A DNA stretch of 41,095 nucleotides. Source: a virus. Positions 1-41,095 of this stretch are shown here, piece by piece; the first letter of the stretch is position 1; the number at the start of each line of letters is the position of its first letter. The DNA is taken from the IMG/VR virus record IMGVR_UViG_3300046804_000531, positions 1 through 41,095 of that record. One strand, 5' to 3'. Position numbers and translations under genes: made by a program. The notes below the pieces were generated by a model, which saw nothing but the letters and a program-made list of their open reading frames with translations, made no database searches and was not told the DNA's origin.

Positions 1-47
1 TCGCGTATAACGGAGCTTGGTCCATGTCAATGAGTTCGGAGCTGTAA
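1..47 (+). CDS. Tail fibre protein, C-terminal end only (partial)
   Basis: The frame reads AYNGAWSMSMSSEL and stops at TAA 45-47. This is identical to the last residues of the fibre gene at 38732-39874, so it is the end of that gene or of an identical copy. The rest lies outside the window start. No function can be read from so short a piece; the assignment rests on identity with the complete copy. Confidence 0.8.
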   Translation, partial: AYNGAWSMSMSSEL

Positions 48-127
48 ATGTATAAACTTTGTTTTGATTCAATGCTAAACAAAAACGCGGATTGCGTAAA
101 ACGTTTAACCGATGAAACGATCATCCC
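1..127. repeat. 127-bp exact repeat, copy 1 (window start)
   Basis: The first 127 bases match 39828-39954 base for base and diverge at 128 (t here, a at 39955). The repeat covers the last 47 bases of a fibre gene and the first 80 bases of the small partner gene. It begins at base 1, and 127 is a common maximum assembly k-mer, so it most likely marks a graph branch rather than a biological terminal repeat. Confidence 0.95.
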
Positions 128-215
128 TTTCGACCCATCAAACACAGACTACCAACAATATTTAAAGTGGCTTGCTGAAGGCAACACACCAGAGCCAGCA
201 GAGGAGCAACAATAA
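48..215 (+). CDS. Small fibre-partner protein, 55 aa
   Basis: The ATG directly follows the stop of the upstream fibre gene, so the two are translationally coupled. The protein begins [16 protein letters not shown] and contains [20 protein letters not shown] followed by [10 protein letters not shown]. The same signature occurs in the genes at 1371 and 39875 and at the C-terminus of the HNH protein at 1582. Codons 1-26 are identical to the 39875 copy; the rest differs by scattered substitutions. Small genes immediately downstream of fibre genes often encode fibre assembly chaperones, and that is my inference here; no catalytic motif is visible. Confidence 0.8.
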
Positions 216-292
216 TGTCAGTTCAATATAGCGGTGCTTTGCTGATGGAAGGTAGTGGATATACAAGGAGAGATTATGTCAGTAAGTGTTAA
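215..292 (+). CDS. 25-aa open frame at a displaced fibre start
   Basis: TAATG coupling (stop 213-215, ATG 215-217) and a GAGGAG ribosome site place this start exactly where the full fibre gene at 40042 begins in the other copy. Here the frame encodes only [15 protein letters not shown] plus ten residues and stops at 292, overlapping the real fibre start at 276 in another frame. It is probably a recombination scar or a short coupling peptide rather than a functional protein. Confidence 0.3.
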   Translation: MSVQYSGALLMEGSGYTRRDYVSKC

Positions 293-1370
293 TGGAACAA
301 CCGGTCTTACGTTTTCAGACGGAAGTTCTCAAGCAACAGCTTGGGTTCCGGGAATGCGTAATAGAATCATCAATGGTGGCATGGTTGTGGACCAGCGGGG
401 AAGCGCAAGTTCACCTGTTACAGCAACCAGTTCAGATAAGTACAGCGTTGATAGATTTGCAAGCTATATTGGTTCTGGGTCAGGTGTTTTTACCGCGCAG
501 CAATCTTCCGTTGCCCCTGCTGGTTTTATAAACTCCATGAAGACAACGGTTACAACGACCGATAGCTCTTTAGCTTCTACTGATAACTACCAGCTTTTTA
601 TTCAGTACATTGAAGGTTTGAACGTTTCCGATCTAGGGTGGGGAGCTTCTGGTGCAGCAACAATTACGATTTCGTTCTGGGCAAGATCAAGCGTTACAGG
701 AACATATCCTGTAAGCGTGCGAAACTCAGGGGCTTCACGCTCGTATGTAACAACTTTCACAATTAATGCAGTTGACACATGGGAGTACAAAACCATGACA
801 ATTCTTGGTGATACAAGTGGTACATGGTTAACTACAAACGGTGTGGGCGTTAACTTAAACGTTGCAAGCGTGGCTGGCTCTGATAAGCAAGCTCCTAGCT
901 TAAACACTTGGTTTTCTGGGAACTATACCTCGCACTCTTCTTGCACAAACTGGATGGCTACAAATGCAGCTACCTTCTACATCACAGGTGTTCAATTAGA
1001 AAAAGGCAGCACAGCCACATCGTTTGACTACCGCCCGTATGGTACTGAGTTGGCTTTGTGTCAGCGGTATTACGAGAAGTCATACGATTCCTTAATAACG
1101 CCGGGCACTGGAAGTAACTTCTCAGGGTCTATGGGTTTTGGCTCAAGGCAAGTAAGGCCGCAAGGCTTTTTTTCTGTAGTGAAGCGCAACAATCCAAGTA
1201 TGACAGCCTACGCACCAAACACAGGCGAATCTGGAAAATGCTATAAAGCTGGCTCTGCTGTGCTTATTTCATTTGCAGAGGCGGGAACAAGCGGATTCAC
1301 ATTACAAGGTTTTAATGACTCTGCCGACTCGGATGTCCGTTGCCATTGGACAGCAACCTCGGAGCTATAA
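276..1370 (+). CDS. Tail fibre / receptor-binding-type protein, 364 aa
   Basis: The start at 276 is chosen over an upstream GTG because AAGGAGA sits at 265-271 just before it. The N-terminus (MSVSVNGTTGLTFSDGSSQA) is followed by RNRIINGGMVVDQRG, a signature shared with the fibres at 38732 and 40042. The middle is Ser/Thr/Gly-rich beta-type sequence including FWARSSVTGTYP and NTWFSG. The conserved block VQLEKGSTATSFDYRPYG with LALCQRY (about 985-1070) precedes a variable C-terminus. This layout fits a virion receptor-binding fibre with a constant core and a variable tip. Function is inferred from family resemblance and from its place in the fibre locus. Confidence 0.75.
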   Translation: MSVSVNGTTGLTFSDGSSQATAWVPGMRNRIINGGMVVDQRGSASSPVTATSSDKYSVDRFASYIGSGSGVFTAQQSSVAPAGFINSMKTTVTTTDSSLASTDNYQLFIQYIEGLNVSDLGWGASGAATITISFWARSSVTGTYPVSVRNSGASRSYVTTFTINAVDTWEYKTMTILGDTSGTWLTTNGVGVNLNVASVAGSDKQAPSLNTWFSGNYTSHSSCTNWMATNAATFYITGVQLEKGSTATSFDYRPYGTELALCQRYYEKSYDSLITPGTGSNFSGSMGFGSRQVRPQGFFSVVKRNNPSMTAYAPNTGESGKCYKAGSAVLISFAEAGTSGFTLQGFNDSADSDVRCHWTATSEL

Positions 1371-1589
1371 ATGTACAAATTGATTCTTGATACTTACACT
1401 AACGAACCGTCTGCTGTTCTCCGCTTTTCAGACAACTTATTTATCCCGTTTGACCCCGCCAACACAGACGCACAGCAATTTGCCAAGTGGCTTCAAGAGG
1501 GAAACCTTCCGGAGCCAGCAGAAGAAGGCGGCACAGTAACTCAAGAATGGGCTACTGAAACAATCGCAAAGTTGTTGCCAAATGGTTAA
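1371..1589 (+). CDS. Small fibre-partner protein, 72 aa
   Basis: It starts immediately after the fibre stop. It is paralogous to the 55-aa proteins at 48 and 39875: MYKLILDTYTNEPSA, then [20 protein letters not shown] and NLPEPAEE, plus a 17-residue extension ending IAKLLPNG. The repeated fibre-plus-small-gene order suggests a cognate assembly partner for the upstream fibre. It overlaps the HNH gene by 8 bases. Confidence 0.75.
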   Translation: MYKLILDTYTNEPSAVLRFSDNLFIPFDPANTDAQQFAKWLQEGNLPEPAEEGGTVTQEWATETIAKLLPNG

Positions 1590-2163
1590 AAGCCAACATC
1601 ATTACAGCCGTTACCAGCGGTTCATGGATGCCTTAAAAGGGCAGTCTGTGGATGGCTATTGCGAAGTGCATCACATTGTGCCACGCAGTCTTGGCGGCTC
1701 TAATGACAAGGACAACCTAATCAGCTTGACACCACGACAGCACTACATTGCACATTGGATGCTTTGGAAGGCTTGTGGTGGAGTCGCAGGTCGCTCTTTC
1801 TTTATGATGAGCAACTTGGGAAAATATGGCAAAGTCAACTCAACAACATATGCACAGGCAAGAGAAAACTATTCTGAACAGGTTAAGAAGCAAATGGCTG
1901 AGCGACCAAACAGACCGGCTTTTACGCCAGAGCATCGTGAAAAACTGAGACAAGCAAAACTTGGAACTAAACTTTCAGCCGAGACAAGGTGCAAGGTTGG
2001 AAACGCACAAAGGGGTAGAAAATTGTCTGACGAAACCAAACGCAGAATTTCTGCAACAAAGAAACAAGCCTATTTGAAATGGGTTTCCGAGGGAAACACC
2101 CCGCTTCCTGCGGAAGCTTCTCCGGAAGAGACAAACACGCCAACAGCTGACGAGGCTCAATGA
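1582..2163 (+). CDS. HNH homing endonuclease with NUMOD3 repeats, 193 aa
   Basis: The HNH core lies at residues 29-62 (VHHIVPRSLGGSN, then NLISLTPRQHYIAHW), with His30/31, Asn45 and His54/58 as likely catalytic and metal residues. Residues 114-160 carry NUMOD3-type motifs (FTPEHREKLRQAKLGTK and KLSDETKRRISATKKQ), typical DNA-binding modules of free-standing homing endonucleases. Residues 162-178 read QAYLKWVSEGNTPLPAE, closely matching the C-terminus of the small fibre-partner proteins ([17 protein letters not shown]). This looks like a fusion to the tail of an interrupted partner gene. The gene probably promotes its own spread through the fibre locus. Confidence 0.85.
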   Translation: MVKSQHHYSRYQRFMDALKGQSVDGYCEVHHIVPRSLGGSNDKDNLISLTPRQHYIAHWMLWKACGGVAGRSFFMMSNLGKYGKVNSTTYAQARENYSEQVKKQMAERPNRPAFTPEHREKLRQAKLGTKLSAETRCKVGNAQRGRKLSDETKRRISATKKQAYLKWVSEGNTPLPAEASPEETNTPTADEAQ

Positions 2164-2354
2164 TGGCTGAACATGCAGCAACAGAAACAGGAGTAGCTCT
2201 GGCAACTAAAGCAGCACCACCAGTGACAGTGAGTTTAGCTACTGTAGCTGGTTATCAAGTGAGTGAGCTGGTGTTATGGACAACCTTGATATACACCACT
2301 CTTTTAATTGGTCATAAACTTGTTCAAATTTATAAAGACATAAGGGATAAATAA
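2160..2354 (+). CDS. Holin, T7 gp17.5-like (class II), 64 aa
   Basis: A short protein with a polar N-terminus, one hydrophobic segment (about residues 36-54, ELVLWTTLIYTTLLIGHKL) and a charged tail (YKDIRDK). Length, topology and the pattern SEL..W...IYT...IGHK resemble T7-family holins (64-67 aa), which permeabilise the inner membrane at lysis. ATGATG at 2160 overlaps the HNH stop. It opens the lysis cassette. Confidence 0.6.
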   Translation: MMAEHAATETGVALATKAAPPVTVSLATVAGYQVSELVLWTTLIYTTLLIGHKLVQIYKDIRDK

Positions 2355-3079
2355 TGCCTCTTGCCATCCTTGCTGCTGCTAATGCAGCTGTCAAAGCAAT
2401 TCAGCAGGGATGTGAGCTTTATCAGGAATACAAAGGAACCGTCCTAGAAGCCAAGAAAACATTAGACACTGCCGTAGGTATTGCCAAGGAAGTTTCAGGG
2501 GCTTCTAGGGGCTTCTGGAGCTTCCTAAAGGGGAAGTTATTTGGAGAGGAAGAGGAGAAACCACAAGATGTCTGCAAGCAGGAGATTGTACAGGAGAAGA
2601 AAGCTGTTAAGAAAGCTCCTCCTCCAGACCAAGACGAGTTAACAATAACACTAGACATCATTGCTCAGCTCAAGGTGTTCTTCACCTGCATGACACAGCT
2701 TAAACAGAAGCTGGCAGATGCTGAGCTACACAGTTTAGATGCTAAGAGTGATGCTGAATTGCTAAGCAGCTCAGTGGATATTGAATATGCTATGACTGAG
2801 GTGGCTAAGCTTCAGAAGCAAATTAGAGAAACCATGGTGTATCAAATAGGTGGAGACTTAGGAGACCTATACACCAAAGTGGTAAAGAGGGTTGGAATAA
2901 TACAAGAACAACAAGAAGCAGCTAGGCTGACAGCCCTTAGAAAGAAGAAAGAAGAGCAGGCCAGAAAGGCTAAACAAGAAGCCAAGCGTCATAAGCGTTT
3001 AGCTATAGCAGCAATAGTAATACTTATAACGGCGGAAACATGGGGACTAATGGCAGCGATAGTGATAGCAAATACATAA
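2354..3079 (+). CDS. Predicted membrane-anchored coiled-coil protein, 241 aa
   Basis: I do not recognise a specific family. The N-terminus is Ala-rich helix (ILAAANAAVKAIQQGCELYQ), the middle is charged and helical with a PPP hinge, residues 195-215 are very Lys/Arg-rich (KKKEEQARKAKQEAKRHKR), and the C-terminus has a hydrophobic segment (LAIAAIVILITAETWGLMAA). A cytoplasmic coiled coil tethered by a C-terminal membrane helix is implied. It shares one base with the holin and its end contains the start of the next small gene, so a lysis-associated role is likely but unproven. Confidence 0.75.
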   Translation: MPLAILAAANAAVKAIQQGCELYQEYKGTVLEAKKTLDTAVGIAKEVSGASRGFWSFLKGKLFGEEEEKPQDVCKQEIVQEKKAVKKAPPPDQDELTITLDIIAQLKVFFTCMTQLKQKLADAELHSLDAKSDAELLSSSVDIEYAMTEVAKLQKQIRETMVYQIGGDLGDLYTKVVKRVGIIQEQQEAARLTALRKKKEEQARKAKQEAKRHKRLAIAAIVILITAETWGLMAAIVIANT

Positions 3080-3192
3080 GCTTCCTAGTGTTAATGACTT
3101 TGCTTTGGTTCATCATTATGCCTTTTGAACTGTATTTGTATATCAAGGTGAATAAGGCAGTGGCTATGTGTGAAAGGAAAAATAATGAATGA
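3040..3192 (+). CDS. Small membrane protein, 50 aa
   Basis: ATG at 3040 lies inside the end of the preceding gene in another frame (40-base overlap); the stop at 3190-3192 overlaps the next start at 3185. The protein starts MGTNGSDSDSKY and has one strong membrane segment, ISFLVLMTLLWFIIMPFELY, followed by a short basic end. Tight embedding between lysis genes and a clean transmembrane segment support it as real. It could be an auxiliary lysis protein; the overlap recalls nested spanin genes, but no lipobox is visible. Confidence 0.6.
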   Translation: MGTNGSDSDSKYISFLVLMTLLWFIIMPFELYLYIKVNKAVAMCERKNNE

Positions 3193-3637
3193 GTTGATGA
3201 ATATGCTCAAAGGAGCAGCCCCTGCACTGGCAACAGCTGTAGCAGGCCCTCTGGGCGGCATGGCAATGAATGCCATTGCTTCTAAGCTGGGTGTAGAGCC
3301 TACCCCTAGTGCAGTGACACAGGCCCTTAAAGACAATCCTGAGCTGGCAACTAAGCTCAAAGAGATTGATTGTAAAGAATATGAAATTGAACAGACAAAC
3401 CTGACAGACAGACACAAGGCTGACATGGCTTCTGACTCATGGTTGTCTAAGAACATCCGTCCTATGGTGTTGATATTCCTCTTGCTGGCCTACAGTGGCT
3501 TTGCTATTGCTTCTATTTTTAATTATGAGACTAGGGGTGCATATGTTGAGCTTCTTGGTCAATGGGGAATGCTCGTAATGTCTTTCTACTTCGGTGGAAG
3601 AACTATGGAAAAACTAGCTGATAAGGTGAAGAAATGA
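3185..3637 (+). CDS. Holin, 3-TM GTA-type family, 150 aa
   Basis: The start ATG at 3185 follows GAAAGGA. Features match the gene-transfer-agent 3-TM holin family: an Ala/Gly-rich N-terminal helix (APALATAVAGPLGGMAMNAI), a middle with ALKDNPELATKLKEID, the hallmark DMASDSWLSKNIRPMVLIFL, then two C-terminal hydrophobic segments and a short basic tail (RTMEKLADKVKK). Such proteins form inner-membrane lesions for release. Its presence beside a T7-type holin suggests two membrane-acting proteins in one cassette. Confidence 0.75.
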   Translation: MNELMNMLKGAAPALATAVAGPLGGMAMNAIASKLGVEPTPSAVTQALKDNPELATKLKEIDCKEYEIEQTNLTDRHKADMASDSWLSKNIRPMVLIFLLLAYSGFAIASIFNYETRGAYVELLGQWGMLVMSFYFGGRTMEKLADKVKK

Positions 3638-3858
3638 AATTAAAAGATACAGTGGTAGTTACAGCGGCTGGTTCGCTTGTTATGGTGGTCATCGTAATGA
3701 TGGTTATGTTTATTATTGCTTTGCTTGACCCAGCCGTGGATGATGCAGCAATCTTCACCATTATTGGTCCAGCCTTCCAGACCATCGTTGGTGGCTTTAT
3801 CGGCTTGATTACAGGTATTAACATTAAGACAGGGAATGACAATGACACAACTGAGTAA
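3634..3858 (+). CDS. Small two-TM membrane protein, 74 aa
   Basis: The start overlaps the previous stop (ATGA). There are two hydrophobic segments: VVVTAAGSLVMVVIVMMVMF (about 7-26) and a second around FTIIGPAFQTIVGGFIGLIT. The tail is short and acidic/polar. The family is not recognised, but position between a holin and the endolysin suggests a holin-like or antiholin role. Confidence 0.65.
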   Translation: MKLKDTVVVTAAGSLVMVVIVMMVMFIIALLDPAVDDAAIFTIIGPAFQTIVGGFIGLITGINIKTGNDNDTTE

Positions 3859-4309
3859 AAACTTTAGCCTTGCTGAGTTCACCAAGAGTGAGACAGCTAC
3901 ACGTAAAGGCCTTGATAACACCCCTACACCAGAGGTGATTCAGAATTTACAGAAGCTTGTGGATAACATCATCCAACCAATCAGGGAAGCTTACGGCAAA
4001 CCAATCAAGATTAACTCAGGTTATAGAGCACCAGAGGTTAATGCCTCTGTTGGTGGCTCTAAAACCTCTGACCATTGCAAAGGCCAAGCAGCTGACATTG
4101 AAATTACAGGTGTAGCCAATGGTGACTTAGCTCAATACATTGTGGACAACTACAAGTTTACACAGGTAATACTGGAGTTTTATACAGCTGGTATTCCAGA
4201 CAGTGGCTGGGTGCATGTGTCTTATGACCCTAGCAACCTCAAATGTGAAGCTTTGACAGCTGTCAAGCAAGACGGCAAGACTGTCTACCTGAAAGGCCTG
4301 CACAAATGA
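3836..4309 (+). CDS. Endolysin, peptidase M15 family, 157 aa
   Basis: It matches zinc D-Ala-D-Ala carboxypeptidase/endopeptidases of the M15_3 type: N-terminal LSKNFSLAEFTKSETA, then SGYRAPEVNASVGGSKTSDH with CKGQAADIE, carrying the first His and Asp zinc ligands, and GWVHVSY with the third His. It should cleave peptidoglycan peptide cross-links during lysis. No signal peptide is seen, so export would rely on the holins. The gene overlaps the previous one by 23 bases; a second ATG six bases downstream is also possible. Confidence 0.85.
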   Translation: MTMTQLSKNFSLAEFTKSETATRKGLDNTPTPEVIQNLQKLVDNIIQPIREAYGKPIKINSGYRAPEVNASVGGSKTSDHCKGQAADIEITGVANGDLAQYIVDNYKFTQVILEFYTAGIPDSGWVHVSYDPSNLKCEALTAVKQDGKTVYLKGLHK

Positions 4310-4476
4310 AACAAACCAAGAAACAATCAGCCAAGGTTGGCAAGGTGATGCATGAATATAAAACAGGCACTCTGCACTCAGGCAAAGGCGGTAAAGTGGT
4401 AACAAATCCAAAACAAGCCATAGCCATTAGCCTGTCAGAAGCAGGTATTTCTAAGAAAAAGAAGAAAAAGGCTTGA
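4306..4476 (+). CDS. DUF6496-like basic protein, 56 aa
   Basis: ATGA overlap with the endolysin. The sequence MHEYKTGTLHSGKGGK and KQAIAISLSEAG matches a small conserved family (DUF6496-type, pattern MHE-K-GTLHSG...KQAIAIALSEAG) seen in phages and bacteria; the tail is poly-lysine. Function is unknown; strong positive charge suggests nucleic-acid contact. Its stop codon lies within the -35 box of the next promoter. Confidence 0.75.
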   Translation: MKQTKKQSAKVGKVMHEYKTGTLHSGKGGKVVTNPKQAIAISLSEAGISKKKKKKA

Positions 4477-4501
4477 CAAAGTGCCTCTATGGTGATATAA
4501 T
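4473..4501 (+). promoter_or_regulatory. Consensus sigma-70 promoter P1 (tail operon)
   Basis: TTGACA (4473-4478), exactly 17 bases, then TATAAT (4496-4501): a perfect match to the sigma-70 consensus. CCTCTAT (4484-4490) and ATAGAGG (4509-4515) form a 7-bp inverted repeat that brackets the -10 box and likely start site, like an operator. It drives the tail genes from 4585. Confidence 0.9.
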
Positions 4502-4537
4502 AGTAACTATAGAGGTACTCAACAAGACATAAAGATA

Positions 4538-4578
4538 TTAACATAATTAAGATAATAAGCTTATATGGCTTATAAGGA
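4538..4578 (+). promoter_or_regulatory. 5' leader with shared 10-mer and hairpin before ribosome site
   Basis: TTAACATAAT (4538-4547) recurs in the leaders at 26190-26199 (minus) and 30080-30089. ATAAGC (4555-4560) and GCTTAT (4568-4573) form a hairpin that ends right before the AAGGA site (4574-4578) of the gene at 4585. An mRNA-stabilising or translation-tuning leader is a reasonable inference. Confidence 0.6.
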
Positions 4579-4584
4579 ACTTTA

Positions 4585-5235
4585 ATGACATACTTAGAAG
4601 CTGTCAATAGTGTACTAAGAAGACTAAGAGAGAGAGAAGTGAGTTCTGTCTCTGAAAGCTCTTACAGTAGACTTATTGGTGATTTTATTAACGATGCTCG
4701 TAATGAGGTGGAGAACTCATGGAACTGGTCTTCCTTGCGTACCACCCTGACATTGACAACAACAGCTGATGTGTTCAACTATGAACTGAATGGCAGTCAG
4801 AATAATTTCAATGTGATTGATGTGTTGAATGACACAACAAACATGTTTATGTCATACAAGAGTGGTCAAGCTTTTGATAAACTGTTCTTGACACAAGAGC
4901 CAACAGCTAAGGGTGCTCCAATCTATTATAACTGGAACGGTGTTTCAAATGATGGAGATACACAGGTTGACATCTATCCAATTCCTGATGGTGTTTACAC
5001 TATTCGTTTTAATGTCTTGTTGAGAAACACAGACTTAGTGAATGACAGCGATGACATCTTGGTTCCTCATCGTCCCATTGTGTTGTTAGCTTTTGCTAAG
5101 GCTGTTGAAGAACGTGGTGAAGATGGTGGTAATGCTAGTCAATATGCTTATGGTACAGGCATGAGAGCCTTGGCTGATGAGATTGCCTATGACGCTGCAC
5201 GTAGACCAGAAGACACTATTTGGTATCCAGTATGA
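4585..5235 (+). CDS. Tail tubular protein A-like / head-tail connector, 216 aa
   Basis: It begins MTYLEAVNSVLRRLRERE, followed by a helix (RLIGDFINDARNEVENSWNW) and beta-rich middle, a pattern typical of podovirus adaptor/tail tubular A proteins that ring the portal exit. Arg/Glu-rich C-terminal helices (EIAYDAARRPEDTIWYPV) also fit. AAGGA precedes the ATG. Length is near that of T7 gp11 (196 aa). First gene after promoter P1; the next gene overlaps by ATGA. Confidence 0.75.
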   Translation: MTYLEAVNSVLRRLREREVSSVSESSYSRLIGDFINDARNEVENSWNWSSLRTTLTLTTTADVFNYELNGSQNNFNVIDVLNDTTNMFMSYKSGQAFDKLFLTQEPTAKGAPIYYNWNGVSNDGDTQVDIYPIPDGVYTIRFNVLLRNTDLVNDSDDILVPHRPIVLLAFAKAVEERGEDGGNASQYAYGTGMRALADEIAYDAARRPEDTIWYPV

Positions 5236-6833
5236 AAGAACTTAAATCTGCTTCAGTAGGTGCTCCGGGTTTCTTTGGGTTGAACACTCAAAGCTCTGGA
5301 GCTTTGTTGTCTGACGGATTTGCTCTTGTTGCTAACAACTGTGTCATTGATAAATATGGACGTTTAGGAGCACGTAAAGGCTGGACTATGCGTACCACCA
5401 GTGGCAGTACACCACTGTCTGGCAATCCAATTAAAAGCATCTTTGAATATGTTAATGCTGATGGAACTATTGACTACATTAGCGGTGGTAACAACAAGCT
5501 GTTCAGAGCAGGTGTTGCTGGTGCATTAACAGACGTTACACCCTCTGGCTACACCATAACAGCAAATAACTGGCAAATGGCTTCTTTGTATGACCATTGC
5601 CTCATTGTACAAAAGAGCCATGAACCAATTGTCTTTACAAGAGAAACAGGAAGCCTTGTTGTTGATAAACTGGTTAGCCATACTGGCCATGGCGGTGCTT
5701 CCTTCAGTAGTCCTGTGTTTGGCACAGGCACAGACAATGGCCCTAATGCCGTCTTGGCAGCTTATGGACGTTTCTGGGTAATTGGTACAAATAACAATAA
5801 GACAACCCTCTATTGGTCTACAGACATTGCTGATAGCCACTTCCCTACCTTCAATACAGGTACAGGTAGAACATCAGGCAGTCTTAATATGTCTGCTAGA
5901 CTTCCTAATAACGTAGACGAAGCTGTTGGTCTTGCTGCACATAACGGGTTCATCATTGTATTCTTTAAACAAAACATTGTAATTCTTCGTGGTGATGATG
6001 ACAACTTCTCTGACCCATCAACAATGTTTGTTCAAGACGTTCTGCCCGGTGTGGGCTGCATTTCTAGAGATTCTATTCAAAAGACAGGTAATGATGTGTT
6101 GTTCTTGTCTGCTTCTGGTGTAAGAAGCCTTGGCCGTACTGTTCAAGAGAAGAGTATGCCAATGAGAGACCTCACAGCTAATGTACGTGATGATGTGTTC
6201 TCATACATTGAAGCAACTAACATGGATGAGGTGAGAAGCTGCTACTCAGAGAAGTATGCTTTCTATTTGCTTAGCTTCCCATCCACGGCTTCTCCTGCTG
6301 TCTATTGTCTTGACATGAGAAAGCCACTAGAGGATGGAGCAGCACGTGTTACATCATGGCTTGGTTATACAGCCTATGCCTTGTGTTCATGCAGGAGCGG
6401 AACACTGTACATTGGTAAGACTAATGGCATTGGTGAGTATTATGGCTACCAAGACAACGGTGTTAAATATCAATTTACCTATTACACCAATCATTTCAAC
6501 TTTGAGATGCCAACAACAAACAAGATTGCTAAGAACTTAGGCATTGTGTTGATTGGTGGTGGTGGACAAAGATTGGTTGCTAAGCTTGGTTTTGATTATT
6601 CAACTACATATAGCTCATATCCCATCTCTGTCACACAGGGAACATATGCTGAATATAACGTAGCTGAATACAACATTGCTGAATATAGCTCTGGTGTGTT
6701 CATTGAGAATGCTAAGACACCAGTGGGTGGCCAAGGTAAGACAATACAAATTGGATTTGAAGCAGAAGTTAATGGTGCTCCTTTGAGCATTCAGAAACTA
6801 GATGTGTTTGTTAAAACAGGAAAGAGTTATTAA
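5232..6833 (+). CDS. Tail tubular protein B-like / nozzle, 533 aa
   Basis: The start at 5232 is chosen for ATGA overlap with the upstream gene. The N-terminus reads MKELKSASVGAPGFFGLNTQ, typical of podoviral tail nozzle proteins, followed by FALVANNCVIDKYGRLGARK and long beta-propeller-like sequence with repeated Gly/Ser turns. The C-terminus has an internal YAEYNVAEYNIAEYS triplet. It probably forms the distal tail tube below the connector. Shorter than T7 gp12 (794 aa). No enzymatic motif seen. Confidence 0.75.
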   Translation: MKELKSASVGAPGFFGLNTQSSGALLSDGFALVANNCVIDKYGRLGARKGWTMRTTSGSTPLSGNPIKSIFEYVNADGTIDYISGGNNKLFRAGVAGALTDVTPSGYTITANNWQMASLYDHCLIVQKSHEPIVFTRETGSLVVDKLVSHTGHGGASFSSPVFGTGTDNGPNAVLAAYGRFWVIGTNNNKTTLYWSTDIADSHFPTFNTGTGRTSGSLNMSARLPNNVDEAVGLAAHNGFIIVFFKQNIVILRGDDDNFSDPSTMFVQDVLPGVGCISRDSIQKTGNDVLFLSASGVRSLGRTVQEKSMPMRDLTANVRDDVFSYIEATNMDEVRSCYSEKYAFYLLSFPSTASPAVYCLDMRKPLEDGAARVTSWLGYTAYALCSCRSGTLYIGKTNGIGEYYGYQDNGVKYQFTYYTNHFNFEMPTTNKIAKNLGIVLIGGGGQRLVAKLGFDYSTTYSSYPISVTQGTYAEYNVAEYNIAEYSSGVFIENAKTPVGGQGKTIQIGFEAEVNGAPLSIQKLDVFVKTGKSY

Positions 6834-6835
6834 AT

Positions 6836-7495
6836 ATGAGTAACTATACAAAGCTTACAGCTTATGATACAAAGGACAGCCTGACAACAGGTGATCCTTT
6901 GAAACGTGTTAAGGGTACAGAACTGGATGATGAGTTTGATGCCATTGCTACAGCCATTGCAACTAAGGCTGATAGTACATCTCCTGCCCTCACAGGAACT
7001 CCTACAGCCCCTACAGCTACATTTGGTACAAGCTCAACACAACTAGCCACTACAGCTTTTGTACAGGCTGCTTTGGCTGCTATGTATCCTGTAGGCTCTG
7101 TTTATACAAACATTTCTGATGGAACAAACCCCGGTACATTGTTTGGCTTTGGTACATGGGTGGCTATTACAGGTAGAGTTATTGTTGGTTTAGATAGCGG
7201 TGATGCTGCCTTTGATACAGCAGGTGAGACAGGTGGTAGCAAGGATGCTATTGTTGTTAGTCACACCCACACAGCAACTGTAACAGACCCCGGCCATACT
7301 CATCAATATAAAACATATGGCTTGGGTAATAATGGCTTGACAGGTAATGCCTATACCAATTCAGATTGGGGATATGCTCAGACAGGAAGCCAAACAACTG
7401 GCATCTCTGTTGCCAACAGCACTACAGGTAGTTCAGGTACTAACGCTAACCTACAACCATATGTCGTTGGATATGTGTGGAAGCGCACAGCTTAA
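6836..7495 (+). CDS. Short tail fibre / collar-domain protein, 219 aa
   Basis: The N-terminus (LTAYDTKDSLTTGDPLKRVK) resembles virion-anchoring segments. It is followed by TGTPTAPTATFGTSSTQLAT, a common fibre shaft linker, and a C-terminal collar-type domain: MYPVGSVYTNISDGTNPGTL, FGFGTWVAITGRVIVGLD, His-rich SHTHTATVTDPGHTHQY and NLQPYVVGYVWKRTA. The HxH cluster recalls the metal-binding site of T4 gp12-like tips. It may be a receptor-contacting short fibre attached to the tube. Confidence 0.75.
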   Translation: MSNYTKLTAYDTKDSLTTGDPLKRVKGTELDDEFDAIATAIATKADSTSPALTGTPTAPTATFGTSSTQLATTAFVQAALAAMYPVGSVYTNISDGTNPGTLFGFGTWVAITGRVIVGLDSGDAAFDTAGETGGSKDAIVVSHTHTATVTDPGHTHQYKTYGLGNNGLTGNAYTNSDWGYAQTGSQTTGISVANSTTGSSGTNANLQPYVVGYVWKRTA

Positions 7496-7507
7496 TAAGG
7501 AAATAAT

Positions 7508-8416
7508 ATGGGATTGAGTTTATCAGGACTTTTGGATAGTTTCACTGGCGTAAAGGCCGCTGAAACAGCAGGACAGGCTAACATTGAAGCTGCTAAAATT
7601 GCAGCTGAGAGTGCCAAGTTTAAACCATATAGTATTACCACTGGCTATGGTAAGAGTTTCTTTAATCCAGAAACACAGACAGCTGGTTATGAAATTGATC
7701 CAAGGCTTGCTGCCTTTAGAGATCAGCTTTATGGTCAAGCAACAAATGTGTTTGATCAGCTAGGAAGTACAAGTCCAGAAGCTGAAGCACAGAAGTATGT
7801 GACACAGCAAATGGGCTTGTTGGCTCCTACACGACAAGCTGAGGATGTTGCAAATAGACAGAAGATGCTAGGCTCAGGCAGAATTGGCTTAGGTGTCTCT
7901 AGCGGTGTTGTTGGTGGTGATGGTGCTGGTTTGGTTAATCCAGACGAGTTTAGAACACAGCTTGCACGTGAAAGAGCTAATGCTGAAATTGCAGCAGCAG
8001 GTACTACATATGGCCAGAACATCATTGATAAGCTCATCTCTCGTGGTACAGGCTTATTTAGCTCTGGTGCGGGTATTGAAGAGCTTGGGATGAAGCCTCT
8101 CACTATGGGTGCTGACATTGGTAATAAGGCAGCAATCTCTGGTGCTAATGCTGGTCAAAGCTTATTGTCTGGTGGTCAAGCAGCTGCTAATGCAAACTTA
8201 GCTGGTGGTATTTCACAAGCAAACTTCCTACAGAATGCTCTTAAGACAGGCTATGGAATGTTTAATCAACCTTCTACACCTGCTCCTTCCACTGCCACTA
8301 CTTTTGGAACATCCTCTTGGACAACTCCACAAACAAACTATGACATAACCTCTGGTCAAAACACAGGTGGTCAAGGTTTGAATATGCAAAGCTTAATGAG
8401 AATGTTTGGAGGCTAA
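7508..8416 (+). CDS. Internal virion / ejection protein, 302 aa
   Basis: Ala/Gly-rich helical sequence with an N-terminal helix (SLSGLLDSFTGVKAAETAGQ), a middle with EFRTQLARERANAEIAAAGT, glycine-rich stretches and a low-complexity Pro/Thr/Ser region near the end. AAGGA precedes it. It is the first of three consecutive large proteins after the tail genes, the position of internal core/ejection proteins in T7-like phages. By position it may correspond to T7 gp14; no sequence-level family is recognised. Confidence 0.6.
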   Translation: MGLSLSGLLDSFTGVKAAETAGQANIEAAKIAAESAKFKPYSITTGYGKSFFNPETQTAGYEIDPRLAAFRDQLYGQATNVFDQLGSTSPEAEAQKYVTQQMGLLAPTRQAEDVANRQKMLGSGRIGLGVSSGVVGGDGAGLVNPDEFRTQLARERANAEIAAAGTTYGQNIIDKLISRGTGLFSSGAGIEELGMKPLTMGADIGNKAAISGANAGQSLLSGGQAAANANLAGGISQANFLQNALKTGYGMFNQPSTPAPSTATTFGTSSWTTPQTNYDITSGQNTGGQGLNMQSLMRMFGG

Positions 8417-8418
8417 TA

Positions 8419-9513
8419 ATGGCAAGTGATGTTTTAACACTATTTAACATGCCCTCGTCTAGCGATGTTAGACAGGCTTATTTAGACAGTCAAATGATTA
8501 GCCCTGCTCAAATGGGTAATCAAAGCTTGTTACAACAAGTGGCTTCCTTGGGTGCTAATGCTGGTGCAGGTGTAGGCTATGCAGCCGGTAGAATGCTTGG
8601 TGGTATGGCTCCTCAAGAGGCACGTGCTAAGGGCATTGAAGATGCTATGTCTAAGGTGCAAAGCTTGGGCATTCAGGACGAAGGAGACATGTATGCTGCT
8701 TTGGCCCAAGAGCTGGGTGCTAGAGGCTTGTCTCAGGATGCTTTGCAGGCAACACAAGCTGCACGTAAGGTGAAAGCTGCACAAAGCCAGATGACCTTGG
8801 AAGCTGCTAAGACTAAGAAAGAAGAAGCCCTTGCTGCGGCTGCTGCAAGAGATAAAACTCTCTCCCCTGTTGGTAAACTGCAAGCTGATAAACAAGCTTA
8901 TATTAACGGTGGTGGTAAAGACCCAGCTGTTATCAGTGCTTATGACAAGGCCATTGCTGCTGAGGGTACACATAAGGGAACAATTATTCAGATGCCCGGT
9001 GAAGGCACTGCTAAGCTGTCTGACATCAACCCAACAGTGTCCCAGATTCGTAGCGAATTGAAGCCTTATTCTGATGCTTTTAGCACAGCTTCTCAAGGCA
9101 TTAAGCTGCTTGATAGCGGCTCTCCAAAGGCTGAGGCACAGGTGGACAGAGCTTTGGCTACATTGTCTGGTGATAAACAGCTATCACAGGTTGAAGTGAT
9201 GTCTGTTGTTAATGCAGGTACATTACCACAACGTGTTGTTGACAGTGCCACTAAGTTCTTTGCTGGTACATCTGGTAAACAATCAGTTCAAGAAAAGCGT
9301 GATGTGTTGGAAGCCTTTGCTGCCGCAGCTGCTGCTAAACACAATACAGAGCAGGCTAAGCTTGGTCGCATCTATGGCACTTCTCAGTTGTCTCCAACAC
9401 AGGTGTCTGCTGTTATTGGTGAACCACTTAAATTTACTGTCAAATCTATCGTTAATAAACCCCTTACAACTAAGAGTGGTGTAAAATATCAGATTTTAGA
9501 TGAAGGACAATAA
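8419..9513 (+). CDS. Internal virion / ejection protein, 364 aa
   Basis: Highly helical, Ala/Gln/Lys-rich: ATQAARKVKAAQSQMTLEAA followed by KTKKEEALAAAAARD is a clear coiled coil around residues 113-145. The C-terminal part (LEAFAAAAAAKHNTEQAKLG) is also helical. It lies two bases after the previous gene and shares a TAATG junction with the next, so these genes are co-translated. An internal core component is inferred from position and composition. Confidence 0.6.
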   Translation: MASDVLTLFNMPSSSDVRQAYLDSQMISPAQMGNQSLLQQVASLGANAGAGVGYAAGRMLGGMAPQEARAKGIEDAMSKVQSLGIQDEGDMYAALAQELGARGLSQDALQATQAARKVKAAQSQMTLEAAKTKKEEALAAAAARDKTLSPVGKLQADKQAYINGGGKDPAVISAYDKAIAAEGTHKGTIIQMPGEGTAKLSDINPTVSQIRSELKPYSDAFSTASQGIKLLDSGSPKAEAQVDRALATLSGDKQLSQVEVMSVVNAGTLPQRVVDSATKFFAGTSGKQSVQEKRDVLEAFAAAAAAKHNTEQAKLGRIYGTSQLSPTQVSAVIGEPLKFTVKSIVNKPLTTKSGVKYQILDEGQ

Positions 9514-12125
9514 TGGCAACATATCTCATTGAAGGCAAGAGAGTACAGGTAGACGGTCAACTTTCAGAATCAGAAATTGATGAGATTGGTGCTTCTATCC
9601 GTGCTACAGCAAAGCCTAAACAAGGAAGCATTGTACAGGACATTTTTCAGGCTGCTAAACAAGGTCTGACTAACCTTCCTTCCATTCTAACAGCAGGCTC
9701 AGCAGAAGGTCAAGGAACATTCGCTGGTGCTTTCCCTTCTCAGCCTGAGCTGGCTCCCATCTCCACTGTAGAGGGTGCTAGAAAGGCTATGGGAGTGACA
9801 CGTCAGCCTGCTACAACAGAAACTGGTAAATATGTTATGCCAATGGTGGAAGCTGTTGCTGATCCGTTGAGCTATGCCTACCCCGGTTCTATTCTCCAGA
9901 AGGCCGGCACAGCTGCCATTTCAGGTCTTGGTGGAGAAGTAGGTGGTGAACTTGGAGGAGGTCTTGAAAAGGCTATTACAGGGACAGAGACGGGTGTTGG
10001 TAGAGGCATCGGTGCTGTTACTGGTTCTGTGGGTGCTCCCCTTGCTGGTGCTCCATTCAAAGTGACAACAGGGGCTGCTGCTGATTTGTCTAAGCAGCTC
10101 TGGTCTAAATATCAAGCAGTGAAGATTGACCCAGCTGGTGCTGAGAATGCTGTAGCTGCTGGTGCTGCTAAGCGCTTATTAGAGCAAGCTGCTAAGGCTC
10201 AAGGTGCTAGTAATATTGATGACATCATCTCTGACATTAACAAGGCTTCACAGTATGTAACAGGCACTGATGCTCCTTTGTTGGTGAGCATGATTAATAA
10301 TCCTGTCATTAAAGAACAGGTTGTTCGTCTTGCTAAGACCAATCCACAATATAGAGCACAGATTCAAGCTGAGCTTGACAAGGTGGCTCAGGCCATCGAC
10401 AGCAAGGCCTCCACCATCTTTGGTGACAGATTTGCTCCAGTTACAGATACAGGTTTGAAGCTCACTAATGTAGCTAAACGTAAAGAGGCTATTAACGGCC
10501 GTTTAGAGGCCCTTACAGACCCTTTAACAGCTCCGTCTAAGGGAGACATTGGTAAGGCTGTTGAGAACCTTGTAGAGGCTAAAAAGGCTACTGTAATGAA
10601 GGAAATGTCTCCTCAATATGAAGGCCTGAAAGCTTCAGCTAGAGAAGCCAATGTGACAATGCCGGCAGAGGCTACAGAAGCCTTGTACAACTTTGTTGAG
10701 ACTAACCGCCTAAGAGACATCTTTGGCCGAGGCTCTGCTGCTGATAACAAGGTGTTGTCCATACTGCGTCCTAAAGAGACACCAATGACAGGCATTGATG
10801 CCAACATTGCTGCTCTTGAGAAGGCTGCTGGTAATGCTGCTCCAACAAACAAAGTGTTTGGTGAAATGTCTTTTGATGATGTGGACAGCTTGAAGCGTCT
10901 GATCAACGAGCAACAACGTAAGGTGAAAGACCCTTCACAGCTGCGTAAGCTGGATGTGCTTGAAGAACAGCTGGATGCTGCACGTGGTCAATATATTCCT
11001 GAATGGAGCGATAAGCTTAAAGGGCTTGATCTTCAATATTATGAGAAGGTTGGTGTGCCTTTCAGCCAAGCTCAGGGTATTAAGGACATTGACAGTGCTA
11101 AATATGCCTCACAGGTGGCTAATGTCATTGTGAAGGACAGACAAGCCCTTCGTGACTTCGTTAATGTGGCAGGCAAAGAAGGTGTTCAAATTGCTGAGAA
11201 TGCTGTCATTGCCAAGGCTTATGAAGCAGCTGTTAAGGATGGTTTGTTGTCTGGTAACAGCCTGTCAGCCTTTATTAAGAAGAACTCAGATGTTTTGAAT
11301 GAGATGGAGAAGAACGGCAGCAACATTAAACAGCTGTTGTCTGATTCTCTGTTGGATGATAGAACATTGAAAGCACAAAGAGCACGTCTTGATGTACAGG
11401 CTAAAGCAGCTGAGAAACGTATTGCTGATAACTATCTGACAAAGAACATGGATGATGGTGTGGCAATTCCTGACTATGCAACATTGCTCACAGGTGTGTT
11501 GAATACAGGCTCTACACGTAATAAGCTTGCTAAAGACTTAGCAGACCTCTCTCCAGAGGCTTCACAGGCCGTCAGAGGCTCTTTGAGAGCTGAGCTGGCT
11601 GCTAAGGCCTTGGACGACCCTAGAGGCGGTGTAGCCTTCTTGCAAGACCCTAAGAACAGAGCAGGCATTGATTCCATCATGGGAAATGGCTATCAGGAAA
11701 GCTTGATGAAAATCTCTAAGCTGTCTGACAACCTGAAGAAGGCTGATATTGAACGTCTGTCTCTTGAGCTTGAGAAGAGCAAGGTGGACTCTGTTGGTGC
11801 AAGACTTGCCCAAATGGGAGCACCCGGTTTGGATGTTCCATACATCACATCAACTATTCGTGACCGTATCTCTTCACCAATCCAAAAGGGTGTACGTTTG
11901 TTGTCTAGAGTGAACGTAGCTAGAACACAAGAGCAGTTTGACCAACAGGTTATGCAGCTTTTGACAGACCCTCAAGGGGTTAAGAAGCTTGCTAATGTTG
12001 CTCAGACTATGGACTTCACTATCAAGAATCCAGTTCAATTGGAGAAGATCATGAGCACCTTGTTTGACAGTATGCCGGCTAGTGTTTACATCGGCTTGCA
12101 AGGAGAACAGGGACCAGCTGAATAA
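9513..12125 (+). CDS. Large internal virion / ejection protein, 870 aa
   Basis: The largest gene in the window. Residues 1-30 are polar; about 130-185 is Gly/Ala-rich and hydrophobic (GTAAISGLGGEVGGELGGGL), which could insert into membrane; the remaining two-thirds is long helical coiled-coil sequence rich in Lys/Glu/Ala. No lytic transglycosylase motif is visible, unlike T7 gp16. Last gene of the block, ending just before a strong terminator. Probably part of the ejected core that forms the DNA conduit. Confidence 0.65.
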   Translation: MATYLIEGKRVQVDGQLSESEIDEIGASIRATAKPKQGSIVQDIFQAAKQGLTNLPSILTAGSAEGQGTFAGAFPSQPELAPISTVEGARKAMGVTRQPATTETGKYVMPMVEAVADPLSYAYPGSILQKAGTAAISGLGGEVGGELGGGLEKAITGTETGVGRGIGAVTGSVGAPLAGAPFKVTTGAAADLSKQLWSKYQAVKIDPAGAENAVAAGAAKRLLEQAAKAQGASNIDDIISDINKASQYVTGTDAPLLVSMINNPVIKEQVVRLAKTNPQYRAQIQAELDKVAQAIDSKASTIFGDRFAPVTDTGLKLTNVAKRKEAINGRLEALTDPLTAPSKGDIGKAVENLVEAKKATVMKEMSPQYEGLKASAREANVTMPAEATEALYNFVETNRLRDIFGRGSAADNKVLSILRPKETPMTGIDANIAALEKAAGNAAPTNKVFGEMSFDDVDSLKRLINEQQRKVKDPSQLRKLDVLEEQLDAARGQYIPEWSDKLKGLDLQYYEKVGVPFSQAQGIKDIDSAKYASQVANVIVKDRQALRDFVNVAGKEGVQIAENAVIAKAYEAAVKDGLLSGNSLSAFIKKNSDVLNEMEKNGSNIKQLLSDSLLDDRTLKAQRARLDVQAKAAEKRIADNYLTKNMDDGVAIPDYATLLTGVLNTGSTRNKLAKDLADLSPEASQAVRGSLRAELAAKALDDPRGGVAFLQDPKNRAGIDSIMGNGYQESLMKISKLSDNLKKADIERLSLELEKSKVDSVGARLAQMGAPGLDVPYITSTIRDRISSPIQKGVRLLSRVNVARTQEQFDQQVMQLLTDPQGVKKLANVAQTMDFTIKNPVQLEKIMSTLFDSMPASVYIGLQGEQGPAE

Positions 12126-12141
12126 GCTGTACCAAGCAACT

Positions 12142-12175
12142 AAAAAGGGAGACTATTAAGTCTCCCTTTCTTTTT
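12142..12175. terminator. Bidirectional intrinsic terminator
   Basis: Perfect 11-bp stem AAAGGGAGACT (12144-12154) / AGTCTCCCTTT (12159-12169) with a 4-base loop, followed by CTTTTT and preceded by AAAAA. It therefore works on both strands, separating the converging late (+) and early (-) blocks. Confidence 0.9.
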
Positions 12176-12353
12176 AGCCTTCTAAATCGAAGAAGTCTCC
12201 GATGTAGATTGACATGAATGGAATTTTGATTAGCACACCCATAAAGGCAAGCACTTCATCCTCCCCTGTGTCATCCATTGTTACAATGTGACAGATGTCA
12301 TCATTATATTCAATGTCAAAGCCAATACCTACACGTATGTTAAATACTATCAT
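12174..12353 (-). CDS. Hypothetical acidic protein, 59 aa
   Basis: ATG at 12353 is preceded by AAGGAACTAAAC. The protein starts MIVFNIRVGIGFDIEYNDD and ends IYIGDFFDLEG, with no membrane segment or known motif. It is the last gene of the minus block and its stop touches the terminator. It overlaps the upstream gene by 14 bases. Unknown function. Confidence 0.65.
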   Translation of the reverse strand: MIVFNIRVGIGFDIEYNDDICHIVTMDDTGEDEVLAFMGVLIKIPFMSIYIGDFFDLEG

Positions 12354-12576
12354 TGTTTAGTTCCTTAAGTTTTTGTTTGTATATCCAAACAAGATGCATT
12401 TCTTCTATCTTTTCTGCTGGTGTATACTTTCCTGTATCCAAAAACCTCCAAAAAGTAGAAAGATTTGGTCTAAACACTTTTAGTTTCCTTTTGAAGAAGA
12501 ACCATTCTTTAACTTCAATCTCTCCAAAGTGGCTTCCGTCTATCTCTCCGAGATATTCAAAAGAGATAATATTCAT
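12340..12576 (-). CDS. Hypothetical protein, 78 aa
   Basis: The ATG at 12576 is preferred over a GTG six bases upstream because AAGGAG lies seven bases ahead of it. MNIISFEYLGEIDGSHFGEI then a basic/aromatic middle (KEWFFFKRKLKVFRPN) and a charged C-terminus. Not recognised. It lies directly downstream of the redoxin gene. Confidence 0.65.
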   Translation of the reverse strand: MNIISFEYLGEIDGSHFGEIEVKEWFFFKRKLKVFRPNLSTFWRFLDTGKYTPAEKIEEMHLVWIYKQKLKELNNDSI

Positions 12577-12578
12577 AC

Positions 12579-12767
12579 TCACTCTCCTTTGTCATTATCA
12601 ACCATATAAGGCACTGAACGCACTGTAGGGAATTTCTCCTTGAATGCTTCGATTGTCATATCCCTGCCTAAGTGAACCTCAACAAAGCTAGTCCCTTCTG
12701 AGACCAGCTTTGCTTTCAGTTGCACACACGCTGGACAATTATCTTTGGTGTATACAACTAATGCCAT
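12579..12767 (-). CDS. Glutaredoxin/NrdH-like redoxin, 62 aa
   Basis: Thioredoxin-fold N-terminus LVVYTKDNCPACVQLKAKL with a CPAC redox pair (Cys10 and Cys13 region) and a TVRSVPYMV cis-proline segment. It is shorter than typical NrdH or glutaredoxin (about 75-85 aa), lacking the last helix. It overlaps the reductase stop (TAATG), so it is probably the electron donor that re-reduces the ribonucleotide reductase C-terminal cysteines. Confidence 0.8.
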   Translation of the reverse strand: MALVVYTKDNCPACVQLKAKLVSEGTSFVEVHLGRDMTIEAFKEKFPTVRSVPYMVDNDKGE

Positions 12768-14671
12768 TAGATTTCACATCCAGCTGCTGTACAAGCTAAG
12801 GTCTGTACACCTTCAACATTATCATCCACTTCAATCAGGCTGTTCCAATCAATGGTGGACGGTGTGATGGACAACAAAGCTTCATATTGCTCTTTGGTGC
12901 AATCCTCATAAGGGGCTTGTTTGTATGAGCCACCATCATAAGGCAAGAAAGAAACACCAGACATTTCATCGAAATGCTTCCATACAAAAGCACCAACCTC
13001 TGGCCATTCAGCTTCTGTCACTGAAATAGTAACTGAAGGCTTATGCTCACACCAATGACGTTGATAGGCAAGCCATAGGCGCAAGTGTTGCAGAGCTGTC
13101 AGGTCTTTACGCAACAAAGCACCTTCTGGAGCTTTCTTGGGGAATGTAAACACCACTGTCTGATCTGGCTTCATAACACAAGATTCAGCCTGTACACCAG
13201 CCTCAATGAGGTGTTGTGTCAAGGGGTCTTTCTTGTCTCCTCGTACTCTTCGATAATAATACTCAGCATGACGGGCATGAATGCCACTAGCACTATCAGT
13301 AAGCTGACTGACAGTCCCGCTAGGCTTAACACAAGTAATGGCAGCAGCAGGAGGAATAGCAAGCTGCTCAGACATAAGCGCATTAGCTGCAATGCATACA
13401 GTTTTAAGTTCATTCAACACTTTCTCAAGACGTGCGTCTTCTGGGTTGTTCAACAAAGCGTTATCAAGAATACCTGTCATTGAAACACCCAACAAACGCT
13501 CTTCCTCTGTATTCTTCTGCCACACCTTACGCAGGTAGGGGAAGTGTGTCAATGTGCTCTGGAATGTACCCAGAATGGATGCCAAACGTGCCTTACGTTT
13601 CAGGGTGTCCACTGTGTCATCAGCACGGACAATGATTTCAGACAAGTTACAGAATTGATATGGACGTAAGATGATCTCTGAGCATGGGTTTGTACCAAAT
13701 TCAAAGTCTGGATTACGTCTGCCGTTTTGTTTCACAACATGCTTAGCTGCTTCTCGGTTGAAGATGCCTCGCTCACCACTCTTGCTTTCATACAAGCTGA
13801 GCCATTCCTGCATGAAAATACCAACATCAGGACGCTCTGTATAGCAGGCACTGTTGTTAGCCAAAGCACGTTGACCATTCTTCTCCCACCATGCACCACT
13901 CTTGGCATGACGCATACGGTCATCAGACAGGTTGGACAAGCTAATCATGGCTGAACGGCGTACACCGCCTACAACAACAACCTCACCAATCTTACACATA
14001 ATGTCATGGCATTCAAGGCTGTTCAACTTACGGCCTTTAGCACCCTTAAACACATTACATACAAACTGGAACAACTCAACCAAAGGCTCAGGACCAGAGG
14101 CACGACCACCGAAGGTTTTTAGACGTGCGCCTTTAGGACGAACTTTAGACACATCCCACTTAGGGACTTCGCCTGCATACAACAAGGCAATCACTTGACG
14201 TAGAGCCTTAGCCCAGCCTTCTTTGCTGTCAGACACCACAACAGTTGTGTTGCTATCAAACAGCTCTTCTGGAATGTCAGGCAGCTTCTGGATGCTTTGA
14301 CGCTCCACAGAGAAGCCCACACCAGTGCCACACAAGAGAATGTACATAGCCTCATCAAATGCCTTAGCATCGTCAATAGGCAAATAGCTGCAATTGTAGC
14401 CAGCTGTGTTGTCACGCTCCAAGGCTTTGCCGGCTGTCATCAAGCTGCGCATAGAGGGCATCACCTCCATGTTAACAACAGCACTCTCCAGTTCCTTACG
14501 CAAAGTGTCGCTAAGCGTGTAGTCGTTGTTCTTCTTCAGATGATTTGCCATAAAGTCGAAATAACGAGCTACTGTCTCTGGCCAATCCTCACGGCGTTGT
14601 TGATCATCCAAGTAACGTGCATATCGGCTCTTGGCGATGTATTGCTCGTAACTACCCATATATTGTGTCAT
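12767..14671 (-). CDS. nrdJ: Class II (B12-dependent) ribonucleoside triphosphate reductase, 634 aa
   Basis: It reduces ribonucleotides to deoxyribonucleotides using adenosylcobalamin. It fits the monomeric RTPR type: GYNCSYLP (Cys94), FGTNPCSEI with thiyl Cys330 and Glu332, FCNLSEI with Cys341, and a C-terminal CTAAGC pair (Cys627/Cys632). The 11-residue gap between Cys330 and Cys341 and the CxxxxC tail match the Lactobacillus leichmannii enzyme (Cys408/419, Cys731/736). At 634 aa it is shorter than that enzyme (739 aa). It sits with the redoxin and ThyX in a nucleotide-supply set. ATGA overlap with the 51-aa gene upstream. Confidence 0.93.
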   Translation of the reverse strand: MTQYMGSYEQYIAKSRYARYLDDQQRREDWPETVARYFDFMANHLKKNNDYTLSDTLRKELESAVVNMEVMPSMRSLMTAGKALERDNTAGYNCSYLPIDDAKAFDEAMYILLCGTGVGFSVERQSIQKLPDIPEELFDSNTTVVVSDSKEGWAKALRQVIALLYAGEVPKWDVSKVRPKGARLKTFGGRASGPEPLVELFQFVCNVFKGAKGRKLNSLECHDIMCKIGEVVVVGGVRRSAMISLSNLSDDRMRHAKSGAWWEKNGQRALANNSACYTERPDVGIFMQEWLSLYESKSGERGIFNREAAKHVVKQNGRRNPDFEFGTNPCSEIILRPYQFCNLSEIIVRADDTVDTLKRKARLASILGTFQSTLTHFPYLRKVWQKNTEEERLLGVSMTGILDNALLNNPEDARLEKVLNELKTVCIAANALMSEQLAIPPAAAITCVKPSGTVSQLTDSASGIHARHAEYYYRRVRGDKKDPLTQHLIEAGVQAESCVMKPDQTVVFTFPKKAPEGALLRKDLTALQHLRLWLAYQRHWCEHKPSVTISVTEAEWPEVGAFVWKHFDEMSGVSFLPYDGGSYKQAPYEDCTKEQYEALLSITPSTIDWNSLIEVDDNVEGVQTLACTAAGCEI

Positions 14672-14823
14672 GTAAGTTCCTTTTCTATTTTCTCTGCTCT
14701 GTCTTCAATTACGTCCATAAACCTGTTAACAAGTTCATCGCTGTCAATGTCTAACAGCTCTAATATTGTAACACAGTCTTCCCTTCTTAGCAAGTCAGCA
14801 ATGTCATTTATCGTCATTGCCAT
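14668..14823 (-). CDS. Small acidic helical protein, 51 aa
   Basis: MAMTINDIADLLRREDCVTI then LELLDIDSDELVNRFMDVIE; mostly helix with alternating acidic and hydrophobic residues. ATGA overlap with the reductase start and a 20-base overlap with the phosphoesterase gene support translation. An ATG two codons in is an alternative start. Not assigned to a family; conserved position before the reductase hints at a regulatory or scaffold role, which is speculation. Confidence 0.65.
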   Translation of the reverse strand: MAMTINDIADLLRREDCVTILELLDIDSDELVNRFMDVIEDRAEKIEKELT

Positions 14824-15577
14824 ACTTTTTCCCTAAATACTCAATGGAGAGGAACATTTCATCAAAATGACCATCTTCCACCTCGTTTAGTACCAACAAA
14901 CCTCGCCAGTGTCTATTGCTCAGCTGGTCCATATAAGACTCATCATGAAGGTAGTAACTACCAGCAATGACAGCACATATTGGCTTACCATCAGCTCGTT
15001 TTCCGTAAGCGATTTGTTTGCCTTGCTGATGGCCAGCAATACATGACATATGGAGCTTGTTAATAATCGCACTAGCAGTGCCAGCAGGCCTCCCCATAGC
15101 ACCAACAGGCCAGTAGTGACTAAAGCCAACGCCAGCAATAAATACAGGGTGTAGGAAAGGATGCACTTCCCAATCTTTTTCATATTCTAAGTCTTTCGTA
15201 CTAATCAAGCCTTCAAGCATTGGGTTGTTGTTCACTGCCCTGTCAATTCGATTCTCGTGGTTTCCAAGGGTCAAAATCATACGAGGCTTATACACCTTAT
15301 GCTTGCTCTCTTTCTGGGCCTTCTGGAGGCTTCTAAGAGGTTCTAGGAGCCTTTTCATGCCCTCCTTAGCTGCCTCAATGTCCTTCTGGTAACGCAAGCC
15401 TTCAAAATATTTACTTCCCTTGATGTCATGGCTTGAGAGACTAGGCATATCTGCATGATCTCCCAAGTGTACAATAACGTCTGGTTTATATTCACAGATT
15501 GCTTTACCGGCCCATGCTAGGTGCTCCATTGGAACGCCTTCTTTAACCTGAGTGTCTGGAATTACTAAGATTCTCAC
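14804..15577 (-). CDS. Calcineurin-like metallophosphoesterase, 257 aa
   Basis: Metal-binding motifs appear in order: RILVIPDTQ (Asp8), VIVHLGDHADM, LTLGNHENRID and AGHQQGK, the D-x-[Q/H]...GDxxD...GNHE...GH pattern of the family. The substrate cannot be read from sequence; phage members act on nucleic acid ends or nucleotides. It lies between small genes upstream of the reductase and overlaps both neighbours. Confidence 0.85.
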   Translation of the reverse strand: MRILVIPDTQVKEGVPMEHLAWAGKAICEYKPDVIVHLGDHADMPSLSSHDIKGSKYFEGLRYQKDIEAAKEGMKRLLEPLRSLQKAQKESKHKVYKPRMILTLGNHENRIDRAVNNNPMLEGLISTKDLEYEKDWEVHPFLHPVFIAGVGFSHYWPVGAMGRPAGTASAIINKLHMSCIAGHQQGKQIAYGKRADGKPICAVIAGSYYLHDESYMDQLSNRHWRGLLVLNEVEDGHFDEMFLSIEYLGKKYGNDDK

Positions 15578-15834
15578 TTCTTCACCTCAACCTTTTCCAT
15601 AGCTGCTTTGAAAGCTGTCAGTTCATCAATGATGAGAGACACTTTGTTAAGACGTTCTGCCTTTCCTTTCTTGTCATGAAAGCTCAGATCAATGGTCACT
15701 GACTTATTACAATCTGAAATCTTAAAGGAGAAGTCTTTATAGCTGCTCAACTCACATTCAGAAGAACATTCAATGAAGGCTGTTCCTGTTTTCTTGTTGA
15801 GCCACTTACGTGAATAGTATTTAGTCTCTCCCAT
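15574..15834 (-). CDS. Hypothetical protein, 86 aa
   Basis: The ATG at 15834 (MGETKYYSRKWLNKKTG) has GAAGGG about nine bases upstream; ATG 15840 is possible but closer to that site. The longer open frame upstream is not used because it overlaps the neighbouring gene extensively. Beta-rich middle with three Cys (ECSSECELSS) and a helical C-terminus ending MEKVEVKK. Family unknown. Confidence 0.65.
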   Translation of the reverse strand: MGETKYYSRKWLNKKTGTAFIECSSECELSSYKDFSFKISDCNKSVTIDLSFHDKKGKAERLNKVSLIIDELTAFKAAMEKVEVKK

Positions 15835-16072
15835 GTTCATCAGCCCTTCCAACGATATACGTCTCGTAGTCATACACACTGCCTCCCAATAGATCACCCA
15901 TCTTTTCAACAACACCAATATAACCAGCACCTTCTAAGAAGTGAAGGAAATAAGGCAGCATCTTATCCCAAGCTTCTTCGTCACTAAAGAAAGTGGTCAC
16001 TTCTGTTGTTTGAACAGGCTCATATCTGTCATCCACTTCTTTCATTGTCAATGTTAAGATTTTCTTTCCCAT
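15821..16072 (-). CDS. Hypothetical protein, 83 aa
   Basis: AAAGGAAATAT precedes the ATG. The protein begins MGKKILTLTMKEVDDRYEPV and continues with an acidic helical half (SDEEAWDKMLPYFLHFLEGA). No known motif. Immediately downstream of the tRNA in the same transcript. Confidence 0.7.
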   Translation of the reverse strand: MGKKILTLTMKEVDDRYEPVQTTEVTTFFSDEEAWDKMLPYFLHFLEGAGYIGVVEKMGDLLGGSVYDYETYIVGRADEHGRD

Positions 16073-16086
16073 ATATTTCCTTTATT

Positions 16087-16163
16087 TGGCCTACCCTAGT
16101 GGATTCGAACCACTGACCTACAGTTTAGAAGACTGTTGCTCTATCCAACTGAGCTAAGGGTAG
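16087..16163 (-). tRNA. tRNA-Arg (anticodon UCU)
   Basis: Cloverleaf on the minus strand: acceptor CTACCCT (16163-16157) pairs with AGGGTAG (16097-16091); D stem GCTC/GAGC; anticodon stem ACAGT/ACTGT around loop CTTCTAA, anticodon TCT; T arm AGTGG-TTCGAAT-CCACT; discriminator G and an encoded CCA (16089-16087). It decodes AGA/AGG, codons that the phage genes use often, so it probably supplements a rare host tRNA. Confidence 0.95.
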
Positions 16164-16168
16164 ATGTG

Positions 16169-16447
16169 TTATTCGTAATTATCCCAAGATGTTAAAACAA
16201 AAGACAGTTTATAAAAAGGATCACCATCAATTGTTCGTTTATCGGCATGAAAGCCACCAGTAGCTGTACTACCTGCTTCATGTGGGATTAAACATTTCAA
16301 AAGACTTCTAGCTGTTCTACGAAGCTCTCCAATAGAAGGATATGCAGAAGGCATTCCCCATTTCCATTCTAAAAGCTCCATTGCTTTATGAACCTTTTGA
16401 AAATTAAATTCATCAAGAATGTCTTCAATGATTTCTTCTTCAGTCAT
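16169..16447 (-). CDS. Hypothetical protein, 92 aa
   Basis: Acidic N-terminal helix (MTEEEIIEDILDEFNFQKVH), then KAMELLEWKWG, SIGELRRTARSLLK and C-terminal GGFHADKR...FVLTSWDNYE. No catalytic motif recognised. Its start overlaps the thyX stop by 8 bases. Confidence 0.7.
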   Translation of the reverse strand: MTEEEIIEDILDEFNFQKVHKAMELLEWKWGMPSAYPSIGELRRTARSLLKCLIPHEAGSTATGGFHADKRTIDGDPFYKLSFVLTSWDNYE

Positions 16448-17066
16448 ACATCTCCTTGATTGCTGGAAACTGTTCCCATATTATATCACGACATTGCTCT
16501 GCAACTTCTCTATGTTCTTTCTGAGTAGATACATCAGTACGTATATCAACATAATGAAGCCAAGAACGTAGAGTGCCTTGCATGTACATCTTGCTTTGTG
16601 TCATGCCTTCTGGGAGCAGCTTACGGGCTGTCTCTTTAGCAATGCCTTTAGCCAATGCACTTTCATACATAAACTGAGCTTCTTGCAACACACGTCTTTG
16701 AGCACCTTCCCACCAATAAGCCAGATAACGGTCTTCAGTTTCAATGCTGTTTTGTCTGTTCTTCTGGTCTTGCAAGCGAGGCTCACTCATCTCAAAGCCT
16801 TGGGCTACAGCATAGCGTTGGCTAAACTCCTGAAAGCTGAAGCTTCGATGACGCAAGATTTGACGGGCAATGTCACGTGTGGTGTTGATTTCCATACAGA
16901 CATTAACCATCTCAAAAGGCGACCAATGCTTGTTCTTAATAAGGTACGAAAGTAGTTTCCCCGCAGATGCATGGTTGTTCTGGTTTTCCGGATTTGATAC
17001 ACGGGCCATATACGCAATCTTTTGCTCCGCTTCCGGTGTTACCCACACAAGGCTCACTTGGCTCAT
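16440..17066 (-). CDS. thyX: Flavin-dependent thymidylate synthase ThyX, 208 aa
   Basis: It makes dTMP from dUMP using FAD, NADPH and methylene-folate. The signature RHRSFSFQEFSQRY matches the ThyX motif RHRxxSxNExSxRY-type loop; further conserved parts are NHASAGKLLSYLIKNKHWSP-FE and ARKLLPEG near the C-terminus. The ATG at 17066 (MSQVSLVWVTPEAE) is chosen since AAGAAGGAAAACAGT lies just upstream; the frame opens further at a TTG. It overlaps the upstream small gene by 131 bases. Confidence 0.93.
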   Translation of the reverse strand: MSQVSLVWVTPEAEQKIAYMARVSNPENQNNHASAGKLLSYLIKNKHWSPFEMVNVCMEINTTRDIARQILRHRSFSFQEFSQRYAVAQGFEMSEPRLQDQKNRQNSIETEDRYLAYWWEGAQRRVLQEAQFMYESALAKGIAKETARKLLPEGMTQSKMYMQGTLRSWLHYVDIRTDVSTQKEHREVAEQCRDIIWEQFPAIKEMYD

Positions 17067-17205
17067 ACTGTTTTCCTTCTTCAATTGCTTTCTTTAACAC
17101 TTCAATAAGCCCTAGATTTACCAGAGCTTGTACTTCCAGAGGAGAGATGGACAACGTGAAATCTGCACTGCCATCCTCATTTTCTTTGACTAAGTTTAAA
17201 TTCAT
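16936..17205 (-). CDS. Hypothetical Cys-rich-tailed protein, 89 aa
   Basis: The N-terminal 50 residues (MNLNLVKENEDGSADFTLSI, then SPLEVQALVNLGLIEVLKKA) read like a normal small protein. The last about 44 residues are encoded in the same DNA as the thyX start in another frame and contain five Cys (EPCVGN, KDCVYGPC, QPCIC). Either the Cys tail is functional (perhaps metal binding) or the gene extends by chance through an overlap. Unknown function. Confidence 0.6.
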   Translation of the reverse strand: MNLNLVKENEDGSADFTLSISPLEVQALVNLGLIEVLKKAIEEGKQYEPSEPCVGNTGSGAKDCVYGPCIKSGKPEQPCICGETTFVPY

Positions 17206-17528
17206 GTTGTAAAACTCCTCACCATCTCTGGAATATAGCCACCATCAAGTTTAAACCTAGAAGCTTTCTTCACTCTAGCACGAATAAGCTCTTCAGTGTT
17301 TGTGTGATATTTACGTTCATATTGATCAGCCTCATAGATGAGTTTAAAACACTCTTCATCATCATGAGCAATGACAACCTGCATACCACCATATTCACTA
17401 GCAGGGAATGGAACCCAATAGTTTACAACATAGAGGGTTAGACCATCACTTGATTGTTTTGGCGGCTGTTCTTGTTGTTCGCTTTGCTCTTGCTTTGGGC
17501 TGTTCTTGCTGCCCTTGGGTCTGGCCAT
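17202..17528 (-). CDS. Hypothetical protein with basic AT-hook-like start, 108 aa
   Basis: N-terminus MARPKGSKNSPKQEQSEQQE contains an RPKGSK element like an AT hook, followed by a Gln-rich linker and a folded-looking domain (LTLYVVNYWVPFPASEYGGM, then EECFKLIYEADQYERKYHT). Likely nucleic-acid-associated. The first 83 bases overlap the end of the HNH gene in another frame. Confidence 0.65.
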   Translation of the reverse strand: MARPKGSKNSPKQEQSEQQEQPPKQSSDGLTLYVVNYWVPFPASEYGGMQVVIAHDDEECFKLIYEADQYERKYHTNTEELIRARVKKASRFKLDGGYIPEMVRSFTT

Positions 17529-17937
17529 ATAGTTTCCTTTCTTGTTTCTCTTCCTGTGTCTTCACTGAATGACAGGTTTTGCATAACACCTGAAGATTGT
17601 CTTTCTCACAAAACATATTATTGATATATTCTTCCCATGATGTAAACCCTGTCTTTGGGTTGACAACAGGTTGAATGTGATCAATCTGTACGTCTGCTGC
17701 TACAAACTCTTTCTTACAACAAGCACATTGGTAGTGCATGGCAAGTTTGTTTGTTTTCTTGTTGGTCTTCCTGCCTACATAGGCCTCTTTCAAGGCTTTG
17801 TATTTAGGAGGCCACCTCCGTGTCGCTGTACGAAGAGCAGACACTACGAAGCTTCTAAACCTCGCCGGCGTCCATTCTCCACAGTTGTACAAACGTCTGG
17901 TGGAGGAGGTTTCCGAATCCTTCAACTTCTTTTTCAT
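17446..17937 (-). CDS. HNH endonuclease, 163 aa
   Basis: Residues 20-50 (GEWTPARFRSFVVSALRTAT) match the conserved front of a phage HNH family, followed by zinc ligands Cys71/Cys74, catalytic DH at 86-87 (QIDHIQPVV), Asn114 (EKDNLQVLC) and CKTCH at 119-123. The basic Gln/Lys tail is low complexity. The ATG at 17937 has AGGA ahead of it and starts inside the upstream peptidase gene (83-base overlap). It may act in DNA packaging, recombination or host DNA degradation. Confidence 0.85.
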   Translation of the reverse strand: MKKKLKDSETSSTRRLYNCGEWTPARFRSFVVSALRTATRRWPPKYKALKEAYVGRKTNKKTNKLAMHYQCACCKKEFVAADVQIDHIQPVVNPKTGFTSWEEYINNMFCEKDNLQVLCKTCHSVKTQEEKQERKLYGQTQGQQEQPKARAKRTTRTAAKTIK

Positions 17938-18175
17938 CGTGTCCTGTCTCTCCCATTGTAAATTTAATTGCATGTACCAACTCGTGAAAGAAGGTGGCTT
18001 CAATTGCTTGTGGTGTCATGTTCTCTTTGATGATAATTTCATACGTCATTGGGTTACATGTTCCCATTTCTGTAATGTCTTTACTCAAAGATACAGTCCA
18101 CTTACAGCCTGCTAGGTAGAAGCAGGTGAGATAGGAGGGGGTGTCCACATTTGGTTTGGTTCTCTTCGTAGCCAT
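17855..18175 (-). CDS. HExxH zinc metallopeptidase-like protein, 106 aa
   Basis: Residues 54-92 read TPQAIEATFFHELVHAIKFT with HELVH at 64-68, the zinc-protease signature, followed by EKEVEGFGNLLHQTF, which can supply the third ligand. Small size suggests a minimal SprT- or ImmA-like fold. The substrate is unknown; such proteins can cleave repressors or host regulators. It overlaps the exonuclease end by 64 bases and the HNH start by 83. Confidence 0.65.
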   Translation of the reverse strand: MATKRTKPNVDTPSYLTCFYLAGCKWTVSLSKDITEMGTCNPMTYEIIIKENMTPQAIEATFFHELVHAIKFTMGETGHDEKEVEGFGNLLHQTFVQLWRMDAGEV

Positions 18176-18804
18176 AAAAGTTTTGCATTTTCAAGTGTTC
18201 GTTCTTCTCCCAGAGCCTCCAAGCAAACAGCATACAACTCTTGTTCTGTTGTAGCTTTTGCAAGCATCTTCTCTGCCTTCACTGGACCTACGCCCCTGAT
18301 CCCAACGATGTTGTCTGCTTTGTCCCCCATCAAGATTTGCTTGTAGAAGAAACGCTGTCCTTCCTCTGCGGAGACATAATACTTTTTCTGTTTCACAAAA
18401 TTGTAATGCCATCCTTGCACCTGATCGAAGTCTTTGTCTAAAGAGACGATGATTGATCTATCGCCTAGCTTTGTTGCACGAATAGCAATGAGATCATCAG
18501 CTTCTTCGTTGCTGCTTGTCTTTGCTGACCAAGCTGTTGTTAAGTATTCCCTGAGCAGGGGTAGATGAATTGGTTTATCCGCATCCTTACGGTTGCCCTT
18601 ATAAGGAGCTGTCACGGCTATCTCTGTTCTGAAGTTGGTGTGTCCAGTTAAGAACACTTCCCATTCATCCAAATCAAGCTGTGACATCAACACATCTTCA
18701 AGAAAGGTGGCCATCGTCTTGATAGCCACACTTTCAGGCTCGTCTTTACAGGCAAATGCTATGCGGTAGCACATCATGTCGCCATCAACGAGAGCAATAG
18801 ACAT
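18112..18804 (-). CDS. 5'-3' exonuclease / flap endonuclease, 230 aa
   Basis: Start MSIALVDGDMMCYRIAFAC carries the first metal Asp; NEEADDLIAIRATKLG and IVSLDKDFDQVQGW give the acidic cluster; QILMGDKADNIVGIRGVGPV with KAEKML is the helix-3-turn-helix DNA-binding element of the FEN/T7 gp6/T5 exonuclease family. It removes RNA primers and degrades DNA during replication and recombination. TAATG-type junction with SSB. Confidence 0.9.
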   Translation of the reverse strand: MSIALVDGDMMCYRIAFACKDEPESVAIKTMATFLEDVLMSQLDLDEWEVFLTGHTNFRTEIAVTAPYKGNRKDADKPIHLPLLREYLTTAWSAKTSSNEEADDLIAIRATKLGDRSIIVSLDKDFDQVQGWHYNFVKQKKYYVSAEEGQRFFYKQILMGDKADNIVGIRGVGPVKAEKMLAKATTEQELYAVCLEALGEERTLENAKLLWLRREPNQMWTPPPISPAST

Positions 18805-19262
18805 TAGAGGACCACTTCCTCTTCTTCTTGCTTAGCTGCTTCCAGCTCTTCTTTAGTCTTAGGAGCCACCAGCTCTTTGATCTTGATAGCAGGGTATTTA
18901 CCACTGTGCATCAATGATGGAGCATTACCATGCATTGCTGTCATCTTGTGTGAATAGCTACTAACAGACAATTCAGCCAATGTGCCATTACCAATCAAAG
19001 AGGGATCAACTTCATTGCCTTCAGCATCGACAGCTTTAATTTCCCACTTAGTCTTGACAATGATGTATTTACCACGGCCATACTTGTCATCTTTCTTTTC
19101 TTTCACCTTCACATTAAGCTCGTTCTTCAATCGGTCAACGAGGCTGTCAGACAGGTCCCCAATGCAGATTTCATAGCGAGTCTCAGCAGGGTTGAACTCG
19201 GTGTTAGGCTTAGTCATGTGCTGTGCCCAGAAGAGTTTACCAACCAGTTTTACTTGTGTCAT
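18804..19262 (-). CDS. Single-stranded DNA-binding protein (T7 gp2.5-like), 152 aa
   Basis: A beta-rich core (VKLVGKLFWAQHMTKPNTEF; GKYIIVKTKWEIKAVDAEGN; TLAELSVSSYSHKM) ends with a strongly acidic tail EEAAKQEEEEVVL-like region, the hallmark of replication SSBs that contact polymerase and helicase. Gene order SSB-exonuclease upstream of endonuclease VII and polymerase is the T7-type replication set. CAAAGGAAACTAAA precedes the ATG. Its transcript has a dedicated promoter and structured leader. Confidence 0.75.
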   Translation of the reverse strand: MTQVKLVGKLFWAQHMTKPNTEFNPAETRYEICIGDLSDSLVDRLKNELNVKVKEKKDDKYGRGKYIIVKTKWEIKAVDAEGNEVDPSLIGNGTLAELSVSSYSHKMTAMHGNAPSLMHSGKYPAIKIKELVAPKTKEELEAAKQEEEEVVL

Positions 19263-19413
19263 TTTAGTTTCCTTTGTTTAGTTAAAATCCTGCTTACCAT
19301 ACTACAGGGACACTGCCCTCCAGACCCTCTATGCTATGGGCATAGCGTCATACGGAGCTTAGTTGTCTTTCAACAACTGTGCCGGATCAAGCTGATTACT
19401 TGAGAATGCCAGA
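19263..19413 (-). ncRNA. Structured 5' leader of the SSB gene
   Basis: About 150 non-coding bases lie between the promoter at 19421-19450 and the SSB start. On the transcript they can form consecutive hairpins: 19361-19378 (AGTTGT/ACAACT), 19333-19346 (GCTAT/ATAGC) and 19316-19329 (AGGG/CCCT). I do not recognise a known riboswitch. It may be an autoregulatory site or processed small RNA. Confidence 0.45.
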
Positions 19414-19418
19414 GAGCA

Positions 19419-19619
19419 TTATTGTAACGTATTTCCACTTGCTTTGTCAAGAGCACCTCGACAAATTAAATTAGAAACAGCATTGTTGAGAATATGCAAC
19501 ACTTCCTCTTCGCTGTCAAATGGGCTATGCACCAAGAAGAGTTGATTATCTCTTACGAAGATGTGCACAGATGTTTCACATTCTTCTGCCAGCTTTCTAA
19601 GTTGTTCTTCATTGTCCAT
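19419..19619 (-). CDS. Hypothetical protein, 66 aa
   Basis: MDNEEQLRKLAEECETSVHI then DSEEEVLHILNNAVSNLICR; acidic, mixed alpha/beta, no known motif. Overlaps the endonuclease VII gene by 11 bases. Its last codons carry a promoter. Confidence 0.65.
   Translation of the reverse strand: MDNEEQLRKLAEECETSVHIFVRDNQLFLVHSPFDSEEEVLHILNNAVSNLICRGALDKASGNTLQ
19421..19450 (-). promoter_or_regulatory. Sigma-70 promoter for SSB onward
   Basis: On the minus strand TTGACA (19450-19445), 18 bases, then TACAAT (19426-19421): 11 of 12 consensus bases. It overlaps the end and stop codon of the 66-aa gene and reads toward SSB, exonuclease and ThyX. Confidence 0.7.
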
Positions 19620-20010
19620 CAGTATGTTCCTTTATGTAGTCTGCTGCTTTTATTAAAAGCTCTGGATTATCTTGAAAGAGCCCTAAACCTCTATTACAGT
19701 TATGACAGAGAAGCTTCCTAACTTTTCCTGTTTTATGACAGTGATCCACAGCAAGTTTTTCATTGTGATTATTCTTACCAATTAAGAATCCTTCATCCTT
19801 ACAGATGTAACATTTATTGTCTTGCTTTTCTTTCATTTCAGCAAGAGTCAATTCAGTTATTCCATAATTTCTTTTGTAGTAAGCATTCTTTCCTTTACAT
19901 TCAGGCTTGCAATATACATTACAAGGGTTTGTGGGGATAAATGTTTCACCACATGTCTTACATTTTTTTTCTTTAAAATACCCTTGAGGATACTTGTTAG
20001 TGTGTTTCAT
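19609..20010 (-). CDS. Recombination endonuclease VII, 133 aa
   Basis: A zinc element near the N-terminus (CKTCGETF with Cys30, 34 and 38) is followed by the endonuclease VII core: YGITELTLAEMKEKQ, CYIC (67-70), LAVDHCHKTGKVRKLLCHNC (87-105) and GLGLFQDNPELLIKAADYIK. These resolve branched DNA before packaging. Overlaps the polymerase end by 14 bases. Confidence 0.92.
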   Translation of the reverse strand: MKHTNKYPQGYFKEKKCKTCGETFIPTNPCNVYCKPECKGKNAYYKRNYGITELTLAEMKEKQDNKCYICKDEGFLIGKNNHNEKLAVDHCHKTGKVRKLLCHNCNRGLGLFQDNPELLIKAADYIKEHTDGQ

Positions 20011-21811
20011 ACCAGTTTACCCCATAATTAGCTTCTGCGTCTACTGGACATCTGAATTGTAGCATAGTTCCTGCATCCCTTGCGGCTTGTACAACAATAT
20101 TTCCAACTTTCTCTGCGTAAGTAGCAGATGTCTCAAGCTGTACTTCATCATGAACCCAAGCAACAAGTTTATAAGGAATTTTACTCTTTATCAGAGCATT
20201 TGTGAAGTTAACTATCCATTGCTTAGCAACAATAGCCCCTGCACTTTGAAGAAGACTATTCAAAGCAGCATGTTCACTGCGAATCCAAATCTTCCTGCCA
20301 TCAATGGCCGGTATTTTACCAAGAGCAGCACAAGCATCAACTTTAACCTTCAATGCCTTCAATGAAGGTGTGTTGTTCATAAAGTTATCAACTAACTTTT
20401 TACCTTCTTTTTCAGAACCTCCTACAGTTGCCCCAACCTTAGCACTTCCAGCACCATACAGCACAGAATAGGTAAGTGTTTTACTCAAGTTTCTAGCATC
20501 TTTATGTTCTTTGCTATAATTTTTAACTGTACCCATAGGAACGAGCCCAAAAGCTTGTGTATTCTTCCAATGCACATCGCCTTCTAACAGTTCCTTTTGC
20601 CATTCAGCATCTTGCATGTAGTGAGATAGACATCGAAGCTCAATACCAGCCAAGTCAACACCTACCAACACATTACCCTTATCCACTGTCCACACCTCAC
20701 GACATTCCTTACCATAAGGGCTGGATGTGTTAGGGATTTGGGCCATATTTGGAGAACTATGTGTAGCCCTACCTGTTACTGCCCCATTGGTAATGACACG
20801 TCCGTGTACCCTACCATCTTCTCTCACCTCTTCTAGCCAGCTAGACACCTGTGCTACACGTTTCTGTAACATTAGATATTCAAGCAAAGCCTTAGCTTCT
20901 GGCAGATCAATCTTCTCTAGCACCTTCTCATCAACAATGATGGAACCTTTGTCTGTTGTCTTGGAAAACTTAACACCAAGTCCTTGCAACCTCTCAGCAA
21001 TCTGTTGTCGAGAGCCGGGATTGAAAGGAATAGAGCGTGTCTTCATAGGACCAGCAACTGCCTCATCGGCCTTAGAAGCCTTCATACCTGCCTCTTTGAG
21101 CATAGCCTTAAGCTCCCCCTTAGTTTCTGCTTGAAGGCCCTCTACGGCCCAATAAGCAGGTTTCTTCATCTCTTCAATGACAGGAGGGAAGATAGTTTGT
21201 AATTGATTTTCAATATCAACCATCTTACCTGATAGAGTCGCCAATAAGCCCTGAGCTTTCGGAATGTCAAGTTTAAAACCATGTTCATGTTGTTTGTTTA
21301 GGATGATTGCTACATCGTGTTCAAGCTTCCTGCATTGCTCAGAGAACTTCTCTTGATCAAGCATCTTGTCAATGAGCTTTTCAACTTTAACCAACACAGC
21401 TACGTCTTGTTGGCAATAGTCAAACATCAAGGGCAGGTCTGGATTGTCATAGCAGTTACCTTCTAGGCCAAGCTCTTTCCAAAGGTCTTCATAGTCAATC
21501 TTGCTCTCTCCAACTCTTTCGCCCCATGCTTTCAGACTGTGGCCTCCTTCGATATTTGGATTGTACAGACGAGACAAAATCAAGGTATCTTTCGCTTTCT
21601 TCGCTGGTATCATCACTCCCCAGCACTTCTTTAGAACTGGCCCATCGAAGCCTATCAAGTTGTGAGCGATCACTGTTTCTGAGTTTGCGATTAAGGGTGT
21701 GAGTGTATCCGGCTTTGTGTGACATACATATCCATTGGTTTCATCATACGTGAAACAACACCAAATCTTTTTGTGATCTGTTGTTGTCTCAATGTCGAGG
21801 TAGAGCTTCAC
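19997..21811 (-). CDS. Family A DNA polymerase with 3'-5' exonuclease, 604 aa
   Basis: Replicative polymerase of T7 type. Exonuclease motifs: YLDIETT (Asp6, Glu8), HNLIGFD (50-56) and YCQQD (132-136). Polymerase motif A GVDLAGIELRCLSHYM (Asp386, Glu391); motif B RNLSKTLTYSVLYGAG with Arg440, Lys444, Tyr448 and Tyr452; motif C WVHDEVQLE (554-556). Tyr448 sits at the E. coli Phe762 position, as in T7. At 604 aa it is shorter than T7 gp5 (704) and I see no clear thioredoxin-binding insertion. ATGA overlap with the upstream gene. Confidence 0.96.
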   Translation of the reverse strand: MKLYLDIETTTDHKKIWCCFTYDETNGYVCHTKPDTLTPLIANSETVIAHNLIGFDGPVLKKCWGVMIPAKKAKDTLILSRLYNPNIEGGHSLKAWGERVGESKIDYEDLWKELGLEGNCYDNPDLPLMFDYCQQDVAVLVKVEKLIDKMLDQEKFSEQCRKLEHDVAIILNKQHEHGFKLDIPKAQGLLATLSGKMVDIENQLQTIFPPVIEEMKKPAYWAVEGLQAETKGELKAMLKEAGMKASKADEAVAGPMKTRSIPFNPGSRQQIAERLQGLGVKFSKTTDKGSIIVDEKVLEKIDLPEAKALLEYLMLQKRVAQVSSWLEEVREDGRVHGRVITNGAVTGRATHSSPNMAQIPNTSSPYGKECREVWTVDKGNVLVGVDLAGIELRCLSHYMQDAEWQKELLEGDVHWKNTQAFGLVPMGTVKNYSKEHKDARNLSKTLTYSVLYGAGSAKVGATVGGSEKEGKKLVDNFMNNTPSLKALKVKVDACAALGKIPAIDGRKIWIRSEHAALNSLLQSAGAIVAKQWIVNFTNALIKSKIPYKLVAWVHDEVQLETSATYAEKVGNIVVQAARDAGTMLQFRCPVDAEANYGVNWYETH

Positions 21812-22257
21812 TTTTTCTCCAGTTGTTTTTCCACCAGTGTAGCATAGCCTGCAATGTCGTGCCAGCTATCATCGTAATAGGGGTTGCCATTCATGATGCG
21901 TGACATCTTGTTGCAAATCATGTCAAGGCTTTCTTGCATGTATGGCTCCATGTTAAACCAGCCTTTGGTGCGGCGCAAGGCAAGCTTCAGTTCTTGTGCT
22001 GTATAAGACACATCACGGTAGTCACCATAGTTGTTACCACGTTGCTCAAGGGTTTCATCAATTGTTTTGTTCATGTTTGTCTTTCTTCCAATCATTACAG
22101 GGGCAATCTTCTTTAGTTCATCGGTTTCACATCGAATGGGGACAATGCCGGCATCTAGACGTTCACGTAATAGCTTACCTAGTGTGTTGTCTTTGATGAG
22201 ATTGTCCCATTCAAAGTCACCCCAATCATCTGTGTAGTGTTCTTTCATCTTGCTCAT
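21808..22257 (-). CDS. DUF6378-type protein, 149 aa
   Basis: The C-terminal 80 residues carry the family pattern: TLEQRGNNYGDYRDVS, ALRRTKGWFN, YMQESLDMICNKMSRIMNGN and YYDDSWHDIAGYATLVEKQL. These are widespread in phages and sit near nucleotide or replication genes, but the biochemical role is not established. Lies between the polymerase and the pyrophosphohydrolase with ATGA junctions at both ends. Confidence 0.8.
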   Translation of the reverse strand: MSKMKEHYTDDWGDFEWDNLIKDNTLGKLLRERLDAGIVPIRCETDELKKIAPVMIGRKTNMNKTIDETLEQRGNNYGDYRDVSYTAQELKLALRRTKGWFNMEPYMQESLDMICNKMSRIMNGNPYYDDSWHDIAGYATLVEKQLEKK

Positions 22258-22682
22258 ACAAAGTCTTTCAATTTAGGTGGACGATAATTAGGACCCTTTG
22301 TTATCTTACCATAAGGAGAGAAAATAGGGGTTCCTGTCTCTTGATTAAATTTGCTCCAGTTGCTCCGGTTCACTTCTTCAATTGCTTCGGCTGTACGCAT
22401 TTTAGCACAATGCCCAACACCAATAGCAGTAACAACCTGATCAGCCAAGCTGTCGAGGAACGCTTCACGATCTTTGATAGAAACAATTGTCTCTCCTTGT
22501 TTCAAACGTGTAGCCAAGAGGTTTAGCTCATCAGCTAATGCAGCCCAGCTGTGATGAATTTCAAGAGCATCAAACATCTCAACAATTTCCTCGATGTGAC
22601 AGCCTAGCTGCACCTGCAAGTCATCGTCTGTTGGCTCTGGTCTAGCACGTTTGTGCCATAGTTCTACGTTACGCATACTCAT
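22254..22682 (-). CDS. MazG/PRA-PH-like nucleotide pyrophosphohydrolase, 142 aa
   Basis: An all-alpha NTP pyrophosphatase pattern: GCHIEEIVEMFDALEIHH (metal-binding EExxE-like helix), WAALADELNLLATRLK, REAFLDSLADQVVTAIGVGH and EAIEEVNRSNWSKF, then a C-terminal FSPYGKITKGPNYRPP. It probably hydrolyses (d)NTPs to monophosphates, shaping the nucleotide pool. The ATG at 22682 overlaps the upstream stop (ATGA); one two codons later is possible. Confidence 0.8.
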   Translation of the reverse strand: MSMRNVELWHKRARPEPTDDDLQVQLGCHIEEIVEMFDALEIHHSWAALADELNLLATRLKQGETIVSIKDREAFLDSLADQVVTAIGVGHCAKMRTAEAIEEVNRSNWSKFNQETGTPIFSPYGKITKGPNYRPPKLKDFV

Positions 22683-22828
22683 ACTTTCAAGTTTAAAAAC
22701 AAACCAATCTGTGCAAAGGCATAGCCACACCAGATCATTCCGTTACTGGTTTCCCCTTTATACCATTGTAACACACCTACAATGGCATAGCCAATGCCTG
22801 TTGCTCCTACAATAATTTGTTCAATCAT
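22679..22828 (-). CDS. Small membrane protein, 49 aa
   Basis: MIEQIIVGATGIGYAIVGVL is a hydrophobic helix, followed by WYKGETSNGMI and a second hydrophobic stretch WCGYAFAQIGLFLNLKV. AGAGGTGAAGT precedes the ATG, and ATGA overlaps exist on both sides. A two-helix inner-membrane protein of unknown role. Confidence 0.65.
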   Translation of the reverse strand: MIEQIIVGATGIGYAIVGVLQWYKGETSNGMIWCGYAFAQIGLFLNLKV

Positions 22829-23010
22829 ACTTCACCTCTTTCAAAATCTTCGCATTTACGCTTCCATCCCCACACACCCATATGAACTTGTGAAAATGTC
22901 TTAGGCTCGTAAAAACGTGGTTTGTGTTTTAAAGCGCAAACGTCTTTGTAGTTTTCATCTTTCACCAAAAAGTGTTTGCACTCATCGCACCAGTTTGTAG
23001 GTTTTGTCAT
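22825..23010 (-). CDS. Small Cys-containing protein, 61 aa
   Basis: MTKPTNWCDECKHFLVKDEN, then VCALKHKPRF and KRKCEDFERGEV. The CxxC...C...C spacing suggests one zinc site. No family name can be given. ATGA overlaps link it to both neighbours. Confidence 0.65.
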   Translation of the reverse strand: MTKPTNWCDECKHFLVKDENYKDVCALKHKPRFYEPKTFSQVHMGVWGWKRKCEDFERGEV

Positions 23011-23258
23011 GCTTCACCTCTTTCTCGGATTAATTCTTCGGCTTCTTCAAAACAGATTACGGCATCTTCATCGCCAACTACCAATGCTTCATCTGCCAAT
23101 CTGCCGCACACCTTTGCACATGCCTCACGCTCTTTAGCTGCTACCAGTTTGGCAAAGTATTCATCACGCAATCCAATGTAATTTTTACCGCCAATGTCCA
23201 TTGCATCTGCATAAGCGTCTGCCTGTTGAGCAAATTCCATAATTTCATCTTGGTTCAT
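23007..23258 (-). CDS. Hypothetical helical protein, 83 aa
   Basis: MNQDEIMEFAQQADAYADAM, then LRDEYFAKLVAAKEREACAK and an acidic end (FEEAEELIRERGEA). The segment FAKLVAAKEREACAKVC occurs in many small phage/prophage proteins of unknown role. Overlaps neighbours by 4 bases. Confidence 0.7.
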   Translation of the reverse strand: MNQDEIMEFAQQADAYADAMDIGGKNYIGLRDEYFAKLVAAKEREACAKVCGRLADEALVVGDEDAVICFEEAEELIRERGEA

Positions 23259-23410
23259 TTCTTTTTCTTTCTTAAGACAAGCAGCTTGGTTGTCACCTTC
23301 ACATACTTGTTTCCATCTGGATCAACCCTTTCCACCCCATGCATTGTCTTTGCAGGAAAATTAGAGGGGAAAGGCCATGTTGTGTCTTCTTTAAAGGGTT
23401 TCTTCGGCAC
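23255..23410 (-). CDS. Small basic protein with GTG start, 51 aa
   Basis: Reading from GTG at 23410 gives VPKKPFKEDTTWPFPSNFPA then KTMHGVERVDPDGNKYVKVT and a Lys-rich end (LRKKKK). It overlaps the primase-helicase end by 20 bases and shares ATGA with the next gene; a GGAGG lies about ten bases ahead of the GTG. Not recognised; the tight fit makes it credible. Confidence 0.55.
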   Translation of the reverse strand: MPKKPFKEDTTWPFPSNFPAKTMHGVERVDPDGNKYVKVTTKLLVLRKKKK

Positions 23411-24986
23411 GTTCAATCATCCTCCCCGTGTGTTTATTGTACAGCAGCTTGCAGGCAGGACCTGTAATGCCACTGAAACGGTTCTTAAGCACTCTCACCT
23501 TGGTGGTGTTACGCTCTGTAATGTCTTCATGCTGTCCATTACGTTCCAAACCAATCACCATGTCTGACAACTGTGCAATGGAGCCTGAGCCACGAAGCTG
23601 AGCCAAGGATGTAGCAGCTCCCTCTTCATGGCCTTTGTCGCTTGGACGCTTCAAATGGCTCACAATGATGAGAGCAATGTTTGTCTCTTGCACCAACATA
23701 CGCAGCTTAGTCATAATTTCATCAATGGCTTTACGTTCATCACCACCCTCTTGTGCTGAGACAACAATGGAAATGTGGTCAAGAAACACATACTTACATC
23801 CCATGCCCTTGGCCATGAAACGCACACGGTTGAGAATGTTATCAATGGATGTGGAACCAAAATGATCAAACAAAAAGAGACGGCCTGTACCGAGGGTAGC
23901 ATCAAAGGCTTCTTTGCGTTGCTCTGTTGTAACATCAACATCAGGCAAATGTAAGGGAACATTAGCACACACGCTCATTATGGACAAAGCTGTTTTCTTC
24001 ACGCTTTCCTCCAAGAACATCAAGCCAATGTTGTCTTCTGTCTTTTGTAGGATGTGCCATACAATTTCACGCAATGTCTGGCTCTTACCAAGACCTGAGC
24101 CTGCTGTAATTGTCACCAGCTCACCAGAACGAATGCCATATGTCAGCTCATTAAGACCAACCCATGGGTAGTCACAGTCTGCCTTCACCATAGGTGCTGA
24201 CACCTCTTCCCACAGAGAAGAACCTGCCACAATGCCGTCTGGAACAGCTGTCTCAGCTCCCCACCAACGGTCAATGAATTCCTTTTCCTTGCCGGCCATA
24301 AGGAAGTCACAGCCATCTTTATATCCGTCAATACCCTTGAACACCTTGGCTTTGCCGGAAAACACAGAGGCCACAGCATTAGCCGCCTGCTTGCCTACAT
24401 CATCATTATCAAAACAAATGACAATGTTCTCAAAGGAAGACAGCCATTCATAATGCTCTTTGCAGTCTTTGACAGCCCCACCGGCTCCGTTACGCACAGA
24501 CACCACAGGCCATTTAGAGCCAAGCATTTGATAGACAGCTAGAGCATCATACTCCCCTTCCACCACGGTGACATACTTGCCTCCCTTGGTGAACAGCTGT
24601 TGGCCAAACAAGCCACTACCTTTCCACTCACCGGCTGTGCTGAAAGCCTTCTCTGCAATGCTTCGTTTCTTGGCAGCTACAAGCTTGCCGTCCTTGAAAT
24701 AGGGAAAGAATACATTACTAGTGTCAGCAACTACCCCATACTTCTCCACAGTGGCCTTGGCAATGCGTCTAGAGGCAATTGATGGGCTTGGGAGGCCGGA
24801 CATAGAGGCACGTAGGCTGTCAATGGCTTCGCTGTAGTCTTTTGTTTCCATGAATGTTTCTAGCATGTTGTTGCTCTGTGTTAATGTGTGGCAAACAAAA
24901 CAGAAGGTGCTTCCGTCTTCGTTGATTGATAAACCATCACTGCTTCCGCAGCTCGGGCATGGTTGGTGTGTCTTCACGAACGCCAT
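23391..24986 (-). CDS. Bifunctional primase-helicase (T7 gp4-like), 531 aa
   Basis: Synthesises primers and unwinds the fork. Zinc-binding domain CPSC (10-13) and CFVC (29-32); TOPRIM acidic residues in VVEGEYDALAVY (Glu143) and VICFDNDDVGKQAA (Asp193/195); RecA-like helicase with Walker A GSGLGKS (296-302), catalytic Glu in MFLEES (325-327) and Walker B YVFLDH (399-404). Length is close to T7 gp4A (566). Upstream of the pyrophosphohydrolase and polymerase in one transcript. Confidence 0.95.
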   Translation of the reverse strand: MAFVKTHQPCPSCGSSDGLSINEDGSTFCFVCHTLTQSNNMLETFMETKDYSEAIDSLRASMSGLPSPSIASRRIAKATVEKYGVVADTSNVFFPYFKDGKLVAAKKRSIAEKAFSTAGEWKGSGLFGQQLFTKGGKYVTVVEGEYDALAVYQMLGSKWPVVSVRNGAGGAVKDCKEHYEWLSSFENIVICFDNDDVGKQAANAVASVFSGKAKVFKGIDGYKDGCDFLMAGKEKEFIDRWWGAETAVPDGIVAGSSLWEEVSAPMVKADCDYPWVGLNELTYGIRSGELVTITAGSGLGKSQTLREIVWHILQKTEDNIGLMFLEESVKKTALSIMSVCANVPLHLPDVDVTTEQRKEAFDATLGTGRLFLFDHFGSTSIDNILNRVRFMAKGMGCKYVFLDHISIVVSAQEGGDERKAIDEIMTKLRMLVQETNIALIIVSHLKRPSDKGHEEGAATSLAQLRGSGSIAQLSDMVIGLERNGQHEDITERNTTKVRVLKNRFSGITGPACKLLYNKHTGRMIERAEETL

Positions 24987-25116
24987 GTTCTTCCTTAGTT
25001 TCTTTTTGTGTTTCCTTGTCTTCCTTATTGCCGAAGATGAGGTCCCAATTGTTTAGAATGGCTTGCACATTTTCTTTACGTCTTGCACTTCCCTTTCCTC
25101 CATCGCCATGTGTCAT
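24937..25116 (-). CDS. Small basic/acidic protein, 59 aa
   Basis: ATG at 25116 follows AAGGAGAATCC. MTHGDGGKGSARRKENVQAI then LNNWDLIFGNKED; the MTHG-GKGS...NWD-IFG pattern is recurrent in small phage proteins. It overlaps the primase-helicase start by 50 bases in another frame. Role unknown. Confidence 0.7.
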   Translation of the reverse strand: MTHGDGGKGSARRKENVQAILNNWDLIFGNKEDKETQKETKEEHGVREDTPTMPELRKQ

Positions 25117-25304
25117 GGATTCTCCTTAATAAGCTTTGGTTGTAGCATCATAGCTGCTCGTGCAGCTTGAATCTCTTGCAGCTTCTTGATGTGTTCAATT
25201 GTACTGTTTTTCAAATCGTTTGATGGGGTAGTTTTGTAATCCATTTGTGGGAGTACAAAAGCTCTGGCTTTATCGATAGCTTCTTGTAATTGTCTTGCAT
25301 TCAT
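25113..25304 (-). CDS. Hypothetical helical protein, 63 aa
   Basis: MNARQLQEAIDKARAFVLPQ then HIKKLQEIQAARAAMMLQPK; amphipathic helices without a known motif. AAGGAG precedes the ATG. ATGA overlaps with both neighbours. Confidence 0.65.
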   Translation of the reverse strand: MNARQLQEAIDKARAFVLPQMDYKTTPSNDLKNSTIEHIKKLQEIQAARAAMMLQPKLIKENP

Positions 25305-25765
25305 GTGTTCTTCTCCTTGAGTTTGGCTTCAATTGCCTCAAAAACCTCGTCATCTTCTTTGCAATCAAGCCACGATGAAAATAAATCTTTTTCTTCATCC
25401 GTCAACCCAACCCATGTGCGTTGTTGTGGTGTGGTGTAAAGCAGCGTATTCAGTGGAAGGTCCTCATACAAACTTACCAAAGAACCAGCCCAATCTTCAC
25501 CAATATACTTTGCCACAGGCTCACCCTGCTCTTGCTCACGAAAACCAACTTCAACGTCATAAGCAGATTTCCAAACAATAGAGTCTTGCTTCCACAACTC
25601 TGCTTTGATGCGCAAACGCTCTAGCTCATCTGTTAGCTTTTTGCAGTTGTCACACGCCACAGGCCCCTGCTCTTGCTGAGTTGTCAAGGAATCCTTTACA
25701 CCTACCACCATTTTCGTGGCGTCAGGAATATGGGTGTTACGTTTTCTCCATCCTTTAGCTGTCAT
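25301..25765 (-). CDS. Hypothetical protein, 154 aa
   Basis: CDNCKKLTDELERLRIKAEL is a short coiled coil with a CxxC. The middle GEPVAKYIGEDWAGSLVSLY and LYTTPQQRTWVGLTDEEKDL is a pattern shared by many small phage and prophage proteins of unknown function. Likely a soluble accessory protein. Confidence 0.65.
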   Translation of the reverse strand: MTAKGWRKRNTHIPDATKMVVGVKDSLTTQQEQGPVACDNCKKLTDELERLRIKAELWKQDSIVWKSAYDVEVGFREQEQGEPVAKYIGEDWAGSLVSLYEDLPLNTLLYTTPQQRTWVGLTDEEKDLFSSWLDCKEDDEVFEAIEAKLKEKNT

Positions 25766-25766
25766 G

Positions 25767-25964
25767 TCAATGTTTCCAATTGTTTAAAAGCTCTTGCATG
25801 AAGGCCTTCTCTTGCTCTGTAAACTCACGGGCCTCATTACTTGCGTTCAACACAATACCAATGGCCTGTAAGAATCCATCATATCCAATGTGCTTGATAA
25901 GGTCACGAATGTCCATCATGGTGAACATCAAATGAGCCTCAAGCTCTTCAACATTAGCTCTCAT
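25767..25964 (-). CDS. Hypothetical helical protein, 65 aa
   Basis: The ATG at 25964 is chosen because GGAG lies six bases upstream; it lies within the end of the preceding gene. MRANVEELEAHLMFTMMDIR then EFTEQEKAFMQELLNNWKH; all-helical and acidic. Not recognised. Confidence 0.6.
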   Translation of the reverse strand: MRANVEELEAHLMFTMMDIRDLIKHIGYDGFLQAIGIVLNASNEAREFTEQEKAFMQELLNNWKH

Positions 25965-26142
25965 CGTCTTCTCCATTAACGTCATCCTCTTCGTGTCTTA
26001 AATCCATACGCTCAATGCTACACACGTCTTCCTTGATGTGATGATAGCATCCATTGCATACATCTAAAAAATCCCCTGTCACAGCACTCTTACGAGTTGC
26101 TTCAAAGTCAGACAGCTCAGCATTACAACAATAACATCTCAT
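25954..26142 (-). CDS. Small zinc-ribbon protein, 62 aa
   Basis: MRCYCCNAELSDFEATRKSA then FLDVCNGCYHHIKEDVC: two CxxC pairs form a probable zinc finger, followed by an acidic tail (EEDDVNGEDDES). A recurrent phage type, possibly a regulator or nucleic-acid binder. First gene after the promoter at 26227-26254; ribosome site AAGGAG in a structured leader. Confidence 0.75.
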   Translation of the reverse strand: MRCYCCNAELSDFEATRKSAVTGDFLDVCNGCYHHIKEDVCSIERMDLRHEEDDVNGEDDES

Positions 26143-26150
26143 AGTTTCTC

Positions 26151-26220
26151 CTTATAGCTTATAAGTCTACATATAAGCTTATTAACATTATTATGTTAAC
26201 ACCTATAAGAAGACTTCTTA
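26151..26220 (-). promoter_or_regulatory. 5' leader with shared 10-mer and hairpins
   Basis: Minus-strand transcript carries TTAACATAAT (26199-26190) within a 7-bp inverted repeat (26182-26199, 4-base loop), then an 8-bp stem (26172-26179 with 26156-26163, 8-base loop) ending just before AAGGAG. The same order of elements is seen at 4538-4578 on the other strand. Confidence 0.6.
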
Positions 26221-26226
26221 AGAAGC

Positions 26227-26254
26227 ATTGTACCCTGTTTTGCAAAGCTGTCAA
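26227..26254 (-). promoter_or_regulatory. Sigma-70 promoter for replication genes
   Basis: Minus strand TTGACA (26254-26249), 16 bases, TACAAT (26232-26227): 11 of 12 consensus bases with slightly short spacing. It reads toward the zinc-ribbon gene and primase-helicase. Confidence 0.7.
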
Positions 26255-26261
26255 CATGTTG

Positions 26262-26504
26262 TTAAAAACTTGTGTCTTGTTGTTGTTTATACGCAACAAG
26301 CAGGTCTTGTAAAACATCTTCTGACAACAAGCTTACAAACTCATGGCCTCCAACTAACACACTTTCCACATAGGAAATGTCTTCTTCAAATTCTAAGCCT
26401 GTGTGATGGTCAAGACGGTGAACAGCAATTGCCTTAACTGCCACCATGAAGGGCACACCAGCATAGCTCAGAAGCTCATAATGTGGGTTGTAAATGTTGT
26501 TCAT
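26262..26504 (-). CDS. Hypothetical protein, 80 aa
   Basis: MNNIYNPHYELLSYAGVPFM then VAVKAIAVHRLDHHTGLEFE and an acidic middle; no known motif. Overlaps the upstream gene by 4 bases and ends a few bases before the -35 box of the next promoter. Confidence 0.65.
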   Translation of the reverse strand: MNNIYNPHYELLSYAGVPFMVAVKAIAVHRLDHHTGLEFEEDISYVESVLVGGHEFVSLLSEDVLQDLLVAYKQQQDTSF

Positions 26505-26707
26505 TGCTTAGCTCCTTGTTCCATCTTCCACTTTGTTGCTTCCATCCACATGCCCAAGGAATCCAAGATGGATGTGTCTGCCCAATGTCTTTCCATGATT
26601 GAGCCATTGAAATAGTCTTTAACAAACTTTGACACATGTTCTACGTCCACTTCACCCACGTGGTTGTCATATGCCCGTACAAAGGCTGCTTGTTCTTCTG
26701 CTTTCAT
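26501..26707 (-). CDS. Hypothetical protein, 68 aa
   Basis: MKAEEQAAFVRAYDNHVGEV then SKFVKDYFNGSIMERHWADT and a helical end. Preceded by AAAGGGGAAACC, the ribosome site typical of the cassette upstream. Not recognised. Confidence 0.65.
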   Translation of the reverse strand: MKAEEQAAFVRAYDNHVGEVDVEHVSKFVKDYFNGSIMERHWADTSILDSLGMWMEATKWKMEQGAKQ

Positions 26708-26775
26708 GGTTTCCCCTTTATCAATGCATCAATGATGTGTTTCAATGTCAAATAGACGGCTCTCAATGTGTTCAT
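26704..26775 (-). CDS. Very small ORF, 23 aa
   Basis: MNTLRAVYLTLKHIIDALIK plus GKP. Linked by ATGA overlaps to genes on both sides, which keeps the coupled chain unbroken; its last codons carry the ribosome site of the next gene. It may be a real microprotein or only a coupling device. Confidence 0.4.
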   Translation of the reverse strand: MNTLRAVYLTLKHIIDALIKGKP

Positions 26776-26945
26776 ACATCCTCACAAAGGGAGGCAAGCA
26801 CACCAGAGACAATTCCCACCCACAGCAAACCCCCAAGAAGGCCTCCAAAAGCCCCTACAAGGCCTGTAAAAGAGGCACAGAAGGCCCAGATAAGGAAACA
26901 CACAAAAAGGGCGTGTATGGCCACGTTAGTCAGTTTAGTTTTCAT
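26772..26945 (-). CDS. Small membrane protein, 57 aa
   Basis: MKTKLTNVAIHALFVCFLIW then a second hydrophobic, Gly-rich helix (GLVGAFGGLLGGLLWVGIVS). Two membrane segments with little else. GGAAAG lies ahead of the ATG. Possibly a host-membrane modifier; unknown. Confidence 0.6.
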   Translation of the reverse strand: MKTKLTNVAIHALFVCFLIWAFCASFTGLVGAFGGLLGGLLWVGIVSGVLASLCEDV

Positions 26946-26991
26946 GTCAATCTTTCCAATAAGTGTTGTTTTTATGCAACATATTACACAT

Positions 26992-27144
26992 TTATTCCAT
27001 CAGCTCGGCATACACCGGCCCAATGTCCACCCATCCGTTCATTTCATACGCCTTGTCGATGGCGTCCTCCATGCTTTCGGCCTCCACTTCAAACTCATAG
27101 CCATAGCCGGCATCATGGTCCACGTATATCATGTATGTTTTCAT
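26992..27144 (-). CDS. Small acidic protein, 50 aa (paralogue of next)
   Basis: MKTYMIYVDHDAGYGYEFEV then EAESMEDAIDKAYEMNGWVD. It resembles the protein encoded at 27141-27308 (MKTY start, a beta strand, then EAEN-DDQAW-IAK), so the two are probably diverged tandem duplicates. ATGA overlap between them. Function unknown. Confidence 0.65.
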   Translation of the reverse strand: MKTYMIYVDHDAGYGYEFEVEAESMEDAIDKAYEMNGWVDIGPVYAELME

Positions 27145-27308
27145 TGTTCAGCCTCCACGCTTTCAACTACCCAATCACTCTCACCTGTTCTGTAAAAATC
27201 ACCACCATCCATGTCTTTGGCTATTCGCCACGCTTGGTCGTCATTCTCAGCCTCAATTTCCACCGTGCAAACCACCTTATAGCTTGCAGTTACAACATAA
27301 GTTTTCAT
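27141..27308 (-). CDS. Small acidic protein, 55 aa (paralogue of previous)
   Basis: The ATG at 27308 follows GGAGAATGTAAA; a longer upstream frame lacks a site. MKTYVVTASYKVVCTVEIEA then ENDDQAWRIAKDMDGGDFYR. Strand-helix pattern like its neighbour. Unknown role. Confidence 0.65.
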   Translation of the reverse strand: MKTYVVTASYKVVCTVEIEAENDDQAWRIAKDMDGGDFYRTGESDWVVESVEAEQ

Positions 27309-27309
27309 T

Positions 27310-27426
27310 TTACATTCTCCACATTGGTGCATCAGGCATCTTTGCCCTTTGCTGTTGCTCATATTCCTTGATGCGCTCAGGCGTCCAAGGGGTTAAGGGA
27401 AATTCTTTACATGGGAATGGCCACAC
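27310..27426 (-). CDS. Small protein with GTG start, 38 aa
   Basis: VWPFPCKEFPLTPWTPERIK then EYEQQQRAKMPDAPMWRM. It fills the gap between two better-supported genes, with GGTGG ahead of the GTG. Composition looks protein-like, but the start is uncertain. Confidence 0.45.
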   Translation of the reverse strand: MWPFPCKEFPLTPWTPERIKEYEQQQRAKMPDAPMWRM

Positions 27427-27427
27427 A

Positions 27428-27796
27428 TTAGCCACCCACGTGCACAACAACAAAATGGTCCCGCATAAACACCTGTGCGTCCATCTCATCCATGGCCACA
27501 AGGACCCCAAGAATGCGATTGTATGTGTCACGCTTTGAATGATAATAATCGGCGTCACGTTCCCCTGCAACAAAATTACGCCATTGGTTTTGCCTGTAAT
27601 TGGCCTCAATGTCACGCTTAAGCGAATGGCTGCGATAATGGGCCTTGAAACCTTCAAGGTTATAATGGGCAATGAATCCGGAGCACAAATTCAAATATTT
27701 ATAGCCCGTGTTATTCAGGTGTTCTATATCCTTGCAGGCTTTGAGCACATTGTTGGCGATTGTCGCTTGCTGGCGTAGTGTTAATGGTTTCAACAT
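27428..27796 (-). CDS. Hypothetical protein, 122 aa
   Basis: Preceded by TTAAGGGGATAAC. MLKPLTLRQQATIANNVLKA then a His/Tyr/Arg-rich middle (FKAHYRSHSLKRDIEANYRQ) and a hydrophobic C-terminus. Mostly helical and basic; no motif recognised. Confidence 0.65.
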   Translation of the reverse strand: MLKPLTLRQQATIANNVLKACKDIEHLNNTGYKYLNLCSGFIAHYNLEGFKAHYRSHSLKRDIEANYRQNQWRNFVAGERDADYYHSKRDTYNRILGVLVAMDEMDAQVFMRDHFVVVHVGG

Positions 27797-27805
27797 GTTA
27801 TCCCC

Positions 27806-27976
27806 TTAAAGTTCTTGGCCCATCATATAGGCCACTGTAAAATCTACAATTTCCCCTTCGCTTAGCCATTTCCCGCCGGTAACGTGTTCAAGTGTTAACA
27901 CGTTCAAGCCGTAGGCATGGCGCAAATAAGCGCATTCAAGGAAAAACAAATTATGCATTTTCCTGTACGTTTCCAC
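27806..27976 (-). CDS. Hypothetical protein with GTG start, 56 aa
   Basis: GTG at 27976 is preceded by AAGGGGCTAAC at ideal spacing. VETYRKMHNLFFLECAYLRH then LTLEHVTGGKWLSEGEIVDF. Same ribosome site as its neighbours, which supports the GTG choice. Unknown function. Confidence 0.6.
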   Translation of the reverse strand: METYRKMHNLFFLECAYLRHAYGLNVLTLEHVTGGKWLSEGEIVDFTVAYMMGQEL

Positions 27977-27985
27977 GTTAGCCCC

Positions 27986-28192
27986 TTATTTGACCGATAC
28001 AATAAGGCCATTGGCCATTGTCACATTGGCAAAGAATTCACGGCCACGGCCTGTAATGTGCGGACGATTTGCGCCGGTTATAATTCCATTGTCCCGATAT
28101 TCCGGCCCAAAAAGGCTGGTTTCAATGTAGCGCAAAGGCTTACCAACATTTTCTTTTAGTTGCTTTTTAGATTCGTAATTAAATACTAACAT
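27986..28192 (-). CDS. Hypothetical protein, 68 aa
   Basis: Preceded by AAGGGGTTTAAA. MLVFNYESKKQLKENVGKPL then GANRPHITGRGREFFANVTM; beta-type small protein. Not recognised. Between it and the next gene upstream lie about 85 bases with a short hairpin (28240-28258). Confidence 0.65.
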   Translation of the reverse strand: MLVFNYESKKQLKENVGKPLRYIETSLFGPEYRDNGIITGANRPHITGRGREFFANVTMANGLIVSVK

Positions 28193-28277
28193 TTTAAACC
28201 CCTTTTCTTGGTGTTAAAACAATGCGACAGTGCATCACAAAGGCCACGTCATGGCCTTAAGGCTACATTGTAGGCAT

Positions 28278-28433
28278 TCAATGACGGGCTAGCCATTCCC
28301 ACGTTATACCGGCCGGCTTGAATTCGTCCGTCTCAATTAACATTTTGATAAATGCATCTCTCTCTGTCATTGTGGCCACATTTTCTATGCGCCATGCCTT
28401 TTTAACGTAGTTATATGCTTGAATTCTGTACAT
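28278..28433 (-). CDS. Hypothetical protein, 51 aa
   Basis: Preceded by AAAGGGGCTAAC. MYRIQAYNYVKKAWRIENVA then FIKMLIETDEFKPAGITWEW. Aromatic/basic and helical. Not recognised. Confidence 0.6.
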   Translation of the reverse strand: MYRIQAYNYVKKAWRIENVATMTERDAFIKMLIETDEFKPAGITWEWLARH

Positions 28434-28447
28434 GTTAGCCCCTTTGC

Positions 28448-29161
28448 TCAGTTAATGACAAAACCCGTAGTGTCACGTTTTGCGGCCCCTTTTGCATATA
28501 GGCCCACAATGACGCCTTGAGCGTCTAAATGACGCACGTCACTATCATCCCCTGAAATTACGGGCATGCCTTGAAAAACCACGGGAATGTTAGCCAATGA
28601 ACGGAAAACCACGGCCATGCGCATGCCCTTTTCTTTTGCTTTGTCCACATAAGGGGCGAAGGTAGAAACACCACTATAGCTAAATGTTAGATCATAATTT
28701 GCGGGAATGCCTTTGCGGCCGGCGTCCTTGGTGTAGTCATAGAATTGCACATCCGGAAAAGCTTCGAATATTGTAGCGCCTTCGAATGGAATGGTTTCCC
28801 AGCGAATATCAGACGTGCCATTGAGGCGCACCAATGGCTTAAGCCCCTTTTTCTCGGCCTTTTTGATCAATGCCTTAATATTCTTGAATAACGTGGCCAT
28901 GAATGCTTCTCTATCTTCAAAGAAAAACAAGGTTTTATCAATGCGAGATTGTTGCACATTATTGAATGCACCACGGCCGGCACTGTATAAACAAGCCTTA
29001 GCACATCCGGCCTTCTCGGCCATGGCGCACGTATTGTATTTTGTAACCGTGGCCGGTGCTAAGTATAGAATGCCGGTTAGATAGCCAAGCTTTTCCCCTT
29101 TTACGGTTTTACTATCTACAGAGACAGAGAGAAGATTTTTAGAGCGCTTGAATGTGGACAT
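28448..29161 (-). CDS. GP88-like (DUF7227-type) protein, 237 aa
   Basis: Resembles the mycobacteriophage 'gene product 88' family: LGYLTGILYLAPATVTKYNT, Cys-rich CAMAEKAGCAKACLYSAGRG, then NNVQQSRIDKTLFFFEDREA, LVRLNGTSDIRWE and FYDYTKD. The three closely spaced Cys (about 47, 54, 58) could bind a metal or cluster. Function is not established. It is the largest gene in the AAGGGG cassette and is preceded by CAAGGGGTTTACT. Confidence 0.75.
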   Translation of the reverse strand: MSTFKRSKNLLSVSVDSKTVKGEKLGYLTGILYLAPATVTKYNTCAMAEKAGCAKACLYSAGRGAFNNVQQSRIDKTLFFFEDREAFMATLFKNIKALIKKAEKKGLKPLVRLNGTSDIRWETIPFEGATIFEAFPDVQFYDYTKDAGRKGIPANYDLTFSYSGVSTFAPYVDKAKEKGMRMAVVFRSLANIPVVFQGMPVISGDDSDVRHLDAQGVIVGLYAKGAAKRDTTGFVIN

Positions 29162-29178
29162 AGTAAACCCCTTGAATG

Positions 29179-29298
29179 TTAGAGAGAGAAGCCGGTAAGC
29201 AAAGCAAATAGCCCCATGATTGCAACAAAGTATACAATGCCCAATAAGACATTGAGAAACAATTTATATGCTAGGTGTTTTGCGGATGTATTAGTCAT
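29179..29298 (-). CDS. Small membrane protein, 39 aa
   Basis: MTNTSAKHLAYKLFLNVLLG then IVYFVAIMGLFALLTGFSL: a single long membrane helix after a short polar start. TTAAGGGGTTCACA precedes the ATG. First gene of the minus block, next to the origin region. Role unknown. Confidence 0.6.
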   Translation of the reverse strand: MTNTSAKHLAYKLFLNVLLGIVYFVAIMGLFALLTGFSL

Positions 29299-29453
29299 TG
29301 TGAACCCCTTAAGGTTTGTTTGTGATGCTTGATATATTGCAAGCACCATGCCAGCCCTGAAATGTTAGCCTTTTAGTATTAGTTTTATATGGCTAATCAA
29401 TACTATTTAGGCCATAATCCTATAACATTAAACCTTTTCTATTCATTATCAAT

Positions 29454-29505
29454 GCACCAACAATGTGCAACAATGGCCTATAAGCACCAACAATGTGCAA
29501 CAATG
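29454..29505. repeat. Two 22-bp direct repeats (iterons)
   Basis: Identical 22-bp copies at 29454-29475 and 29484-29505, beginning GCACCAACAATG, 30 bp apart start to start. TGCACCAA at 29506-29513 is a third partial copy. Inside, GTGCAACAATG recurs. Spacing near three helical turns suits binding of an initiator protein on one DNA face. Confidence 0.9.
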
Positions 29506-29524
29506 TGCACCAATTTGGTTGCTC

Positions 29525-29533
29525 TGTGGATAA
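29525..29533 (-). promoter_or_regulatory. DnaA box 1
   Basis: TGTGGATAA is the exact complement of the TTATCCACA consensus. A degenerate copy, TGTGGAAAT, lies at 29568-29576. Confidence 0.75.
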
Positions 29534-29610
29534 CTATGTAGTTGTGCACAGGTTGTTAACAGCTGCCTGTGGAAATCTGTTGGTGTTAGTGGTTTCCCTT
29601 ATGCTTTGCA

Positions 29611-29650
29611 GGTGCTAATAGGGTGCTAATAGGGTGCTAATAGGGTGCTA
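29611..29650. repeat. Tandem 11-bp repeats
   Basis: GGTGCTAATAG occurs three times back to back (29611-29621, 29622-29632, 29633-29643), followed by a partial GGTGCTA. The unit is one helical turn long, as in origin iterons. Confidence 0.9.
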
Positions 29651-29661
29651 CCTAAGCCCTC

Positions 29662-29925
29662 ATGCTCTGCCCTGTGGATAACTCTGTGGATAACTTTAAT
29701 GACCAGTCAGTCAGTAAGCCAAATGCGAATGGTTATCATTATCAGGCCCGGGGGAGGAGAACAAGGGTAGTAAACTTTATAGGTACCCACCGAGACACAA
29801 AAAAGAGGAAAACTGGCAAAAAAGAAAGCATTAAGTTAGTGAGTGCTCACTTAGCTAACTCGTTGATTTTAAACAGAAAAGCCACCAAAGCATTAAAAAC
29901 AATTGGGGACAGGTTAAATGTCTGA
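29662..29925 (+). CDS. Doubtful basic ORF, 87 aa
   Basis: The open frame begins inside the DnaA-box region (MLCPVDNSVDNF comes from the box sequence), without a ribosome site. The later part, RGRRTRVVNFIGTHRDTKKR then SAHLANSLILNRKATKALKT, is basic and protein-like, and GGGGGAGGAG lies upstream of it but without a suitable start codon. It could be a small DNA-binding protein with a misplaced start, or non-coding. A palindrome, AGTGAG-TG-CTCACT, lies at 29838-29851. Confidence 0.3.
   Translation: MLCPVDNSVDNFNDQSVSKPNANGYHYQARGRRTRVVNFIGTHRDTKKRKTGKKESIKLVSAHLANSLILNRKATKALKTIGDRLNV
29673..29693 (-). promoter_or_regulatory. DnaA boxes 2 and 3
   Basis: TGTGGATAA at 29673-29681 and again at 29685-29693, same orientation, 12 bp apart. 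Both match the strong DnaA box consensus perfectly. Confidence 0.75.
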
Positions 29926-29956
29926 CTAAAACACTCAACTTTTAGCCATTTAGTGC

Positions 29957-29985
29957 TTGACAAGACTAAAAAAGTATGCTATAAT
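29957..29985 (+). promoter_or_regulatory. Consensus sigma-70 promoter P2 (terminase operon)
   Basis: TTGACA (29957-29962), 17 bases, TATAAT (29980-29985): perfect consensus. It reads into the terminase genes through a leader of about 270 bases. Confidence 0.9.
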
Positions 29986-29993
29986 GAATACAT

Positions 29994-30265
29994 AGTATGT
30001 AATTAAGGAAGACATACTAAGGGACTACTAAGGATGGTCTTCTACTTTAAAGGCAGCCCACTAAGGCATAGAAGTTTAATTAACATAATAAGAAAATTAT
30101 CATTATAATGTTAAACTTACTAACTCCTAGGAGTACATTAAAGTAGAACATATAAGCTTTGCATTCTTGACTGAATGACATAGAAGCTTGCCTGAATGTC
30201 TATGTATGTTGTATAGATGTTTGTTGTTGTTATAAACACATTGTTGTTGTTGAATATAGGCCCAT
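29994..30265 (+). promoter_or_regulatory. Long 5' leader of the terminase operon
   Basis: No gene of note in about 270 bases. An inverted repeat AGTATGT (29994-30000) / ACATACT (30012-30018) lies near the transcript start. TTAACATAAT (30080-30089), shared with two other leaders, lies between larger arms AAGTTTAA (30072-30079) and TTAAACTT (30111-30118). Near the end are GTTGTTGTT runs (30220-30252) and no strong ribosome site. A 24-codon frame from 30034 is possible but unsupported. Confidence 0.55.
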
Positions 30266-30664
30266 ATGGACACCCTAAACACTGAAATTAAAAAAAGAGG
30301 AAGAGGCAGACCCCGTAAGGGAGAAATTGTTGCCAAGAAGAAGCCCGGTAAAATAGGCAGACCATTAGGGGAAGCTGGCATCATTGCTGAATATAGAGCA
30401 AGGATGTTGAACAGCCCTAAGAGCAAACTTGTCTTAGAGAAGGTGTTTGATGCTGCTTTGGAGGATGGTCATCCCCATCAGGCAGCTGCTTGGAAGTTGG
30501 TTTTAGACCGTATTGTCCCAGCCAGTGCCTTTGACCCACAAAAGGCTGGAGGGGCTAAACCAATGGTAAATATCACCATCACAGGGGTTGGAGGAGAAAC
30601 CACCATTGTTGGTGAGAACGACACATTTGATAATGTAGAGGATGTGGAGTTTAAGGATGTCTGA
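30266..30664 (+). CDS. Terminase small subunit-like protein, 132 aa
   Basis: It lies directly before the large terminase and overlaps it by 8 bases. The N-terminus has AT-hook-like DNA-binding elements (KKRGRGRPRKGEIVAKKKPG, GKIGRPLGE), followed by a helical region (AEYRARMLNSPKSKLVLEKV) and an acidic beta C-terminus. Position and DNA-binding features suggest the packaging recognition subunit; sequence alone is not decisive. Confidence 0.65.
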   Translation: MDTLNTEIKKRGRGRPRKGEIVAKKKPGKIGRPLGEAGIIAEYRARMLNSPKSKLVLEKVFDAALEDGHPHQAAAWKLVLDRIVPASAFDPQKAGGAKPMVNITITGVGGETTIVGENDTFDNVEDVEFKDV

Positions 30665-31910
30665 GCTTAAGATTGAACTCCTCCCTTGGCAGCAGAAGGT
30701 GTGGAATGATGAGACACGTTTTAAAGTGGTTGCTGCTGGACGTAGAACAGGCAAGTCTAGACTAGCTGCCTATTTGCTCATTGTTAACGCCTTACAGGCC
30801 AATAAGGGGCATGTATTTTATGTTGCTCCTACACAGGGGCAGGCAAGAGACATTATGTGGCAAACCCTGCTTGAGGTGGGCCATAGTGTCATTACAGGTA
30901 GTCACATTAACAACTTACAGATTAAGCTGGTTAATGGGGCCACCATCAGTCTTAAAGGGGCTGATAGACCAGAGACAATGCGTGGTGTTTCGTTGAAGTT
31001 TCTGGTTATGGACGAATATGCAGACATGAAACCAGAGGTGTGGGAACAGATTTTACGTCCTGCTCTGGCTGACCAAAAGGGCTGTGCTTTGTTTATCGGA
31101 ACCCCTATGGGCCGTAATCATTTCTATGACCTCTATCAACATGCCTGCAAGGGAGAAGATCCAACATTCAAGGGATGGCATTTCACCTCTTATGACAACC
31201 CCATTCTAGACCCTAAAGAAATTGAAGCAGCCAAGAAGAGCATGTCTAGCTTTGCGTTTAGACAAGAATTTATGGCTTCATTTGAAGCACAGGGTGGTAA
31301 TCTATTCAAAGACGAATGGATTAAGTTTGATGAGGAAGAGCCGAAGAATGGTGACTATTACATTGCTTGTGACTTAGCCGGCTTTGCAGACGAGAGCAAG
31401 GGAAGCAAGAGCAAGAGACTAGACAACAGCTCCTTTGCCATTGTTAAGACCAACGAGCAAGGCTGGTGGGTGAAAGACATTGTTTATGGCAGATGGACTG
31501 TTGAAGAGACAGCCCGTAAGCTATTCACCCTCGTTAAGAAATATGAGCCTATGGCTGTAGGCATTGAGCGTGGCATTGCTAAGCAGGCCGTTATGCCCTA
31601 CCTGACAGACATCATGCGTAAGAACCAGACATTCTTTAGAGTGGAAGAGCTTACACACGGAAACAAGAAAAAGAGTGATCGTATTGTTTGGGCCTTACAG
31701 GGGCGCTTTGAACACGGTCAAATTGTGTTGAACAAAGGGGAATGGAATGCTGAGTTCTTAGATGAGCTGTTCCAGTTTCCCAACCCAATGGTGCATGATG
31801 ACTTGATTGACTCGTTGTCATACATTGAACAGCTTTCTAAACAGGCATATGTGTCTGAATGGGAAGAGGAAGAAGAATATGAACCTATGGACGCTTTTAG
31901 CGGATATTGA
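30657..31910 (+). CDS. Terminase large subunit, 417 aa
   Basis: Packaging motor and nuclease. Walker A GRRTGKS (28-34), Walker B LKFLVMDEYAD (Asp119/Glu120), then RNase H-like nuclease residues YIACDLAGF (Asp239), VGIERG (Glu304) and HDDLIDS (Asp381/382). ATG at 30657 is preferred over 30642 because GGAG lies at normal spacing. Compact compared with T7 gp19 (586 aa), closer to other 420-490 aa terminases. Confidence 0.95.
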   Translation: MSELKIELLPWQQKVWNDETRFKVVAAGRRTGKSRLAAYLLIVNALQANKGHVFYVAPTQGQARDIMWQTLLEVGHSVITGSHINNLQIKLVNGATISLKGADRPETMRGVSLKFLVMDEYADMKPEVWEQILRPALADQKGCALFIGTPMGRNHFYDLYQHACKGEDPTFKGWHFTSYDNPILDPKEIEAAKKSMSSFAFRQEFMASFEAQGGNLFKDEWIKFDEEEPKNGDYYIACDLAGFADESKGSKSKRLDNSSFAIVKTNEQGWWVKDIVYGRWTVEETARKLFTLVKKYEPMAVGIERGIAKQAVMPYLTDIMRKNQTFFRVEELTHGNKKKSDRIVWALQGRFEHGQIVLNKGEWNAEFLDELFQFPNPMVHDDLIDSLSYIEQLSKQAYVSEWEEEEEYEPMDAFSGY

Positions 31911-32371
31911 TGAACCCACAATGCCCCTTGGCTCTTCGGAGCACAGAACATAACATTAGAAACCATTTAAAGGCCGTTAAAGAGGTTGGTTTAGGTCCGG
32001 CAGACCCTAGACAGTCTAACAAGGCTTTTTGGCAGGATAAGGCCTCTAAATGGGACTGCTCAGAAGGCGATGCAAGAGGCCGTCTATGTGCCAATTGTGA
32101 GCACTATCTGGCCACCACACCAATTAAGCAATGTATTGAAGAAGGCCCAATGAAGAAGTTTAAAACTTCTATGGTGGACAAAAGCTTTGTAGACATTGAA
32201 AGCAAACCAGTGGCATGGTGTATGTTGTATGACATCACTTGCTCACCAGTAAGAACATGCGACAGCCAAGAACTTGGTGGTCCTATTGACGATGCTAGAG
32301 CAGCACAGTTGGATGCTGTAGACCTAGAAGAATATAACAATCCATTTGCAAGCTCTTTTGACGAGGAATAA
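31910..32371 (+). CDS. Cys-rich hypothetical protein, 153 aa
   Basis: TGATG coupling with terminase. Eight Cys in the middle (WDCSEGDARGRLCANCEHYL; QCIEE; WCMLYDITCSPVRTCDSQE) suggest zinc or cluster binding; N-terminus MNPQCPLALRSTEHNIRNHL. The acidic tail ends FASSFDEE. Located between terminase and portal, a place often used by packaging or head accessory genes. Family not recognised. Confidence 0.7.
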   Translation: MNPQCPLALRSTEHNIRNHLKAVKEVGLGPADPRQSNKAFWQDKASKWDCSEGDARGRLCANCEHYLATTPIKQCIEEGPMKKFKTSMVDKSFVDIESKPVAWCMLYDITCSPVRTCDSQELGGPIDDARAAQLDAVDLEEYNNPFASSFDEE

Positions 32372-32372
32372 T

Positions 32373-34331
32373 ATGTTAGAAACAGAAAACACACAAGAAC
32401 ATTCAAAACTTGCTAGTTGGGTGATTCAAAAGGCTGATAAATGGCGTGATCATTACACCAGCAACTATGCTCAAAAGCATGAGGAATACTATCGCTTGTG
32501 GAGAGGCCAATGGGATGCTCAAGACAAGACACGTGAGAGCGAACGTAGCCGCCTCATTGCCCCTGCCCTGCAACAAGCCGTAGAGAGTAGCGTTGCTGAG
32601 GTTGAAGAGGCCACCTTTGGCCGTGGTAAGTGGTTTGACATCAAGGATGATGTAGCAGATAAAGAGAATGATGACATTACAGCAATGCGTCTTAAGCTCG
32701 ATGAAGAGTTTAAATTTAACAAAGGACGTAGACAAATTGCTGAAGCCTTGTTGAATGCTTCTGTCTATGGTACAGGCTGTATGGAGCTTGTGTTGGACGA
32801 AGTGACAGACTTGGTTCCTGCAACACAGAGCGTTCTGGATGGCGCTATGAAGGCTGTTGGTGTAATGCAAAAGCAACGCACAGTGGTTAAGTGGAGACCA
32901 ATTCTCCCTCAAAACTTCCTGATTGACCCAGCTGCTCCCACCATTGAGGAAGCCTTGGGTGTTGCCATTGATGAGTTTGTCCCTAAACATCAAGTGGAAC
33001 AAAACATTGAAGATGGTGTTTATCTGGATGTAGACATTGAACAAGCTGCTCCTGATCAAGACTTAGAGCCTGATCAAGACCTAACAGTGTATACAGATGA
33101 CAAGGTGAGACTGACCAAATATTATGGCTTAGTTCCAACAGACTTATTCAAAGAAGCCACCATGGGTGAAGACTATGTTGAGCCGGCTGACGATGAAGCA
33201 GAAGACGAGAAAGAATCTGAATATACAGAAGCCATTGTTATTGTTGGTAATGGTGGTGTGTTGTTGAAGGTTGAAGCCAACCCATACATGATGCAAGACC
33301 GCCCTGTGGTGGCTTTCCCTTGGGATGTGGTTCCCGGTCGTTTCTGGGGCCGTGGTATCTGTGAGAAGGGCTATAACAGCCAGAAAGCCCTCGATGCAGA
33401 GCTTCGTGCTCGTATTGATGCCTTGGCCATGACTGTCCATCCAATGATGGCTATGGATGCTACAAGGATGCCTAGAGGCTCTAAACTGGAAGTACGTCCC
33501 GGTAAGAACATTCTGACCAACGGCAATCCACAAGAAATCTTGATGCCCTTTAAGTTTGGCAGCATTGATCAAATTACCTTTGCTCAGGCTGAACAGCTTC
33601 AAAATATGGTGCAGATGGCTACAGGCGCTATTGACGCTAGTGGCATGTCTGGTGTGGTTAATGGGGAAGCAGCGGCAGGCGCTGTTAGCATGTCTTTGGG
33701 TGCCATTATTAAGCGTCACAAACGCACCCTTATTAATTTCCAAGACAGCTTCCTCATCCCTCTCATTGAGAAAACTGCCTATCGCTACATGCAATATGAC
33801 CCAGAGAACTTCCCTGCTAAAGACTTCAAGTTTGTAGCAAGCAGCACTCTCGGTGTCATTGCCCGTGAATATGAGGTTACACAACTGGTGCAACTCTTAC
33901 AAACCCTTGGTCAAGACAGCCCAATGTACCCAATGCTGGTGGAAGCGGTGGTGGATAACATGTCCCTCTCCAACAGAGAAGACCTGATTAAGCAGCTCAG
34001 AGCCTTGAATCAGCCCAATCCAGAGGCTCAACAAGCTCAGCAAGCTCAAATGCAGATTCAATTGGCTTCTGCACAGGCTCAAATTCAGCTCTTGCAGGCT
34101 CAAGCCGCTGAAAGCCAAAGCAGAGCAGGTAAATATCAGATGGAAACTCAGGCAATCCCTGAGAAAGTACAGAATGATCGTATCAGAGCTGTTTCAAGCA
34201 ACATCCAACCCGGTAATCAGGATGATAAAGAGTTCGAAAAACGAGCCAAGATTGCTGAATTGGTCCTAAAAGAGCGTGACATTGCAAGCAAAGAGCGCAT
34301 GGTGGACAAGCAAATGACGTCTAATGATTAA
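32373..34331 (+). CDS. Portal protein, 652 aa
   Basis: Placed between terminase and scaffold. ATG at 32373 has GAGG six bases upstream. N-terminus: SKLASWVIQKADKWRDHYTS; WRGQWDAQDKTRESERSRLI is a conserved entry motif. The middle includes PVVAFPWDVVPGRFWGRGIC, a portal hallmark; the last about 110 residues are Gln/Ala-rich helix (AQQAQQAQMQIQLASAQAQI), fitting the barrel inside the head. It forms the dodecameric ring for DNA entry and tail attachment. Confidence 0.88.
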   Translation: MLETENTQEHSKLASWVIQKADKWRDHYTSNYAQKHEEYYRLWRGQWDAQDKTRESERSRLIAPALQQAVESSVAEVEEATFGRGKWFDIKDDVADKENDDITAMRLKLDEEFKFNKGRRQIAEALLNASVYGTGCMELVLDEVTDLVPATQSVLDGAMKAVGVMQKQRTVVKWRPILPQNFLIDPAAPTIEEALGVAIDEFVPKHQVEQNIEDGVYLDVDIEQAAPDQDLEPDQDLTVYTDDKVRLTKYYGLVPTDLFKEATMGEDYVEPADDEAEDEKESEYTEAIVIVGNGGVLLKVEANPYMMQDRPVVAFPWDVVPGRFWGRGICEKGYNSQKALDAELRARIDALAMTVHPMMAMDATRMPRGSKLEVRPGKNILTNGNPQEILMPFKFGSIDQITFAQAEQLQNMVQMATGAIDASGMSGVVNGEAAAGAVSMSLGAIIKRHKRTLINFQDSFLIPLIEKTAYRYMQYDPENFPAKDFKFVASSTLGVIAREYEVTQLVQLLQTLGQDSPMYPMLVEAVVDNMSLSNREDLIKQLRALNQPNPEAQQAQQAQMQIQLASAQAQIQLLQAQAAESQSRAGKYQMETQAIPEKVQNDRIRAVSSNIQPGNQDDKEFEKRAKIAELVLKERDIASKERMVDKQMTSND

Positions 34332-34347
34332 TTTGTATTAAAAAGAG

Positions 34348-34385
34348 CCACAGGTATTGACAAATAAGCTTACCTGTGGTATAAT
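34348..34385 (+). promoter_or_regulatory. Consensus sigma-70 promoter P3 with 9-bp inverted repeat (head operon)
   Basis: TTGACA (34357-34362), 17 bases, TATAAT (34380-34385): perfect consensus. CCACAGGTA (34348-34356) and TACCTGTGG (34371-34379) form a perfect 9-bp inverted repeat whose 14-base loop contains the -35 box and whose second arm abuts the -10 box. This suits an operator or, in read-through RNA, a processing hairpin. Drives head genes from 34420. Confidence 0.88.
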
Positions 34386-34419
34386 AACAACATAGCATCC
34401 AAAAAGAAGGAGAAATGCT

Positions 34420-34647
34420 GTGTCAGATAGAGAATATTACGAACATCTTATCAGTTTGTTTGCATCAACAGGCTGGAAACTATACCTAGAAGACCTTGAG
34501 GACAACCTTAAGGGCTTACAAGACGTAGGTTCCATCTCAAGTGCAGAACAATTCTGGCAAAGAAAGGGACAAGTCGAGCTTCTCACTCGTCTTATTGGCT
34601 ACCAACCTCTTATTGAACAACATTATGAGGCTACGTATGGCAATTAG
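34420..34647 (+). CDS. Head-region conserved small protein, 75 aa (GTG start)
   Basis: AAGGAG (34407-34412) is seven bases before GTG. Reads SDREYYEHLISLFASTGWKL then EQFWQRKGQVELLTRLIGYQ, a helical protein of a type commonly found between portal and scaffold in podoviruses. Probably a head assembly accessory; no direct motif. Confidence 0.7.
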   Translation: MSDREYYEHLISLFASTGWKLYLEDLEDNLKGLQDVGSISSAEQFWQRKGQVELLTRLIGYQPLIEQHYEATYGN

Positions 34648-34870
34648 GGCTTTTGATTATGCGTGTCCCACAGGTCATGTTACAGAACATTTTACCTCGA
34701 GCATGGAAGAGGAAATAAAGTGTCCTGAATGTGGCCTTCTAGCGTCTAGACAAATTTCTACTCCTCAAGTGAAACTTGAAGGAATTTCTGGTGACTTCCC
34801 CGGGGCATATAGAAAATGGGAAGCAGTTAGAAGAGAAAAGATGACGATAGAAAACAAGCGGAACAGCTAA
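34637..34870 (+). CDS. FmdB-like zinc-ribbon protein, 77 aa
   Basis: ATG at 34637 follows GAGGCTACGT. MAIRAFDYACPTGHVTEHFT then EIKCPECGLLASRQISTPQV gives the two knuckles of an FmdB-type zinc ribbon (the first is degenerate, CPTGH). GDFPGAYRKWEAVRREK is conserved in phage versions. Overlaps the preceding gene by 11 bases. Role in the head operon unknown. Confidence 0.75.
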   Translation: MAIRAFDYACPTGHVTEHFTSSMEEEIKCPECGLLASRQISTPQVKLEGISGDFPGAYRKWEAVRREKMTIENKRNS

Positions 34871-34924
34871 CTTGTTAGCGTTCTTTTAAAACTTTTCCAT
34901 AATGCTATTAAGCACGGAGACTAT

Positions 34925-35707
34925 ATGGCACAATTTATTGACGAAGGTTTAGATAACACAATTGAGGATGTTTCTAACATTGTAGAAGACCAGCAACAAG
35001 CTAATGAAGAGCCTGTCGTTGACAACCAACCACAAGAGGAAGAAATTCCTGAGCGATACAGAGGTAAGAGTCCAGCTGAAATTATCCGTATGCACCAAGA
35101 AGCTGAAAAGCTGATGGGCAGACACAGTAAGGAAGTTGGTGAACTGAGACGTATTGTAGACGATTTTGTTAAGACCCAATCCGTCACAAAACAGGCCCCG
35201 CAGGACGAAGAGATTGATTTTTTCTCTGACCCTCAACGAGCAATTGAACAAGCTGTAGCTAAGCATCCAAAGATTAAGGAAGCTGAAACACTTAATGCAC
35301 AACTGGCACGTCAAGCGGCGTTGCAGCAGTTGCAAGCAGCCCACCCAGACTATCAAGCGGTCTTGAATGATGAAGGATTTTCTGAATGGGTTGCAAAGAG
35401 CAAAGTGAGAAGCGAACTTCTATCTAGAGCAGACCAGCGTTACGACTTCGATGCTGCTGATGAACTCCTTTCTACATGGAAGGAACGTAAGCAGATGGTG
35501 AGCCGTGAAGTGAATATGCAAAAGGAAGAGCGTACACGACAGCTGAAGCAAGGCTCAACTGGTTCCGCAAGAGGCACTGGTGAGGCTCCTAGTAAAAAGA
35601 AATATCGGCGTGCTGACATTATGGCTCTCATGCGAGACGATCCAGAGCGTTACATGGAACTCCAACCTGAAATTATGTTGGCCTACCAAGAGAAACGCGT
35701 AATTTAA
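34925..35707 (+). CDS. Capsid scaffold protein, 260 aa
   Basis: Acidic N-terminus (MAQFIDEGLDNTIEDVSNIV, many Glu/Gln), central coiled helix (AETLNAQLARQAALQQLQAA) and a basic C-terminal helix (KKKYRRADIMALMRDDPERY), the usual layout of scaffolds that bind coat protein through a basic C-terminal hairpin. It lies directly before the capsid gene. GGAGACTAT precedes the ATG. Confidence 0.8.
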   Translation: MAQFIDEGLDNTIEDVSNIVEDQQQANEEPVVDNQPQEEEIPERYRGKSPAEIIRMHQEAEKLMGRHSKEVGELRRIVDDFVKTQSVTKQAPQDEEIDFFSDPQRAIEQAVAKHPKIKEAETLNAQLARQAALQQLQAAHPDYQAVLNDEGFSEWVAKSKVRSELLSRADQRYDFDAADELLSTWKERKQMVSREVNMQKEERTRQLKQGSTGSARGTGEAPSKKKYRRADIMALMRDDPERYMELQPEIMLAYQEKRVI

Positions 35708-35730
35708 TAACTTTATGAAAGACTTTTAAA

Positions 35731-36678
35731 ATGGCAACTTCTACCTACCCAGCACAAGGCGGCGCAGTCGGCGCTACCGAAGCAACCAATTTTACCCCCG
35801 AACTGTGGTCTGATGAGATCATTGCTTCTTACAAAAAGAACATGGTGTTGAGCCAGTTCGTTCGTAAGATGAATTTCAAGGGCAAGAAAGGCGACTCTCT
35901 GCACATCCCAGCTCCTAGCCGTGGCCTTGAAGCCAAAGCTAAGGCTGAGAACACAGCAGTTACTCTGCAAAACCTGAGCCAATCAGAAATCGTTGTGTTG
36001 TTGAACCAGCACAAAGAAGTGTCTTATCTCATTGAAGACATCGTTGAAACCCAAGCCATCCCAACTCTGCGCCGTCACTACACTGATGACGCTGGTTACG
36101 CTATGGCTAAAGATGTGGATGACGCATTGTGGGCTTTGGTGAAATCTTTGGGTGATGGCGATGGCTCTGACTACACTCACAGCCGTTCGTTCCAATTCAA
36201 CACCTCTACAGGTGCATTGGAAGCCTATGACGCTGACGGTACTTCTGACATCGGCGCTTTCGCTGATAACGGTTTCCGCCGTGCAATCCAGTATTTGGAT
36301 GACGCTGACGTTCCTATGGACGGTCGTGTGTTGGTGGTTCCTCCTTCATTGCGTAACGCTTTGAACGGCACTGCACGTTACACTGAGCAAGCCTTCGTTG
36401 GTGAAATCGGTGGTCAAAACACTATCCGTAACGGTGAAGTGGGTAACTTGTATGGTATCCCTGTCGTTGTGTCTAGCAACTGCCCAACACTGGAATCTGG
36501 TGTGAAGGGTGCTTTGTTGGCTCACAAAGATTGGGCTGTGTTGGCAGAGCAAATGTCTGTCCGTTCACAAGTTCAATACAAGCAAGAGTTCTTGGCAAAC
36601 TTGTTCACATCTGACATGTTGTACGGCACTAAGGTGCTCCGTGCTGATGCCGGTGTGTTGTTGGCTGTAGGCGCTTAA
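35731..36678 (+). CDS. Major capsid protein, 315 aa
   Basis: An HK97-fold-type coat protein by context and sequence: MATSTYPAQGGAVGATEATN, FTPELWSDEIIASYKKNMVL, then KGDSLHIPAPSR, a helix (AIPTLRRHYTDDAGYAMAKD) and PMDGRVLVVPPSLRNAL and GNLYGIPVVVSSNC typical of podovirus capsid proteins. Codons shift towards those of highly expressed genes (many GCT, CGT, AAC). Followed by a terminator. Confidence 0.9.
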   Translation: MATSTYPAQGGAVGATEATNFTPELWSDEIIASYKKNMVLSQFVRKMNFKGKKGDSLHIPAPSRGLEAKAKAENTAVTLQNLSQSEIVVLLNQHKEVSYLIEDIVETQAIPTLRRHYTDDAGYAMAKDVDDALWALVKSLGDGDGSDYTHSRSFQFNTSTGALEAYDADGTSDIGAFADNGFRRAIQYLDDADVPMDGRVLVVPPSLRNALNGTARYTEQAFVGEIGGQNTIRNGEVGNLYGIPVVVSSNCPTLESGVKGALLAHKDWAVLAEQMSVRSQVQYKQEFLANLFTSDMLYGTKVLRADAGVLLAVGA

Positions 36679-36688
36679 GCGTTAACAG

Positions 36689-36717
36689 GGGAGGCCTCAC
36701 AAGGGCCTTCCTTGTTT
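36689..36717 (+). terminator. Intrinsic terminator after capsid gene
   Basis: GGGAGGCC (36689-36696) pairs with GGCCTTCC (36704-36711) around a 7-base loop, followed by TTGTTTT. Probably a partial terminator limiting fibre expression relative to capsid. Confidence 0.75.
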
Positions 36718-36761
36718 TGAAAGGGGCTTGTTACAGGCTCTTTCCATAACAAGGAGAACAT

Positions 36762-38015
36762 ATGGCTGTATGGCGAGGTACTGGAGGCTCAGGTGAAAGC
36801 ACCAGTGATAGTACGATTAACATCACCACTGCATTAGCCACACAGGCTGCTGCATCGGCTGCTGCGGCTGCTGCTTCTGAGACAGCTGCTGAAGCTGCTC
36901 AGACTGCTGCTGAACAGGCAGAGACTAATGCAGAGACAGCGGCTACAGCTGCTGCCACCTCTGAAACCAATGCTGCTACATCTGAGGATAATGCAGCTAC
37001 CAGTGAAACTAACGCAGCTACCAGTGCTACAGCTGCTGCTGCTAGTGCTTCTGCTGCTAGTACATCAGCAACCAATGCTGCCAGCTCAGCAAGCTCTGCT
37101 GCTACGTCAGCTTCTAATGCTTCTACATCGGCAAGCACAGCAACAACTAAAGCCTCAGAGGCCAGCACATCAGCCACCAGCGCTGCAAGCTCTGCCTCTA
37201 GCGCATCAACCAGTGCTTCTACAGCTATAACCAAGGCAAGTGAAGCAGCTACATCTGCAACCAATGCAGCCTCTAGTGCTTCCAGTGCTTCAACTTCTGC
37301 AAGCACAGCTACCACTAAGGCAAGCGAGGCTTCCACCTCTGCAACAAATGCAGCATCAAGCGCAAGCTCAGCAAGCACATCAGCTACTAATGCTGCAAGC
37401 TCAGCTTCAGCAGCAGCCACTAGCGAAACTAATGCAGCTACGTCAGCTTCTTCTGCTTCCACTAGCGCCAGCACAGCTACCACACAAGCAACTAACGCAA
37501 GCAACAGTGCTTCAGCTGCTGCAACATCTGCCACTAACGCTGCAAGTTCAGCCAGTGCAGCAAGCACATCAGCAACGAACGCTAGTAACTCCGCTTCAGC
37601 AGCCTCAACAAGCGCCACTAATGCTTCCAATAGTGCCTCAGCAGCTGCTACAAGCGCTACCAACGCTGCTGCCAGTGCAACATTAGCTGCTAGTTATACA
37701 CCGTCACAGACAGGCAATAGTGGTAAGTTTCTAACTACCAATGGAACAAATACATCATGGGCTAACGTAGATGCTCTGCCTTCTCAGACAGGGAACAGTG
37801 GTAAATATTTAACCACCAATGGTACAGCAGCTTCATGGGCAACTCTTAACGTAGACCCTAACGTAACAACTAAGGGCCTGTATGAGATGGCTAACACCAT
37901 CAGCTCTAATTATTCAATTACCTCTGGGAACAATGCTCTCTCTGCTGGTCCTATTACAGTGGCTAGTGGAGCAACGGTGACAGTTCCTTCAGGCTCAGTT
38001 TGGACTATCGTATGA
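36762..38015 (+). CDS. Ala/Ser/Thr-rich tail fibre stalk, 417 aa
   Basis: N-terminus MAVWRGTGGSGESTSDSTIN is a known virion-anchoring start. Residues about 25-310 are a long run of Ala/Ser/Thr/Asn heptad-like repeats (SATNAASSASSASTSASTAT), predicting a trimeric coiled stalk. Two copies of PSQTGNSGKFLTTNGT-SWA (about 37700-37840) follow, then a short beta end (ISSNYSITSGNNALSAGPIT). AAGGAGAACAT precedes the ATG. It should be the long fibre that holds the distal receptor-binding proteins. Confidence 0.85.
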   Translation: MAVWRGTGGSGESTSDSTINITTALATQAAASAAAAAASETAAEAAQTAAEQAETNAETAATAAATSETNAATSEDNAATSETNAATSATAAAASASAASTSATNAASSASSAATSASNASTSASTATTKASEASTSATSAASSASSASTSASTAITKASEAATSATNAASSASSASTSASTATTKASEASTSATNAASSASSASTSATNAASSASAAATSETNAATSASSASTSASTATTQATNASNSASAAATSATNAASSASAASTSATNASNSASAASTSATNASNSASAAATSATNAAASATLAASYTPSQTGNSGKFLTTNGTNTSWANVDALPSQTGNSGKYLTTNGTAASWATLNVDPNVTTKGLYEMANTISSNYSITSGNNALSAGPITVASGATVTVPSGSVWTIV

Positions 38016-38539
38016 CAATGACATTTTCTGGAGATGGAACAATCAGTGGATTGGTTGCTGGTGGTTTGCCTAATTCAACTGTTCAACAGGCTGACTTAGC
38101 TGCTAACGTGGCTGGTAATGGCCCTGCGTTTTTTGCAAACACGAACATTACGCAAACCTGCACAAACAGTATAAACACAAAACTTTCGTTCAACTTAGAA
38201 GTCTTTGATACAAACAGCAATTACGATCCTTCCACGTATAGGTTTCAACCTACGGTGGCGGGTTATTATCAAATTTCAGCGGGTTCTAGTTTTGTTGCAG
38301 GTTCTGCTACTCAAACAGGTATTGTTCAAATTTGGAAAACAGGTAGTCAGTATGCTATCGGCTCTTGTTCTCCAGCGTATTCGACAATTCAGAACTTCAT
38401 GACCGTCAGCACACTTGTTTATTTAAACGGCTCTACAGACTACGTGGAAGCGTATGTTTATCACAACTACGGTTCTAACTGGAACACATCTCCGGGGGCG
38501 GCTATGTGGTTCTGTGGAAATATGGTTCGGAGCGCATGA
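38012..38539 (+). CDS. C1q/TNF-like fibre tip protein, 175 aa
   Basis: ATGA overlap with the stalk. N-terminus MTMTFSGDGTISGLVAGGLP is a recurrent fibre element. The C-terminal domain (STYRFQPTVAGYYQISAGSS, IVQIWKTGSQ, VYLNGSTDYVEAYVYHNYGS) resembles the C1q-type jelly roll used at fibre tips. Probably a receptor-binding trimer. Confidence 0.75.
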   Translation: MTMTFSGDGTISGLVAGGLPNSTVQQADLAANVAGNGPAFFANTNITQTCTNSINTKLSFNLEVFDTNSNYDPSTYRFQPTVAGYYQISAGSSFVAGSATQTGIVQIWKTGSQYAIGSCSPAYSTIQNFMTVSTLVYLNGSTDYVEAYVYHNYGSNWNTSPGAAMWFCGNMVRSA

Positions 38540-38742
38540 TGACACTCAACACTACGTTATACGAAAAAATCAAAGCAATCTACCCTGAACTGCAAGACGC
38601 AGACTTCATGGACACCATTCGCTTGCAAAACGACAGCGATGGCAAAGGTGACTACATTGCTAAGTGGGAACACCCAACATTGCCACGACCAACACAAGAG
38701 CAGCTTGCTGCGATGACAGAGGAACAACTAAATGCCAGCTAA
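38536..38742 (+). CDS. XkdW-like small fibre-partner protein, 68 aa
   Basis: MMTLNTTLYEKIKAIYPELQ, DTIRLQNDSDGKGDYIAKWE and HPTLPRPTQEQLAAMT resemble XkdW-type proteins found next to fibre genes; the end YIAKW-x-PTLPRPTQEQL is similar in pattern to the [17 protein letters not shown] partner proteins. Starts at ATGATG overlapping the tip gene stop. Likely a fibre assembly chaperone. Confidence 0.7.
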   Translation: MMTLNTTLYEKIKAIYPELQDADFMDTIRLQNDSDGKGDYIAKWEHPTLPRPTQEQLAAMTEEQLNAS

Positions 38743-39874
38743 ACTAATGACAGCAGCGGGTGGTGGCATCACATTAGATGCTGCATCAACTGCAACAGAT
38801 AAGACTATTACAGTTCCTGCTGATAACGGGACAATGGCGCTTACCAGCCAGCTCAATGGCTTTCGCAATCGAATCATCAATGGTGCGATGATGATTGACC
38901 AGAGGAACGCGGGGGCTAGTGTTACTCCTACAACTTCTGGAACTTTTAGTGTTGATCGTTGGAACACAGGTTTTACGCAAGCTAGCAAATTCAGCATCCA
39001 GCAAAGCTCAACAGCCCCCAGTGGATTTTCAAATTCCATACTTGTGACATCTCTTTCTGCTTATAGCGTAGGGGTTAATGACACATTCTTTGTCGAACAA
39101 AAAATTGAAGGCTTTAACACTGCTGATTTAGCTTTTGGAACGGCAAGTGCATCTACTGTTACTGTGTCTTTTTGGGTTCGCTCATCATTGACAGGAACAT
39201 TTGGCGGCGCGTTGACTAACGCTGCCACAGATTACAGATACCCATTTACGTTTGCAGTTAACTCCGCAAACACATGGGAATACAAAACTGTAACCATTGC
39301 TGGCGCTACATCAGGAACTTGGGTTGGTTCTACAAACGGTCGAGGTATGCGTGTTGTCTTTAACCTTGGCTCAGGCTCTAACTATTCGGGTACTGCAAAC
39401 ACTTGGGGCGCTGCTGGTGGCGCTGGTGAAACTTATGCACCAACAGGCGCAACTTCTGTCGTAGGCACAAACGGCGCAACCTTTTACATAACTGGTGTCC
39501 AACTAGAAAAAGGTTCAGTTGCAACTGGCTTTGATTACAGACCTTATGGGACTGAGATGGCACTTTGTCAGCGGTATTTTATTTTGATGCCATCCCCACC
39601 TGCAAGGGGTGCTTTTAGTGGAACCAACAGCATGGGGCGAGCTGCATTTATTTTGCCTGTCACAATGAGGGCTACACCATCTTCAACTTTGACTGGAACG
39701 ATGCCTGTGTATAACGGAAACACAACAGGCACAATTACATCTTTAGGTACTACATACAACACGGTTAATTCCGTTGAGTTTGATGGGGGCGTAGCAACAG
39801 GCTCTTTCACATCTGGTACTCCGTTTATCGCGTATAACGGAGCTTGGTCCATGTCAATGAGTTCGGAGCTGTAA
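38732..39874 (+). CDS. Tail fibre / receptor-binding-type protein, 380 aa
   Basis: Begins MPAKLMTAAGGGITLDAAST, an anchoring repeat, then FRNRIINGAMMIDQRNAGAS, beta-rich middle (VSFWVRSSLTGTFGGALTNA) and the block VQLEKGSVATGFDYRPYGTE with MALCQRY near 39497-39577, before a variable C-terminus ending WSMSMSSEL. Related to the proteins at 276 and 40042 with the same constant/variable layout. Starts inside the end of the 68-aa gene. Confidence 0.8.
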   Translation: MPAKLMTAAGGGITLDAASTATDKTITVPADNGTMALTSQLNGFRNRIINGAMMIDQRNAGASVTPTTSGTFSVDRWNTGFTQASKFSIQQSSTAPSGFSNSILVTSLSAYSVGVNDTFFVEQKIEGFNTADLAFGTASASTVTVSFWVRSSLTGTFGGALTNAATDYRYPFTFAVNSANTWEYKTVTIAGATSGTWVGSTNGRGMRVVFNLGSGSNYSGTANTWGAAGGAGETYAPTGATSVVGTNGATFYITGVQLEKGSVATGFDYRPYGTEMALCQRYFILMPSPPARGAFSGTNSMGRAAFILPVTMRATPSSTLTGTMPVYNGNTTGTITSLGTTYNTVNSVEFDGGVATGSFTSGTPFIAYNGAWSMSMSSEL

Positions 39875-39954
39875 ATGTATAAACTTTGTTTTGATTCAAT
39901 GCTAAACAAAAACGCGGATTGCGTAAAACGTTTAACCGATGAAACGATCATCCC
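39828..39954. repeat. 127-bp exact repeat, copy 2 (internal)
   Basis: Identical to window bases 1-127. After it the two copies drift apart by substitutions in the rest of the small gene and differ entirely in the fibre gene that follows. Confidence 0.95.
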
Positions 39955-40042
39955 ATTCGACCCCGCCAACACAGACTACCAGCGCTACCTTGAGTGGCTT
40001 GCTGAAGGCAACACACCCGAACCTGCTGAGGAGCAACAATAA
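39875..40042 (+). CDS. Small fibre-partner protein, 55 aa (allele 2)
   Basis: [16 protein letters not shown] then [20 protein letters not shown] and [10 protein letters not shown]. Same length as the copy at 48-215, identical for the first 26 codons. Stop overlaps the next fibre start (TAATG). Assembly-partner role inferred from the repeated fibre-plus-small-gene order. Confidence 0.8.
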
Positions 40043-41095
40043 TGGCTTTAACAACAGTTGATCAAGGGCTGCTGGGTACGAACGCCCAGTACACAGGGTT
40101 TAAAAATCGTATTCTGAATGGGGGCATGGCGATCGACCAGCGTAATGCTGGGGCTCTTGTGACGATAGCTGGTGGAAACAACAGTCCATTCACTCTAGAT
40201 AGATATTGTTGCTTTTCAAGCACTAACGCTTGCACTGTGCAGCGAACTACAACTGCTCCAGCGGGGTTTTCTTACTCTTTGTGCTACACACAGTCTGGAA
40301 CTGGCGCTGCATCTGCTGGCGATCTTGGTCTTATCATCCAGCGAATCGAAGGCTATAACTGCGCTGATTTGGGCTATGGTACAGCTAATGCAGCTACCGT
40401 TACCTTGTCTTTCTGGGTTCGTAGTTCTCTTACTGGAACGTTTGGTTTGACGCTTTTGAACGCCGCGCAAAACCGCAGATACACAAGCTCATACACGATC
40501 AACTCTGCAAACACTTGGGAATACAAAACAATTGTTATCCCCGGAGACACCACTGGTACTTGGTTGACTGACAATGGTGTTGGTATTGGTTTGTATTGGG
40601 ACATGGGCGTTGGTACAACCTATTCAACATCTGCTGGTAGTACATGGGGTACAGGTACTTATTACGGACTAACAGGCGGCACTAAAATCACTCAAACAAC
40701 TGGAGCCACCTTCTACATTACAGGCGTTCAACTAGAAAAAGGCAGCACAGCCACATCGTTTGACTACCGCCCATATGGTACTGAGTTGGCTTTGTGTCAG
40801 CGGTATTTTGAAACAAGTTTTGAAGTTGGAACTGCTGTTGCCGAGGGAGCTACTTCTGCTGAAATGATTGGAACGTTATTTTCAGGGACAGCGGATGCTC
40901 GTTCTCAGTTTATTTTCTTCTCGACAAAGAAACGTGCTACGCCAACAATTACTCTTTACCGCGGGCCAGATTCTGCCACTGCGGGTAGATGGGCGCTTTA
41001 TAACGGTTCGTGGGGGACAGCCAACGCAAACAACGGGTCAGGTATCAGTGTTAATGGGTTTTTTGCAGCATTGAATAAAACATCACTTGGAACAA
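40042..41095 (+). CDS. Tail fibre / receptor-binding-type protein, partial (at least 351 aa)
   Basis: Starts [20 protein letters not shown] with GAGGAG upstream, then FKNRILNGGMAIDQRNAGAL, FWVRSSLTGTFGLTLL, VQLEKGSTATSFDYRPYG and LALCQRYFETSFEVG. The frame is still open at the last base. About 100 bases around 40710-40807 are nearly identical to about 972-1070 in the fibre at 276, although the flanking parts differ, pointing to exchange of modules. Confidence 0.8.
   Translation, partial: MALTTVDQGLLGTNAQYTGFKNRILNGGMAIDQRNAGALVTIAGGNNSPFTLDRYCCFSSTNACTVQRTTTAPAGFSYSLCYTQSGTGAASAGDLGLIIQRIEGYNCADLGYGTANAATVTLSFWVRSSLTGTFGLTLLNAAQNRRYTSSYTINSANTWEYKTIVIPGDTTGTWLTDNGVGIGLYWDMGVGTTYSTSAGSTWGTGTYYGLTGGTKITQTTGATFYITGVQLEKGSTATSFDYRPYGTELALCQRYFETSFEVGTAVAEGATSAEMIGTLFSGTADARSQFIFFSTKKRATPTITLYRGPDSATAGRWALYNGSWGTANANNGSGISVNGFFAALNKTSLGT

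Follow-up and report, generated by a model that had tools for sequence, protein, structure and literature searches.

Helicases of the T7 gp4 type load without the host DnaB/DnaC route, and DnaA acts as a helper at plasmid origins of the P1, F and pSC101 type. To our knowledge, the start of replication in HMO-2011-like phages with neither an RNA polymerase nor a recognised initiator has not been established. The open-access part of the literature yielded a single lytic phage with software-predicted DnaA boxes, Pseudomonas phage vB_PseuGesM_254, whose origin was predicted with Ori-Finder (PMC11512268), and no paper in that part connected HMO-2011-type phages with DnaA. Here we describe a phage locus whose phased and conserved array of DnaA boxes offers a concrete answer that can be tested: the phage would hijack the host initiator, and its DNA synthesis would thereby be coupled to the cell cycle of the host.

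The window, by which we mean the whole stretch of DNA analyzed, consists of one virus record of 41,095 bases without nucleotide similarity to named phages. A 0.97-kb intergenic gap separates two divergent arms, with GP88 leftwards and the putative TerS and TerL rightwards, and all genes of the window point away from about 29 kb. On the minus strand, the left arm (12.8-29.2 kb) carries genes for a ribonucleotide reductase, a phosphoesterase, ThyX, an HNH nuclease, a 5'-3' exonuclease, endonuclease VII, a family A polymerase, a MazG-like protein, a T7-type primase-helicase and GP88, while the right arm carries the terminase, portal, capsid and tail proteins. The features considered below are:

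19997-21811, minus strand: family A DNA polymerase (PolA), by family match
23391-24986, minus strand: T7-type fused primase-helicase (phrog_239, DnaB_C, Toprim, Zn ribbon)
28448-29161, minus strand: GP88-family protein, by family match; the first gene of appreciable size in the left arm
29357-29456, no strand: AT-rich stretch, candidate unwinding element
29453-29505, plus strand: two 22-bp repeats sharing the dyad [TA]GCAC-N7-GTGCA, possible target of a second DNA-binding protein acting as a dimer
29525-29533, plus strand: DnaA box 1, exact TGTGGATAA, its position kept in the related loci L008, L009 and L016 (alignment)
29611-29650, plus strand: tandem 11-mers GGTGCTAATAG, three full copies (29611-29643) and a truncated fourth
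29673-29681, plus strand: DnaA box 2, exact TGTGGATAA, left half of the double DnaA box
29685-29693, plus strand: DnaA box 3, exact TGTGGATAA, right half of the double DnaA box
29673-29696, plus strand: 24-mer TGTGGATAACTCTGTGGATAACTT spanning the double box, identical to an oriC-type sequence of many bacteria
29747-29759, plus strand: G-tract CCCGGGGGAGGAG, left half of a bipartite element, conserved in relatives
29783-29805, plus strand: GTACCCACCGAGACACAAAAAAG, right half of the bipartite element (consensus GTACCC-N5-ATACAAAAAAG)
29957-29985, plus strand: sigma-70-like promoter of the rightward arm (12/12, extended -10), conserved in the related locus L002
30266-30664, plus strand: putative small terminase (TerS), first right-arm gene, assigned by position alone and without a family match
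30642-31910, plus strand: terminase large subunit (TerL), right arm, by family match

The original prediction had placed a DnaA-box origin at a divergent gene junction in a phage with its own polymerase and primase-helicase and no recognised initiator. Its description of the locus holds in most respects. The junction is divergent, lying between GP88 on the minus strand and the first rightward ORF at 30266; PolA and the fused primase-helicase are encoded; and the three exact boxes are present above shuffle expectation. The three 11-bp tandem repeats are likewise there, to which we add the partial fourth copy, and only three 100-bp windows of the genome are less stable than the AT-rich stretch. 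The two 22-bp repeats (29454-29475 and 29484-29505) are identical copies as described, but the term iterons is only partly apt, as both contain the dyad [TA]GCACCAACAATGTGCA, which box-less relatives also carry.

Several other elements of the window were recorded. A B12-dependent (class II) ribonucleotide reductase (12767-14671) and ThyX (16440-17084) form a nucleotide-synthesis block in this 41-kb phage, and a tRNA-Arg (TCT) lies on the minus strand inside the left arm (16087-16163). A right-arm protein of 870 aa (9513-12125) is without any PHROG match. Downstream of the strong promoter, the first rightward gene is preceded by a long leader (30043-30149) with the inverted repeat tctacttta ... 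taaagtaga, possibly a regulatory leader. Rfam detected no riboswitch or known RNA in the junction gap, its single match being a tRNA elsewhere.

No DnaA gene was detected in 18 records, comprising that of the window and near-full-length relatives, with positive controls; a phage-encoded DnaA system was accordingly rejected (0 of 18 records). No Rep-like or other initiator was recognised among the phage proteins, several left-arm proteins being without a family. A single-subunit RNA polymerase was likewise not recognised among the proteins scanned, and an origin of the T7 type, which relies on promoters for a phage RNA polymerase, was set aside on this ground.

Boxes 2 and 3 are in the same orientation and separated by a 3-bp gap, forming a double DnaA box. 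The window holds four copies of TGTGGATAA, three of them within 169 bases at the junction and the sole other at 3958, against a chance expectation of 0.35 per window; none of 100 dinucleotide-preserving shuffles of the whole 41 kb reached four. The 24-mer TGTGGATAACTCTGTGGATAACTT across the double box was found in at least 117 bacterial genome stretches (chance expectation far below 1), and in 48 of 116 tested bacterial loci a DnaA-type gene lies within 1.5 kb of it. These 48 loci make up the largest nearby protein cluster, in which Pfam identified each of three tested members as DnaA, and the next clusters are DnaN (18 loci) and YidC-type proteins (17 loci). Genes for DnaN and YidC-type proteins are typical neighbors of oriC. 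In E. coli, DnaA in vivo prefers box pairs 2-3 bp apart (PMC11317965). Judged from these sequence features, host DnaA very probably binds the boxes of the window.

The published rule for an unwinding module with DnaA-trios is BUS (PMC8287927), and such trios are not found in 15% of bacterial genomes. By this rule, none of the three boxes has a run of three trios in the 16 bp on its expected side, and random sequence scores equally well. The suggestion that the 11-mer repeats contain DnaA-trios was rejected, since their pattern fails the published rule. The AT-rich stretch is not adjacent to the boxes, lying about 70 bp from box 1 and more than 200 bp from the double box. Two properties of oriC-type regions are found in the window: a cluster of consensus boxes above chance, and distances and orientations that would allow DnaA to bind cooperatively. 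The region appears to work like a DnaA-responsive origin; the box cluster and its spacing are of the oriC kind, but the trios are lacking, the unwinding element is a candidate and initiation is a prediction, and we do not call it an oriC.

To follow the boxes across relatives, which were collected via GP88 and TerL and not via the boxes themselves, we surveyed TerL-related loci. At least two exact boxes lie within 400 bp upstream of TerL in 19 of 76 such loci, and 300 permuted 9-mers reach at most one locus; when the TGTGNATAA form is allowed, 22 of the 76 loci qualify upstream and none does downstream. No 9-mer is present at least twice in more of the 37 non-redundant upstream regions than TGTGGATAA (7 of 37), and in near-complete relatives one cluster holds most or all of its copies. 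The spacings of same-strand boxes (40 dereplicated) group at 11, 21-22, 32-33, 42-43 and 52-55 bp, with a period of 10.6 bp (R 0.70), and none of 20,000 random sets matches the value at 10.5 bp. Such helical phasing is expected if a protein oligomer assembles on one face of the helix. Tandem-box scans of IMG/VR recovered a relative of the window TerL in 36 of 185 loci among the matches listed. A chance cluster of a common 9-mer might be invoked, as the motif is short and AT-rich gaps are permissive, but the shuffles, the 7 of 37 upstream regions, the spacing period and the 19 of 76 TerL loci exclude it, and we regard its probability as negligible. The comparison supports the reading of the boxes as selected, helically phased sites of the bacterial oriC kind.

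The distribution of the boxes is patchy. At least two boxes occur in 3 of 3 loci with TerL identity above 90%, 1 of 28 at 77-90%, 13 of 33 at 70-77% and 5 of 12 at 48-60%, and in G007 the primase-helicase is 70% identical and there are no DnaA boxes at all. These phages provide natural box-plus and box-minus pairs with the same replisome. What most relatives have in common, including the box-less ones, is the bipartite element upstream of the terminase genes and to the right of the boxes: a G-tract, about 50 bp, and GTACCC-N5-ATACAAAAAAG, with near-constant spacing in 35 dereplicated loci. In the window it spans 29747-29805, outside the interval first proposed for the origin (29376-29693). The last 11-mer copy is part of a block, AATAGGTGCTACATAGCCCCTCAC, that is conserved in the alignment of relatives. 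The TGCAC-N-GTGCA dyad is also enriched upstream of TerL in box-less relatives, and its strict form occurs 10 times in 150 kb upstream of TerL versus twice in 399 kb downstream. The GTACCC..ACAAAAAAG element is present as a single copy in the window, and its reading as a phage-specific promoter was rejected for that reason.

Because close relatives with the same replisome lack the boxes and keep the neighboring element, the view that the boxes are themselves the origin is weakened. The strongest alternative is an origin of the plasmid type, at which a small phage initiator acting on the TGCAC-N-GTGCA repeats or on GTACCC..ACAAAAAAG does the main work and box-bound DnaA assists. Such origins classically combine repeats, an AT-rich stretch and DnaA boxes, retention of the dyad and the bipartite element in box-less relatives would explain the loss of boxes, and the left-arm proteins without a family leave room for an initiator. 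Yet none was recognised, Rep-like or other, and no candidate gene is linked to the sites; we consider this arrangement rather unlikely.

The bipartite element is possibly an origin core or a genome terminus. If the latter, the terminase would cut concatemers at the G-tract/ACAAAAAAG element to give direct terminal repeats, and the boxes there would be unrelated to initiation. The position of the element directly upstream of the terminase genes is in keeping with this, as is an excess of contig ends within 400 bp of it (29 versus 11 expected, P 5e-6). In addition, the near-complete relative G011 (L605/L606, 36,338 bp) terminates in an exact direct repeat of 221 bp, within which lie seven DnaA boxes. 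On the other side, the contig ends scatter across hundreds of bases, repeats are another cause of breaks in assemblies, several near-complete contigs read through the element, and a packaging site leaves the helical phasing of the boxes unexplained; this explanation is decidedly improbable. A cohesive-end (cos) reading of the G-tract was rejected, since contig ends are not stacked at one base. G011 also carries three further boxes, which form another cluster about 2 kb to the left of those in its terminal repeat.

DnaA boxes can also serve ends other than initiation. In E. coli, double boxes upstream of purH, polA and mutH/DARS2 function in regulation or DnaA control (PMC11317965), and chromosomal boxes titrate DnaA (PMC12371093). 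The phage boxes might similarly titrate host DnaA and halt host initiation, or couple phage transcription to DnaA-ATP, without forming an origin. The larger arrays of some relatives would suit such a sink: one locus carries as many as 11 boxes next to the G-tract, and one record totals 17 when its terminal repeat is counted twice. The three boxes of the window, however, are too few for titration before the phage replicates; the strong rightward promoter lies 264 bp downstream of the last box, and the promoter scan found no good promoter overlapping the boxes. The array moreover stays beside the G-tract element, and a role purely as a sink or regulator seems quite unlikely.

Limnohabitans phage DC31, a 76-kb phage with a cultured host, carries a noncoding gap close to its GP88 gene in which five exact DnaA boxes crowd into about 120 bp. 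In DC31, L029, L040, L047 and L298, boxes face outward on both sides of the palindrome GTCTTATATAAGAC (or ACTCTTATATAAGAC), their distances from it being nearly constant, and in L320 the palindrome has two boxes on one side. The palindrome sites are L029:9458, L047:9709, L040:1083, L298:3062, L320:1229, L171:20269 and L097:182-255, the last with three copies at 30-bp spacing; the 14-mer would be expected 0.03 times in the bases searched. In box-less relatives, the same AT-rich palindrome lies 20-98 bases to the left of the G-tract, and the palindrome is not found in the window. These arrangements point to a shared set of origin-like parts that may be combined differently among phages.

The cumulative GC skew of the window has its minimum at about 29 kb, as had been predicted for an origin there, but this gives no independent support, as the position coincides with the switch in gene strand. 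In DC31 the skew minimum (35 kb) is again at the strand switch, and the boxes, at 20.3 kb, lie 15 kb away inside a co-oriented block. Because the DC31 minimum is at the strand switch and not at the boxes, skew in these genomes appears to reflect gene strand and not replication, and it was rejected as origin evidence.

The original prediction had further proposed that host DnaA may open the origin. The selected and phased boxes of the oriC type favor this part of the claim, whereas the box-less relatives tell against boxes as the origin itself. Our preferred reading, which we hold to be evenly poised, is that of a composite phage origin at the junction: its DnaA-responsive half would recruit host DnaA, after which the phage primase-helicase would load. 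Host DnaA would bind the array of one single and one double box, and a small DnaA oligomer would bend or melt the flanking DNA. The fused primase-helicase could then load on the exposed strand with host DnaB/DnaC unneeded, and PolA would extend. The G-tract/GTACCC..ACAAAAAAG element and the TGCAC-N-GTGCA dyads would form the lineage-wide part, presumably bound by a phage protein. Taken separately, initiation of replication at the junction is somewhat probable, and its dependence on DnaA is plausible, if a shade short of an even chance. More tentatively, a widespread aquatic phage lineage with a self-contained T7/PolA-like replisome may fire via host DnaA, using a module that is gained, lost and exchanged between unrelated phages, DC31 included. 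If so, phage replication would be tied to the replication-licensing state of the host.

In comparison with oriC of E. coli and other bacteria, the locus shares consensus boxes, a same-orientation pair with a 3-bp gap, helical phasing, a nearby AT-rich stretch and the 24-mer found near dnaA in many bacteria. It differs in having three boxes only, in lacking DnaA-trios, in the distance of its AT-rich stretch from the double box, in adjoining terminase and GP88 genes instead of dnaA, and in being served by a phage replisome. P1 oriR and the F and pSC101 origins likewise bring together repeats, an AT-rich stretch and DnaA boxes; in the window, by contrast, no Rep gene was found, the repeats are dyads common to box-less relatives, and polymerase and primase-helicase are supplied by the phage. 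T7-type phages share the family A polymerase and the fused primase-helicase, whereas the window has a host-type sigma-70 promoter and DnaA boxes and no recognised single-subunit RNA polymerase among the proteins scanned. The arms of HTVC115P diverge in the same way, one carrying GP88 and replication genes and the other the terminase, and the primase-helicase is up to 55% identical to those of HMO-2011/HTVC103P-type podoviruses of marine bacteria, but HTVC115P, HTVC103P and HMO-2011 have neither a DnaA-box cluster nor the bipartite element. DC31 resembles the window in its GP88, which is 60% identical, and in a DnaA-box cluster in a noncoding gap, and differs in size and genome plan, with boxes inverted around ACTCTTATATAAGAC and no divergent junction. 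The origin of vB_PseuGesM_254 is a software prediction in a single genome, whereas the array described here was tested by its conservation and spacing among relatives.
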